Positions 1 to 64,000 of a DNA stretch of 64,000 nucleotides are shown here, one piece after another. Both the position numbers and the translations under genes were made by a program. Origin of the DNA: Onishia taeanensis (GTDB taxonomy: Bacteria; Pseudomonadota; Gammaproteobacteria; Pseudomonadales; Halomonadaceae). The stretch spans positions 274,280-338,279 of the forward strand of contig NZ_QLSX01000002.1 of assembly GCF_003268885.1 (NCBI RefSeq). Direction: 5' to 3'. The notes below the pieces were generated by a model. That model was not told the DNA's origin, did not search any database, and saw nothing but the letters and a program-made list of their open reading frames with translations. The first letter of the stretch is position 1, and every line of letters starts with the position of its first letter.

Positions 1-908
1 AAGTCTCCCTCATGCATGGCGCGATCCAGGTCGCGGTGGGTGGCCGAGATGATGCGCACATCGACAGATACCGAGGCGGTCGAGCCCAGCGGCCGGACCT
101 GACGCTCCTGCAGCACGCGCAACAGTTTCACCTGCAGAGAGAGCGGCATATCGCCGATTTCGTCGAGGAACAGGCTGCCGCCATCGGCGGCCTGGAAGAG
201 CCCTTCATGCTGGCTGATCGCGCCGGTGAACGCTCCCTTGGCGTGACCGAAGAGCTCGCTTTCCAACAGCTGCTCGGGCAGCGCGCCGCAGTTGATGGCG
301 ACGAACGGCTTGTCGGCGCGGGGGCTGGCATCATGCAGGGCGCGCGCCAGCAGTTCCTTGCCCGAGCCCGAGGGGCCACTGACCAGCACGCTGACATCGG
401 CGCCGGCGACCATGCGTGCCTGGTCGAGGATGCGCTCCATCTGCGGGCTGCGGGTGATGATCGCCGAGCGCCAGGCGTCGTCGCCGTCGCCGGCGGCCGG
501 CGCCTGGAGCAGCGCTTCGTCGATCGCCGTGAACAGCTCGTCGCGGTCGACGGGCTTGGTCAGGAAGCTGAACACCCCCTGGCGGGTGGCGCTCACCGCA
601 TCGGGAATCGAACCATGGGCGGTGAGGATGATCACCGGCAGACCTGGGGCTTGGCGCTGGATTTCCTGAAACAGCGCCAGGCCGTCCATCTCATCCATGC
701 GCAGGTCCGAGAGCACCAGGTCCGGGCGCTCAATGGCCAGGCGATCCAGCGCCATGCGGCCGCTGTCGGCGGTGGTGACGCGAAAGCCACGGCTTTCCAG
801 CCGCATGCCCAACAGCCTGAGCAGGCTGGCGTCGTCGTCGACCAGCAGGATATGGGCGATGGGTTTGCTGCCCTTGAGGGCGCCGGTCAGTTGCGCGGCG
901 TCTTTCAC
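1..908 (-). CDS. glrR: Sigma-54-dependent response regulator GlrR (QseF), partial
   Basis: NtrC-type response regulator that activates sigma-54 promoters after phosphorylation by GlrK. The gene continues past the left edge; about 302 residues are visible. I chose the GTG at 908 because a GGGAG ribosome site sits 6 nt upstream and the receiver domain begins just after it. The receiver domain (about residues 18-130) has the acidic pocket DDD at 24-26, phospho-acceptor D68 and switch lysine K118. The AAA+ domain follows, with Walker A GPSGSGKE at 178-185 and the sigma-54 contact loop GAFTGA at 225-230. The C-terminal Fis-type HTH lies outside the window. It is the last visible gene of glrK-qseG-glrR. 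In enterobacteria its known targets are glmY and rpoE promoters; here matching sites lie upstream of the putative RNA at 3.2-3.7 kb. Confidence 0.95.
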
Positions 909-963
909 GGTGATCTCCCTTCTATTCAGACGAAGCCTGGCCAGGCGCCCGACGCATCGCGCC

Positions 964-1521
964 TCAGGGGGCCTGCTGTCGCAGGTTAATGCTTTGCTCG
1001 ATATCGCTCAGGGCCTCGAGCTTGTTGGCCATCTCGTCCAGCTGCTCGGCCTGAGCGGCGTTCTCGTCGGCCAGCGCCTGTCGCGCCTGGCTCTGCTCGG
1101 CCAGCTTTTCGGACAGGGCGCGGCGCCCTTCGAGCTCGTTGAGCCAGTAACGCAGCAGCGGCTGCAGCTCGGTCGGCGCCTTGGCCAGGTCGGCCTTGTA
1201 AAGCTCTGAAGCCTGATTCCATTCGCTCTCGCTGCCCCAGGAAAGCACCACGGCGCGAACTAAGCGCTCATGGGTATCGTTGCCCTCGAGGCGGGCCAGC
1301 TGGCGGTCACGCCAGGCACGATCGCCGCGCTGGGAGGCGAGCCCAAAGGCCACCCAGGCCTCGGTCTGGCAGGCGTTTACGGTCAGGCTAGGCCACTCGT
1401 CCTGGCAGCCGGCGGGCAGTTCCGTCAGCGTCGGTGGCGTGGAGGACGTTTGCGCCGGCAGCCACTGGCATCCTGCCAGCAGCGAAACGGCGACCAGCCC
1501 CGTCAGGGTGCGGTACAGCAT
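964..1521 (-). CDS. qseG: QseG/YfhG-like outer-membrane lipoprotein
   Basis: Small lipoprotein of 185 residues with a type II signal peptide: a hydrophobic stretch ending in the lipobox LLAGC, modified cysteine C18. Residues about 125-180 are rich in Glu, Gln, Ala and Lys and look like a coiled coil. Position between glrK (ends 1525) and glrR (starts 908) is the standard place of qseG (yfhG), which in enterobacteria activates the sensor kinase GlrK through contact in the periplasm. Sequence similarity to QseG is judged from length, lipobox and context only. An AAGGA ribosome site lies about 11 nt upstream of the ATG. Confidence 0.8.
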
Positions 1522-1524
1522 GGG

Positions 1525-3045
1525 TCATGAGTTCCTTGCGTCTGCGTCTGCCGCACGGTGCTGCGGTGACGGCATCGTTATCGTATTCGTATCCTGCTGA
1601 TTCGCGCCCTGCGCATTACATACCTGCCAGGGCAGCGTCAGGCGGAAGCACACCGCCAGGCGTGCATCGTCGACCAGTTCCAGATGCCCCTGCTGAGCCT
1701 TGGCACAGTCGGCAGCCACCGACAGGCCGATCCCAGAGCCCTTGAGCGGCCCCTTGCGCCGGGCGCGGCCCTGATAGAAGGGATCGAAGAGCCGCTCGCG
1801 GTCCTCGCCGCCGATCGCATCACCGCTGTTGGCGACCTCCACCAGTAGCACGTCGCCGCGCTGCTGGGCGCGCAGTTCAAGCAGTCCGCCATCTTCACCA
1901 TAGGCAATGGCATTGGACAACAGGTTATCCAGAATGCGGCCGGTGGCGGTGCGGTCGGCCTGCCAGGCCAGCGGCCGATCGCTCCACTTGAGCTGCATGC
2001 CCTTGGCGTCCAGAGCCAGTTGATGCTTGGCCAGCAGTTCCTTGATCAGCGTTGTGACATCGAAACGATCGACGCTGACCTCGGCGTGGTGCTGAAGCAA
2101 ATTATAGTCAAGCAGCTGTTCGATGAGGCGCTGGAGCTCCTCTCCGCTGGCCTCTATCAGCTCGAGGATCTCGTGCTGGCGCGAGGTCAGCTCGCCGGCC
2201 ACCCCGTCGGAAAGCAGCGCCGTGCCTTCCCTGACGCTTGCCAGCGGCGTCTTGAGTTCGTGGGACATGTGGCGCAGAAACTGGCGCTTCTGGGCCTCCA
2301 GCTCGCCAAGCCGCGCCGACAGCCAGTCGAGCCGCTCATCGAGCTGCACCAGCTCCGCCGGCCCCTGCAGCCCCTTCGAGGGCGCGGGCTGGCCGGCGCT
2401 GCCGAGGCTCAGAATGCGTCGCTCGAGCTGGCGAATCGGGCGAATGATCAGCCAGGTGAACAGCAGCATCAGCACCAGACTCGCCGAGACCAGTGCCGTG
2501 GTCTGCACCCACAGACGGGTCTGGACGCCGCCGGCCTGTTCGCGAATACGTTCGATGCGCGCGTCGATATGCCGGTTGGTGGCCTGGCGCACGGCCTCGG
2601 TGCGCTGGGCGAAGGGCACAAACTCGTCGAGCCGGGCCTGGATATCGGCCACCGGGGCATCGAGCAGGGTCTTGAGGCTATCGATGCGTTTGCTCAGTGC
2701 CTGAGCGTCGGGGTTATCGGGCATCAACAACCGCTGCCTGGCCAGCATTGCCTCGAATTCGTCGGCGCGCTGGGTATAGATCTCGCGCAGGCCGGGCTCC
2801 TCCAGCACCGCGTACTGGCGGGCGCTGCGCTCCATCTCCACGGCAAGCGACGACAGTGCCCGGGCGCGACGGGTTTCTTCGACCGCCTGCCGAGCGCTGT
2901 CATCAGCGAGCCGGGTCAGTTCGGAAAGCGCCTGGCCGGCCTGGAACATCAAGATGCCCAGCGGCAGCATCACCACCAGAAAAGCCAGCAGTACGAGTTG
3001 CAGCAGGGAGCGTGGGCGCCATCGGCGCGAGACCTGAGTGGTCAT
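1525..3045 (-). CDS. glrK: Sensor histidine kinase GlrK (QseE)
   Basis: Membrane histidine kinase, 506 residues from the ATG at 3045. The frame is open further upstream, but that extension runs into the terminator at 3224-3251 and has no kinase-like sequence, so I discard it. TM1 is at about 14-34, a periplasmic helical domain follows, and TM2 is at about 180-201. A HAMP-like segment leads to the H-box with phosphorylated H262 (motif SHELKTPLAS). The N-box (NLLSNA) and G-box (GSGIGLSVA) complete the ATPase domain. The short periplasmic region fits GlrK. The gap to qseG is 3 bp, so the genes are co-transcribed. There is no strong ribosome site before 3045, so the start is less certain than the product. 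Confidence 0.92.
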   Translation of the reverse strand: MTTQVSRRWRPRSLLQLVLLAFLVVMLPLGILMFQAGQALSELTRLADDSARQAVEETRRARALSSLAVEMERSARQYAVLEEPGLREIYTQRADEFEAMLARQRLLMPDNPDAQALSKRIDSLKTLLDAPVADIQARLDEFVPFAQRTEAVRQATNRHIDARIERIREQAGGVQTRLWVQTTALVSASLVLMLLFTWLIIRPIRQLERRILSLGSAGQPAPSKGLQGPAELVQLDERLDWLSARLGELEAQKRQFLRHMSHELKTPLASVREGTALLSDGVAGELTSRQHEILELIEASGEELQRLIEQLLDYNLLQHHAEVSVDRFDVTTLIKELLAKHQLALDAKGMQLKWSDRPLAWQADRTATGRILDNLLSNAIAYGEDGGLLELRAQQRGDVLLVEVANSGDAIGGEDRERLFDPFYQGRARRKGPLKGSGIGLSVAADCAKAQQGHLELVDDARLAVCFRLTLPWQVCNAQGANQQDTNTITMPSPQHRAADADARNS

Positions 3046-3223
3046 GACAAGGGTTCTTTGCAGAAGGAGTTGGGACGATGTCATGGGGCTTACCACTGCA
3101 GGATACCAGAGTTGCCGGGAACGACCGCGACCTTTCACGGCATACCGGACCTGGCCGGATGCATGGACCAGGTCATGAGCATGGTCAGGGCTTGGACACG
3201 CCGAGCCACGCCAAGGAATAGGC

Positions 3224-3251
3224 AAAAAAAGAGGGCCGGCAGAGCCGGCCC
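3224..3251 (-). terminator. Rho-independent terminator of the putative glmY-position RNA
   Basis: Perfect 8-bp GC stem (3233-3240 with 3244-3251, loop AGA) followed on the minus strand by TC and seven Ts (complement of 3224-3230). It stops minus-strand transcription upstream of glrK. No protein gene ends here, so the transcript being terminated must be non-coding. Confidence 0.85.
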
Positions 3252-3672
3252 AATACGCAGGGAACTTCAGGTGAAACAATGTCGAGGGAGCAGACGCGTC
3301 TGGCCGGACTGGTCGACATTCTTTCTGGGCCTAAGCCCCGAAGTCACACGACGGGATCGTCACTCGCCAGAAGCTGGCCGTCATGTGTGGGGACGTATCC
3401 CCTCTTCGTTCAGGTGGCAGCGCCGCTTGCGCGTCGCCGCCGGATTCAGCCCCCGAGGGGGCGAGGCATCCTTGCCGAGAGCATCCTTGCCCGTAGCGGT
3501 ACCATTCCTTGCCTGTCGGCGGTACCCGTCTCATCGCTACATCAGTCACACATCGCGTGGAGCAGACGCGGACCGACCCGATCGGGTGACATGCACAGGG
3601 TAGTAAATGCGCCCTGTCAGGCCGGCCAGGAAACGGTTCGAGCCGTGATGAACCGAATCCCTTGCTTGCTCA
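3224..3672 (-). ncRNA. Putative structured small RNA in the glmY position, sigma-54 promoter
   Basis: About 450 nt bounded by a sigma-54-type promoter (3683-3698) and a strong terminator (3224-3251). No credible protein is encoded. Read on the minus strand, about 13 consecutive perfect hairpins can be paired. They include 3634-3639/3650-3655; 3596-3600/3612-3616; 3576-3587; 3554-3558/3566-3570; 3498-3503/3521-3526; two stems with AGGA tetraloops (3479-3492 and 3465-3476); 3449-3462; a UACG tetraloop at 3389-3402; 3366-3378; 3350-3361; 3327-3338; and an 8-bp stem 3278-3285/3313-3320 enclosing a 12-nt palindrome. The place directly upstream of glrK on the same strand is where enterobacteria carry glmY, a sigma-54/GlrR-controlled RNA. 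This one is longer than the 184-nt E. coli GlmY and I see no clear sequence match, so homology is unproven. Its role could be GlmY-like, CsrA-binding, or new. Confidence 0.6.
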
Positions 3673-3682
3673 CTGAATATAT

Positions 3683-3698
3683 AGCGAAGAGCGTGCCA
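3683..3698 (-). promoter_or_regulatory. Sigma-54 (-24/-12) promoter for the putative RNA
   Basis: Minus strand reads TGGCACGCTCTTCGCT against the consensus TGGCACG-N4-TTGCW: 11 of 12 fixed positions match, with GG and GC exactly 10 nt apart. Transcription should start near 3672. It faces the hairpin-rich region and its terminator. Confidence 0.75.
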
Positions 3699-3719
3699 GA
3701 AATCTTACAAACCCTTTAT

Positions 3720-3732
3720 TTTCAATGTCTTA
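3720..3732 (+). promoter_or_regulatory. IHF-like site between sigma-54 promoter and enhancer
   Basis: Reads TTTCAATGTCTTA against the IHF consensus WATCAANNNNTTR with one mismatch. It lies about 50-60 bp upstream of the predicted start, where a DNA bend would bring enhancer-bound GlrR to the polymerase. Confidence 0.4.
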
Positions 3733-3805
3733 AAAAACACTGGCTTGTGCCAATCTGGCCAATGACGCTCACAGGGGCGAAAAGGCGCCCGCGACCCGCG
3801 GTTTT

Positions 3806-3823
3806 CGTCTCCAATTGGCGACG
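3806..3823. promoter_or_regulatory. GlrR-like enhancer site 1 (CGTC-N10-GACG)
   Basis: Inverted half-sites with the 10-bp spacing of the GlrR consensus TGTC-N10-GACA; the outer base of each arm differs. It shares the right-arm context TTGGCGAC with site 2. About 134-151 bp upstream of the predicted start. Confidence 0.45.
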
Positions 3824-3854
3824 CTATATCGAAGGCAAGATAAAATAATCTAAA

Positions 3855-3867
3855 AATCAAACAGTTA
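3855..3867 (+). promoter_or_regulatory. Perfect IHF consensus site
   Basis: AATCAAACAGTTA matches WATCAANNNNTTR at every fixed position. It lies between GlrR-like sites 1 and 2 in an AT-rich tract, unusual in this GC-rich sequence. Confidence 0.5.
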
Positions 3868-3870
3868 CTA

Positions 3871-3888
3871 TGTATTCTTTTGGCGACA
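3871..3888. promoter_or_regulatory. GlrR-like enhancer site 2 (TGTA-N10-GACA)
   Basis: Seven of eight half-site positions match TGTC-N10-GACA with exact spacing. Right-arm context TTTGGCGACA resembles site 1. Confidence 0.5.
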
Positions 3889-3902
3889 ATCACCACTCAG
3901 GG

Positions 3903-3919
3903 TGTCGCTGACGGCGACA
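3903..3919. promoter_or_regulatory. GlrR-like enhancer site 3 (TGTC-N9-GACA)
   Basis: Both half-sites are perfect and sit in a larger palindrome with 7-bp arms (GTGTCGC/GCGACAC), but the spacer is 9 bp instead of 10. About 230-247 bp upstream of the predicted RNA start. Confidence 0.4.
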
Positions 3920-4023
3920 CTCACACGGCGGGGCTCATACCACGGGCTCATACGACGGGCTATCGCGACAGCACTCAAGAGAGAAGCATGCGCGGCGTAG
4001 CAGGAAGGTAATGCACCAGGCGG

Positions 4024-4057
4024 ACAGGCGGCGGCCCACAGCGGGGACGCCGCCTGT
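4024..4057 (-). terminator. Hairpin directly after argA
   Basis: Perfect 10-bp inverted repeat (4024-4033 and 4048-4057), 2 bp after the argA stop. No T-run follows on the minus strand, so it may be a weak or Rho-assisted terminator. Confidence 0.45.
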
Positions 4058-4059
4058 GA

Positions 4060-5373
4060 TCAACTCAGGGTCTTGAGCAGGATCTTCGACTTGCGGGCAT
4101 GGTTGTAGGCATCGCGCTTGAGCGGCGGCAGGTCGTCGATATCGGCGAGTCCGAAGCCCTTTTCGATGAACCAGTGGGCGGTATGAGTGGTCAGCGCGAA
4201 TATCGCCGACAGCCCCCGGCGCCGGGCGCGACGTTCGGCATCGGCCAGCAGCCGCTCGCCGCGATTGCCGCCCCGGTAATCGCCATGCACCGCCACGCAG
4301 GCCAGCTCGCCCATGCGGGCGTCCGGATACTCATGCAGGGCAGCACAGCCGATGATCATGCCGTCACGCTCGATGACCAGATAGTCCTCGATCTCGTGCT
4401 CCAGGCGCTCCCGGGAACGCGGCACCAGCATGCCGCGCCGCTCCAGGGGCTCGAGCAGCTCGAGCAGGCCACCGACGTCGCCTAGCTCGGCGTCGCGCAG
4501 CTGCTCGTAGCGATGCTGGGTGATCATGGTGCCCACGCCGTCGCGGGTGAACAGCTCGCCGAGCAGGGCGTCGTTGTCATGCCAGGACAGCAGGTGAGTG
4601 CGGGCCACGCCATGACGGGCCGCGGCACAGGCCGCCGCCAGGTGGCGAGAAAGCTCGCTGCCGGGAGCCGCCTCGTGCATCAGCGGCTCGGCCTCGGCCG
4701 GGGTCAGCTGGCGCTGTAAAGCCCCGCTTGCGTCATGCAGGCCCTCGGCTTCGCCGAGCAGTACCAGCTTGTCGGCACCCAGTGCCACCGCGGCCTGCTG
4801 GGCGACTTCGGCGGCGTCCAGATCGAACACCTCGCCAGTGCTCGAGAAGCCGAGCGGCGGCAGCACCACCAGCGAGCCCTGATCGAGCAGCGCGTCGATC
4901 GCCTCGGCACGAACCCGTCTCACCTCACCGCTACGGGCGAAGTCGAGGCCGTTGCGCACGCCGAGCGGCTTGGCCATCACCAGATTGCCGGATACCGCCG
5001 TCAGTTCAATGCCGTGCAGCGGCGTATTGGGCAGCCCCAGCGACAGCCGCGCCTCGAACCACAGCCGCTGCTCGGCGGCGATGCGCTCGACCCGCGCCAT
5101 GATGGCGTCATCTGCCACCCAGCGACCATCCTCGCGCCGCGGCGTGATGCCCTCATCGACCAGCGCCGCATTGACCTGGGGGCGAATGCCGAACACCAGC
5201 ACCAGCCGCACGCCCAGGGTATGCAGCAGCGCCAGGTCCTGAATCAGCGATTCGCTGTGACCCGCCGCCATCGCCTCGCCTTCGATCAGCACCACGAAGG
5301 TTCGTCCTCGGTGGGCATTGATGTAGGGCGATGACTGACGAAACCAATCGACGAAGGGAAAGCGCGTATTCAA
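4060..5373 (-). CDS. argA: N-acetylglutamate synthase ArgA
   Basis: Catalyses acetyl-CoA plus glutamate to N-acetylglutamate, first step of arginine synthesis. About 437 residues, close to the 443 of E. coli. The N-terminal amino-acid-kinase-like domain (about 1-285) begins with the family motif YINAHRGRTFV. It binds the feedback inhibitor arginine. The C-terminal GNAT domain (about 290-437) holds the acetyl-CoA site around HGDYRGGNRGERLL. The frame is open to an ATG at 5427, but the family N-terminus matches from TTG at 5373, which has GGAG 8 nt upstream, so I prefer that start. The gene stands alone, with an operator-free upstream gap and the pitA terminator beyond it. Confidence 0.93.
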   Translation of the reverse strand: MNTRFPFVDWFRQSSPYINAHRGRTFVVLIEGEAMAAGHSESLIQDLALLHTLGVRLVLVFGIRPQVNAALVDEGITPRREDGRWVADDAIMARVERIAAEQRLWFEARLSLGLPNTPLHGIELTAVSGNLVMAKPLGVRNGLDFARSGEVRRVRAEAIDALLDQGSLVVLPPLGFSSTGEVFDLDAAEVAQQAAVALGADKLVLLGEAEGLHDASGALQRQLTPAEAEPLMHEAAPGSELSRHLAAACAAARHGVARTHLLSWHDNDALLGELFTRDGVGTMITQHRYEQLRDAELGDVGGLLELLEPLERRGMLVPRSRERLEHEIEDYLVIERDGMIIGCAALHEYPDARMGELACVAVHGDYRGGNRGERLLADAERRARRRGLSAIFALTTHTAHWFIEKGFGLADIDDLPPLKRDAYNHARKSKILLKTLS

Positions 5374-5444
5374 GGGCCGCACTCCGGCAGCTAGAGGGTG
5401 AAATCGGGCAGCATGCCCACCAGCCACGACTATAACAGAGGGCG

Positions 5445-5475
5445 AAAAAAGGCGGCACCGCCTCGCGGTGCCGCC
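5445..5475 (-). terminator. Terminator of the pitA operon
   Basis: Perfect 10-bp stem (5451-5460 with 5466-5475) and six Ts on the minus strand (complement of 5445-5450). Ends the DUF47-pitA transcript. Confidence 0.85.
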
Positions 5476-5521
5476 TTTCTCGAGATACGCCCGACAGCGT
5501 CGAGTGCAGGTAGCGAGCTCC

Positions 5522-5585
5522 GTACCTGACTAACTAAGTACGTAGCCCAGTACCTGACTAAGTACCTGAATCAGCACCTGGCCCT
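5522..5585. repeat. 12-bp degenerate tandem repeat after pitA
   Basis: Five units of about 12 bp based on GTACCTGACTAA: 5522-5533, (4-bp insert), 5538-5549, 5550-5561, 5562-5573 and 5574-5585. The array abuts the pitA stop codon and lies between the gene and its terminator. Confidence 0.75.
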
Positions 5586-5587
5586 GC

Positions 5588-6853
5588 TTAGCCGAACATG
5601 CCCTTGAACATGAAGAAGAACATGATCGCCAGGAAGGCGCCGGCCGGCAGGGTGATCAGCCATGACATGACGATGGTGCCGATCACGCGCAGGTTAAGCG
5701 CCGCCATGCCGCGAGCCAGGCCCACACCAAGTACCGCGCCGACCAGGGTATGGGTGGTCGAGATCGGCAGGCCGGTACCCGACGCCAGCACCACGGTGGT
5801 GGCGGCCGCCAGGGTGGCGGCAAAGCCGCGGCTCGGCGTCAGCTCGGTGATGCCGGTGCCGACGGTGGCGATGACCTTGTGGCCATAGGTGACCAGGCCG
5901 ACCACGATACCGCCGCCGCCCAGCACCAGCACCCACCAGGGCACCATCGACGCGCCGCCGACGTCGCCGTGGCTATAGACCACGCTGATGACCGCAGCCA
6001 GCGGGCCGACGGCGTTGGCAACATCGTTGGAGCCGTGGGCAAAGGCCATGGCACAGGCGGTGAACAGCATCAGCACGGCGAACACCCGCTCGACGCCGCC
6101 GAAACCGAAGGCATCATCCGCCGATCGGTTGCGGCTGACACGACGCTCGAGCAAGCCGCCCAGCGCCATCACGGCGAGGCCGATCAGCACCGCGTAGGCA
6201 AGGCTGACGCCGAAGCTGAGATCCAGGCCGACGTGTTTCAGGCCCTTGGTCAGCGTCACCATGGCGACGATAAAGCCAACCAGGAACACATACATCGGCA
6301 CGTAGCGCTTGGCGGCGGCGAACGGATCGCGGTTCTCGAAGATCAGATGCTGCACGGACTTGAACAACATGAAGGCGATCGAGCCCGACATCAGCGGCGA
6401 GACCACCCAGCTGGCGGCGATCTGGCCGACCTTGGCCCAGCCGACGGCATCCAGGCCGAGGCCGGCCATCGCGAAGCCGACGATGGCACCAACGATGGAA
6501 TGGGTGGTCGACACCGGCCAGCCGCGCATCGAGGCCACCAGCAGCCAGGTCCCGGCCGCCAGCAAGGAGGCCAGCATGCCGTAAACCAGCAGTTGGGGAT
6601 CACTCTCGAGCAGCGCCGGGTCAATGATGCCCTTGCGGATGGTTTCGGTGACCTGACCGCCCGCGAGCCAGGCGCCCAGAAACTCGAAGATCACGGCGAT
6701 GAAGATCGCCTGCTTGATGGTGATGGCCCGCGAGCCCACCGAGGTGCCCATGGCGTTGGCCACGTCGTTGGCGCCTACGCCCCAGGCCATGAAGAAGCCG
6801 AAGACACAGGCCAGAATAATGAAGATGTCGCCGTGTTGCGCAATGATCGACAT
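5588..6853 (-). CDS. pitA: Low-affinity inorganic phosphate transporter PitA
   Basis: Inner-membrane symporter that imports metal-phosphate with protons. 421 residues from ATG 6853, which has AAGGAT 9 nt upstream; the open frame upstream of it is not hydrophobic and is discarded. The PiT family duplication is visible: GANDVANAMGTSVGS at 27-41 and a second copy GSNDVANAVGPLA in the C-terminal half, each inside a block of membrane helices (10-12 in total). It is the second gene after a DUF47 regulator (6976-7656), the common pit operon arrangement. The 12-bp repeat follows directly. Confidence 0.95.
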   Translation of the reverse strand: MSIIAQHGDIFIILACVFGFFMAWGVGANDVANAMGTSVGSRAITIKQAIFIAVIFEFLGAWLAGGQVTETIRKGIIDPALLESDPQLLVYGMLASLLAAGTWLLVASMRGWPVSTTHSIVGAIVGFAMAGLGLDAVGWAKVGQIAASWVVSPLMSGSIAFMLFKSVQHLIFENRDPFAAAKRYVPMYVFLVGFIVAMVTLTKGLKHVGLDLSFGVSLAYAVLIGLAVMALGGLLERRVSRNRSADDAFGFGGVERVFAVLMLFTACAMAFAHGSNDVANAVGPLAAVISVVYSHGDVGGASMVPWWVLVLGGGGIVVGLVTYGHKVIATVGTGITELTPSRGFAATLAAATTVVLASGTGLPISTTHTLVGAVLGVGLARGMAALNLRVIGTIVMSWLITLPAGAFLAIMFFFMFKGMFG

Positions 6854-6975
6854 AAGAGCTACATCCTTAGGGATGACTGAAGGTCCGCCGTGACACGCCT
6901 CGATGCGCCTATCCTTGGCGAGTGCGTCACAGGGCACTCACCGTGGTCGTGGGGCGGAGAGTTCGAGGGAGAGAA

Positions 6976-7656
6976 TCAGCGGGCGGTCAGCACCTGCAGG
7001 CGGCTGCCCACGCGCTCGGCACCGTCGGAGAGCTCACCGACCCAGTCGATGATCTTGTAGAGGAAGATCACGTCGACCGGCGGCAGCTCGCTCTCGAGCT
7101 GAAACAGCTGGCGACGAATGGCCACCTGCTGGTCGTCGGCCTGGTGCTCGAGGGCGTGAAGCTCGCGAATCAGGTTCTGCATGACATCGGCGACGTTGCT
7201 GCCGAACCCGGACTCGAGCAGATCCTTGAGCTCTCCGAGGGCCTTGCGGGCCTGAGACACGGCGGCCACCGAAGTGCGCAGGTAATCGCGCATCGTCGGC
7301 GCCAGCGACTCGGGCACCTGCATCTGACGACCGAGCATGATGCCGGTGATGTCGCGGGCCTTGTTGGCGATCTTGTCCTGCACGCTGATCAGGTCCAGCA
7401 GGTCCGAGCGGGAGACCGGCAGGAACATGGTATTGGGCAGGTTCAGGCGCAGCTCGGTCTTGAGCTCATCGGCCTCGTGCTCGATGCGGGTAATGGCGCC
7501 ACGATGGCGTTCTGCCGCCTCCCAGTCACCGCTCAGGGTGGACTCGAAGAATGGCAGCAGCTCGTCGGCGCACTCGCTGACCTTGACGATATGCAAAAGC
7601 AGCGGCTGGAAGGGCGAGCGACCGAAGATCGCCGAAAACGGATTAGATGTCACCAT
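6976..7656 (-). CDS. DUF47 (PhoU-like) phosphate transport accessory protein
   Basis: 226-residue all-alpha protein of the TIGR00153/DUF47 family. It has the repeated acidic helices with E/DxxxD-type metal-binding positions seen in PhoU relatives. Such proteins sit beside PiT transporters and are thought to modulate phosphate uptake; the reaction, if any, is unknown. The gene lies 122 bp upstream of pitA on the same strand and is likely co-transcribed. Start at ATG 7656 has no clear ribosome site; the next codon is GTG and could be the real start. Divergent from the CYTH gene across 103 bp. Confidence 0.9.
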   Translation of the reverse strand: MVTSNPFSAIFGRSPFQPLLLHIVKVSECADELLPFFESTLSGDWEAAERHRGAITRIEHEADELKTELRLNLPNTMFLPVSRSDLLDLISVQDKIANKARDITGIMLGRQMQVPESLAPTMRDYLRTSVAAVSQARKALGELKDLLESGFGSNVADVMQNLIRELHALEHQADDQQVAIRRQLFQLESELPPVDVIFLYKIIDWVGELSDGAERVGSRLQVLTAR

Positions 7657-7759
7657 GATAGGTAAGCGATTCGCGTTGGAAATGGCGCGGACATTATAGT
7701 GGTGGCACCGACCGACGTCATAAAGAATTCACCAATTTGTCATATAGGAAGCATCGGCC

Positions 7760-8638
7760 ATGAGTCAGGAAATCGAACTCAAGCTCGCGCTACCGCCAGA
7801 AGGCCCCGAGCGACTGCGTCGCCATCCTCGCCTGGCGGCGCTCCCGGCCGAAGACCGCACGCTTGCCAACACCTACTACGACACCCCGGACGGCGCCCTG
7901 GAAGCCGCACGGGTGGCCCTGCGTATCCGCGATACCGGCAAGGGCCGGGTGCAGACCCTGAAGACCACCGGCAACGGCCAGGGCGGGCTCTCGGTACGTG
8001 GCGAATGGGAGTGGCCGATTGACGAGAACCGGCTGGACCTCGACGGGCTCAAGACGCTGGCGCCCATGCAGGCGCTAGGCGACGAGACACTCGCCGCTCT
8101 GGCACCGCGCTTCGCTACCGACTTCGCCCGCCGCACCTGGATCGTCGACGGCGAGCAGGGCCGCATCGAGGTGGCGCTGGATGATGGCGAGGTGCGCGCG
8201 GACGGACGCCGGGCGACGATTCGCGAACTGGAACTCGAACTCAAGGACGGTGACCCCGCGGCCCTGTGGGCGCTGGCCGAAGAGTTCGCCGCCTCGGTGC
8301 CGCTGCGCCCCGCTACGGCCAGCAAGGCCGCCCGCGGCGCGTCACTGGGCGAAGGCCGGTGGTCGCTCCCGGCAGCCGATGACGATCCGGCAGCGCTATA
8401 CGAGCACACCATCCTGGCGCTGGATGCCCTGGCCGACAGTCAGGACAGCCATTTCAAGGACGAGGCCCGCCGGTCGCTGGACCGGCTGGTCGCCCTGGGC
8501 GATGATCGCCTGACGGGCCCGGCCGCCACCCTGCTCGCGGCTCTGAGCCATCAGGCACCGGAAGACGATGCCTGGCTCGATGTGGCCTTCGGCCAGGCGG
8601 CCCTGGCGCTGGCGCGCGCCCTCTATGCCCCAGCCTGA
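7760..8638 (+). CDS. CYTH domain protein, YgiF-like inorganic triphosphatase
   Basis: 292 residues. The N-terminal CYTH domain (about 1-195) starts with the diagnostic ExExK motif at E4-E6-K8 and keeps the YYDTP, LRIR and LKTTG strands that line the triphosphate tunnel. A short helical C-terminal part follows, which resembles a truncated CHAD domain. The E. coli relative YgiF hydrolyses inorganic triphosphate; that activity is inferred here. Start at ATG 7760 has AGGAAG upstream. The gene stands alone, divergent from the DUF47 gene. Confidence 0.85.
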   Translation: MSQEIELKLALPPEGPERLRRHPRLAALPAEDRTLANTYYDTPDGALEAARVALRIRDTGKGRVQTLKTTGNGQGGLSVRGEWEWPIDENRLDLDGLKTLAPMQALGDETLAALAPRFATDFARRTWIVDGEQGRIEVALDDGEVRADGRRATIRELELELKDGDPAALWALAEEFAASVPLRPATASKAARGASLGEGRWSLPAADDDPAALYEHTILALDALADSQDSHFKDEARRSLDRLVALGDDRLTGPAATLLAALSHQAPEDDAWLDVAFGQAALALARALYAPA

Positions 8639-8737
8639 TGACACATGGGCCTGACGGACGCGCGGACCTGAAGTCAACCGGCGCCCGGTGCGCTGCGTCC
8701 CCAGGACCGCTCTTATACTAAAGGATCGGGAGGTCCC

Positions 8738-9700
8738 TTGTTCCCTACTCTCAAACCGGCCGGTGAAGGGCTGCGCACCCGGATCTTTCAGGTCATCTTC
8801 GAATCGGATACCCGGCTGGCCAAGGGCTTCGATATCGTCCTGATCGGCCTGATCCTGGCTAGCGTCACGGTAGTGCTGCTCGACAGCGTGCCGGCCTATC
8901 ACGCCGCCTATGGCCGGTTTTTCAAGGCACTGGAGTGGGGCTTCACCGGGCTTTTCACCCTGGAGCTGCTGGTTCGCCTGTACTGTCTGGAGCGGCCGGC
9001 CCGCTACCTGAGAAGCTTCTACGGCATCATCGATCTCATATCGATTCTGCCCACCTGGCTGGTGCTGTTGCTTCCCGGCGCGCATTCGCTGGTGGTGATC
9101 CGTCTGCTGCGGGTGTTGCGCATCTTCAGGGTGCTCAGGCTGATGCAGTTCGTCGGCGAGGGCCGGCTGTTGATCGAGGCGCTCAAGCGCAGCTCGCATC
9201 AGATCCTGCTGTTCCTGTTCACGGTGTTTATGCTGGTGACCATCTTCGGCTCACTGGTCTACATGATCGAGCCACCCGAGGCCGGCTTTACCAGCATTCC
9301 CAAATCCATCTACTGGGGCATCGTCACCCTGACCACGGTCGGCTATGGCGACATCACGCCCACCACCCCGCTGGGGCAGTTCATCTCGATGACGGTAATG
9401 CTGATGGGCTACTCGATCATCGCCATTCCCACCGGGGTGTTCTCGGCCGAAGTGATTCGCTCGATTCGCGCCGACCGTTACTCCGATGAAGCCTGCCCGG
9501 GCTGCGGCTACGACCGTCACGAAGAAAAAACCAAGTATTGTATGAAATGCGGGACCTGGCTCGACGAAAACACCGAAGACCCACGCGAGGCCGAGCATCG
9601 CGAAGAAGCCGAGCGAGAAGAAGAGGAAGAGCGAGCGAAAGAGGAGGACGACGAACAGGACACAGAGAAGGCCCCGGATAAGGGCTCTGAGAAGGAATAA
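8738..9700 (+). CDS. Voltage-gated-type potassium channel with C-terminal zinc ribbon
   Basis: 320 residues, TTG start at 8738 with GGGAGG just upstream. Six membrane helices: S1 about 31-50, S2 68-84, S3 96-114, and S4 118-137 with arginines every third position. S5 is at 155-177 and S6 at 212-238. The selectivity filter TTVGYGD at 199-205 defines K+ conduction. After S6 comes a CxxC...CxxC zinc ribbon (C253, C256, C268, C271). A very acidic tail (about 278-320, mostly E, D, K, R) ends the protein. The zinc ribbon and tail are cytoplasmic and not part of the classic KvAP-like core, so they may be a gating or assembly module. A long inverted repeat (9714-9747) follows the stop. Confidence 0.9.
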   Translation: MFPTLKPAGEGLRTRIFQVIFESDTRLAKGFDIVLIGLILASVTVVLLDSVPAYHAAYGRFFKALEWGFTGLFTLELLVRLYCLERPARYLRSFYGIIDLISILPTWLVLLLPGAHSLVVIRLLRVLRIFRVLRLMQFVGEGRLLIEALKRSSHQILLFLFTVFMLVTIFGSLVYMIEPPEAGFTSIPKSIYWGIVTLTTVGYGDITPTTPLGQFISMTVMLMGYSIIAIPTGVFSAEVIRSIRADRYSDEACPGCGYDRHEEKTKYCMKCGTWLDENTEDPREAEHREEAEREEEEERAKEEDDEQDTEKAPDKGSEKE

Positions 9701-9713
9701 GGCTCGCGGGACA

Positions 9714-9747
9714 GCCGGGGCGACACCAGCGCTGGCGTCGCCCCGGC
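9714..9747. terminator. Long inverted repeat between convergent channel gene and yciO
   Basis: Arms of at least 11 bp (GCCGGGGCGAC/GTCGCCCCGGC) around ACCAGCGCTGGC, itself palindromic. It lies between two convergent stop codons. No long T-run on either side, so a bidirectional terminator is probable but not certain. Confidence 0.55.
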
Positions 9748-9754
9748 AAGCGGT

Positions 9755-10378
9755 TCAGACCTGGAAGGGTGCCAGATCGCCACGCCCTTCACGCAGGATC
9801 ACCGGCGGCAGGTCGCGCAGGTCGATCACGCTGGTCGGCTCCAGGTGGCAGGCGCCACCGTCGATGACCAGGTCCAGGTGCGCTCCGAAGCGCTCGCGGA
9901 TTTCCTCGGCATCGGTCATCGGCAGTTCCTCGCCGACCGGGATCAGGGTCACGCTCATCATCGGCTCGCCGAGCGCCTCGAGCAGCGCATGGGTGATGCG
10001 ATGATCCGGCACCCGCACACCGATCGAGCGGCGTTTGGGATGCAGCAGCAACCGCGGCACCTCGCTGGTGGCGTTGAGGATGAAGGTGTAGGCCCCCGGC
10101 GTGTGAGTCTTCAGCAGCCGAAATACCGCATTGTCGACCTTGGCGTAGGTGCCGATCGTGGACAGGTCCGAGCACACCAGCGTGAAGTTGTGCTTGTCAT
10201 CCAGCGAGCGCAGCCACTTGATCTTCTCGATGGCCTTCTTGTCGCCCAGGTGGCAACCCAGTGCATAGCCGGAGTCGGTGGGATAGGCCACCACGCCGCC
10301 CTTGCGGATGATCTCGGTCGCCTGGTCGATCAGGCGCTTCTGGGGATTTTCGGGGTGCAGCTGGAAGAATTGCGTCAT
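9755..10378 (-). CDS. yciO: YciO family protein (Sua5/YrdC fold)
   Basis: 207 residues, same length as E. coli YciO. The YrdC fold is shown by the KGGVVAYPTDSGYALGCHL strand, the KHNFTLVCSDLS segment and the SIGVRVPDH motif. The YciO subfamily resembles threonylcarbamoyl-AMP synthase TsaC, but whether it acts in t6A formation is doubtful. It ends 54 bp from the channel gene stop (convergent) and starts 42 bp after rnm. The rnm-yciO pairing is conserved in gammaproteobacteria. Confidence 0.88.
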   Translation of the reverse strand: MTQFFQLHPENPQKRLIDQATEIIRKGGVVAYPTDSGYALGCHLGDKKAIEKIKWLRSLDDKHNFTLVCSDLSTIGTYAKVDNAVFRLLKTHTPGAYTFILNATSEVPRLLLHPKRRSIGVRVPDHRITHALLEALGEPMMSVTLIPVGEELPMTDAEEIRERFGAHLDLVIDGGACHLEPTSVIDLRDLPPVILREGRGDLAPFQV

Positions 10379-10420
10379 GCTCGCTCCTGAGTTGCGTGAT
10401 CCGTGATGATAAACCGCAGG

Positions 10421-11359
10421 TCAGGCCGCCTGATCAAGAATCGCCGCCAGACGAGGGTGCTGCCAGACAGGGCGCAGCGCGGTGCGCGGCACCGGGCTCA
10501 TGCTGCCCGGGGCCACCGGCCCGCCGGGAAAGTGGAAGTCGCTGCCCAGCGAGCCATACAGGCCCCGCTCGTCGAGCTGGCGCGCCAGGTCGCGGGTCAC
10601 ATCGGCGTTCTGGAAGCCGCTGACCAGCTCGCAGGCCTCGCCGCCGGCGGCGGTGAAGGCATCCAGCAGCAGACCGCGCTTGCGCCGGGTCAGCCCGTAG
10701 CGCAGCGGATGCGCCAGCACCGCCACGCCGCCGGCATCATTGATCCACTCGACCACCTCGGACAGGTACGGCCAGCCGGCCTTGACGTCACCTCGCTTGC
10801 CGCTGCCCAGATACTTCTTGAAGGCCGTGCCCATGTCCTTGACCAGGCCATCGGCGACCATCGCGCGGGCGAAGTCCGGGCGCCCCAGCGGGCGATCGCT
10901 GCCGGCCTGAGCTCGCGCCTTGGCCAGGGCGTCGTGAAGCCCCAGCTTCTCCATGCGCCGGGCGATCTCTTCACCGCGGGTCACTCGCGCCTTAGCCTGC
11001 GCCTCGAGACCGGCGACCAGGCTGCCCTGTGCCCCCTGGGGCAGCAGGCCCACCACATGAATGTTCATGCCCTGCCATTGAGACGACAGCTCGAGCCCCG
11101 GCAGCAGCGTCATGCCCAGCGCATCGGCGGCCTCTTGCGCCTCGGCAACGCCATCCAGGGTGTCATGATCGGTGAGCGACAGCCTGGTGAGGCCGCGCTC
11201 GCGGCACAGCGACATCAGCGCGGCGGGCGAGAGAGCACCGTCGGACGCGGTAGAGTGCATGTGAAAGTCGATGCCCTGGGCATCGGCGAGAGAAGTATCC
11301 GCCTGGGTGGCGGGAGCAGCGGGTGTGGCAGGTGACACGTGAGTCTCGTTCATCGGCAT
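10421..11359 (-). CDS. rnm: PHP-domain 5'-3' exoribonuclease RNase AM (YciV/TrpH)
   Basis: 312 residues. PHP phosphoesterase domain with the metal-binding HMHSTASDG near the N-terminus, [16 protein letters not shown] and a late GSDFHFPGG motif. The family removes nucleotides from RNA 5' ends (23S/16S/5S maturation) and degrades 3',5'-bisphosphates. Start is ATG 11359 or 11353, three codons apart with only ATG CCG between; both have weak ribosome sites. An Ala/Pro/Thr-rich N-terminal tail precedes the domain. It is divergent from yciI and upstream of yciO on the same strand. Confidence 0.88.
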
Positions 11360-11473
11360 GACGCCGGCAGGCGACTTTGTCAGAATAGGACTACCATGGT
11401 GCGCGCCGCGCCGGTTGCGGTCAATTTCAGGTGCGTCGGCGCCTTCCTGCCTCACCCATCGAAGGAAACTGCG

Positions 11474-11773
11474 ATGCTCTACGCCATCATCAGTGAAGAT
11501 GTGAAGAATAGCCTCGAATGGCGCATGGCCGCCCGTCCCGACCACCTGGCCCGCCTCGAGAAGCTGCGCGATGAAGGCCGCCTGGTGCTGGCCGGCCCGC
11601 ATCCGGCCGTTGATGCCGAGACCCCGGGCGACGCCGGCTTCAGCGGCAGCCTGGTGGTCGCCGAATTCGAAGACCTGCCCACCGCCCAGGCCTGGGCCGA
11701 CGCCGATCCCTACGTGATCGCCGGCGTCTATGCCAAGGTGACCGTTAAGCCTTTCAAGAAAGTGCTGCCCTGA
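11474..11773 (+). CDS. yciI: YciI family protein
   Basis: 99 residues, full family length. The fold is a ferredoxin-like dimeric alpha+beta barrel; the conserved histidine is in [17 protein letters not shown] and the aspartate in [11 protein letters not shown]. The biochemical role is not known for the family. A clear AAGGA ribosome site lies about 7 nt before ATG 11474. Divergent from rnm; a 14-bp inverted repeat lies 42 bp after the stop. Confidence 0.9.
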
Positions 11774-11814
11774 GCGGCGCCTGAGACGGCCCGCCGCCGC
11801 CTTTTTCACAAGCG

Positions 11815-11853
11815 CTTTTCCACAGCCAGTTTTGCACAGTGGCTGTGGAAAAG
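11815..11853. repeat. 14-bp perfect inverted repeat containing DnaA-box-like arms
   Basis: CTTTTCCACAGCCA at 11815-11828 and its exact complement at 11840-11853, separated by 11 bp. Each arm contains TTTTCCACA, one mismatch from the DnaA box TTATCCACA. It could be the yciI terminator (TTTGTTG follows) or a protein-binding site. Confidence 0.6.
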
Positions 11854-11925
11854 TTTGTTGAAAGCCCGCGGACGCCTTGCCATAAGCCAGCCAAGACGCC
11901 CGGTTGGCGAAACTGGTCATTTTCT

Positions 11926-12060
11926 GATCAATTCTGCGCAGATCAACGCTGTCCAGGTCAATCCTGTTCGGGCCAACACCGTCCAGAGCGACGCTACCCT
12001 GACCGACCCCGTCTCGATCAGCCGTACCCCGATCAGCCGTATCCCGATCAGCCGTACCTC
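11926..12060. repeat. 15-bp tandem repeat array, nine units, upstream of mnmC
   Basis: Nine contiguous 15-bp units starting at 11926, 11941, 11956, 11971, 11986, 12001, 12016, 12031 and 12046. The last three are nearly identical (GATCAGCCGTAYCYC) and the earlier ones are progressively diverged (for example GATCAACGCTGTCCA). The array ends 30 bp before the mnmC start. It stays open in the mnmC frame only because 15 is a multiple of 3. Confidence 0.85.
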
Positions 12061-12090
12061 TTTAACCCTGCCGATTTCCGGAGCCCTGCC

Positions 12091-14148
12091 TTGAGTGCCG
12101 CCGACGAACGCCCCGCGCCCCTGCCTGCCCTGGCCGCCCTTGAGGTCGCGCACCTCGATTGGCCTCGGGACGACAACGACAGCGAGGCGCCCCACTCCAG
12201 CGCTTTCGATGATGTCTACTTCTCGCGCCACGACGGCCGCGCCGAGACAGAGCACGTCTTCATCAACGCCAACCGCCTGCCCGAGCGTTTGGCGGCCTGG
12301 CAGGGGCCGCGGCCCTTCGTGATCGGCGAGACCGGCTTCGGTACCGGGCTCAACATGCTGTGTGCCTGGGCCGCCTTCGAACGCCACGCCCCGGCCACGG
12401 CGCGGCTGCATCTGGTGTCTACCGAGCGCTTCCCGATGACCCGGGACGATCTCGAGCGGGCGCTGACCGCCTGGCCAGAATTTCACGACAAGGCCGCCTG
12501 CCTCACGGCCCAATGGCCGGCGCCGGTGGCCGGGGTGCACCGGCTGCGCCTTAGTGAGCGGGTGATCCTGGATCTGCACTTCGGCGACAGCGCCGAGCGG
12601 CTTGGCCAGCTCGATGGCCGGGTCGATGCCTGGTTCCTGGATGGCTTTGCGCCGTCCAAGAACCCGGAGATGTGGCAGCCCGCGCTCTTTACCGCCATGG
12701 CCCGTGCCAGCCGGCCGGGCGCCACCTTTGCCACTTTCACCTGCGCCGGCGTGGTCAAGCGCGGCCTCAAGGCGGCGGGCTTCGCCTGGCGCAAGGTGCC
12801 AGGACACGGACGCAAGCGCGAGATGCTCGCCGGCGAAATTGAAACGCCACCCCACCATCACCCGCGACCCAGCACCCCCTGGTTCACGCCGCCCACAACG
12901 AAGCCCGCACGGCATGTCGCGGTGATCGGCGCCGGGCTCGCCGGCACCACGGTCGCCGAGGCCCTGGCGCGACGCGGCGTGGCGGTGACCCTGATCGAGC
13001 GCGAAGCCCCCGGCGCCGGCGGCTCGGGTAACCGCCAGGGCGCGCTCTACGTGAAGCTCGCCGCCGAGACCAATGCCCAGAGCCGCATGTATCTCTCTGG
13101 GCTCCTGTACAGCCGGCGCTGGCTGGCGACCCTGGACCCCGAGCACACCATCTGGGACGACTGCGGCGTGCTGCAGCTGGCGACCAGCGAGCGGGAAGCC
13201 AAGCGCCAGGCGCGCTTTCTGGCCAACCATGCGCTGCCAACGCAAGTCGTGACAGGCGTGGACGCCGAGGAAGCCAGCGCGCGATCCGGAGTGGCCATCG
13301 ACTCGCCGGGGCTCGACTATGCGGGCGCCGGCTGGGTACGGCCGGATCTGTTGTGCGCCCGCCTTGCCGCCACACCGGGCATCACCCTGCACCGAGGCGA
13401 GGTCACCGAACTCATTCCAGGGGCTAATCCCGTGACACATGAAGGCGGCTGGACGCTGAGCTTCAAGGATGGCGAACCCCTCGTCGCCGATCAGGTGGTG
13501 GTAGCCACGGCGGCGCTGGCCAACCATTTCGCTCAAACCGCCGCGCTGCCGCTGCAGCCGATCCGCGGCCAGGTCAGTGCCGTCAGGCTGCCCCAGGGCG
13601 CGGAGGTGCCCACGCTCTCGCGGGTGGTCTGCGCCGGGGGCTATGTGCCCCCGGCGACGGACGGAATTCTGAGCTTCGGCGCCACCTTCGCGCCCCATGA
13701 CACCGACACGGCGCTGCGCGACACCGATCATTCGGCGAACCTTGCCGAGCTAGAGGCGAGCCTGCCGCACTTCACCGCCGCCCTCAGAAAGGCCGGCGTC
13801 GACCTGGCGCCTGACCATCTCGAAGGCCGGGTGGCGATCCGTGCGGCGAGTCCCGACAAGACGCCCTACGCAGGCCCGGTGCCGGACGCCGCGCACTGGC
13901 GCGAGGCCTACTCGACGCTAGCCAAAGACGCCAGACGCATCCCCGACACGCCCGGCGCCCATCACCCGGGGCTGTGGATCAGCGCCGCGCATGGCTCCCG
14001 CGGGCTTGCCAGCGCCCCGCTGTGCGCCGAGGTGATCGCCTCACGAATCTGTGATGAGCCGCTGCCAGTAGAGCGCACCCTGGCCGACCACCTGCATCCG
14101 GGTCGGCGGCTGATCAGCGAGCTGATCAAGGGACAAACGAACGGTTGA
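12091..14148 (+). CDS. mnmC: Bifunctional tRNA modification enzyme MnmC
   Basis: Completes mnm5s2U at the wobble base of tRNA: the FAD domain removes the carboxymethyl group and the SAM domain methylates the product. 685 residues from TTG 12091 (E. coli 668). GGAG lies 7 nt upstream and the family N-terminus begins here. The frame is open further upstream but only through the 15-bp repeat and an inverted repeat, so that part is not counted. Methyltransferase motif GETGFGTGLN is at 79-88 and DGFAPSKNPEMW at about 185-196. The FAD-binding GAGLAG motif is at about 278-285, followed by the DAO-like oxidoreductase domain. Single gene, convergent with cydX. Confidence 0.94.
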   Translation: MSAADERPAPLPALAALEVAHLDWPRDDNDSEAPHSSAFDDVYFSRHDGRAETEHVFINANRLPERLAAWQGPRPFVIGETGFGTGLNMLCAWAAFERHAPATARLHLVSTERFPMTRDDLERALTAWPEFHDKAACLTAQWPAPVAGVHRLRLSERVILDLHFGDSAERLGQLDGRVDAWFLDGFAPSKNPEMWQPALFTAMARASRPGATFATFTCAGVVKRGLKAAGFAWRKVPGHGRKREMLAGEIETPPHHHPRPSTPWFTPPTTKPARHVAVIGAGLAGTTVAEALARRGVAVTLIEREAPGAGGSGNRQGALYVKLAAETNAQSRMYLSGLLYSRRWLATLDPEHTIWDDCGVLQLATSEREAKRQARFLANHALPTQVVTGVDAEEASARSGVAIDSPGLDYAGAGWVRPDLLCARLAATPGITLHRGEVTELIPGANPVTHEGGWTLSFKDGEPLVADQVVVATAALANHFAQTAALPLQPIRGQVSAVRLPQGAEVPTLSRVVCAGGYVPPATDGILSFGATFAPHDTDTALRDTDHSANLAELEASLPHFTAALRKAGVDLAPDHLEGRVAIRAASPDKTPYAGPVPDAAHWREAYSTLAKDARRIPDTPGAHHPGLWISAAHGSRGLASAPLCAEVIASRICDEPLPVERTLADHLHPGRRLISELIKGQTNG

Positions 14149-14236
14149 TGGATCAGACAGGGCCCTTCAGCCTCATTCAACCCCATGCAGGCGCGTCAGC
14201 AGCGTGATCAAAACCGGAAGTCCCTGGCCCGAAACG

Positions 14237-14266
14237 CCGACGCCCCGGCAATAGCCAGGGCGTCGG
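14237..14266. terminator. Hairpin between convergent mnmC and cydX
   Basis: Perfect 9-bp arms (CCGACGCCC at 14237-14245, GGGCGTCGG at 14258-14266) between the two stop codons. No T-run, so terminator function is moderate confidence. Confidence 0.45.
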
Positions 14267-14290
14267 AGAACAGGGTGAACGAGGTATCGT

Positions 14291-14485
14291 TCAGTACTGG
14301 TCGTCGCGATGCTCATCGTAACGGGCATCGATGATCGCCGTACCCGCCGCGGCGATCAGCACGATCATCACCGTGCCCAGCACCCAGGCGAAGTACCAAG
14401 CGCCGCGCTCGCCCAGCACGATAGTCAGGGCGATCGCCACCACGGCGACGAGCAGCCAGAAGAGAAAGATCAGGACATGTTTCAT
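14291..14485 (-). CDS. cydX: CydX-like small subunit of cytochrome bd oxidase, extended form
   Basis: 64 residues. The second half begins with WYFAWVLGT, the signature of CydX, the small subunit needed for stable bd-I oxidase. CydX proteins usually start at that motif and have about 37 residues. Here 27 residues precede it, containing an extra hydrophobic helix (about 4-24), so the protein has two membrane helices. It lies 16 bp after cydB in the same operon, the usual cydX position. An internal start near the motif would restore normal length, but no ATG is present there, so the extended form is likely real. Confidence 0.75.
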   Translation of the reverse strand: MKHVLIFLFWLLVAVVAIALTIVLGERGAWYFAWVLGTVMIVLIAAAGTAIIDARYDEHRDDQY

Positions 14486-14501
14486 GGTGCGCGCTCCGCA
14501 A

Positions 14502-15635
14502 TCAGTAGGCGTGTTCGTCGTGGGCGATCGATTCCGGCGTCACCTTGCCGCGCATCACCCAGAAGGCCCAGCTGGTGTAGATGACAATGATCGGGATGAA
14601 GACCACGGTGAAGGCCAGCATCCAGCCCAACGTACCCAGACTCGAGGAGGCGTCCCACACGGTCAGGCTGTGACTGGGTTCGCTGGACGACGGCATCAGG
14701 AACGGGAACATCGCCGCGCCCAGGGTGACCAGAGTGGCGGCCCAGGCGAGCGCGCCCAGCCACCAGGCCAGGTGCGACAGACCGGCGCGCGCCGAGGCGA
14801 TGCCGCCCAGCACGGCCAGGTAGACCGCCGCCGGGACCAGCCACAGCGCCGGGTGCGCCATGTAGTTGGCGAGCCAGGCACCGGATGCGGTTTCCACGGT
14901 CTTGTTGAGCGGCAATGCCGGGCCGGCGGGATCGCCACCCGCGGTGATCTCGTAGCCATGCATCATCGATACCCAGATGCCACAGATAGTGAACACCGCC
15001 AGAGCCGTCAGACCGGCGACCGTGACCAGTCGGCAGGCGCGCTCGCGAATCACCCCGGTGCCTCGGTTCATCACCATCGCCCCGCCCTGGTAGAGCGCCA
15101 GCGCCAGCGACATCACCCCGCACAGCACGGCGAAGGGGTTGAACAGGGTGATGAAGCTACCGGTGTAGTAGGAGATCATGTTCCAGGAGAAGTGGAACGG
15201 TACGCCTTCGAGCATGTTACCCATCGCCGCGCCGAAGACGATCATCGGTACCGCGCCTGAGACGAACAGCATCCAGTCCCAGGCACCGCGCCAGCGATCA
15301 CTGGGCAGCTTGCTGCGGTACTCGAAGCCCAGCGGACGCACGATCATCGACCACAGCAGCACCAGCATGACCACGTAGAGCCCCGAGAAGGCGGTGGCAT
15401 AGATGGTCGGCCAGGCGGCGAACACCGCGCCGCCGCCGAGGACGAACCACACCTGATTGCCGTCCCAGTGCGGGGCGATCATGTTGATCACCGCGCGGCG
15501 CTCGCCGTCGGTGCGTCCCAGGTAGCGCAGCGCAGCGCCGACGCCCATGTCCATGCCGACCATCACCGCCAGGCCGATCAACAGCACGCCCAGCAGCACC
15601 CACCAGGTCACTTTGAGTAGTATGTACGGATCCAT
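14502..15635 (-). CDS. cydB: Cytochrome bd ubiquinol oxidase subunit II CydB
   Basis: Second core subunit of cytochrome bd, which reduces O2 to water using ubiquinol. 377 residues (E. coli CydB 379) with about nine membrane helices. Family landmarks are the N-terminal WWVLLGVLLIGLAVMVGMDMGVG helix, the DGNQVWFVLGGGAVFAAWP segment and WMLAFTVVFIPIIVIYTSWAFWV near the end. The gene starts 3 bp after the cydA stop, so translation is coupled. Confidence 0.96.
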   Translation of the reverse strand: MDPYILLKVTWWVLLGVLLIGLAVMVGMDMGVGAALRYLGRTDGERRAVINMIAPHWDGNQVWFVLGGGAVFAAWPTIYATAFSGLYVVMLVLLWSMIVRPLGFEYRSKLPSDRWRGAWDWMLFVSGAVPMIVFGAAMGNMLEGVPFHFSWNMISYYTGSFITLFNPFAVLCGVMSLALALYQGGAMVMNRGTGVIRERACRLVTVAGLTALAVFTICGIWVSMMHGYEITAGGDPAGPALPLNKTVETASGAWLANYMAHPALWLVPAAVYLAVLGGIASARAGLSHLAWWLGALAWAATLVTLGAAMFPFLMPSSSEPSHSLTVWDASSSLGTLGWMLAFTVVFIPIIVIYTSWAFWVMRGKVTPESIAHDEHAY

Positions 15636-15638
15636 GGC

Positions 15639-17219
15639 TTAGGCCTCGCTCCACTGGGATGAATGACGTTGGGTCGGTTCGGCAGGCGACTCGAGATTGT
15701 CTTCGCTCGGCCCCAGGCGAATGAATTTCACCATCAGGAACATCTCGATGACGATGAACAGGGTGTAGAGCAGGACGAAGCCGACCAGCGAGAAGATCAT
15801 GTAACCGACGCTGTGGGTGGAGGCGGACAACCAGGTCGGCAGTTGACCGTAGACCGTCCACGGCTGGCGACCCAGTTCGGCGACTATCCAGCCGGCCTCG
15901 TTGGCGATGAACGGCACCGGAATCATCCACGGCGCCAGGCGCAGGAACCAGTTATTGCGATGCAGGGTGCCGCGCAGCGAGTAGATGACCGCGAGGATCA
16001 GGAAGGCCATCATCAAGAAGGCCGTCACTACCATGACGCGGAACGACCAGAACACCGGCGCCACTGGCGGGATGGTATCCGCCGCCGCCTGAGCGATCTG
16101 CGCATCGGTAGCCTGCGAGACATCCTCGGCGTAGCGCTGAACCAGCAGCGCGTAGCCCAGGTTGTCCTGATGGGCGTCGAAGGTCGCGCGCGCATCGGCA
16201 TCGTCCGGGTTTTCGCGCAGGGTCTTCAGCGCGGTCAGCGCCGGGATACCGTCGCGGATCTTCGCCTCGGCATCGGCTTCCAGGTCGCTTACGCCGGGAA
16301 TCGACTCGTCGAAGGTGTGGGTGACCAGCGGGGTGAGCAGGTAGGGCACCTGCAGCTCGAAGTCGTTGCGCCGCTCCTCCTGGTTGGGCCAGGCGATCAG
16401 ATTGAAGCCGGCCGGCGCCTCGGCGGTCTCCCACAGCCCTTCCATGGCAGCCAGCTTGGTGGGCTGGGCGTTGCCGTTGATGAAGCCCAGGGCGTCGCCC
16501 AGCGAGATCACGCCGACGGTAGCGAACACGCCGAACAGCGCGGCGACCCGGAACGAGCGCTTGGCCAGCTCGATATGGCGGCGGCGCAGCAGGTAGAAGG
16601 CGCTGATGCCCACCACGAAGATCGCCGCGGTCACGTAGCCGGCGATGCTGGTATGGACGAACTTGGCCTGCGCCTCGGGGCTGAAGATCAGGTCAGGCAG
16701 GCTGGTCAGCTCCATGCGCATGGTGTCGGGATTGAACACCGAGCCGGTGGGATTCTGCATGTAGCCGTTGGCGACCAGGATCCACAGCGCCGAGAGGTTG
16801 GACCCCAGCGCCACCATGTAGGTCACCAGCAGGTGCTTGCCGCGCGACAGCTTGCCCCAGCCGAACAGCATCAGGCCGACGAAGGTCGACTCGAGGAAGA
16901 ACGCCATCAGGCCCTCGATGGCCAGCGGTGCACCGAAGATGTCGCCGACGAAATGCGAGTAGGTCGACCAGTTGGTGCCGAACTCGAACTCCATGGTCAG
17001 CCCTGTGGCCACGCCCAGGGCGAAGTTGATGGCGAACAGCTTCGACCAGAAGTGAGTCATCTGGCGATAGATATCGCGCCCGGTGATGACGTAGATGGTC
17101 TCCATCGTCGCCAGCAGGACCGACAGGCCCAGCGTGAGTGGCACGAAGAGATAATGGTACAACGCCGTCGCCGCGAACTGAGTCCGCGACAACTCGATGA
17201 CGGTGTCTAGTTCTTGCAT
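15639..17219 (-). CDS. cydA: Cytochrome bd ubiquinol oxidase subunit I CydA
   Basis: Heme-bearing subunit with the quinol site. 526 residues from ATG 17219 (E. coli 522), so the long Q-loop of the bd-I type is probably kept. H22 corresponds to E. coli H19, a heme ligand. The conserved GRQPW motif of the quinol domain is present at about residue 445. An upstream in-frame ATG at 17276 adds 19 non-family residues and is rejected. It follows cydC by 132 bp, and that gap contains an ANR/FNR box, so cydABX has its own oxygen-regulated promoter. Confidence 0.96.
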   Translation of the reverse strand: MQELDTVIELSRTQFAATALYHYLFVPLTLGLSVLLATMETIYVITGRDIYRQMTHFWSKLFAINFALGVATGLTMEFEFGTNWSTYSHFVGDIFGAPLAIEGLMAFFLESTFVGLMLFGWGKLSRGKHLLVTYMVALGSNLSALWILVANGYMQNPTGSVFNPDTMRMELTSLPDLIFSPEAQAKFVHTSIAGYVTAAIFVVGISAFYLLRRRHIELAKRSFRVAALFGVFATVGVISLGDALGFINGNAQPTKLAAMEGLWETAEAPAGFNLIAWPNQEERRNDFELQVPYLLTPLVTHTFDESIPGVSDLEADAEAKIRDGIPALTALKTLRENPDDADARATFDAHQDNLGYALLVQRYAEDVSQATDAQIAQAAADTIPPVAPVFWSFRVMVVTAFLMMAFLILAVIYSLRGTLHRNNWFLRLAPWMIPVPFIANEAGWIVAELGRQPWTVYGQLPTWLSASTHSVGYMIFSLVGFVLLYTLFIVIEMFLMVKFIRLGPSEDNLESPAEPTQRHSSQWSEA

Positions 17220-17330
17220 GGCGGAAGTGCTCTCTATGATCCCTGCGGAGGAACCGGCGCCCGATGCGAGACACAAGCGAGACCGGAGAAAGATACCTAA
17301 TCAGGGTAACCCAATGCCTGGGCGGGCTTT

Positions 17331-17344
17331 TTGACCTGCATCAA
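17331..17344 (-). promoter_or_regulatory. ANR/FNR box of the cydABX promoter
   Basis: Plus strand TTGACCTGCATCAA; consensus TTGAT-N4-ATCAA with one mismatch. Centred about 118 bp upstream of cydA. If activation is at -41.5, transcription would start near 17296, with TACCCT as a weak -10. Confidence 0.65.
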
Positions 17345-17351
17345 GGGCCGT

Positions 17352-19145
17352 TCAGGGGTAGACGCCGGCAGGCCGCGGCGCGGCGTCGCAGGCGCTGTCA
17401 TAGTCACCGGCGCCACCCGACAGCCCACCACCGGCGAGACGCCGGTAATCGGCGCAGTCGTGCGCCAGCATGGCATGACCGCCCTCGGCCAACAGGCGAC
17501 CGCGCTCGAGCATCAGCACGCGGTCGACCTCGCGCACCCAGGCCATGTGGTGGCTGATCAGCAGCAGTGTGCGCCCCGCGAGATAGCGGTCGAGATTGCG
17601 CCATAGGCGGGCCGCGGTGGCGTTGTCCAGCCCCTCGCAGGGCTCGTCGAGGATCACCAGTGGCGCGTCGCGCAGCAGCGCCCGGGCGATGCCCAGGCGG
17701 CGGATCTGGCCACCGGAAAGCTTGAGCCCTTCCTCGCCCACCAGGGTGTCGTAACCCGCGGGCAGTGCCAGGATCTCGTCGTGCAGGCAGGCCAGCCGCG
17801 CGGCCTCGATCATCGCCGCCTCGTCGGCCTCGGGATCGCCGATCAGCAGGTTGTCGCGCACCGAGGCGTGGAACAGATAGATCTTCTGTGGCACGTAGGC
17901 GATGCGTGCGCGCAGGTCCTCGCTGCGATAGTCGCCGATCGGCCGGCCGTCCCAGTGGAGCGTGCCGCGCTCGGCCTCGACCAGCCGCAGCAGCAACTGG
18001 GCGACGGTACTCTTGCCGGCGCCGCTGGGCCCGACCAGGGCGACCCGCTCGCCCGGCGCGATGGTCAGATCGAGGCCATCGAGCGCCGCGGCGCCCTCCG
18101 GCGCATGGCGCACGCCGACGCCCACGAAGCGCAGCGCGTCGCCGGCCGGCGCGCCGGCCGGTGTTTCGGGTTCGGCCACCCCCGGACGCAGCGCCTCGAA
18201 GGCGCGTAGCCGGCGCGTCGCAGCGCGCATCTGGCCCAGTGCCTGCCAGGCCCCGGGCAACTGGGCCACGGCCTCGAAGCAACCCATCGCCAGCAGCACC
18301 ACCGGGGCGAAGTCCACCGCGTCAAGCCCCGACGACTGCAGCCGCGGCACCATCAACCAGGCGGTGGCCAGCACCGCCAGATGGGTGAAGACCAGCACCC
18401 CGGCCTGAGACAGCCCCGAGAGCCGCGACAGGCGCGCCTGACAGGCGATCCAGCGCCGGCCCAGAGTATCCACCCGGCGCCGGCGTTCATCGAGCCCACC
18501 GAACACCGTCAGCTCGCCGAGTCCTTCGACGGCATCGACCACCTCGGCCTTGAGCGCCGCGCCGACCTCGACCGCCTCGGCCCCGGGACGACGCCCGAGC
18601 CGCTCGACCAGTGCCGGCAGTAACGCCCCAGCCGCCAGCAGCAGCGCCAGATCGACCAGCGCCACCGCCGGGCTGTAGACGGCGAGCACGGCCACCGCCC
18701 CAGCCACGCAGACCAGCGCCACCACCGCGGGAGTCAGCAACCGCAGGTAGACGCTATCCAGGGTGTCGATGTCGGCACGGATGCGCGCCAGCAGGTCGCC
18801 GCTGCGCAGGCCCTGCAACTGCAGCGGCGAGAGCGGCTCCACCTGGCGGTAGAACCACACCCGCAGGCCGGTGAGCAGGCGCAGCGTAGCGTCGTGGCTG
18901 ACCAGACGCTCAAGATAGCGCCCGGCGGTGCGGGTGATCGCCAGGCCGCGGATCAGCGCCGCCGGGGTGAAGTAGTTGAAGTCAGCCGCGGCGAGCCCCG
19001 CCACCGCCATGCTGGCCAGAAACCAGCCCGATACGGCGAGCAGCGCCATGTTGGCGGAGACGGTCACCACGCTGAGCAGGATGCCCAGCGCGAAGTAGCC
19101 GAGATAGGGGCGGGCCAGAGTCAGCCACCAGCGCAGATCGCTCAT
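17352..19145 (-). CDS. cydC: CydC subunit of the heterodimeric ABC exporter CydDC
   Basis: With CydD it exports glutathione/cysteine (and binds heme), needed to assemble cytochrome bd. 597 residues: six membrane helices in the first about 320 residues, then an ABC ATPase with Walker A GPSGAGKST, signature LSGGQ and Walker B VILDEP. Its ATG (19143-19145) overlaps the cydD stop by 4 nt, so it is translationally coupled to cydD. The tail after the ATPase core is short. Confidence 0.93.
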   Translation of the reverse strand: MSDLRWWLTLARPYLGYFALGILLSVVTVSANMALLAVSGWFLASMAVAGLAAADFNYFTPAALIRGLAITRTAGRYLERLVSHDATLRLLTGLRVWFYRQVEPLSPLQLQGLRSGDLLARIRADIDTLDSVYLRLLTPAVVALVCVAGAVAVLAVYSPAVALVDLALLLAAGALLPALVERLGRRPGAEAVEVGAALKAEVVDAVEGLGELTVFGGLDERRRRVDTLGRRWIACQARLSRLSGLSQAGVLVFTHLAVLATAWLMVPRLQSSGLDAVDFAPVVLLAMGCFEAVAQLPGAWQALGQMRAATRRLRAFEALRPGVAEPETPAGAPAGDALRFVGVGVRHAPEGAAALDGLDLTIAPGERVALVGPSGAGKSTVAQLLLRLVEAERGTLHWDGRPIGDYRSEDLRARIAYVPQKIYLFHASVRDNLLIGDPEADEAAMIEAARLACLHDEILALPAGYDTLVGEEGLKLSGGQIRRLGIARALLRDAPLVILDEPCEGLDNATAARLWRNLDRYLAGRTLLLISHHMAWVREVDRVLMLERGRLLAEGGHAMLAHDCADYRRLAGGGLSGGAGDYDSACDAAPRPAGVYP

Positions 19146-20941
19146 GACAGCGCCTCCCCGGCAGCGCCTGAAACCAGCCGGGCATAGAGCCCGCCGGCCG
19201 CGAGCAGTTCATCGTGGCTCCCTTGCTCGCGAACGCGTCCGGCCTCGAGTACCACGATGCGATCGGCGTGGCGCACGGTCTCCAGCCGGTGGGCGATGAC
19301 GACCAGGCTGCGGCCCTCGCCCAACGCCTTGAGGGCCGTGACTAGCGCACGTTCGTTGTCGGCATCGAGATGGGCGCTGATCTCGTCGGCGACCACGAAG
19401 CCGGCGTCGCGCACCAACGCCCGGGCGATCGCCAGACGCTGCGCCTCGCCGCCGGAGAGGCGAACACCGCGCTCGCCGAGCGGGGTGTCGAGTTCCTGCG
19501 GCAGGGTCGCAACGAAGTCCCTTGCCTGTGCCTGCTCGAGCGCACGCCACAGCGCGGCGTCGTCGACGTCTCGCCCCAGGCAGAGGTTGTCGCGCACCGT
19601 GCCGAAGAACAGCCGCGGCTGCTGCGGCACCCAGGCCAGCGACTCGCGCCAGGCGGCGATGTCGATCTCGTCGAGGACCACGCCATCGACCGTCACCGCG
19701 CCGCGGTCGGGGCGCAGCAGGCCCAGCAGCATCAGCGCCAGGGTGCTCTTGCCGCCGCCCGAAGGGCCGACAATCGCCACCGTTTCGCCGGGGGCAATGC
19801 CCAGCGAGACGTCATCGAGCGCCGGCTTGCGCGGCGCATGCGTCTCGCCGGCGGAGGAGTCGTCGTCGCCGAAGACCTCATCGGCGGGATACGCATAGTC
19901 GAGCCCGGTCAGCTCAACGCGCGGCACCTGCCCCGCGCCGAGGCCGTCGCGCCGCGTTCCGGTCCACTCGAGGGTCGGCGCGTCGAGCAGTTCGACGATG
20001 CGCTCGGCGGCCCCGAGCGCTTCCATGCGCGCGTGATAGACCCCGCCCATGTTGCGCAGCGGCAGGTAGAACTCCGGCGCCAGCAGCAGCACCAGAAAGC
20101 CCGACTCGAAGTCCAGCTCGCCCCACAGCAGCCGAAAACCGATCAGCACCGCGACCATGGCGATGCTCACCGTGGCCAGGAACTCCAGGACCAGCGACGA
20201 GACGAAGGCCAGGCGCAGCACCTTGAGCGTACTGGTGCGGTACTCGTCGGAGAGCCGTTCGATCAGCCGCGCCTCGCGCCGTCCCAGGTTGAAGACCTTG
20301 AGCGTGGTCAGCCCCTGCAGGGCGTCGAGGAAGTGCCCGGAAAGCTGGCCCATGCGCCGCCACTGGCGCTGGTTGAGCTTCTCCGCGCCCTTGCCGATGA
20401 AGATCATGAATACCGGAATCAGCGGCGCGGTAACCATCAGGATCAGCGCCGAGACCCAATCGATGGGCAGGATCACCGCCAGGATCGCCAGCGGGATCAG
20501 CGCGGCCAGCGCGGTCTGCGGCAGATAGCGAGCATAATAGGCCTCGAGGTGCTCGACGCCGTCGGTGACGGTGTTGACCACGTCACCGGTCTGCGCGCCG
20601 CGCTGCCAGACCAGCCCCAGCGCCTGCAACTGGCGCATCAGGCGCTCGCGCACCGCGAGCTTGACGGTGCTCGCCGCAGTGAAGGCGAAGTGTTCAACGG
20701 CGTAGGTCAGCCCGGCGCGCAGCAGCAGAATCGCCAGCATGGCGGCGAACGCCGGCCACAGCGTGGCGAGCGGCGTCTGTTGGAAGATCGCGCCATCGGC
20801 GACATGGGCGAGCAGCGTCGCCTGAACAATGAGCAGCACGCCGCTGGCGAGTCCCAGGCCGATGGCCCAGGCGACGGGCGTGCGCACGCGGCGGCTCTCC
20901 TGCTTGAGCCAGCCGAGGGGTTTGGTCGTTGTGGTTTGCAT
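19142..20941 (-). CDS. cydD: CydD subunit of the heterodimeric ABC exporter CydDC
   Basis: 599 residues: six-helix membrane domain (about 20-310) and an ABC ATPase with Walker A GPSGGGKST and signature LSGGEAQRL. The Walker B reads FVVADE. An acidic insertion (about 355-375) separates the first strands of the ATPase. First gene of cydDCABX, a fused order of the cydAB and cydDC loci that are separate in E. coli. An ANR/FNR box sits 107-120 bp upstream. Confidence 0.93.
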   Translation of the reverse strand: MQTTTTKPLGWLKQESRRVRTPVAWAIGLGLASGVLLIVQATLLAHVADGAIFQQTPLATLWPAFAAMLAILLLRAGLTYAVEHFAFTAASTVKLAVRERLMRQLQALGLVWQRGAQTGDVVNTVTDGVEHLEAYYARYLPQTALAALIPLAILAVILPIDWVSALILMVTAPLIPVFMIFIGKGAEKLNQRQWRRMGQLSGHFLDALQGLTTLKVFNLGRREARLIERLSDEYRTSTLKVLRLAFVSSLVLEFLATVSIAMVAVLIGFRLLWGELDFESGFLVLLLAPEFYLPLRNMGGVYHARMEALGAAERIVELLDAPTLEWTGTRRDGLGAGQVPRVELTGLDYAYPADEVFGDDDSSAGETHAPRKPALDDVSLGIAPGETVAIVGPSGGGKSTLALMLLGLLRPDRGAVTVDGVVLDEIDIAAWRESLAWVPQQPRLFFGTVRDNLCLGRDVDDAALWRALEQAQARDFVATLPQELDTPLGERGVRLSGGEAQRLAIARALVRDAGFVVADEISAHLDADNERALVTALKALGEGRSLVVIAHRLETVRHADRIVVLEAGRVREQGSHDELLAAGGLYARLVSGAAGEALS

Positions 20942-21047
20942 CGCGAAGCCGGAGTCAGGGAGTCAGTCTCGTTATGGGACGCGACATGCCATCAGGCGCA
21001 CCGCGGTCCGTTTCGAGCCCAGTCTACGCGTTGCGCTTTGTAACCCC

Positions 21048-21061
21048 TTGACCTGAATCAA
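21048..21061 (-). promoter_or_regulatory. ANR/FNR box of the cydDC promoter
   Basis: Plus strand TTGACCTGAATCAA; one mismatch from TTGAT-N4-ATCAA and nearly identical to the box at 17331. A -10 TAGACT lies at 21026-21021 on the minus strand, so the box would be centred at about -41.5 of a start near 21013, a class II activation geometry. Confidence 0.7.
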
Positions 21062-21170
21062 CATGGCTCGCGATGCATCGCCTCGAGGGCATCGCTCAGA
21101 CTCCGCTGCGCGCCGAGGTGATCGCCTGATGATTCAGGTGGGCTCACAGTCGCGCTGTCAGATGGGAAGA

Positions 21171-21198
21171 CACCCTCGGCCGAAACCGGCCGAGGGTG
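21171..21198 (-). terminator. Terminator-like hairpin after phoX
   Basis: Perfect 12-bp stem (21171-21182 with 21187-21198), loop 4 nt, 30 bp after the phoX stop. The following minus-strand bases TCTTCCC are only weakly T-rich. Confidence 0.6.
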
Positions 21199-21228
21199 TA
21201 GGGCAGGAGTAACGCGGGGCAGGTTTGA

Positions 21229-23133
21229 TCAGCCGAGCTTGGGCATGCCGGTGATGTAGCCCACCGCGGCACCATAGCGGTCCTTGAAATTGGCGCGCAC
21301 ATAGGGGTCCAGGGTCTCGCGGACCTTGTCGTGCAAGGGGCTGTCCCAGTCTCCCGGATGCTGGAAGTTGCTCATGATGTAGGTCCAGCCATTGATCGCA
21401 TCGACGGCCTGCAGCCCGGTGGACTCGGCGCCGGCCGGACAGGACAGCAGACGCGTCAGGTCGCCGCTGTCGACGTTGTAAGCCCACAGGAAGTTGTTGA
21501 CGTGATTGCCGCTGTCTTCGCCGATGAACAGCGTGCGCAGCGCCTCGGAATACTTGATGTTGTCGGGGTTGGCAATGCGTTCGGCATGCGCCGTGTTGCC
21601 CAGCGCGTCGGGCTCGGCCAGGTCCTCACCGATGAGGTTGGGCGGCACCGCCATGTGCACCGACATCCACTCGCTGTCGATGGGCTGACCATCGCTGTCC
21701 TTCTGGCCGCCGCGCAGGGTGTGCTCGTAGACCGCACCGGCGGTCGGGCCTTCGACGTGGATCTCGTTGCTGCCGTCGGTCATCGTCTTATAGACGTAGG
21801 ACATGGCCGAATAGGCCTTCTTGTCGGCGGCATTGACGGTGGTGCCCTCCATCTTGGTAAAGCCCATCGAGGCTCCCATCAGCGCCGCGTAGCGATGGGT
21901 CTCGAGGAAGGCGGCGGCCTTTTCCATGCCCGGCTTGAGCTTGACCCAGTTGAGCTTGCCGCTGAAGGGAATGCGGGTGAAGCCATCGTCCTGAGGGTCC
22001 TCGGTGCGGATGTCCATGATGTCCGCCGCCTGGATGCCCTCGTCGATCATTGTCTTGATCTCGGCACTGCTGGCATGTCCCAGGCGAATCCAGCTGATAT
22101 CGCCTGCGCCGGGCCCTTCGCCCGAGACCTGGGTCCACTTGCCCACGTACAGGGTGCCGGACGACAGATCCCGCGGCTGGTCGGCGACGAACATGAACAG
22201 GCCACCGTTGGTGGCGTCGTCGCCCATCAGCACGGTGCGCTCGTCCGGCATCACCTCGATCAGCTCATGAGAGATGCGGCCCAGGTTGTAGTGTTTGGCA
22301 AGGGTGCCGCTGCCGTCGGGGTTCACCGTCACTTCCGGCAGGTGGCCATAGTGATAGGGGTTGCCGCGACTCTCGTCGCCGAACAGGTGCTTGCAGAAGC
22401 TCCTGAAGGTGTCGTCGGGCGCTGCGGCATCCGGCTCGTATTCTTCGCTCGACAGGTGAGTGCCCCAGGGCGACAGACTGGCACCGCAGGTGATCCACAG
22501 GCCGTTGACCGGCGAGGTGTCGACGTTGTGGTACTTGACCAGCGTCAGCTCGCCGGTTTCCGGGTTTTGATCCAGCGTCAGCACCGCGATCGGCGAGGGC
22601 AGTTGACCGTACATCCCCTCTTCCGCGCCGTTGCGGGTGGTGTACTCGAACTGCACGACGGCGAACACCGGGTTGCCGTACACGCCATCGACCCGGGCGT
22701 TCTCGACCGTTAGCAGGCTGGTGCCGTCCGGGCAGTCGGAGAAGAACTGGCGATTGTCGGCCGACGGATCCAGGATCGGCTGGTTATCGATATCGTAATA
22801 GCCGCCGGCGACCACGGTGCCGCCCTGGCCGTCGGGCACGCGATCACCGGTGATGAAGAAGGGATGATAGGCCAGCTTGACCTGGCGACTGGTGCCGTCG
22901 CTCATCTTCAGCTGCATGGCCGAACCAATGGTGGTGGTCGCCATGGCTGCCGGATTGCTCAACGAAGGCGCCGCCATGGGCAGGAACTTGACGGACGTCA
23001 CTGTCGCCTGGCTATCGGCGAAGGCTGAAGTGCTGGCGCCTAGGCTGGCAAGGCCCCCGGCGAGGGGCAGCAGGGGCGCTCCCGCCATGAAGCCGAGGAG
23101 ACGGCGGCGATTTCTGTCGACAGACTGAGTCAT
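21229..23133 (-). CDS. phoX: PhoX family alkaline phosphatase (DUF839), Tat-exported
   Basis: Releases phosphate from organic phosphoesters in the periplasm; the family uses Ca and Fe. 634 residues from ATG 23133 (AAGGACG 8 nt upstream). The N-terminus carries a twin-arginine signal: RNRRRLLGF followed by a hydrophobic stretch rich in Ala, Gly, Leu and Pro, with likely cleavage near ASTSAFA. The remainder is a DUF839/PhoX beta-propeller without further membrane helices. Motif WGTHLSSEEY corresponds to the metal-binding region of the family. A Pho box lies upstream, so induction under phosphate limitation by PhoB is expected. Confidence 0.88.
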   Translation of the reverse strand: MTQSVDRNRRRLLGFMAGAPLLPLAGGLASLGASTSAFADSQATVTSVKFLPMAAPSLSNPAAMATTTIGSAMQLKMSDGTSRQVKLAYHPFFITGDRVPDGQGGTVVAGGYYDIDNQPILDPSADNRQFFSDCPDGTSLLTVENARVDGVYGNPVFAVVQFEYTTRNGAEEGMYGQLPSPIAVLTLDQNPETGELTLVKYHNVDTSPVNGLWITCGASLSPWGTHLSSEEYEPDAAAPDDTFRSFCKHLFGDESRGNPYHYGHLPEVTVNPDGSGTLAKHYNLGRISHELIEVMPDERTVLMGDDATNGGLFMFVADQPRDLSSGTLYVGKWTQVSGEGPGAGDISWIRLGHASSAEIKTMIDEGIQAADIMDIRTEDPQDDGFTRIPFSGKLNWVKLKPGMEKAAAFLETHRYAALMGASMGFTKMEGTTVNAADKKAYSAMSYVYKTMTDGSNEIHVEGPTAGAVYEHTLRGGQKDSDGQPIDSEWMSVHMAVPPNLIGEDLAEPDALGNTAHAERIANPDNIKYSEALRTLFIGEDSGNHVNNFLWAYNVDSGDLTRLLSCPAGAESTGLQAVDAINGWTYIMSNFQHPGDWDSPLHDKVRETLDPYVRANFKDRYGAAVGYITGMPKLG

Positions 23134-23260
23134 TGGAACGTCCTTGGTCATCAAGAGGATCGAGATCATCACGGGTAGAGGTCATGTCGAACGGCGACGC
23201 CTTCGCCTCTCGGCGAGCACCGACGCCGTTGACCGGCACTAAGAATAGTCTCTCGATTTG

Positions 23261-23278
23261 ATGACATATCGCTGACAG
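23261..23278 (-). promoter_or_regulatory. Pho box upstream of phoX
   Basis: Minus strand CTGTCAGCGATATGTCAT: two 7-bp repeats spaced by 4, matching CTGTCAT-N4-CTGTCAT at 12 of 14 positions. A -10 element TATTCT follows after 13 bp (23247-23242). The PhoX function supports the match. Confidence 0.7.
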
Positions 23279-23357
23279 TTCCATGTCCGCCGGGTGTAAC
23301 CGTCGTGACAGGATCAAGGTCAAGGGAGGGCATTCGCCGCCGGGGTACGCCCGCAGC

Positions 23358-24275
23358 TTAGGCGGGCGCGCGGCCGATTTCCGCCGTGACCCAGCGCATG
23401 ATTTCGCCGATCAGGGCACTGTGGGCATAGCGGGTGCGCAGAATATAACCGTGGCTTTCGCGCCGGATCGGCGGCGCCAGCGGTATCAGACTACCGTCCT
23501 TGAGCGCATCTTGGACCAGCAGGTCCCAGCCAAGCGCGATCCCCTTGCCGGCCTGGGCCGCGTTAAGCAGCAACGGATAGTTGTTGTACTTGAAGACGGC
23601 CCCCCGCTCTTCATAGGGCATCTCATAAGTCACCCCAGCCAGGGCGCTCCACTCGCGCCAGTCGATCCAGCGCGAATTGCGCTCGTCCATGTGCAGCAGC
23701 GGCAGCGCCGACCAGCGCGCCGGGGTGTCGCCCTCGAGCAGCCCGTGCAAAGCGGCGAAGGCGGGGCTGCAGACCGGAAACACCTCTTCCGGAGTGAAGA
23801 TATCGTCCTGCTCGCTATCGCGGTCGCAATGAATGGCGATATCGGCGCGGTGGTCCTGATCGTCCTGATCGACGGCCAGCACCTCGATATCCACCTGCGG
23901 AAAGGCCGCTTCGAGCCTCGAGAGCCTGGGCAGCAGCCAGAGATGCGCGAAGCCGAAGTTGGCGGCGATCAGCACCCGTTGGCGGGTCGAGCGCGCCCGG
24001 GCTCTGAGCGAGTGAACGGCGCTGTCGATGCGGTTGAGCGCAGGGGCGATATCGTCATAGAAGCGCAGCGCCTCGCGGGTCGGCGCGAGGCGGCCGCCAC
24101 TTCGCTCGAAGAGCACCAGCCCCACCTGGCTCTCCAGCCCGCGAATGCGCTGGGAGATCGCCGGCTGGGTGGCGCCGAGCACCTTGGCGGCGGCGGTCAG
24201 CGAGCCCAGGCGAAGGGTGGTTTCAAAGGCGATGAGTGCCTTGAGGCTAGGCAATGACTCGTCAATTTCGGCCAT
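23358..24275 (-). CDS. LysR-type transcriptional regulator, divergent from tmpAB
   Basis: 305 residues. N-terminal winged HTH at about 12-70 with the family helix SLTAAAKVLGATQPAISQRI, then a two-lobed effector domain. The C-terminal half resembles the GcvA-like group (FPVCSPAF, GIALGWDLLV). Ligand unknown. It is transcribed divergently from the dioxygenase pair with a 93-bp gap that contains a 9-bp inverted repeat at 24315-24344, the classic arrangement for a LysR protein controlling the adjacent catabolic genes. Control of tmpAB is an inference from this context. Confidence 0.88.
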   Translation of the reverse strand: MAEIDESLPSLKALIAFETTLRLGSLTAAAKVLGATQPAISQRIRGLESQVGLVLFERSGGRLAPTREALRFYDDIAPALNRIDSAVHSLRARARSTRQRVLIAANFGFAHLWLLPRLSRLEAAFPQVDIEVLAVDQDDQDHRADIAIHCDRDSEQDDIFTPEEVFPVCSPAFAALHGLLEGDTPARWSALPLLHMDERNSRWIDWREWSALAGVTYEMPYEERGAVFKYNNYPLLLNAAQAGKGIALGWDLLVQDALKDGSLIPLAPPIRRESHGYILRTRYAHSALIGEIMRWVTAEIGRAPA

Positions 24276-24314
24276 AAGGCAACTCTATGGGATGCATAAG
24301 ATGGGCGCGCCTTC

Positions 24315-24344
24315 CCGGCATTTGCGCGATGCGTAAAATGCCGG
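24315..24344. promoter_or_regulatory. Palindrome between lysR and tmpA, probable LysR site
   Basis: CCGGCATTT at 24315-24323 and AAATGCCGG at 24336-24344, 12-bp spacer. It ends 24 bp before the tmpA ATG. Two related blocks, GATGCATAAGATG and GATGCGTAAAATG, also occur in the gap. Confidence 0.5.
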
Positions 24345-24368
24345 CCCACACGTTCCGTCAGAGCCGAG

Positions 24369-25526
24369 ATGATGTCAGAACCCGCTTTTCACGTCCAAGA
24401 ATCCCCCGCCAAGGTCTTCGCCACGGACGCCGCCGGCACCCGCACCGAGCTGCCGGCCCTGTGGCTTCGCGAACGCTGCCAGGAACCGGAGAGCCTGGAC
24501 GTCGCCACCCAGCAGCGCCTGTTCAACCCGCACCACCTGGATGAGGACCTGACGCTGGTAGAAGCCGAGCTTATGGACGACCAGGAGGTACGCCTGAGCT
24601 TCAGCGACGGCCACAGCGGGCGCTATGATCTGCGGCATTTCGCCGATGACTTCGATGATGACGACGGCCTGCCTGCCCCGCGGCTCTGGGACAGCAGCAT
24701 CGACTTCGCAAGCATCACCCGCGACTGGGAGAAGATCGACGATCACGGCTACTTCCGCGAGGCCCTCGAGACCTACCTGCGCCATGGGGTGATCATTCTC
24801 AAGAATGTGCCGACCGACGGCGGCCACCTGGTCGATGTCGGCGAAACCTTTGGCCACGTGCGTTCCACCAACTTCGGCAAGTACTTCGAGGTCTGCTCGC
24901 GCCCCGAGTCCAACGATCTGGCCTATCGCAGCGTGCCCCTGGCGCCGCACACCGACAACCCCTATCGCGAGCCGGTCCCCGGCATCCAGCTACTTCACTG
25001 CCTGACCAACGAGACGACCGGTGGCCTGTCGACGCTGGTCGACAGCCTGGCCGTCGCCGAGCAGTTGCGCGCCGAGGACCCGGAAGGCTACCGGCTGCTG
25101 TCCACTATCCCGGTGCGCTTTCGCTTCATCGACGATGGCGTCGAGCTGATCGAGCGCCGGCCGATGATTCACCTCGATGCCATGGGCAAGATGGACGGCG
25201 TGCACTACAGCCCGCGTCTGGACTACCTGCCGCTGATGGACGAGGAGAGCACCAAGGCCTTTCATCGTGCCCGGCGCCGCCTCGGCGAGCTGTTCGCCCA
25301 CGCGGACTATGAGATCCAGTTTGCGCTGGGCGATGGCGAGCTGATGATGTTCGACAACAACCGGGTGCTGCACGGCCGCACCGCCTACGATCAGAACGAA
25401 GGCTTTCGCCACCTGCAGGGCTGCTACATCGACCGGGACGGCCCCACCGGCCATTTCCGGGCGATCGTCAAGCAGGAGCGCGCCTTTCAAGCCACCGTTT
25501 CAACCGAGAGCGCGACTGCCGCATGA
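24369..25526 (+). CDS. tmpA: Fe(II)/2-oxoglutarate dioxygenase, probable TmpA (gamma-butyrobetaine hydroxylase-like)
   Basis: 385 residues. N-terminal DUF971-like domain (about 10-95) and C-terminal TauD domain with the iron triad H194, D196 and H335 (HTD and the late LHGR motif). This domain pair defines gamma-butyrobetaine/trimethyllysine hydroxylases. TmpA, which hydroxylates 2-(trimethylammonio)ethylphosphonate, belongs to the same group and is commonly misannotated as gamma-butyrobetaine hydroxylase. The neighbour decides the call: the next gene overlaps by 4 nt and encodes an HD-type oxygenase like TmpB. If so, the pair converts the phosphonate to glycine betaine and phosphate. A carnitine-pathway hydroxylase is the alternative; nothing else carnitine-related is nearby. 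Confidence 0.72.
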   Translation: MMSEPAFHVQESPAKVFATDAAGTRTELPALWLRERCQEPESLDVATQQRLFNPHHLDEDLTLVEAELMDDQEVRLSFSDGHSGRYDLRHFADDFDDDDGLPAPRLWDSSIDFASITRDWEKIDDHGYFREALETYLRHGVIILKNVPTDGGHLVDVGETFGHVRSTNFGKYFEVCSRPESNDLAYRSVPLAPHTDNPYREPVPGIQLLHCLTNETTGGLSTLVDSLAVAEQLRAEDPEGYRLLSTIPVRFRFIDDGVELIERRPMIHLDAMGKMDGVHYSPRLDYLPLMDEESTKAFHRARRRLGELFAHADYEIQFALGDGELMMFDNNRVLHGRTAYDQNEGFRHLQGCYIDRDGPTGHFRAIVKQERAFQATVSTESATAA

Positions 25527-26110
25527 ATACCGTAACGTTCACCCAGATGAAGGATGGCACCAAGGACGAGTACATGATGCTCGGCGAGCTCGAGGAGCGC
25601 TTCGTCGAGGGCCTGCCGGAGCGCATTCTCGAAGCGCTTCGGGCGCTGGAGAATACCCTCTCCGGCTACCGGGTCTCGCGGCTCGATCATGTGCTGCAGT
25701 CCGCCACCCGGGCCGAGGAAGACGGCGAAGACGAGGAAATGATCGTGGCGGCGCTGATCCACGACATCGGTGACGACCTGGCGCCCCACAATCATTCGCA
25801 GTATGCCGCGTCCATCATCCGCCCCTATGTGCGGGCCGAGGTTACCTGGATCATCGAGCACCACGGGCTGTTCCAGAACTACTACTACATTCACCACTTC
25901 GGCGGTGATCCGCTGGAGCGCGACCGCTACCAGGGCCATCCCTGGTATCAGCGCTGCGTCGACTTCTGCGAGCGCTGGGACCAGGCCTCCTTCGACCCGG
26001 GCTACCCCACCCGGTCGCTCGAGCACTTCGCGCCCATGGTCCGGCGTATCTTCAGCCGCCCGGCTTTCGATCCGGCCTATGTCGGCGACGAAAGCGCCCG
26101 CCACCTGTGA
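25523..26110 (+). CDS. tmpB: HD-domain mixed-valent di-iron oxygenase, probable TmpB (PhnZ-like)
   Basis: 195 residues. HD fold with metal ligands H56, H80-D81, further histidines in 89-114 and D153, as in the PhnZ/MIOX-type di-iron oxygenases that cleave C-P bonds of alpha-hydroxyphosphonates. The N-terminal DEYMMLGELEE segment contains a Tyr and Glu spaced like the active-site loop of PhnZ. TmpB cleaves (R)-1-hydroxy-2-(trimethylammonio)ethylphosphonate into glycine betaine and phosphate. The start codon overlaps the end of tmpA by 4 nt, so the two are coupled. A generic HD hydrolase is the fallback call. Confidence 0.72.
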   Translation: MNTVTFTQMKDGTKDEYMMLGELEERFVEGLPERILEALRALENTLSGYRVSRLDHVLQSATRAEEDGEDEEMIVAALIHDIGDDLAPHNHSQYAASIIRPYVRAEVTWIIEHHGLFQNYYYIHHFGGDPLERDRYQGHPWYQRCVDFCERWDQASFDPGYPTRSLEHFAPMVRRIFSRPAFDPAYVGDESARHL

Positions 26111-26159
26111 GGCGCTGATAGCGCGTCCTGGCGCTTGATACCGGCAGGTCATAAAAACG

Positions 26160-26189
26160 ACGCGGCCCCTGTTTGTGCAGGGGCCGCGT
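26160..26189. terminator. Bidirectional terminator between tmpB and emrB
   Basis: 12-bp perfect stem (26160-26171 with 26178-26189), 49 bp after the tmpB stop and 33 bp beyond the emrB stop. Short T-run on the plus side and an A-run (26153-26157) on the other, so it can serve both convergent transcripts. Confidence 0.75.
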
Positions 26190-26222
26190 TTGCATGCGAG
26201 GCTCATCTGACGCGTCGGCGAG

Positions 26223-27788
26223 TCAGGCCGATAGCCGCCGCAGCAGAAACACCAGCGGCACGCTCAACAGATAGATCAGCCCCATCCAGGTGAAGATGTC
26301 GTTGAAGGCCAGCACCTGCGCCTGCTGCGAGACCCGCTGCACCAGCATGCCAACGGCGGCGTGGTAGGCATCGGGCACCGAGCCTGCGAGCATTGCCTCG
26401 TACTTGGCGATTTCCGCCACCACCACCTCACGGCCGGTATCGATGGCCGGGGCCAGCTGGCTCCAGTGAAAGTCCTCGCGGATGTCACGCACCGTATCGA
26501 GCAGCGCCAGCCCCATGGCGCCACCCAGGTTGCGCATCACGTTGAAGAGCCCGCTGGCGTTACCCACTTCGCTGGGCGGCAGGGTGCCCAGCGCGATGCG
26601 CGAGGCCGGGATGATGCACATGATCAGCCCCATGCCGCGCACGATCTGCGGCACGCAGAACTGCCAGAACCCCGACTCCACGGTGAGATTGGCGTTCATC
26701 ATGGTGCCCACGCCGACCAGCAGTAGCCCAAAGAACAGCAGCACCCGAAGGTCGAGACGATTGGAGGCCTGGCCCACTATCGGCGCGCACAGGAACATCG
26801 TCAGCCCGGTGACGAACATCACCTGGCCGATCTGCAGGCTCGAATAGCCGCGCACATAGCCGAAGAACAGCGGCATGATGTAGACCAGCCCGTAGAGCGC
26901 AATGCCGATGATGAAGCCCATCCCGGCGCCGATCGCGAAGTTGCGATTGGCGAAGGCGCGCAGGTCGACGATCGGATGGTCGCTTCGCAGGGTGCGAGTG
27001 AAGAACCACACCCCGGCCGCCAGACAGGTCAGGCTAAAGAGGATAATGCGGTCGCTGTCGAACCAGTCATCGCCCGGACCCTCTTCGAGCACGAACTCCA
27101 GCGAGCCCAGAAACACCGCAATCAGCACCAGGCCGATCAGGTCGAGATGGCGCGCCACCGCATGGTTGGGCTTGTCGATATCGAGATAGGTCCAGGCGGC
27201 CCAGCACACCAGCACGCCGGGGATCACGTTGGCCAGGAACAGCCAGTGCCAGCTCATCGCCTCGGTGATATAGCCGCCTACCGTGGGGCCGATAGAGGGC
27301 GCCATGGTCACCACCATGCCGATCACCGCCTGCACGCTGCCCATCACCCGCCGGGGAAAGATCGAGAAACTCACCGCCTGGGTGATCGGGATCATCGCCC
27401 CGCCCATGAAGCCCTGGATGGCGCGCAGCACGATGAGCTGTTCGATCGAGGTGGCCAGCGCACAGCCAAAGCTTGCCAGGGTGAAACCGGCACAGGACAG
27501 GGTGAAGGCTACCCGGGTCGAGAGGATGCGCATCAGCATGCCCGACAGCGGAATCATCACGATTTCAGCGATCAGGTAGGAGGTCTGTACCCAGGAGATC
27601 TCATCTTCGCTGGCCGAGAGCCCCGACTGGATCTCGTTGAGCGAGCTGGCGACGATCTGGATGTCCAGGATCGCCATGAACATGCCGAACACCGCGGCGA
27701 TGAAGCCAACGCGCTGCCGCCAGGGCGGCATGTCGCTGACCGGCGCCGCCAAGGCTGAGACGGCCGGACTGGCGGACCGCTCGCTCAC
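26223..27788 (-). CDS. emrB: EmrB-type MFS multidrug efflux transporter (DHA2)
   Basis: Proton-driven exporter of 521 residues with 14 predicted membrane helices (DHA2 family). Motif D1 appears as MAILDIQIVASSLNEI near helix 1; motif C region GPTVGGYI follows helix 5. Paired with an EmrA-type adaptor whose stop overlaps the emrB start by 4 nt. With EmrA and an outer-membrane channel (none in the window) it forms a tripartite pump. Substrate unknown. Likely repressed by the divergent TetR regulator. Confidence 0.92.
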   Translation of the reverse strand: MSERSASPAVSALAAPVSDMPPWRQRVGFIAAVFGMFMAILDIQIVASSLNEIQSGLSASEDEISWVQTSYLIAEIVMIPLSGMLMRILSTRVAFTLSCAGFTLASFGCALATSIEQLIVLRAIQGFMGGAMIPITQAVSFSIFPRRVMGSVQAVIGMVVTMAPSIGPTVGGYITEAMSWHWLFLANVIPGVLVCWAAWTYLDIDKPNHAVARHLDLIGLVLIAVFLGSLEFVLEEGPGDDWFDSDRIILFSLTCLAAGVWFFTRTLRSDHPIVDLRAFANRNFAIGAGMGFIIGIALYGLVYIMPLFFGYVRGYSSLQIGQVMFVTGLTMFLCAPIVGQASNRLDLRVLLFFGLLLVGVGTMMNANLTVESGFWQFCVPQIVRGMGLIMCIIPASRIALGTLPPSEVGNASGLFNVMRNLGGAMGLALLDTVRDIREDFHWSQLAPAIDTGREVVVAEIAKYEAMLAGSVPDAYHAAVGMLVQRVSQQAQVLAFNDIFTWMGLIYLLSVPLVFLLRRLSA

Positions 27789-29023
27789 GAGTCGGCCTGA
27801 TCGTCGGAGAGAGAGTCTGCTGCCTGGGCCACGCCTTTAGCGGGACCTCCAGCGTCAGGGGAGCCTTTGTCGGGGGTCAGGTCACGGGTGTCCACTTCAG
27901 GCACCGCGGACAGCCCGGCGCGCAGCTGGCCAAGCGACTCAACGGGACCGGTAATACGGATCTTGACCGGCACCCGCTGCACGATCTTGTTGAAATTGCC
28001 GGTGGCGTTGTCCTGGGGCAGCAGGCTGAACTCGGTGCCGGTGGCCGGTGACAGGCTGTCGACCACGCCATCAAAGGTAGTGTCCGGGTAGGCATCCAGA
28101 TGCACCTCGACCGGCTGGCCGATGCGTATCCGCTCGAGCTGGGTTTCCTTGAAGTTGGCCGCCACATAGGCCGACTCGATGGGCACCAGCTGCAAAAGCG
28201 TCAGCGACGGCTGGGCCAGGGTGCCGGCCTCGACCCGCAGGTTGCCGACGACGCCGTCGCGAGGTGCGACGATGCGGGTCTTGTCGAGCTGATGGCGGGC
28301 ATAGTCGAGATCGGCGTTGGCGGCGTCGAGGTTGGCCTCGGCGCGGGTCACGTCGCTTTCGGCTACCGCCAGCTGACGCTGAGCAGAGACCACCGCCGCG
28401 CGGCTCTTGGCCAGGTTGGCCTCGGCGACCCGCAGCGCCGCCTGGTCGTCTTCACGCTGTTGGCGTGAGCCGTAGTTGTTGGCGGCAAGCGATGAGGAGC
28501 GCTCGAGGTGCTGGCGGGCCTGATCGACATCCGCTTGAGAGGCCTCTATCTGTGCATTGGCCTGATCAATGGCCGCCTGCTGCAAGTCGACCTGGCGGCG
28601 GGACTGGGCGATAGAGGCCGCCGCCACCGCCTGCTGCGCCTCGGCCTGGGTGACCTGATCGCGATAGGTCTCGGCGTCCAGGCGCACCAGCAAGTCGCCC
28701 TGCTTGACCGTCTGGTTGTCATCCACCGCCACCTCGGCGACCCGCGCCGACAGCTCGGCCCGCACGGCCACGCTGTCGGTGCGCACATAGGCATTGTCGG
28801 TCTCTTCCATGAAACGCCCGGTCTGCCACCAGCCCACGCCCCACCAGCCAAGTGCCGCCAGGGCGATGAGCACCGCCAGCGCGACCAGCATCTTGCCGCT
28901 CGATTTACCGCCGGACCGGGTATCTGGACGCGCGACCGAAGCCTCGCGCTGGTCCGCGACCGACGCCTCGCGCTGGTGCTCGTCCGGGGTTTCGCCCTGC
29001 TTGCCATCCGATGTCATGGCCAC
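27785..29023 (-). CDS. emrA: EmrA-type periplasmic adaptor (HlyD family)
   Basis: 412 residues from ATG 29023 (ATG 29017 also possible). Cytoplasmic N-terminus of about 45 residues with a duplicated eight-residue unit (QREASVA-containing, encoded by two 24-bp DNA repeats at 28932-28979). It is followed by one membrane helix, a biotinyl-lipoyl half, and a long alpha-hairpin (about 125-250, rich in Ala, Gln and Asp). The second lipoyl half includes TRIVAPRDGVVGNL. This is the standard adaptor layout of EmrA. Co-transcribed with emrB. Confidence 0.92.
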   Translation of the reverse strand: MAMTSDGKQGETPDEHQREASVADQREASVARPDTRSGGKSSGKMLVALAVLIALAALGWWGVGWWQTGRFMEETDNAYVRTDSVAVRAELSARVAEVAVDDNQTVKQGDLLVRLDAETYRDQVTQAEAQQAVAAASIAQSRRQVDLQQAAIDQANAQIEASQADVDQARQHLERSSSLAANNYGSRQQREDDQAALRVAEANLAKSRAAVVSAQRQLAVAESDVTRAEANLDAANADLDYARHQLDKTRIVAPRDGVVGNLRVEAGTLAQPSLTLLQLVPIESAYVAANFKETQLERIRIGQPVEVHLDAYPDTTFDGVVDSLSPATGTEFSLLPQDNATGNFNKIVQRVPVKIRITGPVESLGQLRAGLSAVPEVDTRDLTPDKGSPDAGGPAKGVAQAADSLSDDQADS

Positions 29024-29087
29024 TCCTCAATGCATGTCGCCCCGACGGACGTCTCTGGAAAGTCGCCTCCTCGGGAGGGGAGCCCTA

Positions 29088-29109
29088 TAGTGTAATGAAT
29101 GCTACACTA
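29088..29109. promoter_or_regulatory. Probable TetR operator in the emrA promoter region
   Basis: Inverted repeat TAGTGTA (29088-29094) and TACACTA (29103-29109), 8-bp spacer, 65 bp upstream of emrA and 107 bp before the divergent TetR gene. Size and symmetry fit a TetR dimer. Confidence 0.6.
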
Positions 29110-29215
29110 CATGACCACCATGGAAGAGCCCGCGAAATGGGCGCGTTCCGCAAGGACCGACCTCACCATGGTGGCCAATCCAGGTGCCACCGAAACGCCC
29201 GCGACAGGAATGTGA

Positions 29216-29884
29216 ATGTCCCGTTCAGCCTCTCCCGATCCCCACGATATCGCTGACAAGACCGACGCCTCTCTCACCCCGCGCGGGGTAGCGAGACGCG
29301 AACGGCTGCTGGATGCCGCCCGGGATGTCTTTCTCGAGCAGGGCTATGCCGGCGCCAGCGTCAACAAGGTGGTGGCCCGCGCCGGCGGCTCACTGGCAAC
29401 GCTGTACAAGCAGTTCGGCAACAAGGAAGGACTGTTCACGGCGGCCATGGAGCGCCATATCGCCACCGCCTGGGCGGTATTGGAAGAAGGGCGACGGGAT
29501 CGCCAGGCTCCCGAACAAGTGCTGTATGAGCTTGGCCGCCGCATGCTGGCGCTGGTGTTCGATCCGGGCGTGATCCGCCTGGTACGCGGCCTGGCCTTCG
29601 AGGCCGAGCGGGCGCCCGAGCTTGGCGAGCTGTTCCTCACCCGCGGCCCCGACCAGACCCGTCAGGCACTTGCCACCTATCTCGGAGACCAGGTCGACAG
29701 CGGCCGCCTCGATCTGGATGACCCGCGCGAAGCGGCCGGCATGTTCATGGGCATGCTGCTCGGTGAATGGCACATCGACGCCCTGCTCGGCCGCGACCTG
29801 CGCCTCGATGAGGCACAGCGCGACGCCCGGGCCATGCGCTGTGTGGCGATCTTTCTCTCGGGGGTCACCCGTCCGTCGGCCTAG
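29216..29884 (+). CDS. TetR family repressor divergent from emrAB
   Basis: 222 residues. HTH at about 30-70 with the recognition segment GSLATLYKQFGNKEGLF; the C-terminal part is a helical ligand domain similar to the TetR_C_7 (AefR-like) group. Divergent from emrAB with a palindromic operator between them, so it most likely represses the pump and is released by a pump substrate. The ATG at 29216 follows GGAATGTGA; start moderately sure. A long inverted repeat follows 84 bp after the stop. Confidence 0.88.
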   Translation: MSRSASPDPHDIADKTDASLTPRGVARRERLLDAARDVFLEQGYAGASVNKVVARAGGSLATLYKQFGNKEGLFTAAMERHIATAWAVLEEGRRDRQAPEQVLYELGRRMLALVFDPGVIRLVRGLAFEAERAPELGELFLTRGPDQTRQALATYLGDQVDSGRLDLDDPREAAGMFMGMLLGEWHIDALLGRDLRLDEAQRDARAMRCVAIFLSGVTRPSA

Positions 29885-29967
29885 GGCTTTCTCCCGGTCC
29901 TTATCCAGGACTCAGCCGGAGGCTGCCAAGGCCTGCAGCGCCTGATGATCGAGGCAGCGATAGCGGA

Positions 29968-30002
29968 ACGACAACGGCCCCGCCTGGCGGGGCCGTTGTC
30001 GT
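29968..30002. terminator. Strong hairpin after the TetR gene
   Basis: Near-continuous 15-17 bp stem (29968-29984 with 29986-30002; effective loop CCTGG). No T-run. It lies between the convergent TetR and yheU genes. Confidence 0.6.
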
Positions 30003-30089
30003 GTGCAGGGTCTCAGTGCGCTCGAGAAGCCTCTTTTAAAGCCCTCTTGATCGCCCTTTGTGATCGACCCTTTTGATCAAAAGAGTTGA

Positions 30090-32452
<2,363 letters not shown>

Positions 32453-32527
32453 TCACGTCAGGGAAGCAAACGGGCATTGTAGCGGATTGGCGGCGGGTCC
32501 CAAACGACGCGGCGGATCCCAAACGAC

Positions 32528-32553
32528 ACATGGGCTCCCGAAGGAGCCCATGT
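32528..32553 (-). terminator. Hairpin between zipA and ligA
   Basis: Perfect 11-bp stem (32528-32538 with 32543-32553), CGAA loop, 31 bp after the zipA stop. No T-run; may attenuate rather than end transcription. Confidence 0.45.
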
Positions 32554-32583
32554 TGAGGGTCGTGACGGCAGAAGCTGCCGATA

Positions 32584-34236
32584 TCAGTTGGCCTGAGTGC
32601 GATGCAGCCGGTGGCGGCGATCGAACTCCTGGACCCGCTCGCGGGCGAAACCCACGGTCTGGGCGGTCATCACGCTCTGGTTCTCGTCCTTCAGCTCGCC
32701 GCCCAGATGGCGCACCACCACCATGGCGGTCTCGACCATGGCCTCGAAGGCCGCGGAGCTGTCTTGCGCCCCGGGCAACGGCATCAGCAGACTGATGCCC
32801 GGCGTGGTGAAGTCGCCGCCGTCGGCGAGCGGGAAGGTCCCCGGCTTGATCACGTTGACCATCGAGAACTGCAGCTCGCTATGCGGGTCCTGGGTCTCGA
32901 AGCGATGGAAGATCTGCATGTCGCGGCAGTAGCGCAGACCGCAGGCCAGCATCAGATCCAGCAGTGCAGTGCCGGAGAAACCGTCCTCGTCGCGGGACAT
33001 CACGCTGATGACGATGATTTCCTCGGCGTTGCCGAGGGTCTCGCGGGCATGCTCAACCTTGACGCCATTGCGCAGCGCACGCTGGATCGTAGGATGCGGT
33101 GGCTCGACGCCGTCGGTTAGCTCGGCCGCCTCGTCAGCATATTGAGAGGGGTCAAACGCGGCATAGCGCTCATCACCTCTTTCCTGTCTCTCGCTTTGGC
33201 GCATCTCATCCCGGCGTGCACTATCGCTTGCCTGCGCACTTACCTGCGCGCTTTTCTGCGCAGACAACCGTGATGAAAACAGCGGGTCGTCGCCGTCGCG
33301 CTCTGCGGCGGCTTCGGCCGCGCGGCGAGCCTCACTTTCACGTTCGGCCTGTTCCTGCTGTCGACGGCTGGTTTCGCGTGCCTGACGCTCGGCCTTCTGA
33401 CGCTCGCGCTCCAGCTTGTCCTTCTTACGCTTTTCCTTGCGGCTGGCCATCTTCTGCTGGATCGAGGAACCGAAGCGATGCATGGAATCACCTACCCTCG
33501 CCGAGCGATCGCGCAGCGAATCGGACATGCCGTCGAAATCGACGAGCTGATAGCGCTCCTCATCATGGAAGCCTTCATGATCCGCGGGATCGGCGGCAAG
33601 ACCGGACAGCACATCGTCCTGATGCTCCGTCGCGAATTCCTCCCGGGCATCGAGATCCATCCGTGCATCGGCGCCGACATTGGTCTCGCCTGGCTCGTCT
33701 ATTACAGGCTGCTTGCCCTTCGGCTGAGTGTCAGCACGGGACATCTGACGGGTGTCGTCTTGCGGCGGTCCCGTATCCTGATAGCGCGGCTCTTGATGGT
33801 GGGGCTCTTGATGATGAGGCTCGTGATGGCGAGACTCTTGACGACCAGACGCCTGGGTGACCGTGGGTTCGCCGTCGTGCTGGCTCCCCTGACTCTGGCC
33901 ACCCTTACTCTGACTTTCCTGGTCCTGGCGCCAACTGGACAGCACCCGAGACGGGCCCGGGTGCTCCTGGCGCTGCAGCTTGGGTTTCGAACGCGGCTCG
34001 TAGGCGGCGGGCTTGACGACCCGTGCCCCGCCATTGGGCAGCTCGCTGCGCACTTCGGCATCCCGAGCTTCCTGCTCAGGGTCGGTGTCTGACCCCGATG
34101 CTGAATCGATCGATGAGGCATCGACCTGATCCAGTCGGGGGACGCGACGCTGACGCTGGAGGCGACGTACACCATCGATCACGATGATGGTCACCAGCGC
34201 CAACCCCAGAATGATCAGCCACTCTCTAAGTTCCAT
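32584..34236 (-). CDS. zipA: Cell division protein ZipA
   Basis: Anchors FtsZ to the inner membrane. 550 residues, much longer than the 328 of E. coli. N-terminal membrane helix (about 6-21) followed by the RRLQRQRR basic patch. A very long acidic/charged linker (about 35-395) includes a His/Glu/Pro/Gln-rich pentapeptide repeat and a KEKRKKDKLERERQKAE-type helical stretch. The globular FtsZ-binding domain is at about 400-545. The extra length is all in the linker. The repeat is encoded by four 15-bp DNA units at 33790-33849. Confidence 0.93.
   Translation of the reverse strand: MELREWLIILGLALVTIIVIDGVRRLQRQRRVPRLDQVDASSIDSASGSDTDPEQEARDAEVRSELPNGGARVVKPAAYEPRSKPKLQRQEHPGPSRVLSSWRQDQESQSKGGQSQGSQHDGEPTVTQASGRQESRHHEPHHQEPHHQEPRYQDTGPPQDDTRQMSRADTQPKGKQPVIDEPGETNVGADARMDLDAREEFATEHQDDVLSGLAADPADHEGFHDEERYQLVDFDGMSDSLRDRSARVGDSMHRFGSSIQQKMASRKEKRKKDKLERERQKAERQARETSRRQQEQAERESEARRAAEAAAERDGDDPLFSSRLSAQKSAQVSAQASDSARRDEMRQSERQERGDERYAAFDPSQYADEAAELTDGVEPPHPTIQRALRNGVKVEHARETLGNAEEIIVISVMSRDEDGFSGTALLDLMLACGLRYCRDMQIFHRFETQDPHSELQFSMVNVIKPGTFPLADGGDFTTPGISLLMPLPGAQDSSAAFEAMVETAMVVVRHLGGELKDENQSVMTAQTVGFARERVQEFDRRHRLHRTQAN
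33790..33849. repeat. 15-bp tandem repeat within the zipA linker
   Basis: Four 15-bp units (33790, 33805, 33820, 33835) based on CTCTTGATGATGAGG. In the zipA frame each gives a five-residue unit rich in His, Gln, Glu and Pro. Confidence 0.75.
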
Positions 34237-34492
34237 GAGTTGTCTTGCCTGTCTGCTAGGGGCACCATGCCGGAAAGATTAACAGCCATTAGCATAGCGC
34301 GATTACCAAAAAAAGGGCCATGTCTTTTTTGATTGTCAAGCAACATTCGTTGCCTGACAGCATGTCGAATGGCCAGCGTAATCACCCTACGTGTGCGTCA
34401 CCGACATCGTTCATAACTCCCGTCTTGGTACCCGCTTTCGCGATCAGGTGCAAGCGTCGCATTTCACCGACTCGCCCCAGCCTGCGCCGTCT

Positions 34493-37400
34493 TCAGGCCT
34501 CGGCAAGTACTGCTGCCTCTTCGACACCGACCGATACCAAGCGCGAGACCCCGGGCTCCTGCATGGTCACACCCATCAAACGTTCAGCCGCTTCCATGGC
34601 GATCTTGTTGTGGGTGATATAGATGAACTGCACGGTCTCGGACATCTCCTTCACCAACTTGGCATAGCGTCCCACGTTGGCATCATCCAGGGGTGCATCG
34701 ACCTCATCCAGCATGCAAAACGGGGCGGGGTTGAGCTGGAAGATGGCAAATACCAGCGACAGAGCAGTGAGCGCCTTTTCTCCACCCGACAGCAGATGAA
34801 TGGTGCTGTTCTTCTTGCCCGGGGGCCTTGCCATGATGGCGACCCCGGTCTCGAGCAAATCCTCGCCCGTGAGGGTCAACCATGCGGTCCCGCCGCCGAA
34901 GACTTTGGGGAAAAGCGCCTGCAGACCGGCATCGACCTGATCGAAGGTCGCCTTGAAACGGGTGCGGGTCTCCTGATCAATCTTGCGGATCGCCCGGTCG
35001 AGAGTCTCCAGAGCCTCGGTCAGCTCGGCATGCTGGGCCTCCAGGTAGTCGCGCCGTTCGGCCTGCTGGTCGTATTCCTCGATGGCCGCGAGGTTGATGG
35101 CGCCGAGCCGGCGGATCTTGTCGCCCAGGCCGTCGAGGCGCTCGCGCCAGGCAGATTCGGTGGCGTTAGGGTCGAGGTGCTCGGCCAGGGCGTCGGCATC
35201 GTGGTTGAGCTCGGCCAGCTGCTCATCCTGGGCGTCGGCCTTCAATGCCAGGGCCTGAACCTGCATGCGCGCTTCCTGCAACCGCTCGCGGATTCCTTCC
35301 AGGTTACGCTCGTGCTGCTGACGAGCCTGCTCGTCCTCGCGCAGCTGTTCAGTGAAGGCGGCGGTCTTGTCGCGGCAGGCGGTTAGAGCCCGCTCGTCAC
35401 GATCACGCTGGTGCAGCAGCTCTTCCAGGCGCTCGCGATTCTCCTCGTCAGGCTCGCGCAGCATCTCACGGCTCTCTTCGAGCTCGGCGCACTTCTCCTC
35501 GAGGCGGGCGCGGGATTCCTCGGCACGACCCTGCTGCTGACCGAGACCGGCGCGCTCGGTGGTCAGCCGCTGATGATCGAGCGCCAGCTGCTGGGCTCGC
35601 TGGGCCAGCGGACGCTGGCGCGTGCGCAGCGAAGCGAGCCGTTCCTGGGCCTCGCGGCGGGCGCGCTCTAGGCCCTCACGCTCGGCGCTGTCGTCTTCCA
35701 GACGCGCCATCGCGGCCTGCCACTGTTCGCGGGCTTCCTCCAGCGCCAGGGCACGCTCCTCGCGCTGCTCTTCGATGCGCTCAAGCTCTTCGTCGATCTC
35801 CCGGGCACGCGCCTCCAGATGTTCGAGACGGGTGGCGAGGTTGGCCTCGGCGAGCGTCCACTGCTGATGCCGCCCCTGCTGTTCGGTCTCGTCGCGCCGG
35901 CATTGCTCCAGGGTCGCCTCGACGTCCTGGTCGCGACGCTCGAGCGTTGCCAGCTGTTCGTCCAGTGCTGCCAGGGTGACGACGACCTCGTCGAGTTCCG
36001 CGTCTACCTCGTCCCGGCGACGGCGGCTGGTCAGCAGGCTGTCGCTGCCCTGCGCCTCGCCACGCCGGCGCACGAAGCCTTTGCCGAGCCACAGGCCCGC
36101 AGGAGTCACCAGGCTCTCGCCCGGCGGAAGGCTCGAGACCCGCGACCAGGCCTCTTGCTCGTCGGCGACGCAGTGAATACCGGTGAGCAGCAGCGCTGCA
36201 GCACCGGCGCCCTGCACCTTGCCGGCCAGGCCATCGGCATCCAGGCCCTCCAGAACATCCGAGGCCTCAAGGTCGCCATCCAGCAGCGCCAGGTCACCGA
36301 GCGCGGCGGTCTCCGCACTGGCGCCCAGCGCCTGGCGGGCGGTCGCCAGATCGACCAGCCGTGTATTGAGCCAGGGGGCGAGGATCCAGCCGACGACGTC
36401 TTCCCACTCGGTCTCCACCGACAGCCGCTCCCCGAGACGTGGGGCATCATCGAGGCCATGCTCGGCCAGATGCGCTTCCAGGGCGTCGTCGTGATCGGCA
36501 AGCGCCGCTTCGATCAGCGCATCGAGAGAGGCAAGCTCGCCCTGCAGGCTGTTGCGGCGCTGGCGTTCGGCCTCCCGGCGCGCCTCGGCGTCGCGACGCT
36601 CGTCGCGGGTCTGCTGGCGGCGATCCAGCGCCTGCTGACGGCGGTCTTCCAGGGCTTCGCTCTCCAGCTCGGCTTCGGCCAGGCGCTCGGCAAACTCGGC
36701 GCGCTGCTCGCGAAGCTCGCTGGCATCGGGCAGTTCTGCGTGCTGCTGACGGCGGCGCTGCACCTCGGCGGCCAGTGTCTCGACGCCCTGCTCGAGGTTA
36801 CGCACCCGGTCCTGGGCGCGGTCGGCTTCGTGGCTCGCCTGCTGGTGACGCTCGTTGAAGGCCTCCCAGCGCTCGCTATGTTCGGTGTTGGCGGCCTCGG
36901 CTTCCTCGAGAGCCTCTTCGAGCTGGGCCAGCTCTTCGGCGACTTCCTCCTGCTCGGGCCCCAGGGTCTCGAGGCGTTCGTCCAGCGCGGCCAGGCGCTC
37001 GCCATCGCTATCGTTCAGCCGGTCGAGGTCGGCGAGTTCGGCACGGGCGCTTTCCAGATCACGCGCCAGCTGCTGCTCGCGGGTACGGGCGTGCTCGAGG
37101 CTCTGCTCGAGGCGGGCGATGGCGGTGGTGGTTTCATAGAAACGGGCCTGATGGCTCTCGAGTTCCTCGGCGAGGCGATCATGCTCGCTTCTGGCCTGTT
37201 CGAGCCGGGTCTCGCACTGACGTGCACCCAGCACCTCGCGCTCGACGCCGGTCTCGAGCTCGCGGACGCGACTCTCCTGCTCGTTCTGCTCGGCGCGCAG
37301 CGCACGGCCGCGCAGCAGTGCCAACTCGCCCTTGAGCCGGTATTCCTCCTGCTTGAGGGTCTGGTAGCGCTTGGCGGCGTCGGCCTGACGCTTCAGCCGT

Positions 37401-38017
37401 TCGAGCTGCTTGTCGAGCTCTTCGCGGATGTCGTCGAGGCGCTCCAGGTTCTCCTGAGTGCGCCGCATGCGGTTCTCGGTCTCGCGACGGCGCTCCTTGT
37501 ACTTGGAGATGCCGGCGGCTTCTTCGAGGGTCGAACGCAGCTCTTCGGGGCGCGCCTCGACCAGCCGCGAGATCATGCCCTGGCCGATGATGGCGTAGGA
37601 GCGCGGCCCCAGGCCGGTGCCCATGAACAAATCGGCGATGTCGCGGCGCCGGCACTTCTGGCCGTTGAAGAAGTAGCTGGATTGGCTGTCGCGGGTCACC
37701 ACGCGCTTGACGGCGATCTCGGCGTACTGGGCATAGACCCCACCCATGCTGCCGTCGCGGTTGTCGAACAAGAGTTCGATGGAAGCCTGGCCGACCGGCT
37801 TGCGGCCGGTGGAGCCGTTGAAGATGACGTCGGTCATCGACTCGCCGCGCAGGGTCTTGGCCGAGGATTCCCCCATCACCCAGCGCACGGCGTCGATGAC
37901 GTTGGACTTGCCGCAACCGTTGGGGCCGACAATGGCGGTCATGTTGCTGTCAAAGGGCACGGTGACCGGATCGACGAAAGACTTGAAGCCGACCAGTTTG
38001 ATGGACTTGAGCTGCAT
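34493..38017 (-). CDS. smc: Chromosome segregation protein SMC
   Basis: Structural-maintenance-of-chromosomes ATPase of 1174 residues. N-terminal Walker A GPNGCGKSN (32-40) and VRWVMGE; two long coiled coils; a hinge (about 500-650) with FVRRRGEAQGSDSLL near its end. The C-terminal head has signature LLSGGEKALTALSL and Walker B CMLDEVDAPLDD. The start is 2 bp after the ccmI stop, so it is tied to the cytochrome c maturation operon; the zipA promoter must lie in the 256-bp gap after its stop. Its kleisin partner genes (scpAB) are not in the window. Confidence 0.96.
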   Translation of the reverse strand: MQLKSIKLVGFKSFVDPVTVPFDSNMTAIVGPNGCGKSNVIDAVRWVMGESSAKTLRGESMTDVIFNGSTGRKPVGQASIELLFDNRDGSMGGVYAQYAEIAVKRVVTRDSQSSYFFNGQKCRRRDIADLFMGTGLGPRSYAIIGQGMISRLVEARPEELRSTLEEAAGISKYKERRRETENRMRRTQENLERLDDIREELDKQLERLKRQADAAKRYQTLKQEEYRLKGELALLRGRALRAEQNEQESRVRELETGVEREVLGARQCETRLEQARSEHDRLAEELESHQARFYETTTAIARLEQSLEHARTREQQLARDLESARAELADLDRLNDSDGERLAALDERLETLGPEQEEVAEELAQLEEALEEAEAANTEHSERWEAFNERHQQASHEADRAQDRVRNLEQGVETLAAEVQRRRQQHAELPDASELREQRAEFAERLAEAELESEALEDRRQQALDRRQQTRDERRDAEARREAERQRRNSLQGELASLDALIEAALADHDDALEAHLAEHGLDDAPRLGERLSVETEWEDVVGWILAPWLNTRLVDLATARQALGASAETAALGDLALLDGDLEASDVLEGLDADGLAGKVQGAGAAALLLTGIHCVADEQEAWSRVSSLPPGESLVTPAGLWLGKGFVRRRGEAQGSDSLLTSRRRRDEVDAELDEVVVTLAALDEQLATLERRDQDVEATLEQCRRDETEQQGRHQQWTLAEANLATRLEHLEARAREIDEELERIEEQREERALALEEAREQWQAAMARLEDDSAEREGLERARREAQERLASLRTRQRPLAQRAQQLALDHQRLTTERAGLGQQQGRAEESRARLEEKCAELEESREMLREPDEENRERLEELLHQRDRDERALTACRDKTAAFTEQLREDEQARQQHERNLEGIRERLQEARMQVQALALKADAQDEQLAELNHDADALAEHLDPNATESAWRERLDGLGDKIRRLGAINLAAIEEYDQQAERRDYLEAQHAELTEALETLDRAIRKIDQETRTRFKATFDQVDAGLQALFPKVFGGGTAWLTLTGEDLLETGVAIMARPPGKKNSTIHLLSGGEKALTALSLVFAIFQLNPAPFCMLDEVDAPLDDANVGRYAKLVKEMSETVQFIYITHNKIAMEAAERLMGVTMQEPGVSRLVSVGVEEAAVLAEA

Positions 38018-38019
38018 GG

Positions 38020-39354
38020 TTAGTCGTCGGCCTCGCTGCTGCTGGTGGCGACGACCCGGTCGATGATCACCTCGACCGGGGCGCCCGCCTCTTCGACACC
38101 CGCCGCTGAAACAGGTACCGCCGCGTGCTCGCCGACCAGATCGCCGGGCTGAGGCCTTGCCTGACCGCTGGGCGAGACCCGCACCACGAGGCGCGCCTCT
38201 GCCACCTGGGAAAGCTTGGCCATGGGGCTCATGGCATCACCGTCATCGAGGCGCACCGTCAGCGGCAGGTCACCAACCGTGGCGCGCACGATGGCCAGCG
38301 GCGGACGCTCTCCGGCCACATCGCGAGCCACCACGAAGACGCTGGCCCCGGCACCGACCCGTTCGGCGAGGCGCTCATCCAGGCGCACCCGCACGCTGAT
38401 GCCGGGACCATTGGCGGCCGCCTGGCTAGCCGCGTTCTGGGTAGCGCTAGCCTGACCAGAGGCTGTCTGATCACGTTCTGTCTGACCCAGTGCTACCTGA
38501 CCCAGCCGCGACTGCGCCACGGCGATGCCCTGGCGCAGGGACTCGGCGGCGGCCGGATTGTTGAAGCCGGCCACGGCGCGCCGCCAGTAGTCGATGGCCT
38601 CTTCATAACGCCCGTGGTCGAAGGCCTCGATGCCCAGCATGCCAAGGATGGTCGGCTCACGCGGGTCCTTGTCGAGGGTCTCGTCGACCAGCGCCTGCAC
38701 CTCAGACGTCAGGGTGCGGTTGGCGGCGAAGAACTGGATCTGCGCCAGCTGGGCGAGCAGCGACGGCTGGCGGCCTTCCAGCGCGACCAGCCGCTCCAGG
38801 GCGGCCACGGCCTGTGTGGGCTGACCATTGTCACGGTACAGCGGAAAAAGAGAGGCCCAGACGTTGGGGTTGTCGGGCTGACGGGTGGCTTCCTCTTCGA
38901 GGCGATTGATCATCATCGCCGGCGAGCCGTCGGGGGCCTGACGCACCTCCTGTTGCACGGCATAGAGGGCCAGATCGCCGGAGGCGCCCTGCTGGCTATA
39001 CCAGACGAAGGCCGCCACGGCCACCGCCACCATTGTGATCGGCACCATCAGTCGGCCGGCGCCGGCTGGCTTGAGCGGGCGCGTGGCTCGTGTTGCGGTG
39101 TCCTCGAGCAGGCTGCGTTCGAGCTCCAGGTGATCCTCGTCGAAGCGCGCATCATCGATCTCGCCGCGCTCCCGAGCGGCCTCCAGGGAGGCCCGGCGCC
39201 GGCGATAGATGGCCAGGTTCTGCTCGGCGCTGCGATCGGCATCCTCATAGGAACGCTGGGTCTTGGCGAGAGCACTGGCGCGGCGCAGCGGCAGGGCCAG
39301 CAGCCACAGCGCCGGCAGCAGCAGCACGGCCAGGGCGAGCCAGAGTAGGGTCAT
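38020..39354 (-). CDS. ccmI: Cytochrome c biogenesis protein CcmI (CycH)
   Basis: Holds apocytochrome c for heme ligation. 444 residues: membrane helix 1 at the N-terminus, a cytoplasmic helical loop, helix 2 at about 103-119, then a periplasmic TPR domain (about 150-270). After it comes a low-complexity Gly/Gln/Ala linker (about 282-311) made of pentapeptides ending in Q, encoded by six 15-bp DNA repeats. It is followed by a beta-rich C-terminal domain with VRVRLDERLAERVGAG. The start is directly after the ccmH stop (39355) and smc follows 2 bp after the end. Confidence 0.9.
   Translation of the reverse strand: MTLLWLALAVLLLPALWLLALPLRRASALAKTQRSYEDADRSAEQNLAIYRRRRASLEAARERGEIDDARFDEDHLELERSLLEDTATRATRPLKPAGAGRLMVPITMVAVAVAAFVWYSQQGASGDLALYAVQQEVRQAPDGSPAMMINRLEEEATRQPDNPNVWASLFPLYRDNGQPTQAVAALERLVALEGRQPSLLAQLAQIQFFAANRTLTSEVQALVDETLDKDPREPTILGMLGIEAFDHGRYEEAIDYWRRAVAGFNNPAAAESLRQGIAVAQSRLGQVALGQTERDQTASGQASATQNAASQAAANGPGISVRVRLDERLAERVGAGASVFVVARDVAGERPPLAIVRATVGDLPLTVRLDDGDAMSPMAKLSQVAEARLVVRVSPSGQARPQPGDLVGEHAAVPVSAAGVEEAGAPVEVIIDRVVATSSSEADD
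38422..38511. repeat. 15-bp tandem repeat within the ccmI linker
   Basis: Six 15-bp units; the last four (38452-38511) share the plus-strand core CTGACC(C/A)AG or CTGATCACG. Each unit gives a pentapeptide ending in Gln in the ccmI frame. Confidence 0.7.
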
Positions 39355-39900
39355 TCAGTGATCTCCTGATGGATCAGGGGGTCGATTGATCAGGGCATCC
39401 AGGCGCGCGCGCTCCTCGGCCGAGAGCTCGCGGGCCGACGCGCGGCGCCGGCGGCGCACGATCAGCGCCACCAATACGCCGCCGAGCAGCACCAGAGCGG
39501 CGGGCAGGCCCCACAGCAGCAGGGTGCGATCCTCCAGGCGCGGATTGTAGAGCACATAGTCACCGAAGCGAGCGACCATGAAGTCCTGAATCTCGCGGTC
39601 GCTGCGGCCTTCGCGCAACAGCGCCGCGACCCGCTCGCGCATGTCCTTGGCCACCGGCGAGTTGGAATCACCGATCGCCTGGTTCTGGCACTTCGGGCAG
39701 CGCAGGGCGCCGGTCAGGGAACGGTAACGCTCGGCGGTCACCGGGGAGTCGAAGTCGCGCACCTCGACCGCCGCTCGGGCCGTCTCGACGGAAAGCCCCA
39801 TCAGCAGTGAAAGCAACAGCGCCGCGAGCAGCGTAAGGCCGAGACGCCCCCTGACGGCAAACAAGGTCGCAACGGGAGACGCGGCGGAGGTCATTGCCAT
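39355..39900 (-). CDS. ccmH: Cytochrome c biogenesis protein CcmH
   Basis: 181 residues. Signal-anchor at about 17-43, periplasmic domain with the thioredoxin-like motif LRCPKCQNQ (active cysteines of the LRCxxC type), a membrane helix at about 127-147, and a basic C-terminal tail. Reduces the apocytochrome or CcmG-linked disulfide before heme attachment. Overlaps the ccmG end by 10 nt and abuts ccmI. E. coli fuses CcmH and CcmI; here they are separate, as in Pseudomonas. Confidence 0.95.
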   Translation of the reverse strand: MAMTSAASPVATLFAVRGRLGLTLLAALLLSLLMGLSVETARAAVEVRDFDSPVTAERYRSLTGALRCPKCQNQAIGDSNSPVAKDMRERVAALLREGRSDREIQDFMVARFGDYVLYNPRLEDRTLLLWGLPAALVLLGGVLVALIVRRRRRASARELSAEERARLDALINRPPDPSGDH

Positions 39901-40418
39901 TTGCGCACCTCCGGCATGATGGTCTCGGTGACGTCCTCGGGGGTGATATAGCCGGTGTGGTGATAGCGGATCACCCCATCGGCATCGACCAGGAAGGTCT
40001 CCGGCGCGCCGTAGACGCCTAGCTCGAAGCCAAGCTCGCCCTCGGGATCGAACAGGTTGACCTCGAAGGGGTTGCCGAACTCCTCGAGAAAGGCGCGCCC
40101 CTTCTCGCGGCTGTCCTTGTAGTCGACGCCGACCAGCCGCACGTCGCGCTCCGCAAGATCAAGCAGCTGCGGCATCTCCTGCTTGCAGGTGGGACACCAT
40201 TCGCCCCAGACGTTGACCAGGGTCACCTCGCCGCGAAGCAGCGAAGCGTCGAAACTCGCCTCGGAATCCTCGAGGCTCGACAGCGTGAAGGCCGGGAAGT
40301 CCCGAGCCAGCAGCGCCGAATCCCGGGACGAAGGGTCCAACGACAGGCTGCGGTAGAGAAGCCCCGCCAGGGCGATGAAAAGCAGCAGCGGAATGGCCAG
40401 CAACAGACGACGCTTCAT
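39891..40418 (-). CDS. ccmG: Thiol:disulfide interchange protein CcmG (DsbE)
   Basis: 175 residues. Membrane anchor (about 5-24) and a periplasmic thioredoxin domain with active site WCPTC and the GVYGAPETFLVD segment specific to CcmG. Keeps apocytochrome cysteines reduced. Overlaps ccmF by 4 nt. Confidence 0.95.
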   Translation of the reverse strand: MKRRLLLAIPLLLFIALAGLLYRSLSLDPSSRDSALLARDFPAFTLSSLEDSEASFDASLLRGEVTLVNVWGEWCPTCKQEMPQLLDLAERDVRLVGVDYKDSREKGRAFLEEFGNPFEVNLFDPEGELGFELGVYGAPETFLVDADGVIRYHHTGYITPEDVTETIMPEVRKWQ

Positions 40419-42448
40419 GCCCGTGCCTCCTTTCGCGTATCCCGCGGCGAATCGTCAGGCGCGGCGCCCAGCTCGCCCTGTGGCCGGGCGCTGCGCGCCT
40501 TGACGCGCTTGCGATAACGCCGGTCGATCACCGCCACCAGCCCACCGGTGGCCATCAGCAACGCTCCGAGCCACAGCCAGCGCACGAAGGGCTTGAACTG
40601 AATGCGCAGCGCCCAGGAACCGTCGTCCAGCTCTTCGCCCATCGCCACATATAGGTCGCGCAGGAGCCCGGGACGCAGGGCGACCTGGGTCATCGGCATG
40701 CCGCGGGCGATATAGACGCGCTTCTCAGGGTGCATGGTGAAGAGGCGCGCCTCGCCGCCGCGGCTGACCGCAATGGTCGCGGTATCGGCCAGGTAGTTGG
40801 GGCCTCGCTGCTGGCCAAGTCCGGTCATGGTGAAGTCATAGCCCGCCACGGTGACGCTTTCGCCCACGTCGAGGCGCACGTTGCGCTCGACGTTGTAGTG
40901 CGAGACCACGGTGACGCCGACGATCGTCACCGCAAGGCCCAGATGACCAAGCACCATGCCCCAGTAGGCCGGCGACAGACGCCTGAGGGCCGAGAGCGGC
41001 GCGTCCGAACGCCGAACCTTGTCGACAAGATCACGCACCAGCGGCAGCACCACCCAAAGCGCCGAGACCAGCCCGAGCGACACCCAGAGGTTCCACTCGC
41101 CGCCATAGATCAGAGGGGCCAGAAGGCCGATCACCAGCGCGGTGATGCCGGAAAGCGCCAGGCGACGGGCAAGCTCGCGGCCCGGCATGGCCTTCCAGCG
41201 CGACAGCGGGCCCAGCCCCATGAACACGCAGAGAATCACCGTCAGCGGCACGAAGAGCGCATTGAAGTACGGCGGGCCGACGCTGATCTTGCCAAGGTCC
41301 AGGGCATCCAGCACCAGCGGGTAGAGCGTGCCGAGCAGCACGGTGACGGTCATGATCACCAGCAGGATGTTGTTGATCAGCAGCAGCGCATCCCGCGACA
41401 GCCAGCTAAAGCGCACCGCATGGCTGACTCTGGGCGCGCGCAGGGCGAACACCGCTAGCGACGCGCCCACGGTGATGCCCAGCAGCGCGAGGATGAACAT
41501 GCCCCGCGACGGGTCGTTGGCGAAGGCATGCACCGAGGTCAGCACCCCCGAGCGCACCAGGAAGGTACCGAGCAGCGACAGCGAAAAGGTGGTGATGGCC
41601 AGCAGCACCGTCCAGCTCTTGAAGGAGCCGCGCTTCTCGGTCACGGCCAGCGAATGGATCAGCGCGGTGCCGGCCAACCAGGGCAGCAGGGAGGCGTTCT
41701 CGACCGGGTCCCAGAACCACCAGCCGCCCCAGCCCAGCTCGTAGTAGGCCCACCAGCTGCCCAGCGCGATGCCGACGGTCAGAAAGGCCCAGGCGATATT
41801 GGTCCAGGGACGCGCCCAGCGGGTCCAGGCGGCATCGAGCCGACCACCAAGCAGGGCGGCAATGGCGAAGGCGAACACCACCGAGAACCCCACATAGCCC
41901 ATGTAGAGCATCGGCGGATGGATGATCAGGCCGAAGTCCTGCAGCAGCGGATTGAGGTCGGCGCCATCCTGTGGCGGTATCGGCAGCACCCGCGTGAAGG
42001 GGTTGGAGGTCACCAGCACGAAGGTCAGAAAGCCAGCGCTCACTAGCCCCATGACCCCCAGCACCCGCGCCAGCATATCCCTTGGCAATTCCCGGGAGAA
42101 CAGGCTGGCGGCGAAGCCCCAGGCGCCAAGCAGCAGGCTCCACAGCAGCACCGAGCCCTCATGATTGCCCCAGACGGCGCTGGCCTTGTAGTACCAGGGC
42201 AGCATCGAATTGGAGTTGTTGGCGACGTTGGCGACGCTGAAGTCATCCAGCAGGTAGCTTGCGGTCAGGCAGGCGTAGGCGATAAACAGAAACAACAGCT
42301 GGCCCGCCGCCATGGGTTGGGCAAAGGCCATCCACAGCGGGCGGCGGGTGGCCGCCCCGGCCAGCGGCACCACCGCCTGGACCAGGGCCAGCAGCAGGGC
42401 CAGCACCAGCGCGAAGTGGCCGAGTTCGGGAATCATCTCAATCAGCAT
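40415..42448 (-). CDS. ccmF: Heme lyase subunit CcmF
   Basis: Large membrane protein (677 residues, about 15 helices) that joins heme to apocytochrome c together with CcmH and CcmI. The tryptophan-rich WWD domain is clear: GWGGWWFWDPVENASLLPW at about 232-250. The C-terminal hydrophilic tail is rich in Arg and Asp. It ends 4 nt inside ccmG and starts 12 bp after ccmE. Confidence 0.96.
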   Translation of the reverse strand: MLIEMIPELGHFALVLALLLALVQAVVPLAGAATRRPLWMAFAQPMAAGQLLFLFIAYACLTASYLLDDFSVANVANNSNSMLPWYYKASAVWGNHEGSVLLWSLLLGAWGFAASLFSRELPRDMLARVLGVMGLVSAGFLTFVLVTSNPFTRVLPIPPQDGADLNPLLQDFGLIIHPPMLYMGYVGFSVVFAFAIAALLGGRLDAAWTRWARPWTNIAWAFLTVGIALGSWWAYYELGWGGWWFWDPVENASLLPWLAGTALIHSLAVTEKRGSFKSWTVLLAITTFSLSLLGTFLVRSGVLTSVHAFANDPSRGMFILALLGITVGASLAVFALRAPRVSHAVRFSWLSRDALLLINNILLVIMTVTVLLGTLYPLVLDALDLGKISVGPPYFNALFVPLTVILCVFMGLGPLSRWKAMPGRELARRLALSGITALVIGLLAPLIYGGEWNLWVSLGLVSALWVVLPLVRDLVDKVRRSDAPLSALRRLSPAYWGMVLGHLGLAVTIVGVTVVSHYNVERNVRLDVGESVTVAGYDFTMTGLGQQRGPNYLADTATIAVSRGGEARLFTMHPEKRVYIARGMPMTQVALRPGLLRDLYVAMGEELDDGSWALRIQFKPFVRWLWLGALLMATGGLVAVIDRRYRKRVKARSARPQGELGAAPDDSPRDTRKEARA

Positions 42449-42460
42449 GGCAACTCCGGG

Positions 42461-42961
42461 TCAGTAGGCACCGCCGCTCGCGCTACCGGCCTTGGGGGTG
42501 CTGTCACCGCCGGCGGACGAATAGTCGGCAGGGGAATAGCCGGCGGCCTTCAGGGCGTCGGCGACCTCGCGGGGCATGTAGTTCTCGTCGTGCTTGGCGA
42601 GCACCTCGCTTGCCGTCAGGTGACCCTCGCCGTCGAGCTGGCCGACTACCACCACGCCCTGCCCCTCGCGGAAGAGGTCGGGCAGGATGCCGCTGTAGCG
42701 TACTTCGAGATCCTCGACGAAATCGGTGATCACGAAGGTGACATCCAGGCTCTCGGGGTCCCGGGCGACGCTGTTCTCCTTGACCATGCCACCGGCACGC
42801 AGGGTGCGGCTTACCGGCGCCTCGCCGGCGGCGATCTGCACCGGACTGAAGAACAGGTTGATGTTGCTGCGCAGGGCATACAGGGTCAGGCCGATCGCCA
42901 GCGCGGCCAGGGCCACCAAGCCAAGGATGACGAAGAGCTTCTGCTTGCGCTTAGGATGCAT
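42461..42961 (-). CDS. ccmE: Heme chaperone CcmE
   Basis: Carries heme covalently from CcmC to CcmF. 166 residues from ATG 42961, which is the family start (MHPKRKQKL); a longer frame upstream is only ccmD sequence read in another frame. Membrane anchor at about 9-29, OB-fold domain, heme-attachment H124 in the HDENYMP motif with Y128. The C-terminal tail is flexible (Ser/Gly-rich). Overlaps the ccmD end by 11 nt. Confidence 0.95.
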   Translation of the reverse strand: MHPKRKQKLFVILGLVALAALAIGLTLYALRSNINLFFSPVQIAAGEAPVSRTLRAGGMVKENSVARDPESLDVTFVITDFVEDLEVRYSGILPDLFREGQGVVVVGQLDGEGHLTASEVLAKHDENYMPREVADALKAAGYSPADYSSAGGDSTPKAGSASGGAY

Positions 42962-43151
42962 CGCGGTCGGTCCTCGGGTTGGCGGCTTCACGGCGCGCCC
43001 GGCGTTCAAGATCACGGAGCAGGCCGCGGCGTTCTCGCCGGGCATGCAGCACGCTGCCCACCATGGCGAGGGCCGTGACTGCCCAGGCGGACCACACGTA
43101 GGTGCCATAACCGCCCATGGCGAAGAAGGCGTCGAGGGAATCGAAAGCCAT
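42951..43151 (-). CDS. ccmD: Heme exporter protein CcmD
   Basis: 66 residues. Small membrane protein with one helix (about 17-37) and a basic cytoplasmic tail. The N-terminal FFAMGGYGTYVWSAWA pattern is the CcmD signature. Helps release holo-CcmE from the CcmABC complex. Overlaps ccmC by 1 nt and ccmE by 11. Confidence 0.92.
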   Translation of the reverse strand: MAFDSLDAFFAMGGYGTYVWSAWAVTALAMVGSVLHARRERRGLLRDLERRARREAANPRTDRDAS

Positions 43152-43891
43152 CAGGCGCCTCCCGCGGCGAGTTCACGCACCCAGTGCTTGCCGGCCTCGC
43201 GGCGCAGGATCTCGCTGCGGGTTCGCATCAGGGTCATGGCCATAAAGAAAGCATAGAAGCCCAGGACCATCAGCAGCAGCGGCCACCACATCTCGACCGG
43301 CATCGAGGGACGCGAGGTGATCGAGAAAGACGCCGGCTGATGCAGGGTGTACCACCAGTCGACGGAATACTTGATCACCGGAATATTGATCACCCCGACC
43401 ATGGCCAGCACCGAGGCGGCCCGAGAACCGCTGTCGCGGCTGGCAAAGGCGCCGCGCAGGGCGATCACGCCCAAGTACAGAAACAGCAGAATCAGCATCG
43501 AGGTCAGGCGGGCATCCCAGATCCACCAGGTGCCCCAGGTGGGCATGCCCCACACCGAGCCGGTGAACAGCGCCACGAAGGTCATCACCGCGCCCAGCGG
43601 CGCCATCACCGCGGCCGCCATGTCGGCGACCTTGATCTTCCAGACCATGAACACCAGCGCCGCCGCCGCCATGGAAACGAAGATCGACTGGGCGAGGAAG
43701 GCCGCCGGCACATGCACATAGATGATGCGAAAGCTGTCGCCCTGCTGGTAGTCGGCCGGGGCAAAGGCGAGCCCCCAGACGCTGCCAATGAGGATCAGGG
43801 CCACCGCCAGGGTCCAGCACCAGGGCAGGAGCCTTCCGCTAATACCATAGAACCACTTGGGTGATCCCAGCTTGTGAATGAACGCCCACAT
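43151..43891 (-). CDS. ccmC: Heme transporter subunit CcmC
   Basis: 246 residues from ATG 43891 (E. coli 245), chosen because it aligns with the family N-terminus MWxxxHKL; the upstream extension to 43945 is rejected. Six membrane helices and the WWD motif [13 protein letters not shown]. Loads heme onto CcmE. Starts 13 bp after the ccmB stop; an AAGGAAT ribosome site lies upstream. Confidence 0.95.
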
Positions 43892-43904
43892 ACCCCGACA
43901 TTCC

Positions 43905-44564
43905 TTATCCGTTGATACTGATGCGTAGCGAAGCGGCAATGGCAAAGGGCGCCAGCATAAGCGCCCCGCAGCAAAGCGCGCCGAGTATCGCCAGGTGCGG
44001 GCCCACCGGATCGCCGATGATCGCCGCCTGCACGGCGCCGGTGCCGAAGATCAGCACCGGAATATTCAGCGGCAGCACCAGCAGCGAGAGCAGTACGCCA
44101 CCCCGGGACAGGCCGACCGTCAGGGCCGCGCCGATGGCGCCAATCAGGCTCAGGCTGACGCTACCCAGCGCCAGTGACAGCGACAGCACCAGGTAGCTCT
44201 CGGCCGGCAGCGCCAGCAGAAGCCCCAGCAACGGCGCCATCAGCGCCAGCGGCAGCCCAGTCATCAGCCAGTGCACGGCGACCTTGCCGAGCACCAGCGC
44301 CGACAGCGGCTGAGGCGCAAGCAGCAGCTGCTCAAGGCTGCCATCTTCGAAGTCGGCGCGAAACAGCGCATCCAGCGACAACAGCGTCGCCAGCAGCGCC
44401 GCCACCCACAAAAGCCCCGGCGCGATGGTGGCCAACAGTGCCTGCTGCGGCGAGATGCCCAGCGGAAACAGGGTAATCACCAGGGCGAAGAACGCCAGAG
44501 GGTTCAGGATATCGCTGCGCCGGCGCGCGGCGATGATCAGGTCGCGCTTGAAGATGGCGACCAT
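43905..44564 (-). CDS. ccmB: Heme ABC exporter permease CcmB
   Basis: 219 residues (E. coli 220), six membrane helices; family sequence starts at ATG 44564 with [19 protein letters not shown]. Start alternatives at 44636 and 44654 lie inside ccmA; the one at 44636 has a GGGGGAG tract 2-8 nt before it, too close for a good site. With CcmA it forms the ATPase module that releases holo-CcmE. Confidence 0.9.
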
Positions 44565-44622
44565 AGCGACGCCGAGGCCGTCGCGGGGCTCCACCCTCTC
44601 GACCGCACTCGACGGGCACCTG

Positions 44623-45267
44623 TTAGAGGATGACATGCTCCCCCCCTTCACCAAGCTGAATGCGCTTCACGGACCCCTGGACGGCAAGGTCGTGATGGGT
44701 GGTCAACAGCACGCTACCGCCGGCGGCGACATGGCCATGCAGGCGCTGCTCCAGTGCGGCGACGCCCGGCTTGTCGATGGCGGTGAAGGGCTCGTCGAGC
44801 ACCCACAGCGGCCGAGGCGTAAGCTCAAGGCGCGCCAGAGCCACCCGGCGCTGCTGCCCCGCCGAGAGCTGAGCCACCGGCAGGTCTTCGAAACCGGCCA
44901 GGCCGACCGCATGAAGCGCGTTGAGACGCGCCGCTTCGCTGCCCGTTTCACCCGCCAGCGCCTGATACCAGGCAAGGTTTTCAAGCGCCGTCAGCGCAGC
45001 CTTGATGCCGCTGGCATGCCCCAGATAGACAAGGTTGGACAGGAAGGCCTCCCGAACACGGGAAAGGGGCGCATCGCCCCAGCGGAGCTCGCCCTGGTAA
45101 TCATCAAACTGACCCGAGAGAATCTTCAGAAGCGTGGTCTTGCCGCTGCCGTTGGGCCCTTCGAAGCGCACCAGCTCGCCGGGGCCGATCACCAGATCAA
45201 GGTCACGAAACAGCATGCGTCCGTCGCGTTCACAGCTCAGGTTTCGCGCTTGCAGGCGAGCACTCAC
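44623..45267 (-). CDS. ccmA: Heme exporter ATP-binding protein CcmA
   Basis: 214 residues. ABC ATPase with Walker A GPNGSGKTT (38-46), a shortened signature LSAGQQRRV and Walker B LWVLDEPFTAID. First gene of ccmABCDEFGHI, the promoter being in the 235-bp gap shared with the divergent LexA-like gene. Confidence 0.95.
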   Translation of the reverse strand: MSARLQARNLSCERDGRMLFRDLDLVIGPGELVRFEGPNGSGKTTLLKILSGQFDDYQGELRWGDAPLSRVREAFLSNLVYLGHASGIKAALTALENLAWYQALAGETGSEAARLNALHAVGLAGFEDLPVAQLSAGQQRRVALARLELTPRPLWVLDEPFTAIDKPGVAALEQRLHGHVAAGGSVLLTTHHDLAVQGSVKRIQLGEGGEHVIL

Positions 45268-45439
45268 GAGGGTCTCCCAGGGTCGGTAATCCGCTCGGCA
45301 CTGTACACGCTGCGGCCATTTCTCGCCAGCACGGGCCTTGCGGCAGCGAGTCGCATTGGCCTGTCATGACGCGGTTTTAGCGTGATTCCCTTGCGAGCCT
45401 CGCTGCCCTTGCTATGATGCAGGAGCACCGCCAAGAATA

Positions 45440-45455
45440 CTGTAAATAACAACAG
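45440..45455. promoter_or_regulatory. LexA (SOS) box upstream of the LexA-like gene
   Basis: CTGT-AAATAACA-ACAG, a perfect CTGT-N8-ACAG match, preceded by TA as in the TACTGTATATATATACAGTA consensus. 48 bp upstream of the ATG. Confidence 0.75.
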
Positions 45456-45503
45456 CTATTGAGCCATGGGCTCACTTCGACGCCGCGCCTAGGGAGAAGG
45501 ATC

Positions 45504-45974
45504 ATGCCGCACACCGCACCGCATTATCTGCACCGTCTACCCAACCTACCGCTCAGCAATGCCTGGGAGGAGATAACGGCCAGCGACATGGTCGAGGTCG
45601 AGCTACTTGGCAAGGTCGCCGCCGGCCTGCCCATCGAGGCCTGTCCCGACCAGGCCAGCGTGTTCATCCCGTCCCGCATGGTGCGGCGCAATACCTACGC
45701 GCTCAAGGTCTGCGGCGACTCGATGATCGACTGCAATATCTTCGACGGTGACGTAATCATCATCGAGCGCCAGGAAAGCGCCGAGAACGGCGAGACCGCC
45801 GTGGTGCTGATCAACAACCAGGAGGTCACCCTGAAGAAGCTCTACATCGAGAAGTCCGGTGTGCGCCTGCAGCCGGCCAACGAGACCATGGCACCGATCT
45901 ATCTCAAGAACGACGACATTCAGGTGCTGGGCCTGGTCATGGGCGTGGTGCGCCAGCCGGCTCAGGCGGCCTGA
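45504..45974 (+). CDS. LexA-like S24 peptidase lacking the DNA-binding domain
   Basis: 156 residues from ATG 45504 (AGGGAGAAGG upstream; an ATG at 45459 is rejected). It consists only of the LexA/UmuD self-cleaving domain. Cleavage site A40-G41 in LGKVAAG is like LexA. Catalytic S73 is in CGDSMID and K111 in EVTLKK. There is no HTH, and about 35 unrelated residues precede the domain. The SOS box upstream suggests DNA-damage induction. Unlike umuD it is not next to umuC; the stop overlaps yigZ by 1 nt. Possible roles: UmuD-like partner of a remote polymerase, or a decoy/modulator of RecA-LexA. Function not assigned. Confidence 0.8.
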   Translation: MPHTAPHYLHRLPNLPLSNAWEEITASDMVEVELLGKVAAGLPIEACPDQASVFIPSRMVRRNTYALKVCGDSMIDCNIFDGDVIIIERQESAENGETAVVLINNQEVTLKKLYIEKSGVRLQPANETMAPIYLKNDDIQVLGLVMGVVRQPAQAA

Positions 45975-46591
45975 TGCGCTACCCGATTCCCGATCTCCCC
46001 CTTGGCGACTGGCGCGAGACCGAACTCGAGGTCGAGAAGAGTCGCTTTCTGACCTGGACCTGCCACGCCCCGGATACGGCGAGCTTCGAGACCCTGCTGG
46101 CCAAGGCCCGGACTCGCCACCCCAACGCCAGCCATCACTGCAGCGCCTTCGTCGCCGGCCCGCCCGGCGAGCAACAGGCCATCGGCTTCTCGGATGACGG
46201 CGAGCCCGGCGGCACCGCCGGGCGCCCCATGTTTCAGGTGCTCGAGGGCGCCGGCATGGGCCAGGTGGGCTGCGTGGTCATTCGCTATTTCGGCGGCACC
46301 AAGCTCGGCACCGGCGGCCTGGCCCGCGCCTACTCCAAGGCCGTGGCTCAGGCTCTGGAGACACTGCCGAGCCGCGATTTCACCCAGCGCACCCCGCTGC
46401 GCATGAAGCTCGGCTTCGCCGGCGAGGCCGAGGCCCGCTCCTGGCTCAATGAGCAAGACATTCCCGTCGAGCAGGCCGACTACGGCGCCGATGGCGTCGT
46501 GCTCACCGTGGGCTGGCCCTCTGACCGGGACGCGGACCTCAGCGCCCTAGACAGCCGGCTCAAGGGGCAGCTTGAGCATCTGACCGACTGA
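45974..46591 (+). CDS. yigZ: YigZ/IMPACT family protein
   Basis: 205 residues. N-terminal UPF0029 domain with SRFLTWTCHA, NASHHCSAF, DDGEPGGTAGRPM and RYFGGTKLGTGGLARAYS; C-terminal DUF1949 domain. Family members are linked to translation control and proline peptidase fusions, but the activity is not defined. The ATG overlaps the TGA of the LexA-like gene, so the two are co-translated. A bidirectional terminator follows. Confidence 0.9.
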   Translation: MRYPIPDLPLGDWRETELEVEKSRFLTWTCHAPDTASFETLLAKARTRHPNASHHCSAFVAGPPGEQQAIGFSDDGEPGGTAGRPMFQVLEGAGMGQVGCVVIRYFGGTKLGTGGLARAYSKAVAQALETLPSRDFTQRTPLRMKLGFAGEAEARSWLNEQDIPVEQADYGADGVVLTVGWPSDRDADLSALDSRLKGQLEHLTD

Positions 46592-46624
46592 CGCCTGCCC
46601 CGGCGTCTGCGCGCCTGATCGCCA

Positions 46625-46656
46625 CAAAAAACGGCGCCCCAATGGGCGCCGTTTTT
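46625..46656. terminator. Bidirectional terminator between yigZ and oadB
   Basis: 9-bp perfect stem (46631-46639 with 46644-46652), CAAT loop, T-run on the plus strand (46652-46656) and A-run (46625-46630) giving Ts on the minus strand. Serves both convergent genes. Confidence 0.88.
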
Positions 46657-46683
46657 ATCAACCGGCGGCGTAAACCGCGAGGC

Positions 46684-48006
46684 TCAGCCCAGGTACTTGA
46701 TCATCACCCCGGCGGCGACCGCCGAGCCGATGACGCCGGCCACGTTCGGGCCCATGGCATGCATGAGCAGGAAGTTGTGGGGGTTGTACTCAAGCCCCAC
46801 CTTGTTCGACACCCTTGCTGCCATCGGCACCGCCGACACGCCGGCCGAGCCGATCAGCGGATTGATCTCCATCTTGCTGAAGGTATTCAGCAGCTTGGCC
46901 ATCAGCACGCCGCAGGCGGTACCGATTGCGAAGGCGATGATGCCAAGACTCAGGATGCCCAGGGTCTCGACGGCCAGAAAGCGATCCGCGATCAGCTTGG
47001 AGCCCACCGACAGGCCGAGGAAGATGGTCACGATGTTGATCAGCGCATTCTGTGACGTATCCGACAGACGCTCGACCACGCCGCATTCGCGCATCAGGTT
47101 GCCGAAGCAGAACATGCCGAGCAGCGGCGCGGCATCCGGCAGGAACAGCACTACCAGGATCAACAGCACCAGTGGGAAGCAGATCTTCTCGAGCTTGGAC
47201 ACCGGCCGCAGCTGGGTCATGACGATCTGGCGTTCCTTTTCGCTGGTCAACGCACGCATGATCGGTGGCTGAATCAGCGGCACCAGCGCCATGTAGGAAT
47301 ACGACGCCACGGCGATGGCCCCCAGCAGCTCCGGCGCCAGCAGACTCGACACATAAATCGAAGTCGGGCCGTCGGCCCCGCCGATGATGCCGATGGCGGC
47401 GGCCTGCTTGAGCGAGAAGTCCATCCAGCCAAGTGAGGTCAGCCCCACCGCGCCGAGCAGGGTGGCGAAGATTCCGAACTGAGCCGCTGCCCCCAGAAAC
47501 AGGGTGCGCGGATTGGCCAGCAGCGGACCGAAGTCGGTCATGGCGCCCACGCCCATGAAGATCACCAGCGGCGCGATGCCCGAAGCAATGGCCACGCTGT
47601 AGAAGTTGTAGAGCATGCCGTTGGTGAAGCCCACATCCTGAGCCACGTCCTGCGCGGCCCGCACCAGGTTGGGTGCGGTATCGCCATGCACCACCGCGGC
47701 GATGGCATGGCGCGTGGTCTCAAGCGACGCCGAAGGGTCCAGGTTCATGCCCAGCGCATCGGCCATGCGCCCCAGCACTTCAGGAGTCGCCAGGTGCGCC
47801 GCCTGCTCGGCAGCGGACAGGGCAAGCCCGGCTTCGGGGATGTTGGCCAGGATCCCGCCGAAACCGATCGGCACCAGCAGTAGCGGCTCGAACTTCTTGT
47901 GGATCGCCAGGTAGAGCAGCAGCAGGCCGATGACGATCATCGCCGCCTGCCCAAGGCTCAGGTTGTAGAGTCCCGAGCCGTACCAGAGAGTCAGCAGTTT
48001 ATCCAT
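46684..48006 (-). CDS. oadB: Oxaloacetate decarboxylase beta subunit (Na+ pump)
   Basis: Membrane carboxybiotin decarboxylase that pumps Na+ outward. 440 residues with about 11 helices; family motifs [22 protein letters not shown] and the C-terminal [43 protein letters not shown] region. The N-terminal segment of about 30-130 is longer than in Klebsiella. Follows oadA by 12 bp in the oadGAB order. Convergent with yigZ. Confidence 0.94.
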
Positions 48007-48018
48007 GAATCGGCGCCC

Positions 48019-49833
48019 TTACAGGACGACCAGCGCATCACCCACGGATACGCTGTCGCCTTCTTTGACTTTGACCGCAGAGACCGTGCCGGCGCTTGCC
48101 GCGCGGATTTCAGTCTCCATCTTCATGGCCTCGAGAATGATCACCACGTCGCCCTCGGCGACCTGATCGCCCGGCTTGACGTTGACCTTGAAGATATTGC
48201 CGGCGAGCGGCGCGCTGACGGTCTCACCGCTGGAGGCGGCCGGCGCCGCCGGGGCGGCGGCCTGACCGGCGTCATCCTGGGACTGAACCTGGCCGATTTC
48301 GCCCCCTTCAGCGACCTCGACCACATACTGCTTGCCGTTGACGGTAATGGTGTAGGTCTCGGGGCCCGCCGCTGGTGCCTCGCCGCCTGACTTGGCAGGA
48401 GCGCTGGCCGCCGGCACACCCGCCGCCTGGGCCTTGGGCGCTGGCTCGAAGGCGTCGGGATTGTCGCGGTTCTTGAGGAACTTGAGCCCGATTTGCGGGA
48501 AGAGCGCATAGGTCAGCACATCGTCGATGCGTCGCTCGCCGTCTTCCAGACGAATATCCTCTTCCTTGGCCTTGGCCTCGAGTTCCTGGGTCAGGCGCTC
48601 GACCTCTGGCTCCAGCCGGTCGGCCGGACGGCAGGTGATCGGCTGCTTGCCTTCCAGCACCCGCGACTGCAGGTCCTGGTTATAGCCCGAGGGCGCCGCG
48701 CCATACTCGCCCTTGAGCAGCGCCTGGACCTCCTTGGAGATCGACTTGTAGCGGCTGCCCATCATCACGTTCATCACCGCCTGGGTGCCGACGATCTGCG
48801 AGGTCGGGGTCACCAGCGGAATGAAGCCCAGATCCTCGCGGACCCGAGGAATCTCGCTGAGCACGTCATCGAGCTTGTCGCCGGCGCCCTGCTCCTTGAG
48901 CTGGCCTTCCATGTTGGTGAGCATGCCACCGGGCACCTGGGCGACCAGAATCCGTGAGTCGATGCCCTTCAGCGAGCCTTCGAAGGCGGCGTACTTCTTG
49001 CGCACTTCGCGGAAGTAGGCCGCGATATCCTCGAGCAGCTCGAGATCCAGGCCGGTGTCGCGGTCGGTATCCTTGAGCATCGCCACCACCGATTCGGTGG
49101 GGCTGTGGCCGTAGGTCATCGACATCGAGGAGATGGCGGTATCGATATTGTCGATGCCGGCCTCGACGGCCTTGAGGGCGGTAGCCGTGGACATGCCGGT
49201 GGTGGCATGGCACTGCATATGGATGGGGATCGACAGTTCCTTCTTGAGCTTGGATACCAGCTCGAAGGCGGTATAGGGCGCCAGCAGGCCGGCCATGTCC
49301 TTGATTGCCAGGGAGTCAGCGCCCATGTCGGCGATCTGCTTGGCGAGCTCGACCCAGCCGTCGATGGTGTGCACCGGGCTCACGGTATAGGCGATGGTGC
49401 CCTGGGCATGGCCCTCGTTGGCACGCACAGCCTTAATGGCTCGCTCGAGGTTGCGGGGGTCGTTCATGGCATCGAAGACGCGGAAGACATCGACGCCGTT
49501 GGTGCGGGCGCGCTCGACGAACTTGTCGACCACGTCGTCGGCATAGTGGCGGTAGCCCAGCAGGTTCTGGCCGCGCAGCAGCATCTGCTGCGGCGTATTG
49601 GGCATCGCTTCCTTGAGGGCACGAATGCGCGCCCAGGGGTCTTCACCCAGATAGCGAATGCAGGCATCGAAGGTGGCCCCGCCCCAAGACTCCAGTGACC
49701 AGAAACCGACCCGATCGAGCTTCTCGGCGATCGGCAGCATGTCGTCCAGGCGCATGCGAGTGGCGAACAGTGACTGGTGGGCGTCGCGCAGCACCACGTC
49801 GGTGATGCCCAATGGGCGTCGAGTCTCACTCAT
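48019..49833 (-). CDS. oadA: Oxaloacetate decarboxylase alpha subunit (carboxyltransferase plus biotin)
   Basis: 604 residues. N-terminal TIM-barrel carboxyltransferase (motif [12 protein letters not shown], metal-binding HCHATTGM as MQCHATTGM), conserved helical domain, a Pro/Ala-rich linker and a C-terminal biotinyl domain with biotin lysine K571 in EAMKME. Transfers the carboxyl group of oxaloacetate to biotin for OadB. Starts 89 bp after oadG. Confidence 0.95.
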
Positions 49834-49922
49834 AACGGTTTATCCTTGTCTTTATCGATAATTCTGTCTGGCAGGCGGCGAGGCTCCCGACCTGCTAGCG
49901 GCGTGGCGTGACGTCCGCCGGC

Positions 49923-50165
49923 CTAGCGACGATGACGCTGGCGATAGCGGTGCACGGCCGTGCTGATCACCACCATCAGATCATCATCCTGAGCGGCAGG
50001 CGCCGGCGCGCGCGCGGCTTCAGGCTTGGCCGGCACCGGCGCCCAGCGCGCGACCAGCTTCGACATGCCGGTGGTGGCGATGACCAGCACCGTCAGGAAG
50101 ACGAAGACGAAGCCCATCCCGAACGCCATCAGCATCAGGCCTTCCTGCATCAGCGAGTCTTGCAT
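49923..50165 (-). CDS. oadG: Oxaloacetate decarboxylase gamma subunit
   Basis: 80 residues from ATG 50165 (AAGGGG upstream; a longer upstream frame is rejected). One membrane helix (about 10-31) followed by a Pro/Ala-rich stretch and a basic tail, as in OadG, which joins the alpha and beta subunits. First gene of the operon. Divergent from dusC across 102 bp. Confidence 0.88.
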   Translation of the reverse strand: MQDSLMQEGLMLMAFGMGFVFVFLTVLVIATTGMSKLVARWAPVPAKPEAARAPAPAAQDDDLMVVISTAVHRYRQRHRR

Positions 50166-50267
50166 ATGAAATCCCCTTGCTCGGTCGCGCCCAACCATGA
50201 CTGTCCTGGGCATGCTATTCGACTGGTACAATAACCTGCCTGAACCTACCGATAATGCAATGACACC

Positions 50268-51338
50268 ATGGTTGAGCAGAACGTAGTTAATTTACTACAT
50301 GAAGGCCGCATCGGCCTAGCGCCCATGGAAGGCGTGATCGATGCCCATACCCGCGCCCTGCTCACCGAGCACCCAGGCTTCGACTGGACGGTGACGGAAT
50401 TCGTGCGCGTGGTCGACGTGCGCCTGCCGCCGCGGGTCTTCTACAAGCACTGCCCGGAGCTTATTCAGGCGCCCGACTCCGCGCCTGGCCAGCCAAAGGT
50501 CATGACGCCCCATGGTATTCCGGTGCACCTGCAACTGCTGGGCTCGGATCCGGAGGCACTGGCCGCCAATGCGCGTCAGGCGGTGAGCCTTGGCGCGATC
50601 AGCCTCGACCTTAACTTCGGCTGCCCGGCCAAGACGGTCAATCGTCACGACGGCGGCGCTTCGCTGCTGCGCGACCCGCGCCGCCTCGAGCGGGCCGTGG
50701 CCGCGGTGCATCAGGCCGTGGACGGCGCCGTGCCGGTCACCGCCAAGGTGCGCCTGGGTTTCTCGGACCGCCTGCGAGCCCTGGACTGCGCGCTGGCCGC
50801 CGAGCGCGGCGGTGCCGCCTCGCTGGTGGTACATGCCCGCACCCGCGACGAGGGCTATCGACCGCCGGCCCACTGGGAGTGGATCGGTCGCATCCGTCAT
50901 GCCCTGCGCATCCCGGTGATCGCCAATGGCGATATCTGGACGCTCGAGGACTACTGGAAGGCGCGCACCCTGTCTGGGTGTCCGGACGTGATGATTGGCC
51001 GCGGCGCGCTCGCCGATCCCTTCCTGGCCCCACGCATCCGCCACTGGCAGCGCACCAACGAGCGTCTGCCCGCTACCCCATGGGCGGTTCGTGCCGATAT
51101 TCTTGCCACCTATGCTGCATTGCAGCGTAGCACACTCCCCGAGCGTGTCGTGGTCTCGCTGCTCAAGCAGTGGCTGAACCAGATGCGCGCCCGGGACCCG
51201 GAAGCCGCCGGCCGCTTTCAGGTGCTGCGCCGCGAGACCCGCCTGGATCCCTTCCTGGCCGGCCTGACCGCCAAGAGCGCACCAGCAGAGAGCACCTCTC
51301 TCAAGCAACGGCGGCCAGCAGCCACCTTAGCCACCTGA
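50268..51338 (+). CDS. dusC: tRNA-dihydrouridine(16) synthase DusC
   Basis: 356 residues. FMN-binding TIM barrel with APMEGV at the N-terminus, LNFGCPAKTVNRHDGGASLL (catalytic cysteine within NFGCP), HARTRDEGY and GNGD-like IPVIANGDIW. The sequence pattern fits the DusC subfamily, which reduces U16. Extra residues after about 310 form a low-complexity tail. It stands alone; its stop is 7 bp from the convergent pxpC stop. Confidence 0.92.
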   Translation: MVEQNVVNLLHEGRIGLAPMEGVIDAHTRALLTEHPGFDWTVTEFVRVVDVRLPPRVFYKHCPELIQAPDSAPGQPKVMTPHGIPVHLQLLGSDPEALAANARQAVSLGAISLDLNFGCPAKTVNRHDGGASLLRDPRRLERAVAAVHQAVDGAVPVTAKVRLGFSDRLRALDCALAAERGGAASLVVHARTRDEGYRPPAHWEWIGRIRHALRIPVIANGDIWTLEDYWKARTLSGCPDVMIGRGALADPFLAPRIRHWQRTNERLPATPWAVRADILATYAALQRSTLPERVVVSLLKQWLNQMRARDPEAAGRFQVLRRETRLDPFLAGLTAKSAPAESTSLKQRRPAATLAT

Positions 51339-51345
51339 ATCCGCC

Positions 51346-52308
51346 TCAGGCCTGCAGGGCGGCGAGAAAGCGTCGATAGTCACTCTGCGCCGCGCCCAGC
51401 GCCACCGAGGTAAGATGTACCGCCTGGCCGGGCTGGCATTGGGCAAGCCGTGCGCAGGCAAGGGGCGTCAGGGTGCCAAGCCTTGGATAACCGCCGACGG
51501 TCTGGCGATCGTTGAGCAGCGCGATGGGCTGACCGTCCGGCGGCACCTGCACGGCCCCCAGGGCGATACCCTCCGAGATCATGCCGGCGAGCCGGCATTC
51601 GAGCCTGGGCCCGGTAAGCCGCACGCCCATCCGGTCCGCCCGGGCATCGACCCGCCATTCGGCGTGGAAGGCACGAAACAGGCTCGGTCCGGTAAAGTCA
51701 GCGATCTGGGCGCCGGGAATCAGCCCCAGCACCGCCGGCGCCAAATAGTCGAGTCGTTCCTCCATCGGCACGGTTCGCGCCTCACCGACTGAGGCGCCAG
51801 CTAACGCATCGGCATCGACGCGTAGGCTCTCACCCTCGGCCAGCGGCGTGCCCGCGCCGCTATGCCCACCAAGCCCTTCACGGGTCACGCAGGAAAGACT
51901 GCCAAGCACCGGCGAGCCCTGAAAACCGCCGGGCACGGCCAGGTAGGCGCGCACCCCGGCCCGAGGAATACCGAAAGCCAGGCGCTGCCCCTTGTGCAGG
52001 GTAAAGGCCTGCCAGGGCTCAAGTGGCTCGCCGTCGGTAGTGGCACTCAGGTCGGCGCCGCACAGCGCCAAGCGAAGGTCCCGCTCGGCGATCAGGGTCA
52101 AGCCGCCCAGGGTGATCTCGAGCATCGCAGCCCCCCATGCATTGCCCAGCAGGTGATTGGCCCAGGCGAAGGCGTGCAGGTCCGCAGGGCCGCCCTGGGT
52201 CACGCCCATCCGGCGCACGCCGAATCGTCCGGCGTCCTGCAAGGTGGCCAAGGGTCCGGCTTTCTCCACACGCAGCGCGGTGGCGCCCGTCATTGACGTC
52301 TCGCTCAT
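51346..52308 (-). CDS. pxpC: 5-oxoprolinase subunit C (PxpC, KipA family)
   Basis: 320 residues. Biotin-dependent carboxyltransferase-like domain 2 (KipA/allophanate hydrolase C-terminal family) with GGPADLHAFAWANHLLGN and GGYPRLGTLTP motifs. Together with PxpA and PxpB converts 5-oxoproline to glutamate with ATP. Overlaps pxpB by 4 nt. Last gene of the pxpABC operon. Confidence 0.9.
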   Translation of the reverse strand: MSETSMTGATALRVEKAGPLATLQDAGRFGVRRMGVTQGGPADLHAFAWANHLLGNAWGAAMLEITLGGLTLIAERDLRLALCGADLSATTDGEPLEPWQAFTLHKGQRLAFGIPRAGVRAYLAVPGGFQGSPVLGSLSCVTREGLGGHSGAGTPLAEGESLRVDADALAGASVGEARTVPMEERLDYLAPAVLGLIPGAQIADFTGPSLFRAFHAEWRVDARADRMGVRLTGPRLECRLAGMISEGIALGAVQVPPDGQPIALLNDRQTVGGYPRLGTLTPLACARLAQCQPGQAVHLTSVALGAAQSDYRRFLAALQA

Positions 52309-53027
52309 GGGCGTACCTCCTGAGCCGTGGCGACTGGACGGGGATCGCCGCCCAGGCGTTCGAATGCGGCTCGGTCCACTGGCTTGAAGCGCACCCGATC
52401 ACCGACCTGCAGGTAGCTCTGCTCCTCGCGATGCTGATCGAAGAGCGTGAGCGGCGTGCGCCCGATCAGGTTCCAGCCCCCGGGGGACTGGCGCGGATAG
52501 GCGGAGGTCTGTCGCCCGGCCACCGCCACGCTGCCGGCCGGCACCCGCTGGCGCGGGGTGTCGAGCCTGGGCATTTCAAGGCGTTCATCGAGACTGCCCA
52601 TGAAGGCGAAGCCCGGCGCGAACCCCAACGCGAAAACCCGGTATTCGTGGCCTGAATGCAGCTCGATCAGCGCCTCGCGATCGAGACCGGTGACGTCCAT
52701 CAGGCGCTTAAGCTCGGGGCCCACACTCTCGTCGTACCAGACCGGGACCTCCTTGATGGCGCCTGCTGCCGCTCCCTCGTCCGGGCGCAGGTCGGCGAGG
52801 ATGTTCGCCAACCGGCCGCGGGCCTCACCTGCCGAGAGCCGCGCGGCGTCATAGTGCACCAGCAGGGTGGTATAGGAGGGCACCAGATCGACCAATGCCG
52901 GCCCGAAGGCGTCTTCACAGCGACGACACAGCGCCATCAGCCACGGCATATTGGCTTCATCGATGGTGTCGAAGAGGCGCACCAGCCAGGCATCGACGCC
53001 GGCATTCTCGAGACGAGGCCGCCTCAT
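52305..53027 (-). CDS. pxpB: 5-oxoprolinase subunit B (PxpB, KipI family)
   Basis: 240 residues. Carboxyltransferase domain 1 family; motifs [21 protein letters not shown] and [21 protein letters not shown]. Overlaps the flanking genes by 4 nt on each side, so the three subunits are translated as a unit. Confidence 0.9.
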
Positions 53028-53779
53028 GAGGCCGCCTCGATATCCGTGAGGGCCTGGCGAATGGCCTTGACCGCGGCGATCGATTCCGGGTTGTCACCGT
53101 GAACGCAAAGGGTATCGGCTTCGAGCACCAGCTCACTGCCATCGGAGGCGGTGAGGGGCGAACCGGTAGCGATTCGCCGGGCCTGGTCGATGATCACCTT
53201 GGGATCGTGATGTACGGCCCCGGGCTCGCGGCGGCTGACCAGGCGCCCTTCGGCGTCGTAGGCGCGATCGGCGAAGGCTTCGAGCCACAGGGTGAGGCCG
53301 TGCTCGGCAGCCAGGGAGCGAGCCGCCGAGGGATCGCGGGTCGCCATTACCATCAACGGCAAGCCGGCATCGAAGGCCTTGAGGGCGCGCATCACGGCGG
53401 CGAGCTTGTCCGGATCGCGCATCATGTCGTTGTAGAGTGCACCGTGGGGCTTCACATAGCCCAGACGCGCACCCTCGGCGCGACACAGCGCGGCCAGCGC
53501 GCCGATCTGATAGAGCACCAGATTCTCGATTTCTTCGCTCGAGCAGGCAATCGAGCGGCGACCAAAACCGACCAGGTCGGGATAGGCCGGATGCGCCCCG
53601 ACGGTAACGCCATGGGCAGCGGCCAGACGAACCGTTGCGCGGATGGTATCAGGGTCCGAGGCATGGAAACCGCAGGCCACGTTGGCCAGGTCGACTACCG
53701 GCATGACCTCATGATCGAGCCCCATTTTCCAGGGGCCGAAGCTTTCGCCCATATCGGCGTTGAGCAGCAGTCTGGTCAT
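53024..53779 (-). CDS. pxpA: 5-oxoprolinase subunit A (PxpA, YcsF/LamB family)
   Basis: 251 residues. LamB/YcsF metal-dependent barrel beginning [13 protein letters not shown], with [39 protein letters not shown] and CVHGDNP motifs. First gene of the operon; an AGAGGACTCCA stretch lies before ATG 53779. An AT-rich direct repeat upstream may hold the operator. Confidence 0.92.
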
Positions 53780-53809
53780 TGGAGTCCTCTCTTGTTGAAT
53801 TCTTGTTGT

Positions 53810-53830
53810 GACAATTTATAGACAATTTAT
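53810..53830. promoter_or_regulatory. AT-rich direct repeat upstream of pxpA
   Basis: GACAATTTAT occurs at 53810-53819 and 53821-53830, 31 bp upstream of pxpA, in the only AT-rich block of the area. Probably promoter/operator DNA; the binding protein is unknown. Confidence 0.4.
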
Positions 53831-54019
53831 CGTCAAATTACCAGTAAAAGACAGAACAGCTCTAGACGAACACGCTTAGTTTCTGGGGTATGTAGCCTGT
53901 CTAAGCCGCCAGCCACAAAGCTCTCGCGCCCGATGGCTCTTGCGGACACCCACGACCGGGCATCACCAGGCGCCGGCCTGGCTCCACAACACTCAGCATG
54001 CGCCAAGGCCAGGGGGCAT

Positions 54020-54067
54020 GGATAGGAATTTGGATAGGGATTTGGACAGGACTTTGAATAGCGGCAT
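54020..54067. repeat. 12-bp tandem repeat downstream of the tRNA genes
   Basis: Units at 54020, 54032, 54044 and 54056 based on GGATAGGGATTT; the fourth is diverged. Confidence 0.7.
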
Positions 54068-54145
54068 AGATAAGGCCGCCGTCGATAGCGCGGCCGCCAA
54101 GAGCGCACCAGGATAGGCCGATGGTCAGGACCAGGAGAGATAGGC

Positions 54146-54178
54146 AAAAAAGGCGCCGTTCGCGATTGCGACGACGCC
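54146..54178 (-). terminator. Minus-strand terminator 146 bp beyond the tRNA operon terminator
   Basis: Stem of 11 pairs with one bulge (54152-54178) followed on the minus strand by six Ts (complement of 54146-54151). A second stop for tRNA read-through, or the end of a separate short transcript. Confidence 0.65.
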
Positions 54179-54323
54179 CAAAAGACTCGCTCCGAAAACA
54201 CTAGGCCAGAGCCACCAGACAGGGCTGGCAACGACGCGGCGATATCAAGAACAATATCAACAAATACGGGGGGGAGGTGGGGGGAGCCCGGACTACCAAA
54301 GGATAGCGAGGCCAGAAACACGA

Positions 54324-54347
54324 AACCCGCCCTCGAGAGGACGGGTT
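54324..54347 (-). terminator. Terminator of the tRNA operon
   Basis: 11-pair stem (54324-54334 with 54337-54347, one G-U pair), then TTTCGTGTTT on the minus strand. Starts 7 bp after the last tRNA. Confidence 0.65.
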
Positions 54348-54353
54348 GAAATC

Positions 54354-54430
54354 TGGCGCGCCCGGGAGGATTCGAACCTCCGACCCTCTGATTCGTAGTC
54401 AGATACTCTATCCAGCTGAGCTACGGGCGC
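54354..54430 (-). tRNA. tRNA-Arg (ACG), second copy
   Basis: 77 nt including an encoded CCA. Acceptor GCGCCCG pairs with CGGGCGC, discriminator G. Anticodon loop CTACGAA gives anticodon ACG; T-loop GGTTCGAATCC. Identical in sequence to the copy at 54518-54594. Confidence 0.97.
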
Positions 54431-54517
54431 GTATTGGGTAGTGCTCGTGTTGGAAGGGCATCAAACTAAGCCACAACCAATACCCAGCGAGAAATTACTT
54501 TCACGCGGGGGAGAAGA

Positions 54518-54594
54518 TGGCGCGCCCGGGAGGATTCGAACCTCCGACCCTCTGATTCGTAGTCAGATACTCTATCCAGCTGAGCTACGGGCGC
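54518..54594 (-). tRNA. tRNA-Arg (ACG), first copy
   Basis: 77 nt with encoded CCA, identical to the neighbouring copy. The spacer of 87 bp between the copies is not conserved. Lies 56 bp after tRNA-Ser on the same strand. Confidence 0.97.
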
Positions 54595-54650
54595 GTGCTT
54601 TCGCGTTTCATCTTCGTTGTGCTGATGTTGCTGCGACGGATCGCAGTTAA

Positions 54651-54743
54651 TGGCGGAGAGAGAGGGATTCGAACCCTCGATGAGGCTATAAACCCCATAC
54701 TCCCTTAGCAGGGGAGCGCCTTCAGCCACTCGGCCACCTCTCC
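54651..54743 (-). tRNA. tRNA-Ser (GCT)
   Basis: 93 nt with long variable arm and encoded CCA. Acceptor GGAGAGG, anticodon GCT in CTGCTAA, T-arm GGTTCGAATCC. Its place just downstream of csrA is conserved in Pseudomonas and relatives. Confidence 0.97.
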
Positions 54744-54912
54744 CTCATCAACACGGCGCGTATGTTACCGTTTCTGAAGGTGTTTGTCCAACCCTTCGGG
54801 CAACTTTTTTGCGCTTACCGTGATCAGAATACGCCTGAAACCCACAGCGAATGCCGAACCACGGCTAACCGGGCCTTAAGTGTTTTACAACCACCACTCC
54901 TGCAACCCAGCG

Positions 54913-54944
54913 GCGATAGCCTATCACACTTTATCGGCTATCGC
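54913..54944 (-). terminator. Hairpin between csrA and tRNA-Ser
   Basis: Perfect 9-bp inverted repeat GCGATAGCC/GGCTATCGC with a 14-nt loop, 64 bp after the csrA stop. No T-run; possible csrA terminator or processing signal. Confidence 0.4.
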
Positions 54945-55007
54945 TTCCCATATGCAGGTTTCTTACTTCACACCCGGCTCTAACAGCGGCACGGGTATCC
55001 CGGGGCG

Positions 55008-55208
55008 TTACGCCAACGGCTCCTGCTCGCCGTCTTCCTCGGTATTCTCGCGTTGGATACGCTGATAGATTTCTTCACGATGTACTGCGACATCCTTGGG
55101 AGCATTCACGCCAATGCGTACCTGATTCCCTTTGACGCCCAGCACAGTCACGGTGACTTCATCACCAATCATCAAGGTTTCGCCGACACGGCGGGTCAGG
55201 ATGAGCAT
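55008..55208 (-). CDS. csrA: Carbon storage regulator CsrA (RsmA)
   Basis: RNA-binding translational regulator, 66 residues. Starts [16 protein letters not shown], with the RNA-contact residues L4 and R44 present (VHREEIY). ATG 55208 has AAGGAGATC upstream; the open frame before it is not CsrA sequence. Gene order lysC-csrA-tRNA-Ser is the standard one. Acidic C-terminal tail ([13 protein letters not shown]) is longer than the 61-residue E. coli protein. Confidence 0.97.
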
Positions 55209-55339
55209 GACCGATCTCCTTCTCAGACTTCTTGCAACGGGATATGCACGCTTATGTCCAAGCGAGGCAAGAGTATGCGCGACACACGGCTTCAAGCCAA
55301 ACGCCCCTTCCTTTGCGACGCCGTTCACGACCTATGAGT

Positions 55340-55366
55340 GTGGCCACCACCAAAGGCAGTGGCCAC
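55340..55366 (-). terminator. Hairpin between lysC and csrA
   Basis: GTGGCCAC at 55340-55347 and 55359-55366 are complementary to each other (each also palindromic). It lies 41 bp after the lysC stop. No T-run. Confidence 0.35.
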
Positions 55367-55407
55367 CACTATAGCGTAGTGAAAGTGGTCGACGTCACCA
55401 GCGACGA

Positions 55408-56661
55408 TCACTCTTGCTCGATGTCATCCTTATCCAGACCGAAGGCCTTGTGCAGGGCACGTACCCCAAGCTCCATGTGCTTCTCGTCGATGACCACGGA
55501 GATCTTGATCTCGGAGGTAGAGACCATGCGGATGTTGATGTTCTCGTCAGCCAGTACGCGGAACATCTTGGAGGCGATGCCTGCGTGGGAACGCATGCCG
55601 ACGCCGACCAGCGAGACCTTGGCGATGTTGTCATCGCCACGCAGCTCGCCGCCACCCAGATCCGGAATCACCTGTTCCTTGAGGATCTTCATGGTCTGCT
55701 TGTAGTCGCCCTTGCCGACCGTGAAGGTGAAATCGGTGTAGTCGCCGGCCGGCGCCACATTCTGCACGATCATGTCGATTTCGATGTTGGCATCGGCGAT
55801 CGGCCCGAGGATCCGCGAGGCCACACCCGGCACGTCCGGGGTGTTGAGCAGGGTCAGCTTGGCTTCGTTGGCGGTGAAAGCGATACCGGAGATCAGCGGT
55901 TCTTCCATGGAATCCTCTTCGTCATCTGTGTCAGCAATGATCAGGGTGCCGTTGCCGCCGTCCTCGAAGCTCGAGAGCACGCGCAGCGGCACGTTGTACT
56001 TGCCGGCAAATTCGACGGCGCGAATCTGCAGGACCTTGGAGCCCAGGCTTGCAAGCTCGAGCATTTCCTCGACGGTGATGGTCTCCAGCCGGCGCGCCTT
56101 GGAGCAGACCCGTGGGTCGGTGGTGTATACCCCGTCCACGTCGGTGTAGATCTGACACTCATCGGCCTTCAGCGCGGCGGCCAGCGCCACCCCGGTGGTG
56201 TCGGAGCCGCCTCGGCCGAGGGTGGTGATATTGCCTTCTTCGTCGACGCCCTGGAAACCGGCCACCACGACCACCTGGCCGTCATTCAGGTCAGACTGGA
56301 TGTCGTCGGTCTCGATGCGCTGGATGCGCGCCTTGGTATGGGCGCTGTCGGTCTGGATGCCGACCTGGGCCCCGGTGTAGGAGGTCGCCGGCACGCCCAG
56401 CTTTTGCAGAGCCATGGCCAGCAACGAGATGGTGACCTGCTCGCCGGTGGAGACCAGCATGTCCAGCTCGCGTGGCGTCGGCTCGTCGTTGATCTGGCTG
56501 GCCAGGTCGACCAGACGGTTGGTCTCGCCACTCATCGCCGAGACGACCACCACGATCTGATGACCGTTGTCGCGGAAGCGTTTGACCTTCTCGGCCACGG
56601 CCTTGATGCGCTCGACCGAGCCCACCGAGGTGCCACCGAATTTCTGTACGTATAGCGCCAT
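55408..56661 (-). CDS. lysC: Aspartate kinase LysC
   Basis: First step of the aspartate family pathway (lysine, threonine, methionine; in Halomonas also ectoine). 417 residues from ATG 56661 (family start MALYVQKFGGTSVG); the upstream extension is rejected. Kinase domain (about 1-245) with KFGGTSVG and GRGGSDTTG, then two ACT domains for lysine/threonine feedback. As aspartate semialdehyde feeds ectoine synthesis, this gene matters for salt tolerance. Confidence 0.96.
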   Translation of the reverse strand: MALYVQKFGGTSVGSVERIKAVAEKVKRFRDNGHQIVVVVSAMSGETNRLVDLASQINDEPTPRELDMLVSTGEQVTISLLAMALQKLGVPATSYTGAQVGIQTDSAHTKARIQRIETDDIQSDLNDGQVVVVAGFQGVDEEGNITTLGRGGSDTTGVALAAALKADECQIYTDVDGVYTTDPRVCSKARRLETITVEEMLELASLGSKVLQIRAVEFAGKYNVPLRVLSSFEDGGNGTLIIADTDDEEDSMEEPLISGIAFTANEAKLTLLNTPDVPGVASRILGPIADANIEIDMIVQNVAPAGDYTDFTFTVGKGDYKQTMKILKEQVIPDLGGGELRGDDNIAKVSLVGVGMRSHAGIASKMFRVLADENINIRMVSTSEIKISVVIDEKHMELGVRALHKAFGLDKDDIEQE

Positions 56662-56767
56662 ATGCGATTGCCTTGAAGTGAAAGGATGAAGGAAAAGAAC
56701 GCGATTGTCGGGCGAGAAACAAGAAGGGGGTCGGGGCAACACTGCCCACGACCCCCTTGATAGTAGC

Positions 56768-59377
56768 TTAGCCCAGCTGCTCCTCTACCCAGGCCGGCAC
56801 ACTGGCCAGGGCCTCCGGGAGGGCATCGGGCTCACTACCCCCGGCCTGCGCCATATCGGCACGTCCGCCGCCCTTGCCACCCACCTGGGCGGCAACGTGC
56901 TTGACTAGGTCGCCGGCCTTGAGACGCCCGGTCAGGTCGTTGGTGACACCGGCGATCAGGCTGACCTTGCCACTCTCGGCATCGGCCACCCCGAGAACCA
57001 CCACGCCGGAACCCAGCTTTTGCTTGAGCTGATCCATCACGGTACGCAGCTCTTTGCCGGACACGCCCTCGAGCTGCTTGGCGAGCAGGCGGACACCGGC
57101 GATATCCTGCGCTTCGTTCAGCATGTCGTTGCCGGCGCTCGAGGCGAGCTTGGCCTTGAGGCGCTCGAGCTCTTTCTCGAGGCCACGGTTGCGCTCTAGC
57201 AGCGACTCGACGCGGCTTTCGACCTGCTCGGGCTTGGCCTTGAGACGCTCGCCGACTCGCGCCAGCTGTGCTTCCTGACCCTGGAAGTAGGCCAATGCCA
57301 CCTCGCCGGTGATGGCTTCGATGCGGCGCACGCCGGAGGCGATACCAGTCTCGGTGACGATGTGGAAGCAACCGATGTCGCCGCTGCGCGCCACGTGGGT
57401 GCCGCCGCACAGCTCCACCGAGAAGTCGTCGGCGCCGATGGTCAGCACCCGCACATCGTCGGCGTACTTGGCCTCGAACAGCGCCGCGGCGCCCTTGGCC
57501 TTGGCCTCGTCGAGGGTCATGTTCTCGATCCGGGTCGGCGCATTGGCCAGCACCTGGGCGTTGACGATGGCCTCGACCTCGGCAAGCTCCTCGGCCGTCA
57601 CGGCCTCCAGGTGGCTGAAGTCGAAACGCAGCCGCTCGGCGCTGACCAGCGAGCCCTTCTGCTGGACGTGCTCGCCGAGCACCATCCGCAGCGCCTTGTG
57701 CAGCAGGTGGGTCGCCGAGTGGTTGCGCACCGTGGCGGCCCGCAGGCTGGCATCGACGGTCGGCGTTACCGTGGCGCCCACCTCGAGGCGGCCCTCGACC
57801 ATCACGCCCTGGTGCAGGTGGTGACCGGCCTGCTTTTGGGTGTCGGTGACCTGGAAGCGGCCGCCGTCGACCACGAGATAGCCGGTATCGCCGACCTGGC
57901 CGCCGGACTCGGCGTAGAAGGGCGTGCGGTCGAGCACCACCACGCCCTTCTGGCCGTCTTCCAGCGCCGCCAGTTCGTTGCCCTGCGTATCGACCAGCGC
58001 GGTGACCTTGGCCTGATCTTCGAGGCGATCATAGCCGGTGAAGGCGGTCTCGCCCTCGAGCTCCAGAGTCACGCCGTAATCGGCGCCGAACTGGCTGGCC
58101 GCGCGGGCCCGCTCACGCTGCGCCTCAAGCGCCGCCTTGAAGCCGGCCTCGTCGAGAGAGACGCCGCGCTCGCGGCAGACGTCGGCGGTCAGGTCGTAGG
58201 GGAAGCCGTAGGTGTCGTAGAGCTTGAACACCGTCTCGCCGGGCAGCACGTCGCCCTCGAGGGCGTCCAGCGCTTCGCTCAAAAGGCCCATGCCGTGATC
58301 CAGGGTGCGCGCGAACTGCGCCTCTTCCTTGGCCAGCACGGTCTCGATCTGGGCGCGCGCCTGGCGCAGTTCCGGGTAGGCCTCGCCCATCTCGGCATCC
58401 AGCGCCGCGACCAGGGCGTGGAAGAAGCTGCCCTCGGCGCCCAGCTTGTGGCCGTGGCGCACCGCGCGACGAATGATCCGGCGCAGCACGTAGCCGCGCC
58501 CCTCATTGGACGGCAGCACGCCGTCGACGATCAGGAAGGCGCAGGAGCGGATATGATCGGCGATCACGCGCAGCGATGGTGCGCTGGTGTCGGCGTGGCC
58601 GGTCGCCTCGGCGGCGGCCGCCAGCAGGTTCTGGAACAGGTCGATCTCGTAGTTCGAGTGCACGCCCTGCAGCACCGCCGCCACCCGTTCGAGGCCCATG
58701 CCGGTGTCGATGGACGGCTTGGGCAGCGGGTTCATGTTGCCGGCGGCGTCGCGATCGAACTGCATGAACACCAGGTTCCAGATCTCGATGTAGCGATCGC
58801 CGTCTTCTTCCGGGCTGCCCGGAGCCCCCCCCCAGACCTCGGGGCCATGATCGAAGAAGATTTCCGAGGACGGCCCGCAGGGACCGGTATCACCCATCTG
58901 CCAGAAATTGTCCTCGTCGAGCTTGGAGAAGCGCTCGGGGTCGATGCCAATCTCGTCCTTCCAGATTCGCTCGGCCTCGTCGTCGCTTATGTGGACGGTG
59001 ACCCACAGCTTGTCTTTGGGCAGCCCCAGGCGCTCGGTCAGGAAGGTCCAGGCAAACTGGATGGCTTCGCGCTTGAAGTAGTCGCCAAAGCTGAAATTGC
59101 CCAGCATCTCGAAGAAGGTGTGGTGGCGCGCGGTGTAGCCGACGTTATCCAAGTCGTTGTGCTTGCCGCCGGCGCGCACGCAGCGCTGGGCGGAGGTGGC
59201 ACGCACGTAGGGACGCGGGTCGCGCCCCAGGAAAACGTCCTTGAAGGGCACCATGCCGGCGTTGGTGAACAGCAAGGTCGGGTCGTTGTCCGGCACCAGC
59301 GAGCTGGACGGCACGATGGAATGTCCCTGCTCTTCGAAGAAGGTCAGAAAGGCCTGTCTGATCTCTGCGCTTTTCAT
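56768..59377 (-). CDS. alaS: Alanyl-tRNA synthetase AlaS
   Basis: 869 residues (E. coli 876) from ATG 59377, family start [19 protein letters not shown]. Class II aminoacylation core with [19 protein letters not shown] motif, editing domain with HSATHLL and CGGTHV (zinc site), and a C-terminal oligomerisation domain. The upstream open extension is not family sequence. Between recX and lysC as in most gammaproteobacteria. Confidence 0.97.
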
Positions 59378-59512
59378 ATCAAGTCCGTGGCGATAAGCGT
59401 GTTGACGCTGCGGGCGAGCGGCCGCCGAGGCGGACCGACACGGCACGCCGGTGTCGTCGCAAACCTTGGAGTATAACGAGTCGGCGGGAAACTTTCAGGG
59501 GGGAAGCGCGGG

Positions 59513-60010
59513 CTAGTCGTCTTCGGGGGCATCCCAGGCGTGAGCCAGGGCATGTTTGATCTGATCGAACTCGAAGCCACGCCCGGCAAGAAACCGCTCG
59601 CGCTTGGCGCGCCCCTTGGGCGCATCACCGGGACCGCTGAAGCGCCGGGCGAGGGTCTCGGCGGCCAGCTGATACCAGTCGACCTCAGCATCTTCGAGGG
59701 CTTGAGTGGCGGTCTCGCGCGCCACACCCCGCTGATCCAGTTCGGCGCGCACCTTGCGTGGGCCTTGGCCCCGCTGGATGCGCGAGCGAACGAAGTGTTC
59801 GGCGAAACGCTCATCCGACTGCAGGCCCTGCTCGGCCAGAGCGTCGAGGCAAGCCGCCACGTCCTCGTGAGCATGCCCCTTGGCTGACAGGCGGCTCTCG
59901 ATCTCGTGGCGGGAATACTCTCGCCGCGCCAGCAGCCGAATGGCGTCGTCACGGGATGACGGCCGATCGCCGTCACCGCCCTGTGTCGCCTTGCCGGACT
60001 CGAACGCCAT
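59513..60010 (-). CDS. recX: Recombination regulator RecX
   Basis: 165 residues. Three-helix repeats of the RecX family (AIRLLARREYSRHEIESRL; YxxxRIQRGQGPRKVRAEL). Binds RecA filaments and inhibits or modulates them. Starts 3 bp after the recA stop; co-transcribed. Confidence 0.94.
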   Translation of the reverse strand: MAFESGKATQGGDGDRPSSRDDAIRLLARREYSRHEIESRLSAKGHAHEDVAACLDALAEQGLQSDERFAEHFVRSRIQRGQGPRKVRAELDQRGVARETATQALEDAEVDWYQLAAETLARRFSGPGDAPKGRAKRERFLAGRGFEFDQIKHALAHAWDAPEDD

Positions 60011-60013
60011 GGA

Positions 60014-61075
<1,062 letters not shown>

Positions 61076-61148
61076 GGATGGCCTCCTGGAGTCATCAAAG
61101 GGAAAACGATGAGTTCTGAATGCTGGATCTCGATACTGGAGCCAAGCA

Positions 61149-61164
61149 CTGTATGACTGCACAG
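61149..61164. promoter_or_regulatory. LexA (SOS) box of recA
   Basis: CTGT-ATGACTGC-ACAG; minus strand TACTGTGCAGTCATACAGTG closely matches the 20-bp LexA consensus. 74 bp upstream of recA and 28 bp beyond the pncC stop. Confidence 0.9.
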
Positions 61165-61191
61165 TATTATGGAGAAAAAAACCGGCCGCGC

Positions 61192-61734
61192 CTACCGCTC
61201 AGGCAACTTTTCCTGTATCGCCGGCTCACTCTCGAGCCGTTCGATCAGCCCGACCAGCGCCGCCCGCAGCGCCTGCTCGCGCACCGCGTGGCGATCACCG
61301 TCAAAGTGCCGGCATACGGCCTCCTGAGCCATACTGTCGCCCCAGGCCAGCCAGACCGTGCCCACCGGCTTGGCCTCGCTGCCGCCGCCGGGGCCGGCCA
61401 CGCCGCTGATGGCGACGGCAAGGCTCGCGCCGCTATCGCGACAGGCCCCAGCGACCATCGCATTGACCACCTCGCGACTGACCGCACCGTGGCTGGCCAG
61501 GGTCGCCTCCGGCACGCCCAACTGGCGCGTCTTGGCGGCGTTCGAATAGGTCACGTAGCCGGTCTCGAAGTAGCCGGAGCTGCCACTGATCTCGGTGATG
61601 GCATGGGCGACACCGCCGCCGGTGCAGGACTCGGCGGCGGTCACGGACGCGCCACGAGCCCGGCAGGCTTCGCCAAGCCGAGTGGCGAGAGTGAGCGTGT
61701 CGAGGGCCTCGAGGGCCGCGGTATTCCCTTTCAT
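61192..61734 (-). CDS. pncC: Nicotinamide-nucleotide amidase PncC (CinA C-terminal domain)
   Basis: Converts NMN to nicotinate mononucleotide in NAD recycling. 180 residues from ATG 61734 (AGGGAGG upstream). Only the CinA C-terminal domain is present: motifs [26 protein letters not shown], and [12 protein letters not shown]. The upstream frame extension is rejected. Upstream of recA on the same strand, divergent from mutS, as in E. coli. Confidence 0.93.
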
Positions 61735-61931
61735 CGTGCCTCCCTGACGGCTGGCGAAGCCATACGCGCGGCATGGCGGGTCAGCGCCTGACGAGGCGCG
61801 CGTGAGCGGGTAGAATATCGCCTTTTGACCGCCCCTGACGAGCCACCCGCGTCCGGGCGACGCCATGTCCTCGCTGTCACGTCCAGCCGCGCCCTACAGC
61901 GCCACGCACGCCAGAGCAATCAAGGAAGCCC

Positions 61932-64000
61932 ATGACCCAGGCCAGCGCCCAGCACACCCCGATGATGAGCCAGTTCCTGAAGATCAAGCGCGAGCACCCC
62001 GAGGTGCTGCTGTTCTATCGGATGGGGGACTTCTATGAGCTGTTCTTCGACGACGCCAAGCGCGCCGCCGCCCTGCTCGACATTACCCTGACCCAGCGCG
62101 GCCAGTCGGCGGGCAAGCCCATTCCCATGGCCGGTGTGCCCTACCACAGCGCCGAGGGCTACCTGGCGCGGCTGGTCAAGGCCGGCGAGTCGGTGGCGAT
62201 CTGCGAGCAAATCGGCGATCCGGCCACCAGCAAGGGTCCGGTGGAGCGAAAAGTGGTGCGCATCGTCACCCCCGGCACCCTCTATGACGAGGCGCTGCTC
62301 GATGCCAACCGCGACAACCTGGTGCTGGCCGCCTATCCGCGGGGCGAGACCTGGGGCATGGCCTGGCTGGAGCTTTCCAGCGGGCGCTTCAGTGTACTGG
62401 AGGTCGAGGGCGAGGCCGAGATGCTCGCCGAGGTGCAGCGCCTCGACCCCGCCGAACTGCTGATTGCCGATAGCCAGGACCTTCCACCCTCGATTGCCGA
62501 GCGCCGAGGCTTGCGCCGCCAGAGCGACTGGCTGTTCGATCTCGAATCCGCGACCCGCACTCTGTGCGACCAGTTCGCGGTACAGGACCTGCGCGGCTTC
62601 GGCTGCGCCCACCTCGAGGCCGCCATGACCGCCGCGGGGGTGCTGATCGACTATGCCCGTGACACTCAGCGCTCCCAGCTGCCCCACGTGACCGCCATCG
62701 GCGTCGAGAACCGGGACGACGCCGTGGTCATCGACGCCGCCAGCCGGCGCAACCTGGAGATCGACACCAACCTGGGCGGCAGCGGCGACAACACCCTGGC
62801 CAGCGTGCTCGACACCACCGCCACCGCCATGGGCTCGCGGCTGATGAAGCGCTGGTTGAACCGGCCGCTGCACGACCGCCCGCGGGTGCTGGCCCGCCAG
62901 GCCTCCGTGGCGCTGCTGCTCGACGACGAGGCCTTCGTGGCCCTGCGCGAAGACCTGAAGGCCATCGGCGACGTCGAGCGCATCCTGGCCCGGGTGGCGT
63001 TGCGCAGCGCGCGCCCCCGGGATCTGGCGCGGTTACGCGACGCCCTCAATGCCCTGCCCGGCCTCGAGGCGAGCCTCTCGGGCTTCGACGAGGGCACCGC
63101 GCTCGATGAGCTCAAGCGCCATATCCGCCCCTACCCTTCCCTTGCCGAGACGCTGACCCGGGCACTGGTCGAGAATCCGCCGGTGGTGATCCGCGATGGT
63201 GGCGTGATCGCCACCGGATATGACGAGGAGCTCGACGAGCAGCGGGGCCTGGCCGAAAACGCCGGTGACTACCTGATCCAATTGGAGGCTCGCGAGCGCG
63301 AGCGCACCGGCCTTGCCGGCCTCAAGGTCGGCTATAACCGCGTACACGGCTACTATATCGAGATTCCCCGCGCTCAGGCCCGAGAGGCACCGGCGGACTA
63401 TATCCGCCGCCAGACGCTGAAGAACGCCGAGCGCTTTATCATTCCCGAGCTCAAGGAGTTCGAGGACAAGGCGCTGTCGGCCAAGTCCCGAGCGCTGGGT
63501 CGCGAGAAATTGCTTTATGAAGCACTGCTCGACACCCTAGGCGCCGAGCTCGACGCCCTGCAGCAGTCCGGCAGGGCGCTGGCCAGCCTCGACGTGCTGG
63601 CAAGCTTCGCCGAGCGCGCCCAGGCGCTGGACTTCGTGCGCCCGACCCTCACCGAGGCACCGGGCATCAATATTCAGGGCGGACGCCATCCGGTGGTCGA
63701 ACATGTCAGCGAGGCGCCCTTCGTGCCCAACGACCTGGCCCTCGACGACAGCCGACGCATGCTGGTGATCACCGGCCCCAACATGGGCGGTAAGTCGACC
63801 TACATGCGTCAGGCCGCGCTGATCACCCTGCTGGCCCATACCGGCAGCTTCGTGCCCGCCGATGCGGCCGAGATCGGCCCGGTGGATCGCATCTTCACCC
63901 GCATCGGCTCCTCGGATGATCTGGCCGGTGGCCGCTCGACCTTCATGGTCGAGATGACCGAGACGGCCAACATCCTGCACAACGCCAGCGACAAGAGCCT
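61932..64000 (+). CDS. mutS: DNA mismatch repair protein MutS, partial
   Basis: Recognises mismatches. ATG 61932 with AAGGAAG upstream; 689 codons are visible before the right edge cuts the gene. N-terminal mismatch-binding domain has the FYE motif in MGDFYELF (about 38-45). Connector, core and clamp domains follow, then Walker [10 protein letters not shown] at about 617-625. The rest of the ATPase and the C-terminal dimerisation region lie outside the window. The visible part carries no internal stop or odd residue. Confidence 0.97.

Follow-up and report, generated by a model that had tools for sequence, protein, structure and literature searches.

In Escherichia coli, the GlmY RNA is encoded upstream of glrK-qseG-glrR; it is 184 nt long and is known mainly from Enterobacterales. 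Qrr and CrcZ are examples of sRNAs that are driven by sigma-54 together with an enhancer-binding protein. The QseF (GlrR) box has the consensus TGTCN10GACA (PMC8745638), and E. coli glmY is described as having three UAS together with IHF (PMC6075780). We noted that a region within a 64-kb window (the whole stretch of DNA analyzed here) resembles the glmY locus in its place upstream of glrK(qseE)-qseG-glrR(qseF), in its sigma-54 promoter with GlrR-type boxes, and in having its own terminator (Table 1). It differs from GlmY (RF00128) in that the predicted RNA is approximately 2.4 times longer than 184 nt and carries ANGGA hairpins, in that it has no covariance-model match, and in that there is no sign of a glmS site. 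Because a sigma-54 promoter, a GlrR-type upstream box, strong covariation and a terminator are found together, the stretch from 3672 to 3224 on the minus strand is, judged from its sequence, almost certainly a real noncoding RNA gene in the salt-loving Halomonadaceae, and we infer that it is transcribed. The original prediction had placed here a structured RNA without a protein gene, starting at a sigma-54 promoter and ending in a terminator, and it was borne out on these points. No published description of the RNA was found in the literature searched, outside of which most subscription journals fell, and it looks to be undescribed so far.

The reading of the locus as glrK-qseG-glrR stood for glrK, whose product has HisKA and HATPase_c domains. 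It also stood for glrR as a best match, the product of 3-908 being matched best by the GlrR model at 515.5 bits, under the cut-off of 763. The label qseG rests on position, since the product of 964-1521 has no family match. In two genomes from a different family of this order, a gene for a small EF-hand protein lies just before glrK (L103:1137-1388 and L104:1093-1368; L and G numbers denote loci and genomes), in the place that the RNA occupies in Halomonadaceae. By eye, these genes are preceded by a sigma-54-like promoter and GTC-N10-GAC-like boxes.

Table 1. Features of the window, with positions counted from its first nucleotide.
Feature	Position	Strand	Basis or remark
Noncoding RNA gene (almost certain), ~449 nt	3224..3672	(-)	5' end predicted from promoter, 3' end from terminator
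Sigma-54 promoter TGGCACGCTCTTCGC (-24/-12), GG-N10-GC	3684..3698	(-)	sequence pattern; predicts start at ~3672
GlrR/QseF-type box GTCGCCAATTGGAGAC (GTC-N10-GAC)	3807..3822	(-)	sequence pattern; in relatives, boxes of this type are enriched and phased
Possible degenerate second box TGTCGCCGTCAGCGACA	3903..3919	(-)	spacer 9, not 10; off the phased positions; low weight
Most conserved core (query 192-311)	3450..3569	(-)	blastn, alignment
Conserved ANGGA site 1, AAGGA, next to stem GGUACC/GGUACC	3506..3510	(-)	not a hexaloop
Hairpin GGGC[AAGGAU]GCUC, ANGGAN hexaloop	3479..3492	(-)	closing pair probability 0.87 in full RNA
Hairpin GGC[AAGGAU]GCC, ANGGAN hexaloop	3465..3476	(-)	closing pair probability 0.27 in full RNA, 0.85 in isolated core
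Helix 11, 5' arm, CGAAGA here (commonest form CGAAGC)	3403..3408	(-)	pairs with 3344-3339
Helix 11, 3' arm	3339..3344	(-)	crosses helix 13 (pseudoknot)
Helix 13, 5' arm, UCUGGC	3366..3371	(-)	comparative model
Helix 13, 3' arm, GCCAGA	3299..3304	(-)	comparative model
3' module ACCUGAAGUUCCCUGCGUA, candidate seed	3254..3272	(-)	consensus CCCUUCAGUUCCCUGCGUA; AGUUCCCUGCGUA invariant in 30 aligned
Intrinsic terminator, GGGCCGGC-TCT-GCCGGCCC hairpin at 3251-3233, then seven T (3230-3224)	3224..3251	(-)	helix 15
glrK-like sensor kinase gene, downstream of RNA	1525..3063	(-)	HisKA and HATPase_c
Lipoprotein-like ORF in qseG position	964..1521	(-)	lipobox-like N terminus by eye; no family match
glrR-like sigma-54 response regulator gene, cut by window edge	1..908	(-)	best model is GlrR
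argA-type gene, upstream of RNA	4060-5427		position in window
csrA	55053-55208	(-)	near tRNA cluster 54357-54743

Folding of the 449-nt RNA on its own gave -196.3 kcal/mol (z -2.55), with 1 of 100 shuffled sequences folding equally well; the opposite strand of 3224-3672 gave z -1.50. The single-sequence fold is only moderately above chance, and the comparative data are the actual evidence for an RNA. We aligned 30 homologues from the promoter GG through the T run (lengths of 453 to 503 nt), setting aside two that were longer (572 and 585 nt). RNAalifold returned 67 pairs for these 30 sequences, 33 of them with double changes. A structure of 80 pairs was derived from the same alignment, with pairs added by hand. 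Across the 30 homologues, 94.9% of its cells were paired, compared with 88.4% after shuffling and 36 to 47% when the structure was slid, and both sides had changed in 42 of the 80 pairs, compared with 20.4 in shuffled alignments. None of 500 shuffles matched the observed values and all slid controls were exceeded, a comparison in which an alignment-derived structure favors itself and in which the kinship of the sequences inflates the shuffle result. Compensatory changes are a stronger sign of structure than the pairing fraction. Double changes were seen in 4 of 6 pairs of helix 11 (alignment columns 346-351/431-436) and in 3 of 6 pairs of helix 13 (columns 404-409/488-493); because these helices cross and both carry compensated changes, a pseudoknot is implied, for which there is modest support. 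A long-range GAGC/GUUC helix that was also considered proved unsupported, being invariant across the alignment. The 13 successive perfect hairpins of the original prediction were thus overstated: the RNA is structured, but the comparative model has 15 helices, with one pair crossing and many imperfect.

Among the three frames that cross the core in the sense direction, one hits a stop at once in all 30 homologues, and the other two run into a stop after at most 16 codons in 12, 7 or 4 of the 30, depending on the starting point. The longest sense ORF starts at positions 134 to 165, where there are conserved ATGs, in 15 of 30 homologues. A small protein encoded by the region was rejected, as no sense frame stays open across all 30. 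The search for a conserved frame therefore leaves the RNA gene standing, as does the count of double-changed pairs given above.

A search of the window against Rfam returned three tRNAs above threshold and nothing else, which separates the RNA from Qrr and CrcZ, whose drive by sigma-54 and an enhancer-binding protein it appears to share. With E values up to 10, the region gave seven subthreshold matches, among which there was no GlmY, GlmZ, CsrB or Rsm family (RsmZ included), the check that had been proposed with the prediction. At 3218-3282 on the minus strand, a subthreshold match to the suhB/mmgR family reached 22.3 bits against a gathering threshold of 41 and is probably due to chance. The GlmY model was over its cut-off in none of 20 relatives (best match 16.1 bits, E 0.64); among 14 control genomes, E. 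coli and Thermotoga maritima were matched, one of them over the cut-off. Reading the 220 nt upstream of glmS by eye at 22 loci in 20 genomes also revealed nothing complementary to the 3' module that was shared between loci. Homology to GlmY and glmS as a target were each rejected on these results, although GlmY and this RNA may still have a very distant ancestor in common. Three options had been named at the outset: a diverged GlmY, an unrelated RNA replacing it, and a novel RNA class tied into the GlrR circuit. In the absence of a GlmY signal and with strong sigma-54/GlrR boxes, the last two are favored and merge into one. Since the sigma-54 promoter and GlrR boxes are present and the GlmY model fails, the promoter logic of glmY appears to have been kept with an RNA unrecognizable as GlmY.

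In order to determine the distribution of the RNA, blastn was carried out across 201 genomes of the family; 126 matched, representing 16 of 24 genera, and the best-conserved parts were the core block (3569-3450) and the 3' end. A scan of 84,980 species genomes with the 19-mer CCCTTCAGTTCCCTGCGTA yielded at least 119 stretches. Halomonadaceae genera account for 116 of the 119 matches listed; membership was checked for two genera of carriers, and the remaining genera we take to belong to this family. An unclassified gammaproteobacterium (L203) carries the full RNA. Terasakiispira (L214) is an unplaced member of the Oceanospirillales in NCBI and falls in the window's own family in the genome grouping used, and a contig of a Chloroflexi MAG (L114) has the 19-mer without promoter or terminator. 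In 107 of the 119 matches listed, the 19-mer is followed on its own strand by a glrK-like sequence that starts 118 to 343 nt away. When 26 genomes were compared, 16 carried the 3' module in one or more exact copies, the window genome and one congener had a variant copy at the glrK-upstream locus, and the copy in G013 was too diverged for the mismatch-limited search. In G002, G016, G017 and G018, glrK lies directly beside argA with no RNA between; in G004, G010 and G024, the best GlrK match reached only E 1e-22 to 1e-26. No module copy with fewer than three mismatches was found in any of these seven. A core model of 122 positions run on 390 genomes of the order gave 10 strong hits, all within the own family, and missed 8 listed genomes of that family, three of which (G015, G036 and G050, genus g15) have diverged versions. 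Seven matches outside the family (18 to 23 bits) appear to be due to chance or to come from an unrelated sRNA and were not taken as wider homologues. Among the matches listed, the RNA family would thus appear to occur almost only in Halomonadaceae.

A single sigma-54 match with A+T-rich DNA upstream was present at 69 of 79 loci and, among the 3'-module matches listed, at 105 of 119; the initial promoter, box and hairpin counts omit 39 of the 119 listed loci, and the larger-set counts include them. GTC-N10-GAC was found upstream of 54 of 66 promoters (86 boxes), compared with a shuffle mean of 2.3 promoters (maximum, 6) and with 4 of 66 for the RNA body, which served as a control. The larger set gave 78 of 99 promoters among the matches listed. 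When spacers of 4 to 16 were compared, only 10 stood out, every other spacer occurring at no more than 13 of the 66 promoters. Box centers lay mostly at -105/-118, -170/-184 and approximately -226. The strict box was not found in 12 of the 66, L134 and L136 included. Genome-wide searches of 101 genomes for a GlrR box combined with the sigma-54 pattern gave counts often below the control and were set aside as uninformative. Taken as a prediction, a GlrR-activated sigma-54 promoter is well supported.

The core contains three conserved ANGGA sites, in which N is A, U or C according to species and A and GGA are constant. Hairpins with an ANGGAN hexaloop and at least three stem pairs numbered 132 in 69 RNAs, compared with a shuffle mean of 7.3 (maximum, 13) and with 7 for the reversed motif. 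In 105 RNAs from the matches listed there were 198, compared with 11 for the reversed motif, and 96 of the 105 had two or more; these counts are not independent, as most come from homologous RNAs. The stem varies and the loop is constant, as in GGA[AUGGAU]UCC, CGGG[AAGGAU]CCCG and GGAC[ACGGAU]GUCC. By eye, L053 has GGGGU[AAGGAU]ACCCC. L055, which has three ANGGA sites, and L178 (Larsenimonas) present an AUGGAU hexaloop in the next hairpin, where the stem is a different one. The window RNA has 4 ANGGA and 5 GGA, the means over 69 RNAs being 4.2 and 8.3. ANGGA was not found in L064/L214, L134, L209 or L211, and L124 has two ANGGA, with neither CANGGA nor a hexaloop. Single-sequence folds of L123, L153 and L156 place most ANGGA sites in base pairs. 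The motif GGCANGGANGCC was of no use as a classifier, with 38 sites in the own genome compared with 6 for the control. In another family, the intergenic-looking stretch L099:1400-1760 has GGCANGGANGCC hairpins and a terminator and is possibly an Rsm-type RNA; Rfam returned nothing for it at E values up to 1.

csrA was found in all 14 genomes tested, and a preprint describes the CsrA of Halomonas hydrothermalis as 86.44% identical to that of E. coli, with an uncharacterized regulon (PMC12889724). In the solved RsmN-RsmZ-2 complex, RsmN, a protein of the RsmA/CsrA type, binds the RsmZ-2 hairpin, whose G-rich stem is capped by an AAGGAU hexaloop (PMC3791407). The Halomonadaceae RNAs resemble CsrB/CsrC and RsmX/Y/Z in this respect, carrying ANGGA in hairpin loops with ANGGAN hexaloops like that of RsmZ hairpin 2. 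Unlike CsrB/RsmZ-type RNAs, which have many GGA sites (22 in CsrB and 14 in CsrC [PMC11882849], compared with five in the window RNA), they have few, with three conserved ANGGA and four in all in the window RNA. They also differ in their sigma-54/GlrR-type promoter, covarying pseudoknot and lack of an Rfam match. Spot 42, McaS, GadY and SgrS are named as CsrA binders (PMC11882849), and the dual logic that we propose below, mRNA pairing plus a few CsrA sites, is akin to theirs; here, there is no above-threshold Rfam match, and both the control and the taxon are different. Judged by the motif, the ANGGA hairpins look like docking sites to which CsrA would bind.

The sequence AGUUCCCUGCGUA before the terminator is invariant across the 30 aligned homologues and is common to sibling sRNAs elsewhere, some of which lack ANGGA. 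The window's own 3' module is three positions off consensus. In the window genus, the first half of the module has drifted (ACCTGAAGTTCCC; CCCTTAAGTTCCC in a congener), and AGTTCCCTGCGTA is left. Besides L114, the 119 matches listed include 11 module copies without glrK, 9 of them with a promoter match; L167 and L194 in this group retain the core, as does L039, the longer stretch that covers L126. L123, L153 and L156 (278 to 294 nt) and L136 (203 nt) have ANGGA sites and otherwise look different. A minimal sibling, consisting of hairpins, 3' module and terminator, is found in L134, L209 and L211, where it reaches from ~80 nt before the 19-mer as far as the T run; the L134 RNA is the shortest measured (~104 nt). 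This form offers a natural minimal version for experiments. Several genomes have three module copies, e.g., Modicisalibacter luteus (L134, L153 and L207). L128 has module and terminator and no promoter match, and L064/L214 is a short glrK-linked version of ~152 nt. At L040:2579-2825, a shorter second sRNA follows the first RNA in tandem, ahead of glrK; it has a sigma-54 promoter of its own, and its 3' module is almost the same. Since the siblings keep the module while ANGGA and other parts differ, the module is the constant element of the family, and it may be a seed or a protein site.

Complements of the 13-mer with at most one mismatch occurred at 39 sites in 12 genomes, compared with 108 for a reversed-pattern control, and 13 of the 39 fall, by position, at RNA genes. 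Among 17 near-complement loci inspected, L295 and L303 proved to be further module copies. No recurrent target gene was found among the 15 near-complements inspected of 24 possible in the 12 genomes, and a long mRNA complement of the 13-mer as the target was rejected on this result.

We give an even chance to the proposal that these RNAs form a GlrR/sigma-54-activated family of trans-acting sRNAs, with a 3' module that acts on mRNAs and ANGGA hairpins that bind CsrA. Phosphorylated GlrR would bind the phased GTC-N10-GAC boxes and drive sigma-54 polymerase at 3698-3684, a step well supported by the sequence. The product, for which covariation argues, would be a heavily folded and partly pseudoknotted RNA of ~449 nt ending at the terminator. 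AGUUCCCUGCGUA would be its functional 3' end, the C-rich stretch pairing with, e.g., AGGGA-type ribosome binding sites, and its U-tail may serve Hfq. The two ANGGAN hexaloops and the third ANGGA would, going by their motif, bind CsrA; either the RNA would titrate CsrA or CsrA would protect the RNA, and a GlrK/GlrR signal would in this way reach the Csr network. The 3' module would be the constant part of the family and the CsrA-type hairpins a frequent, not universal, addition.

The two functional parts of this proposal each have a rival. It is fairly unlikely that the 3' module is the recognition site of a protein (an RNA-binding protein or RNase adaptor) and not an mRNA-pairing seed. Its 13 nt, invariant in the 30 aligned homologues and present in siblings, exceed the usual seed length, and the near-complements inspected contained no recurrent long mRNA complement; however, that search addressed the 13-mer, which is longer than short seeds of 6 to 8 nt, and a C/U-rich module beside a U-rich terminator would suit an Hfq-type seed. 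That the RNA does nothing but sponge CsrA/RsmA, in the manner of CsrB/RsmZ, with the 3' module merely for termination or stability, is quite unlikely. Although ANGGAN hexaloops are far above chance, stem changes preserve the loop, and the core model picked up the GGCANGGANGCC hairpins of L099 in another family, the sites are few and members without ANGGA (L064/L214, L134, L209 and L211) keep the 3' module. The sigma-54/GlrR-type promoter and the lack of an Rfam match to CsrB, RsmY or RsmZ also speak against a sponge.

The position of the gene suggests two further readings. The RNA is unlikely to be a strongly diverged or functional GlmY analogue that acts as a RapZ decoy to control glmS and in which the ANGGA hairpins are incidental: no GlmY match was seen in the region up to E 10 or over the cut-off in 20 genomes, and the 22 glmS loci, read by eye over 220 nt, shared no sequence complementary to the 3' module. 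Such an analogue would nevertheless fit the shared locus, strand and sigma-54/GlrR promoter logic, the short version of ~152 nt (L064/L214), which is nearer GlmY in size, and the stretch right before the terminator, which is likely unpaired. If the RNA were a leader acting in cis on the glrK operon, as an attenuator or riboswitch, this would account for its place ahead of glrK and in the same orientation at 107 of the 119 matches listed, but the strong terminator, the nine glrK-less copies with their own promoter match among the matches listed, and the tandem second copy in L040 make it very improbable that this is not a free RNA.

More tentatively, and with somewhat less than even confidence, the RNAs may constitute a new sRNA superfamily in which GlrK/GlrR, as an envelope-linked system, exerts direct control over both CsrA and mRNAs by means of multicopy sigma-54 sRNAs. 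If so, different RNAs would share the promoter-proximal place before glrK in Enterobacterales (GlmY) and Halomonadaceae, with an EF-hand protein gene in that place in another family of the same order. The stimulus of GlrK/GlrR is given as unknown even in E. coli K-12 in one account of the system (PMC6075780). A different RNA in the circuit of this conserved envelope-linked sensor would show what purpose it has beyond GlmY and would tie it to the Csr network, and this would be a case of one RNA at the regulatory address of another. The Halomonadaceae would gain a native sRNA that is strongly conserved and whose switch can be put to the test.
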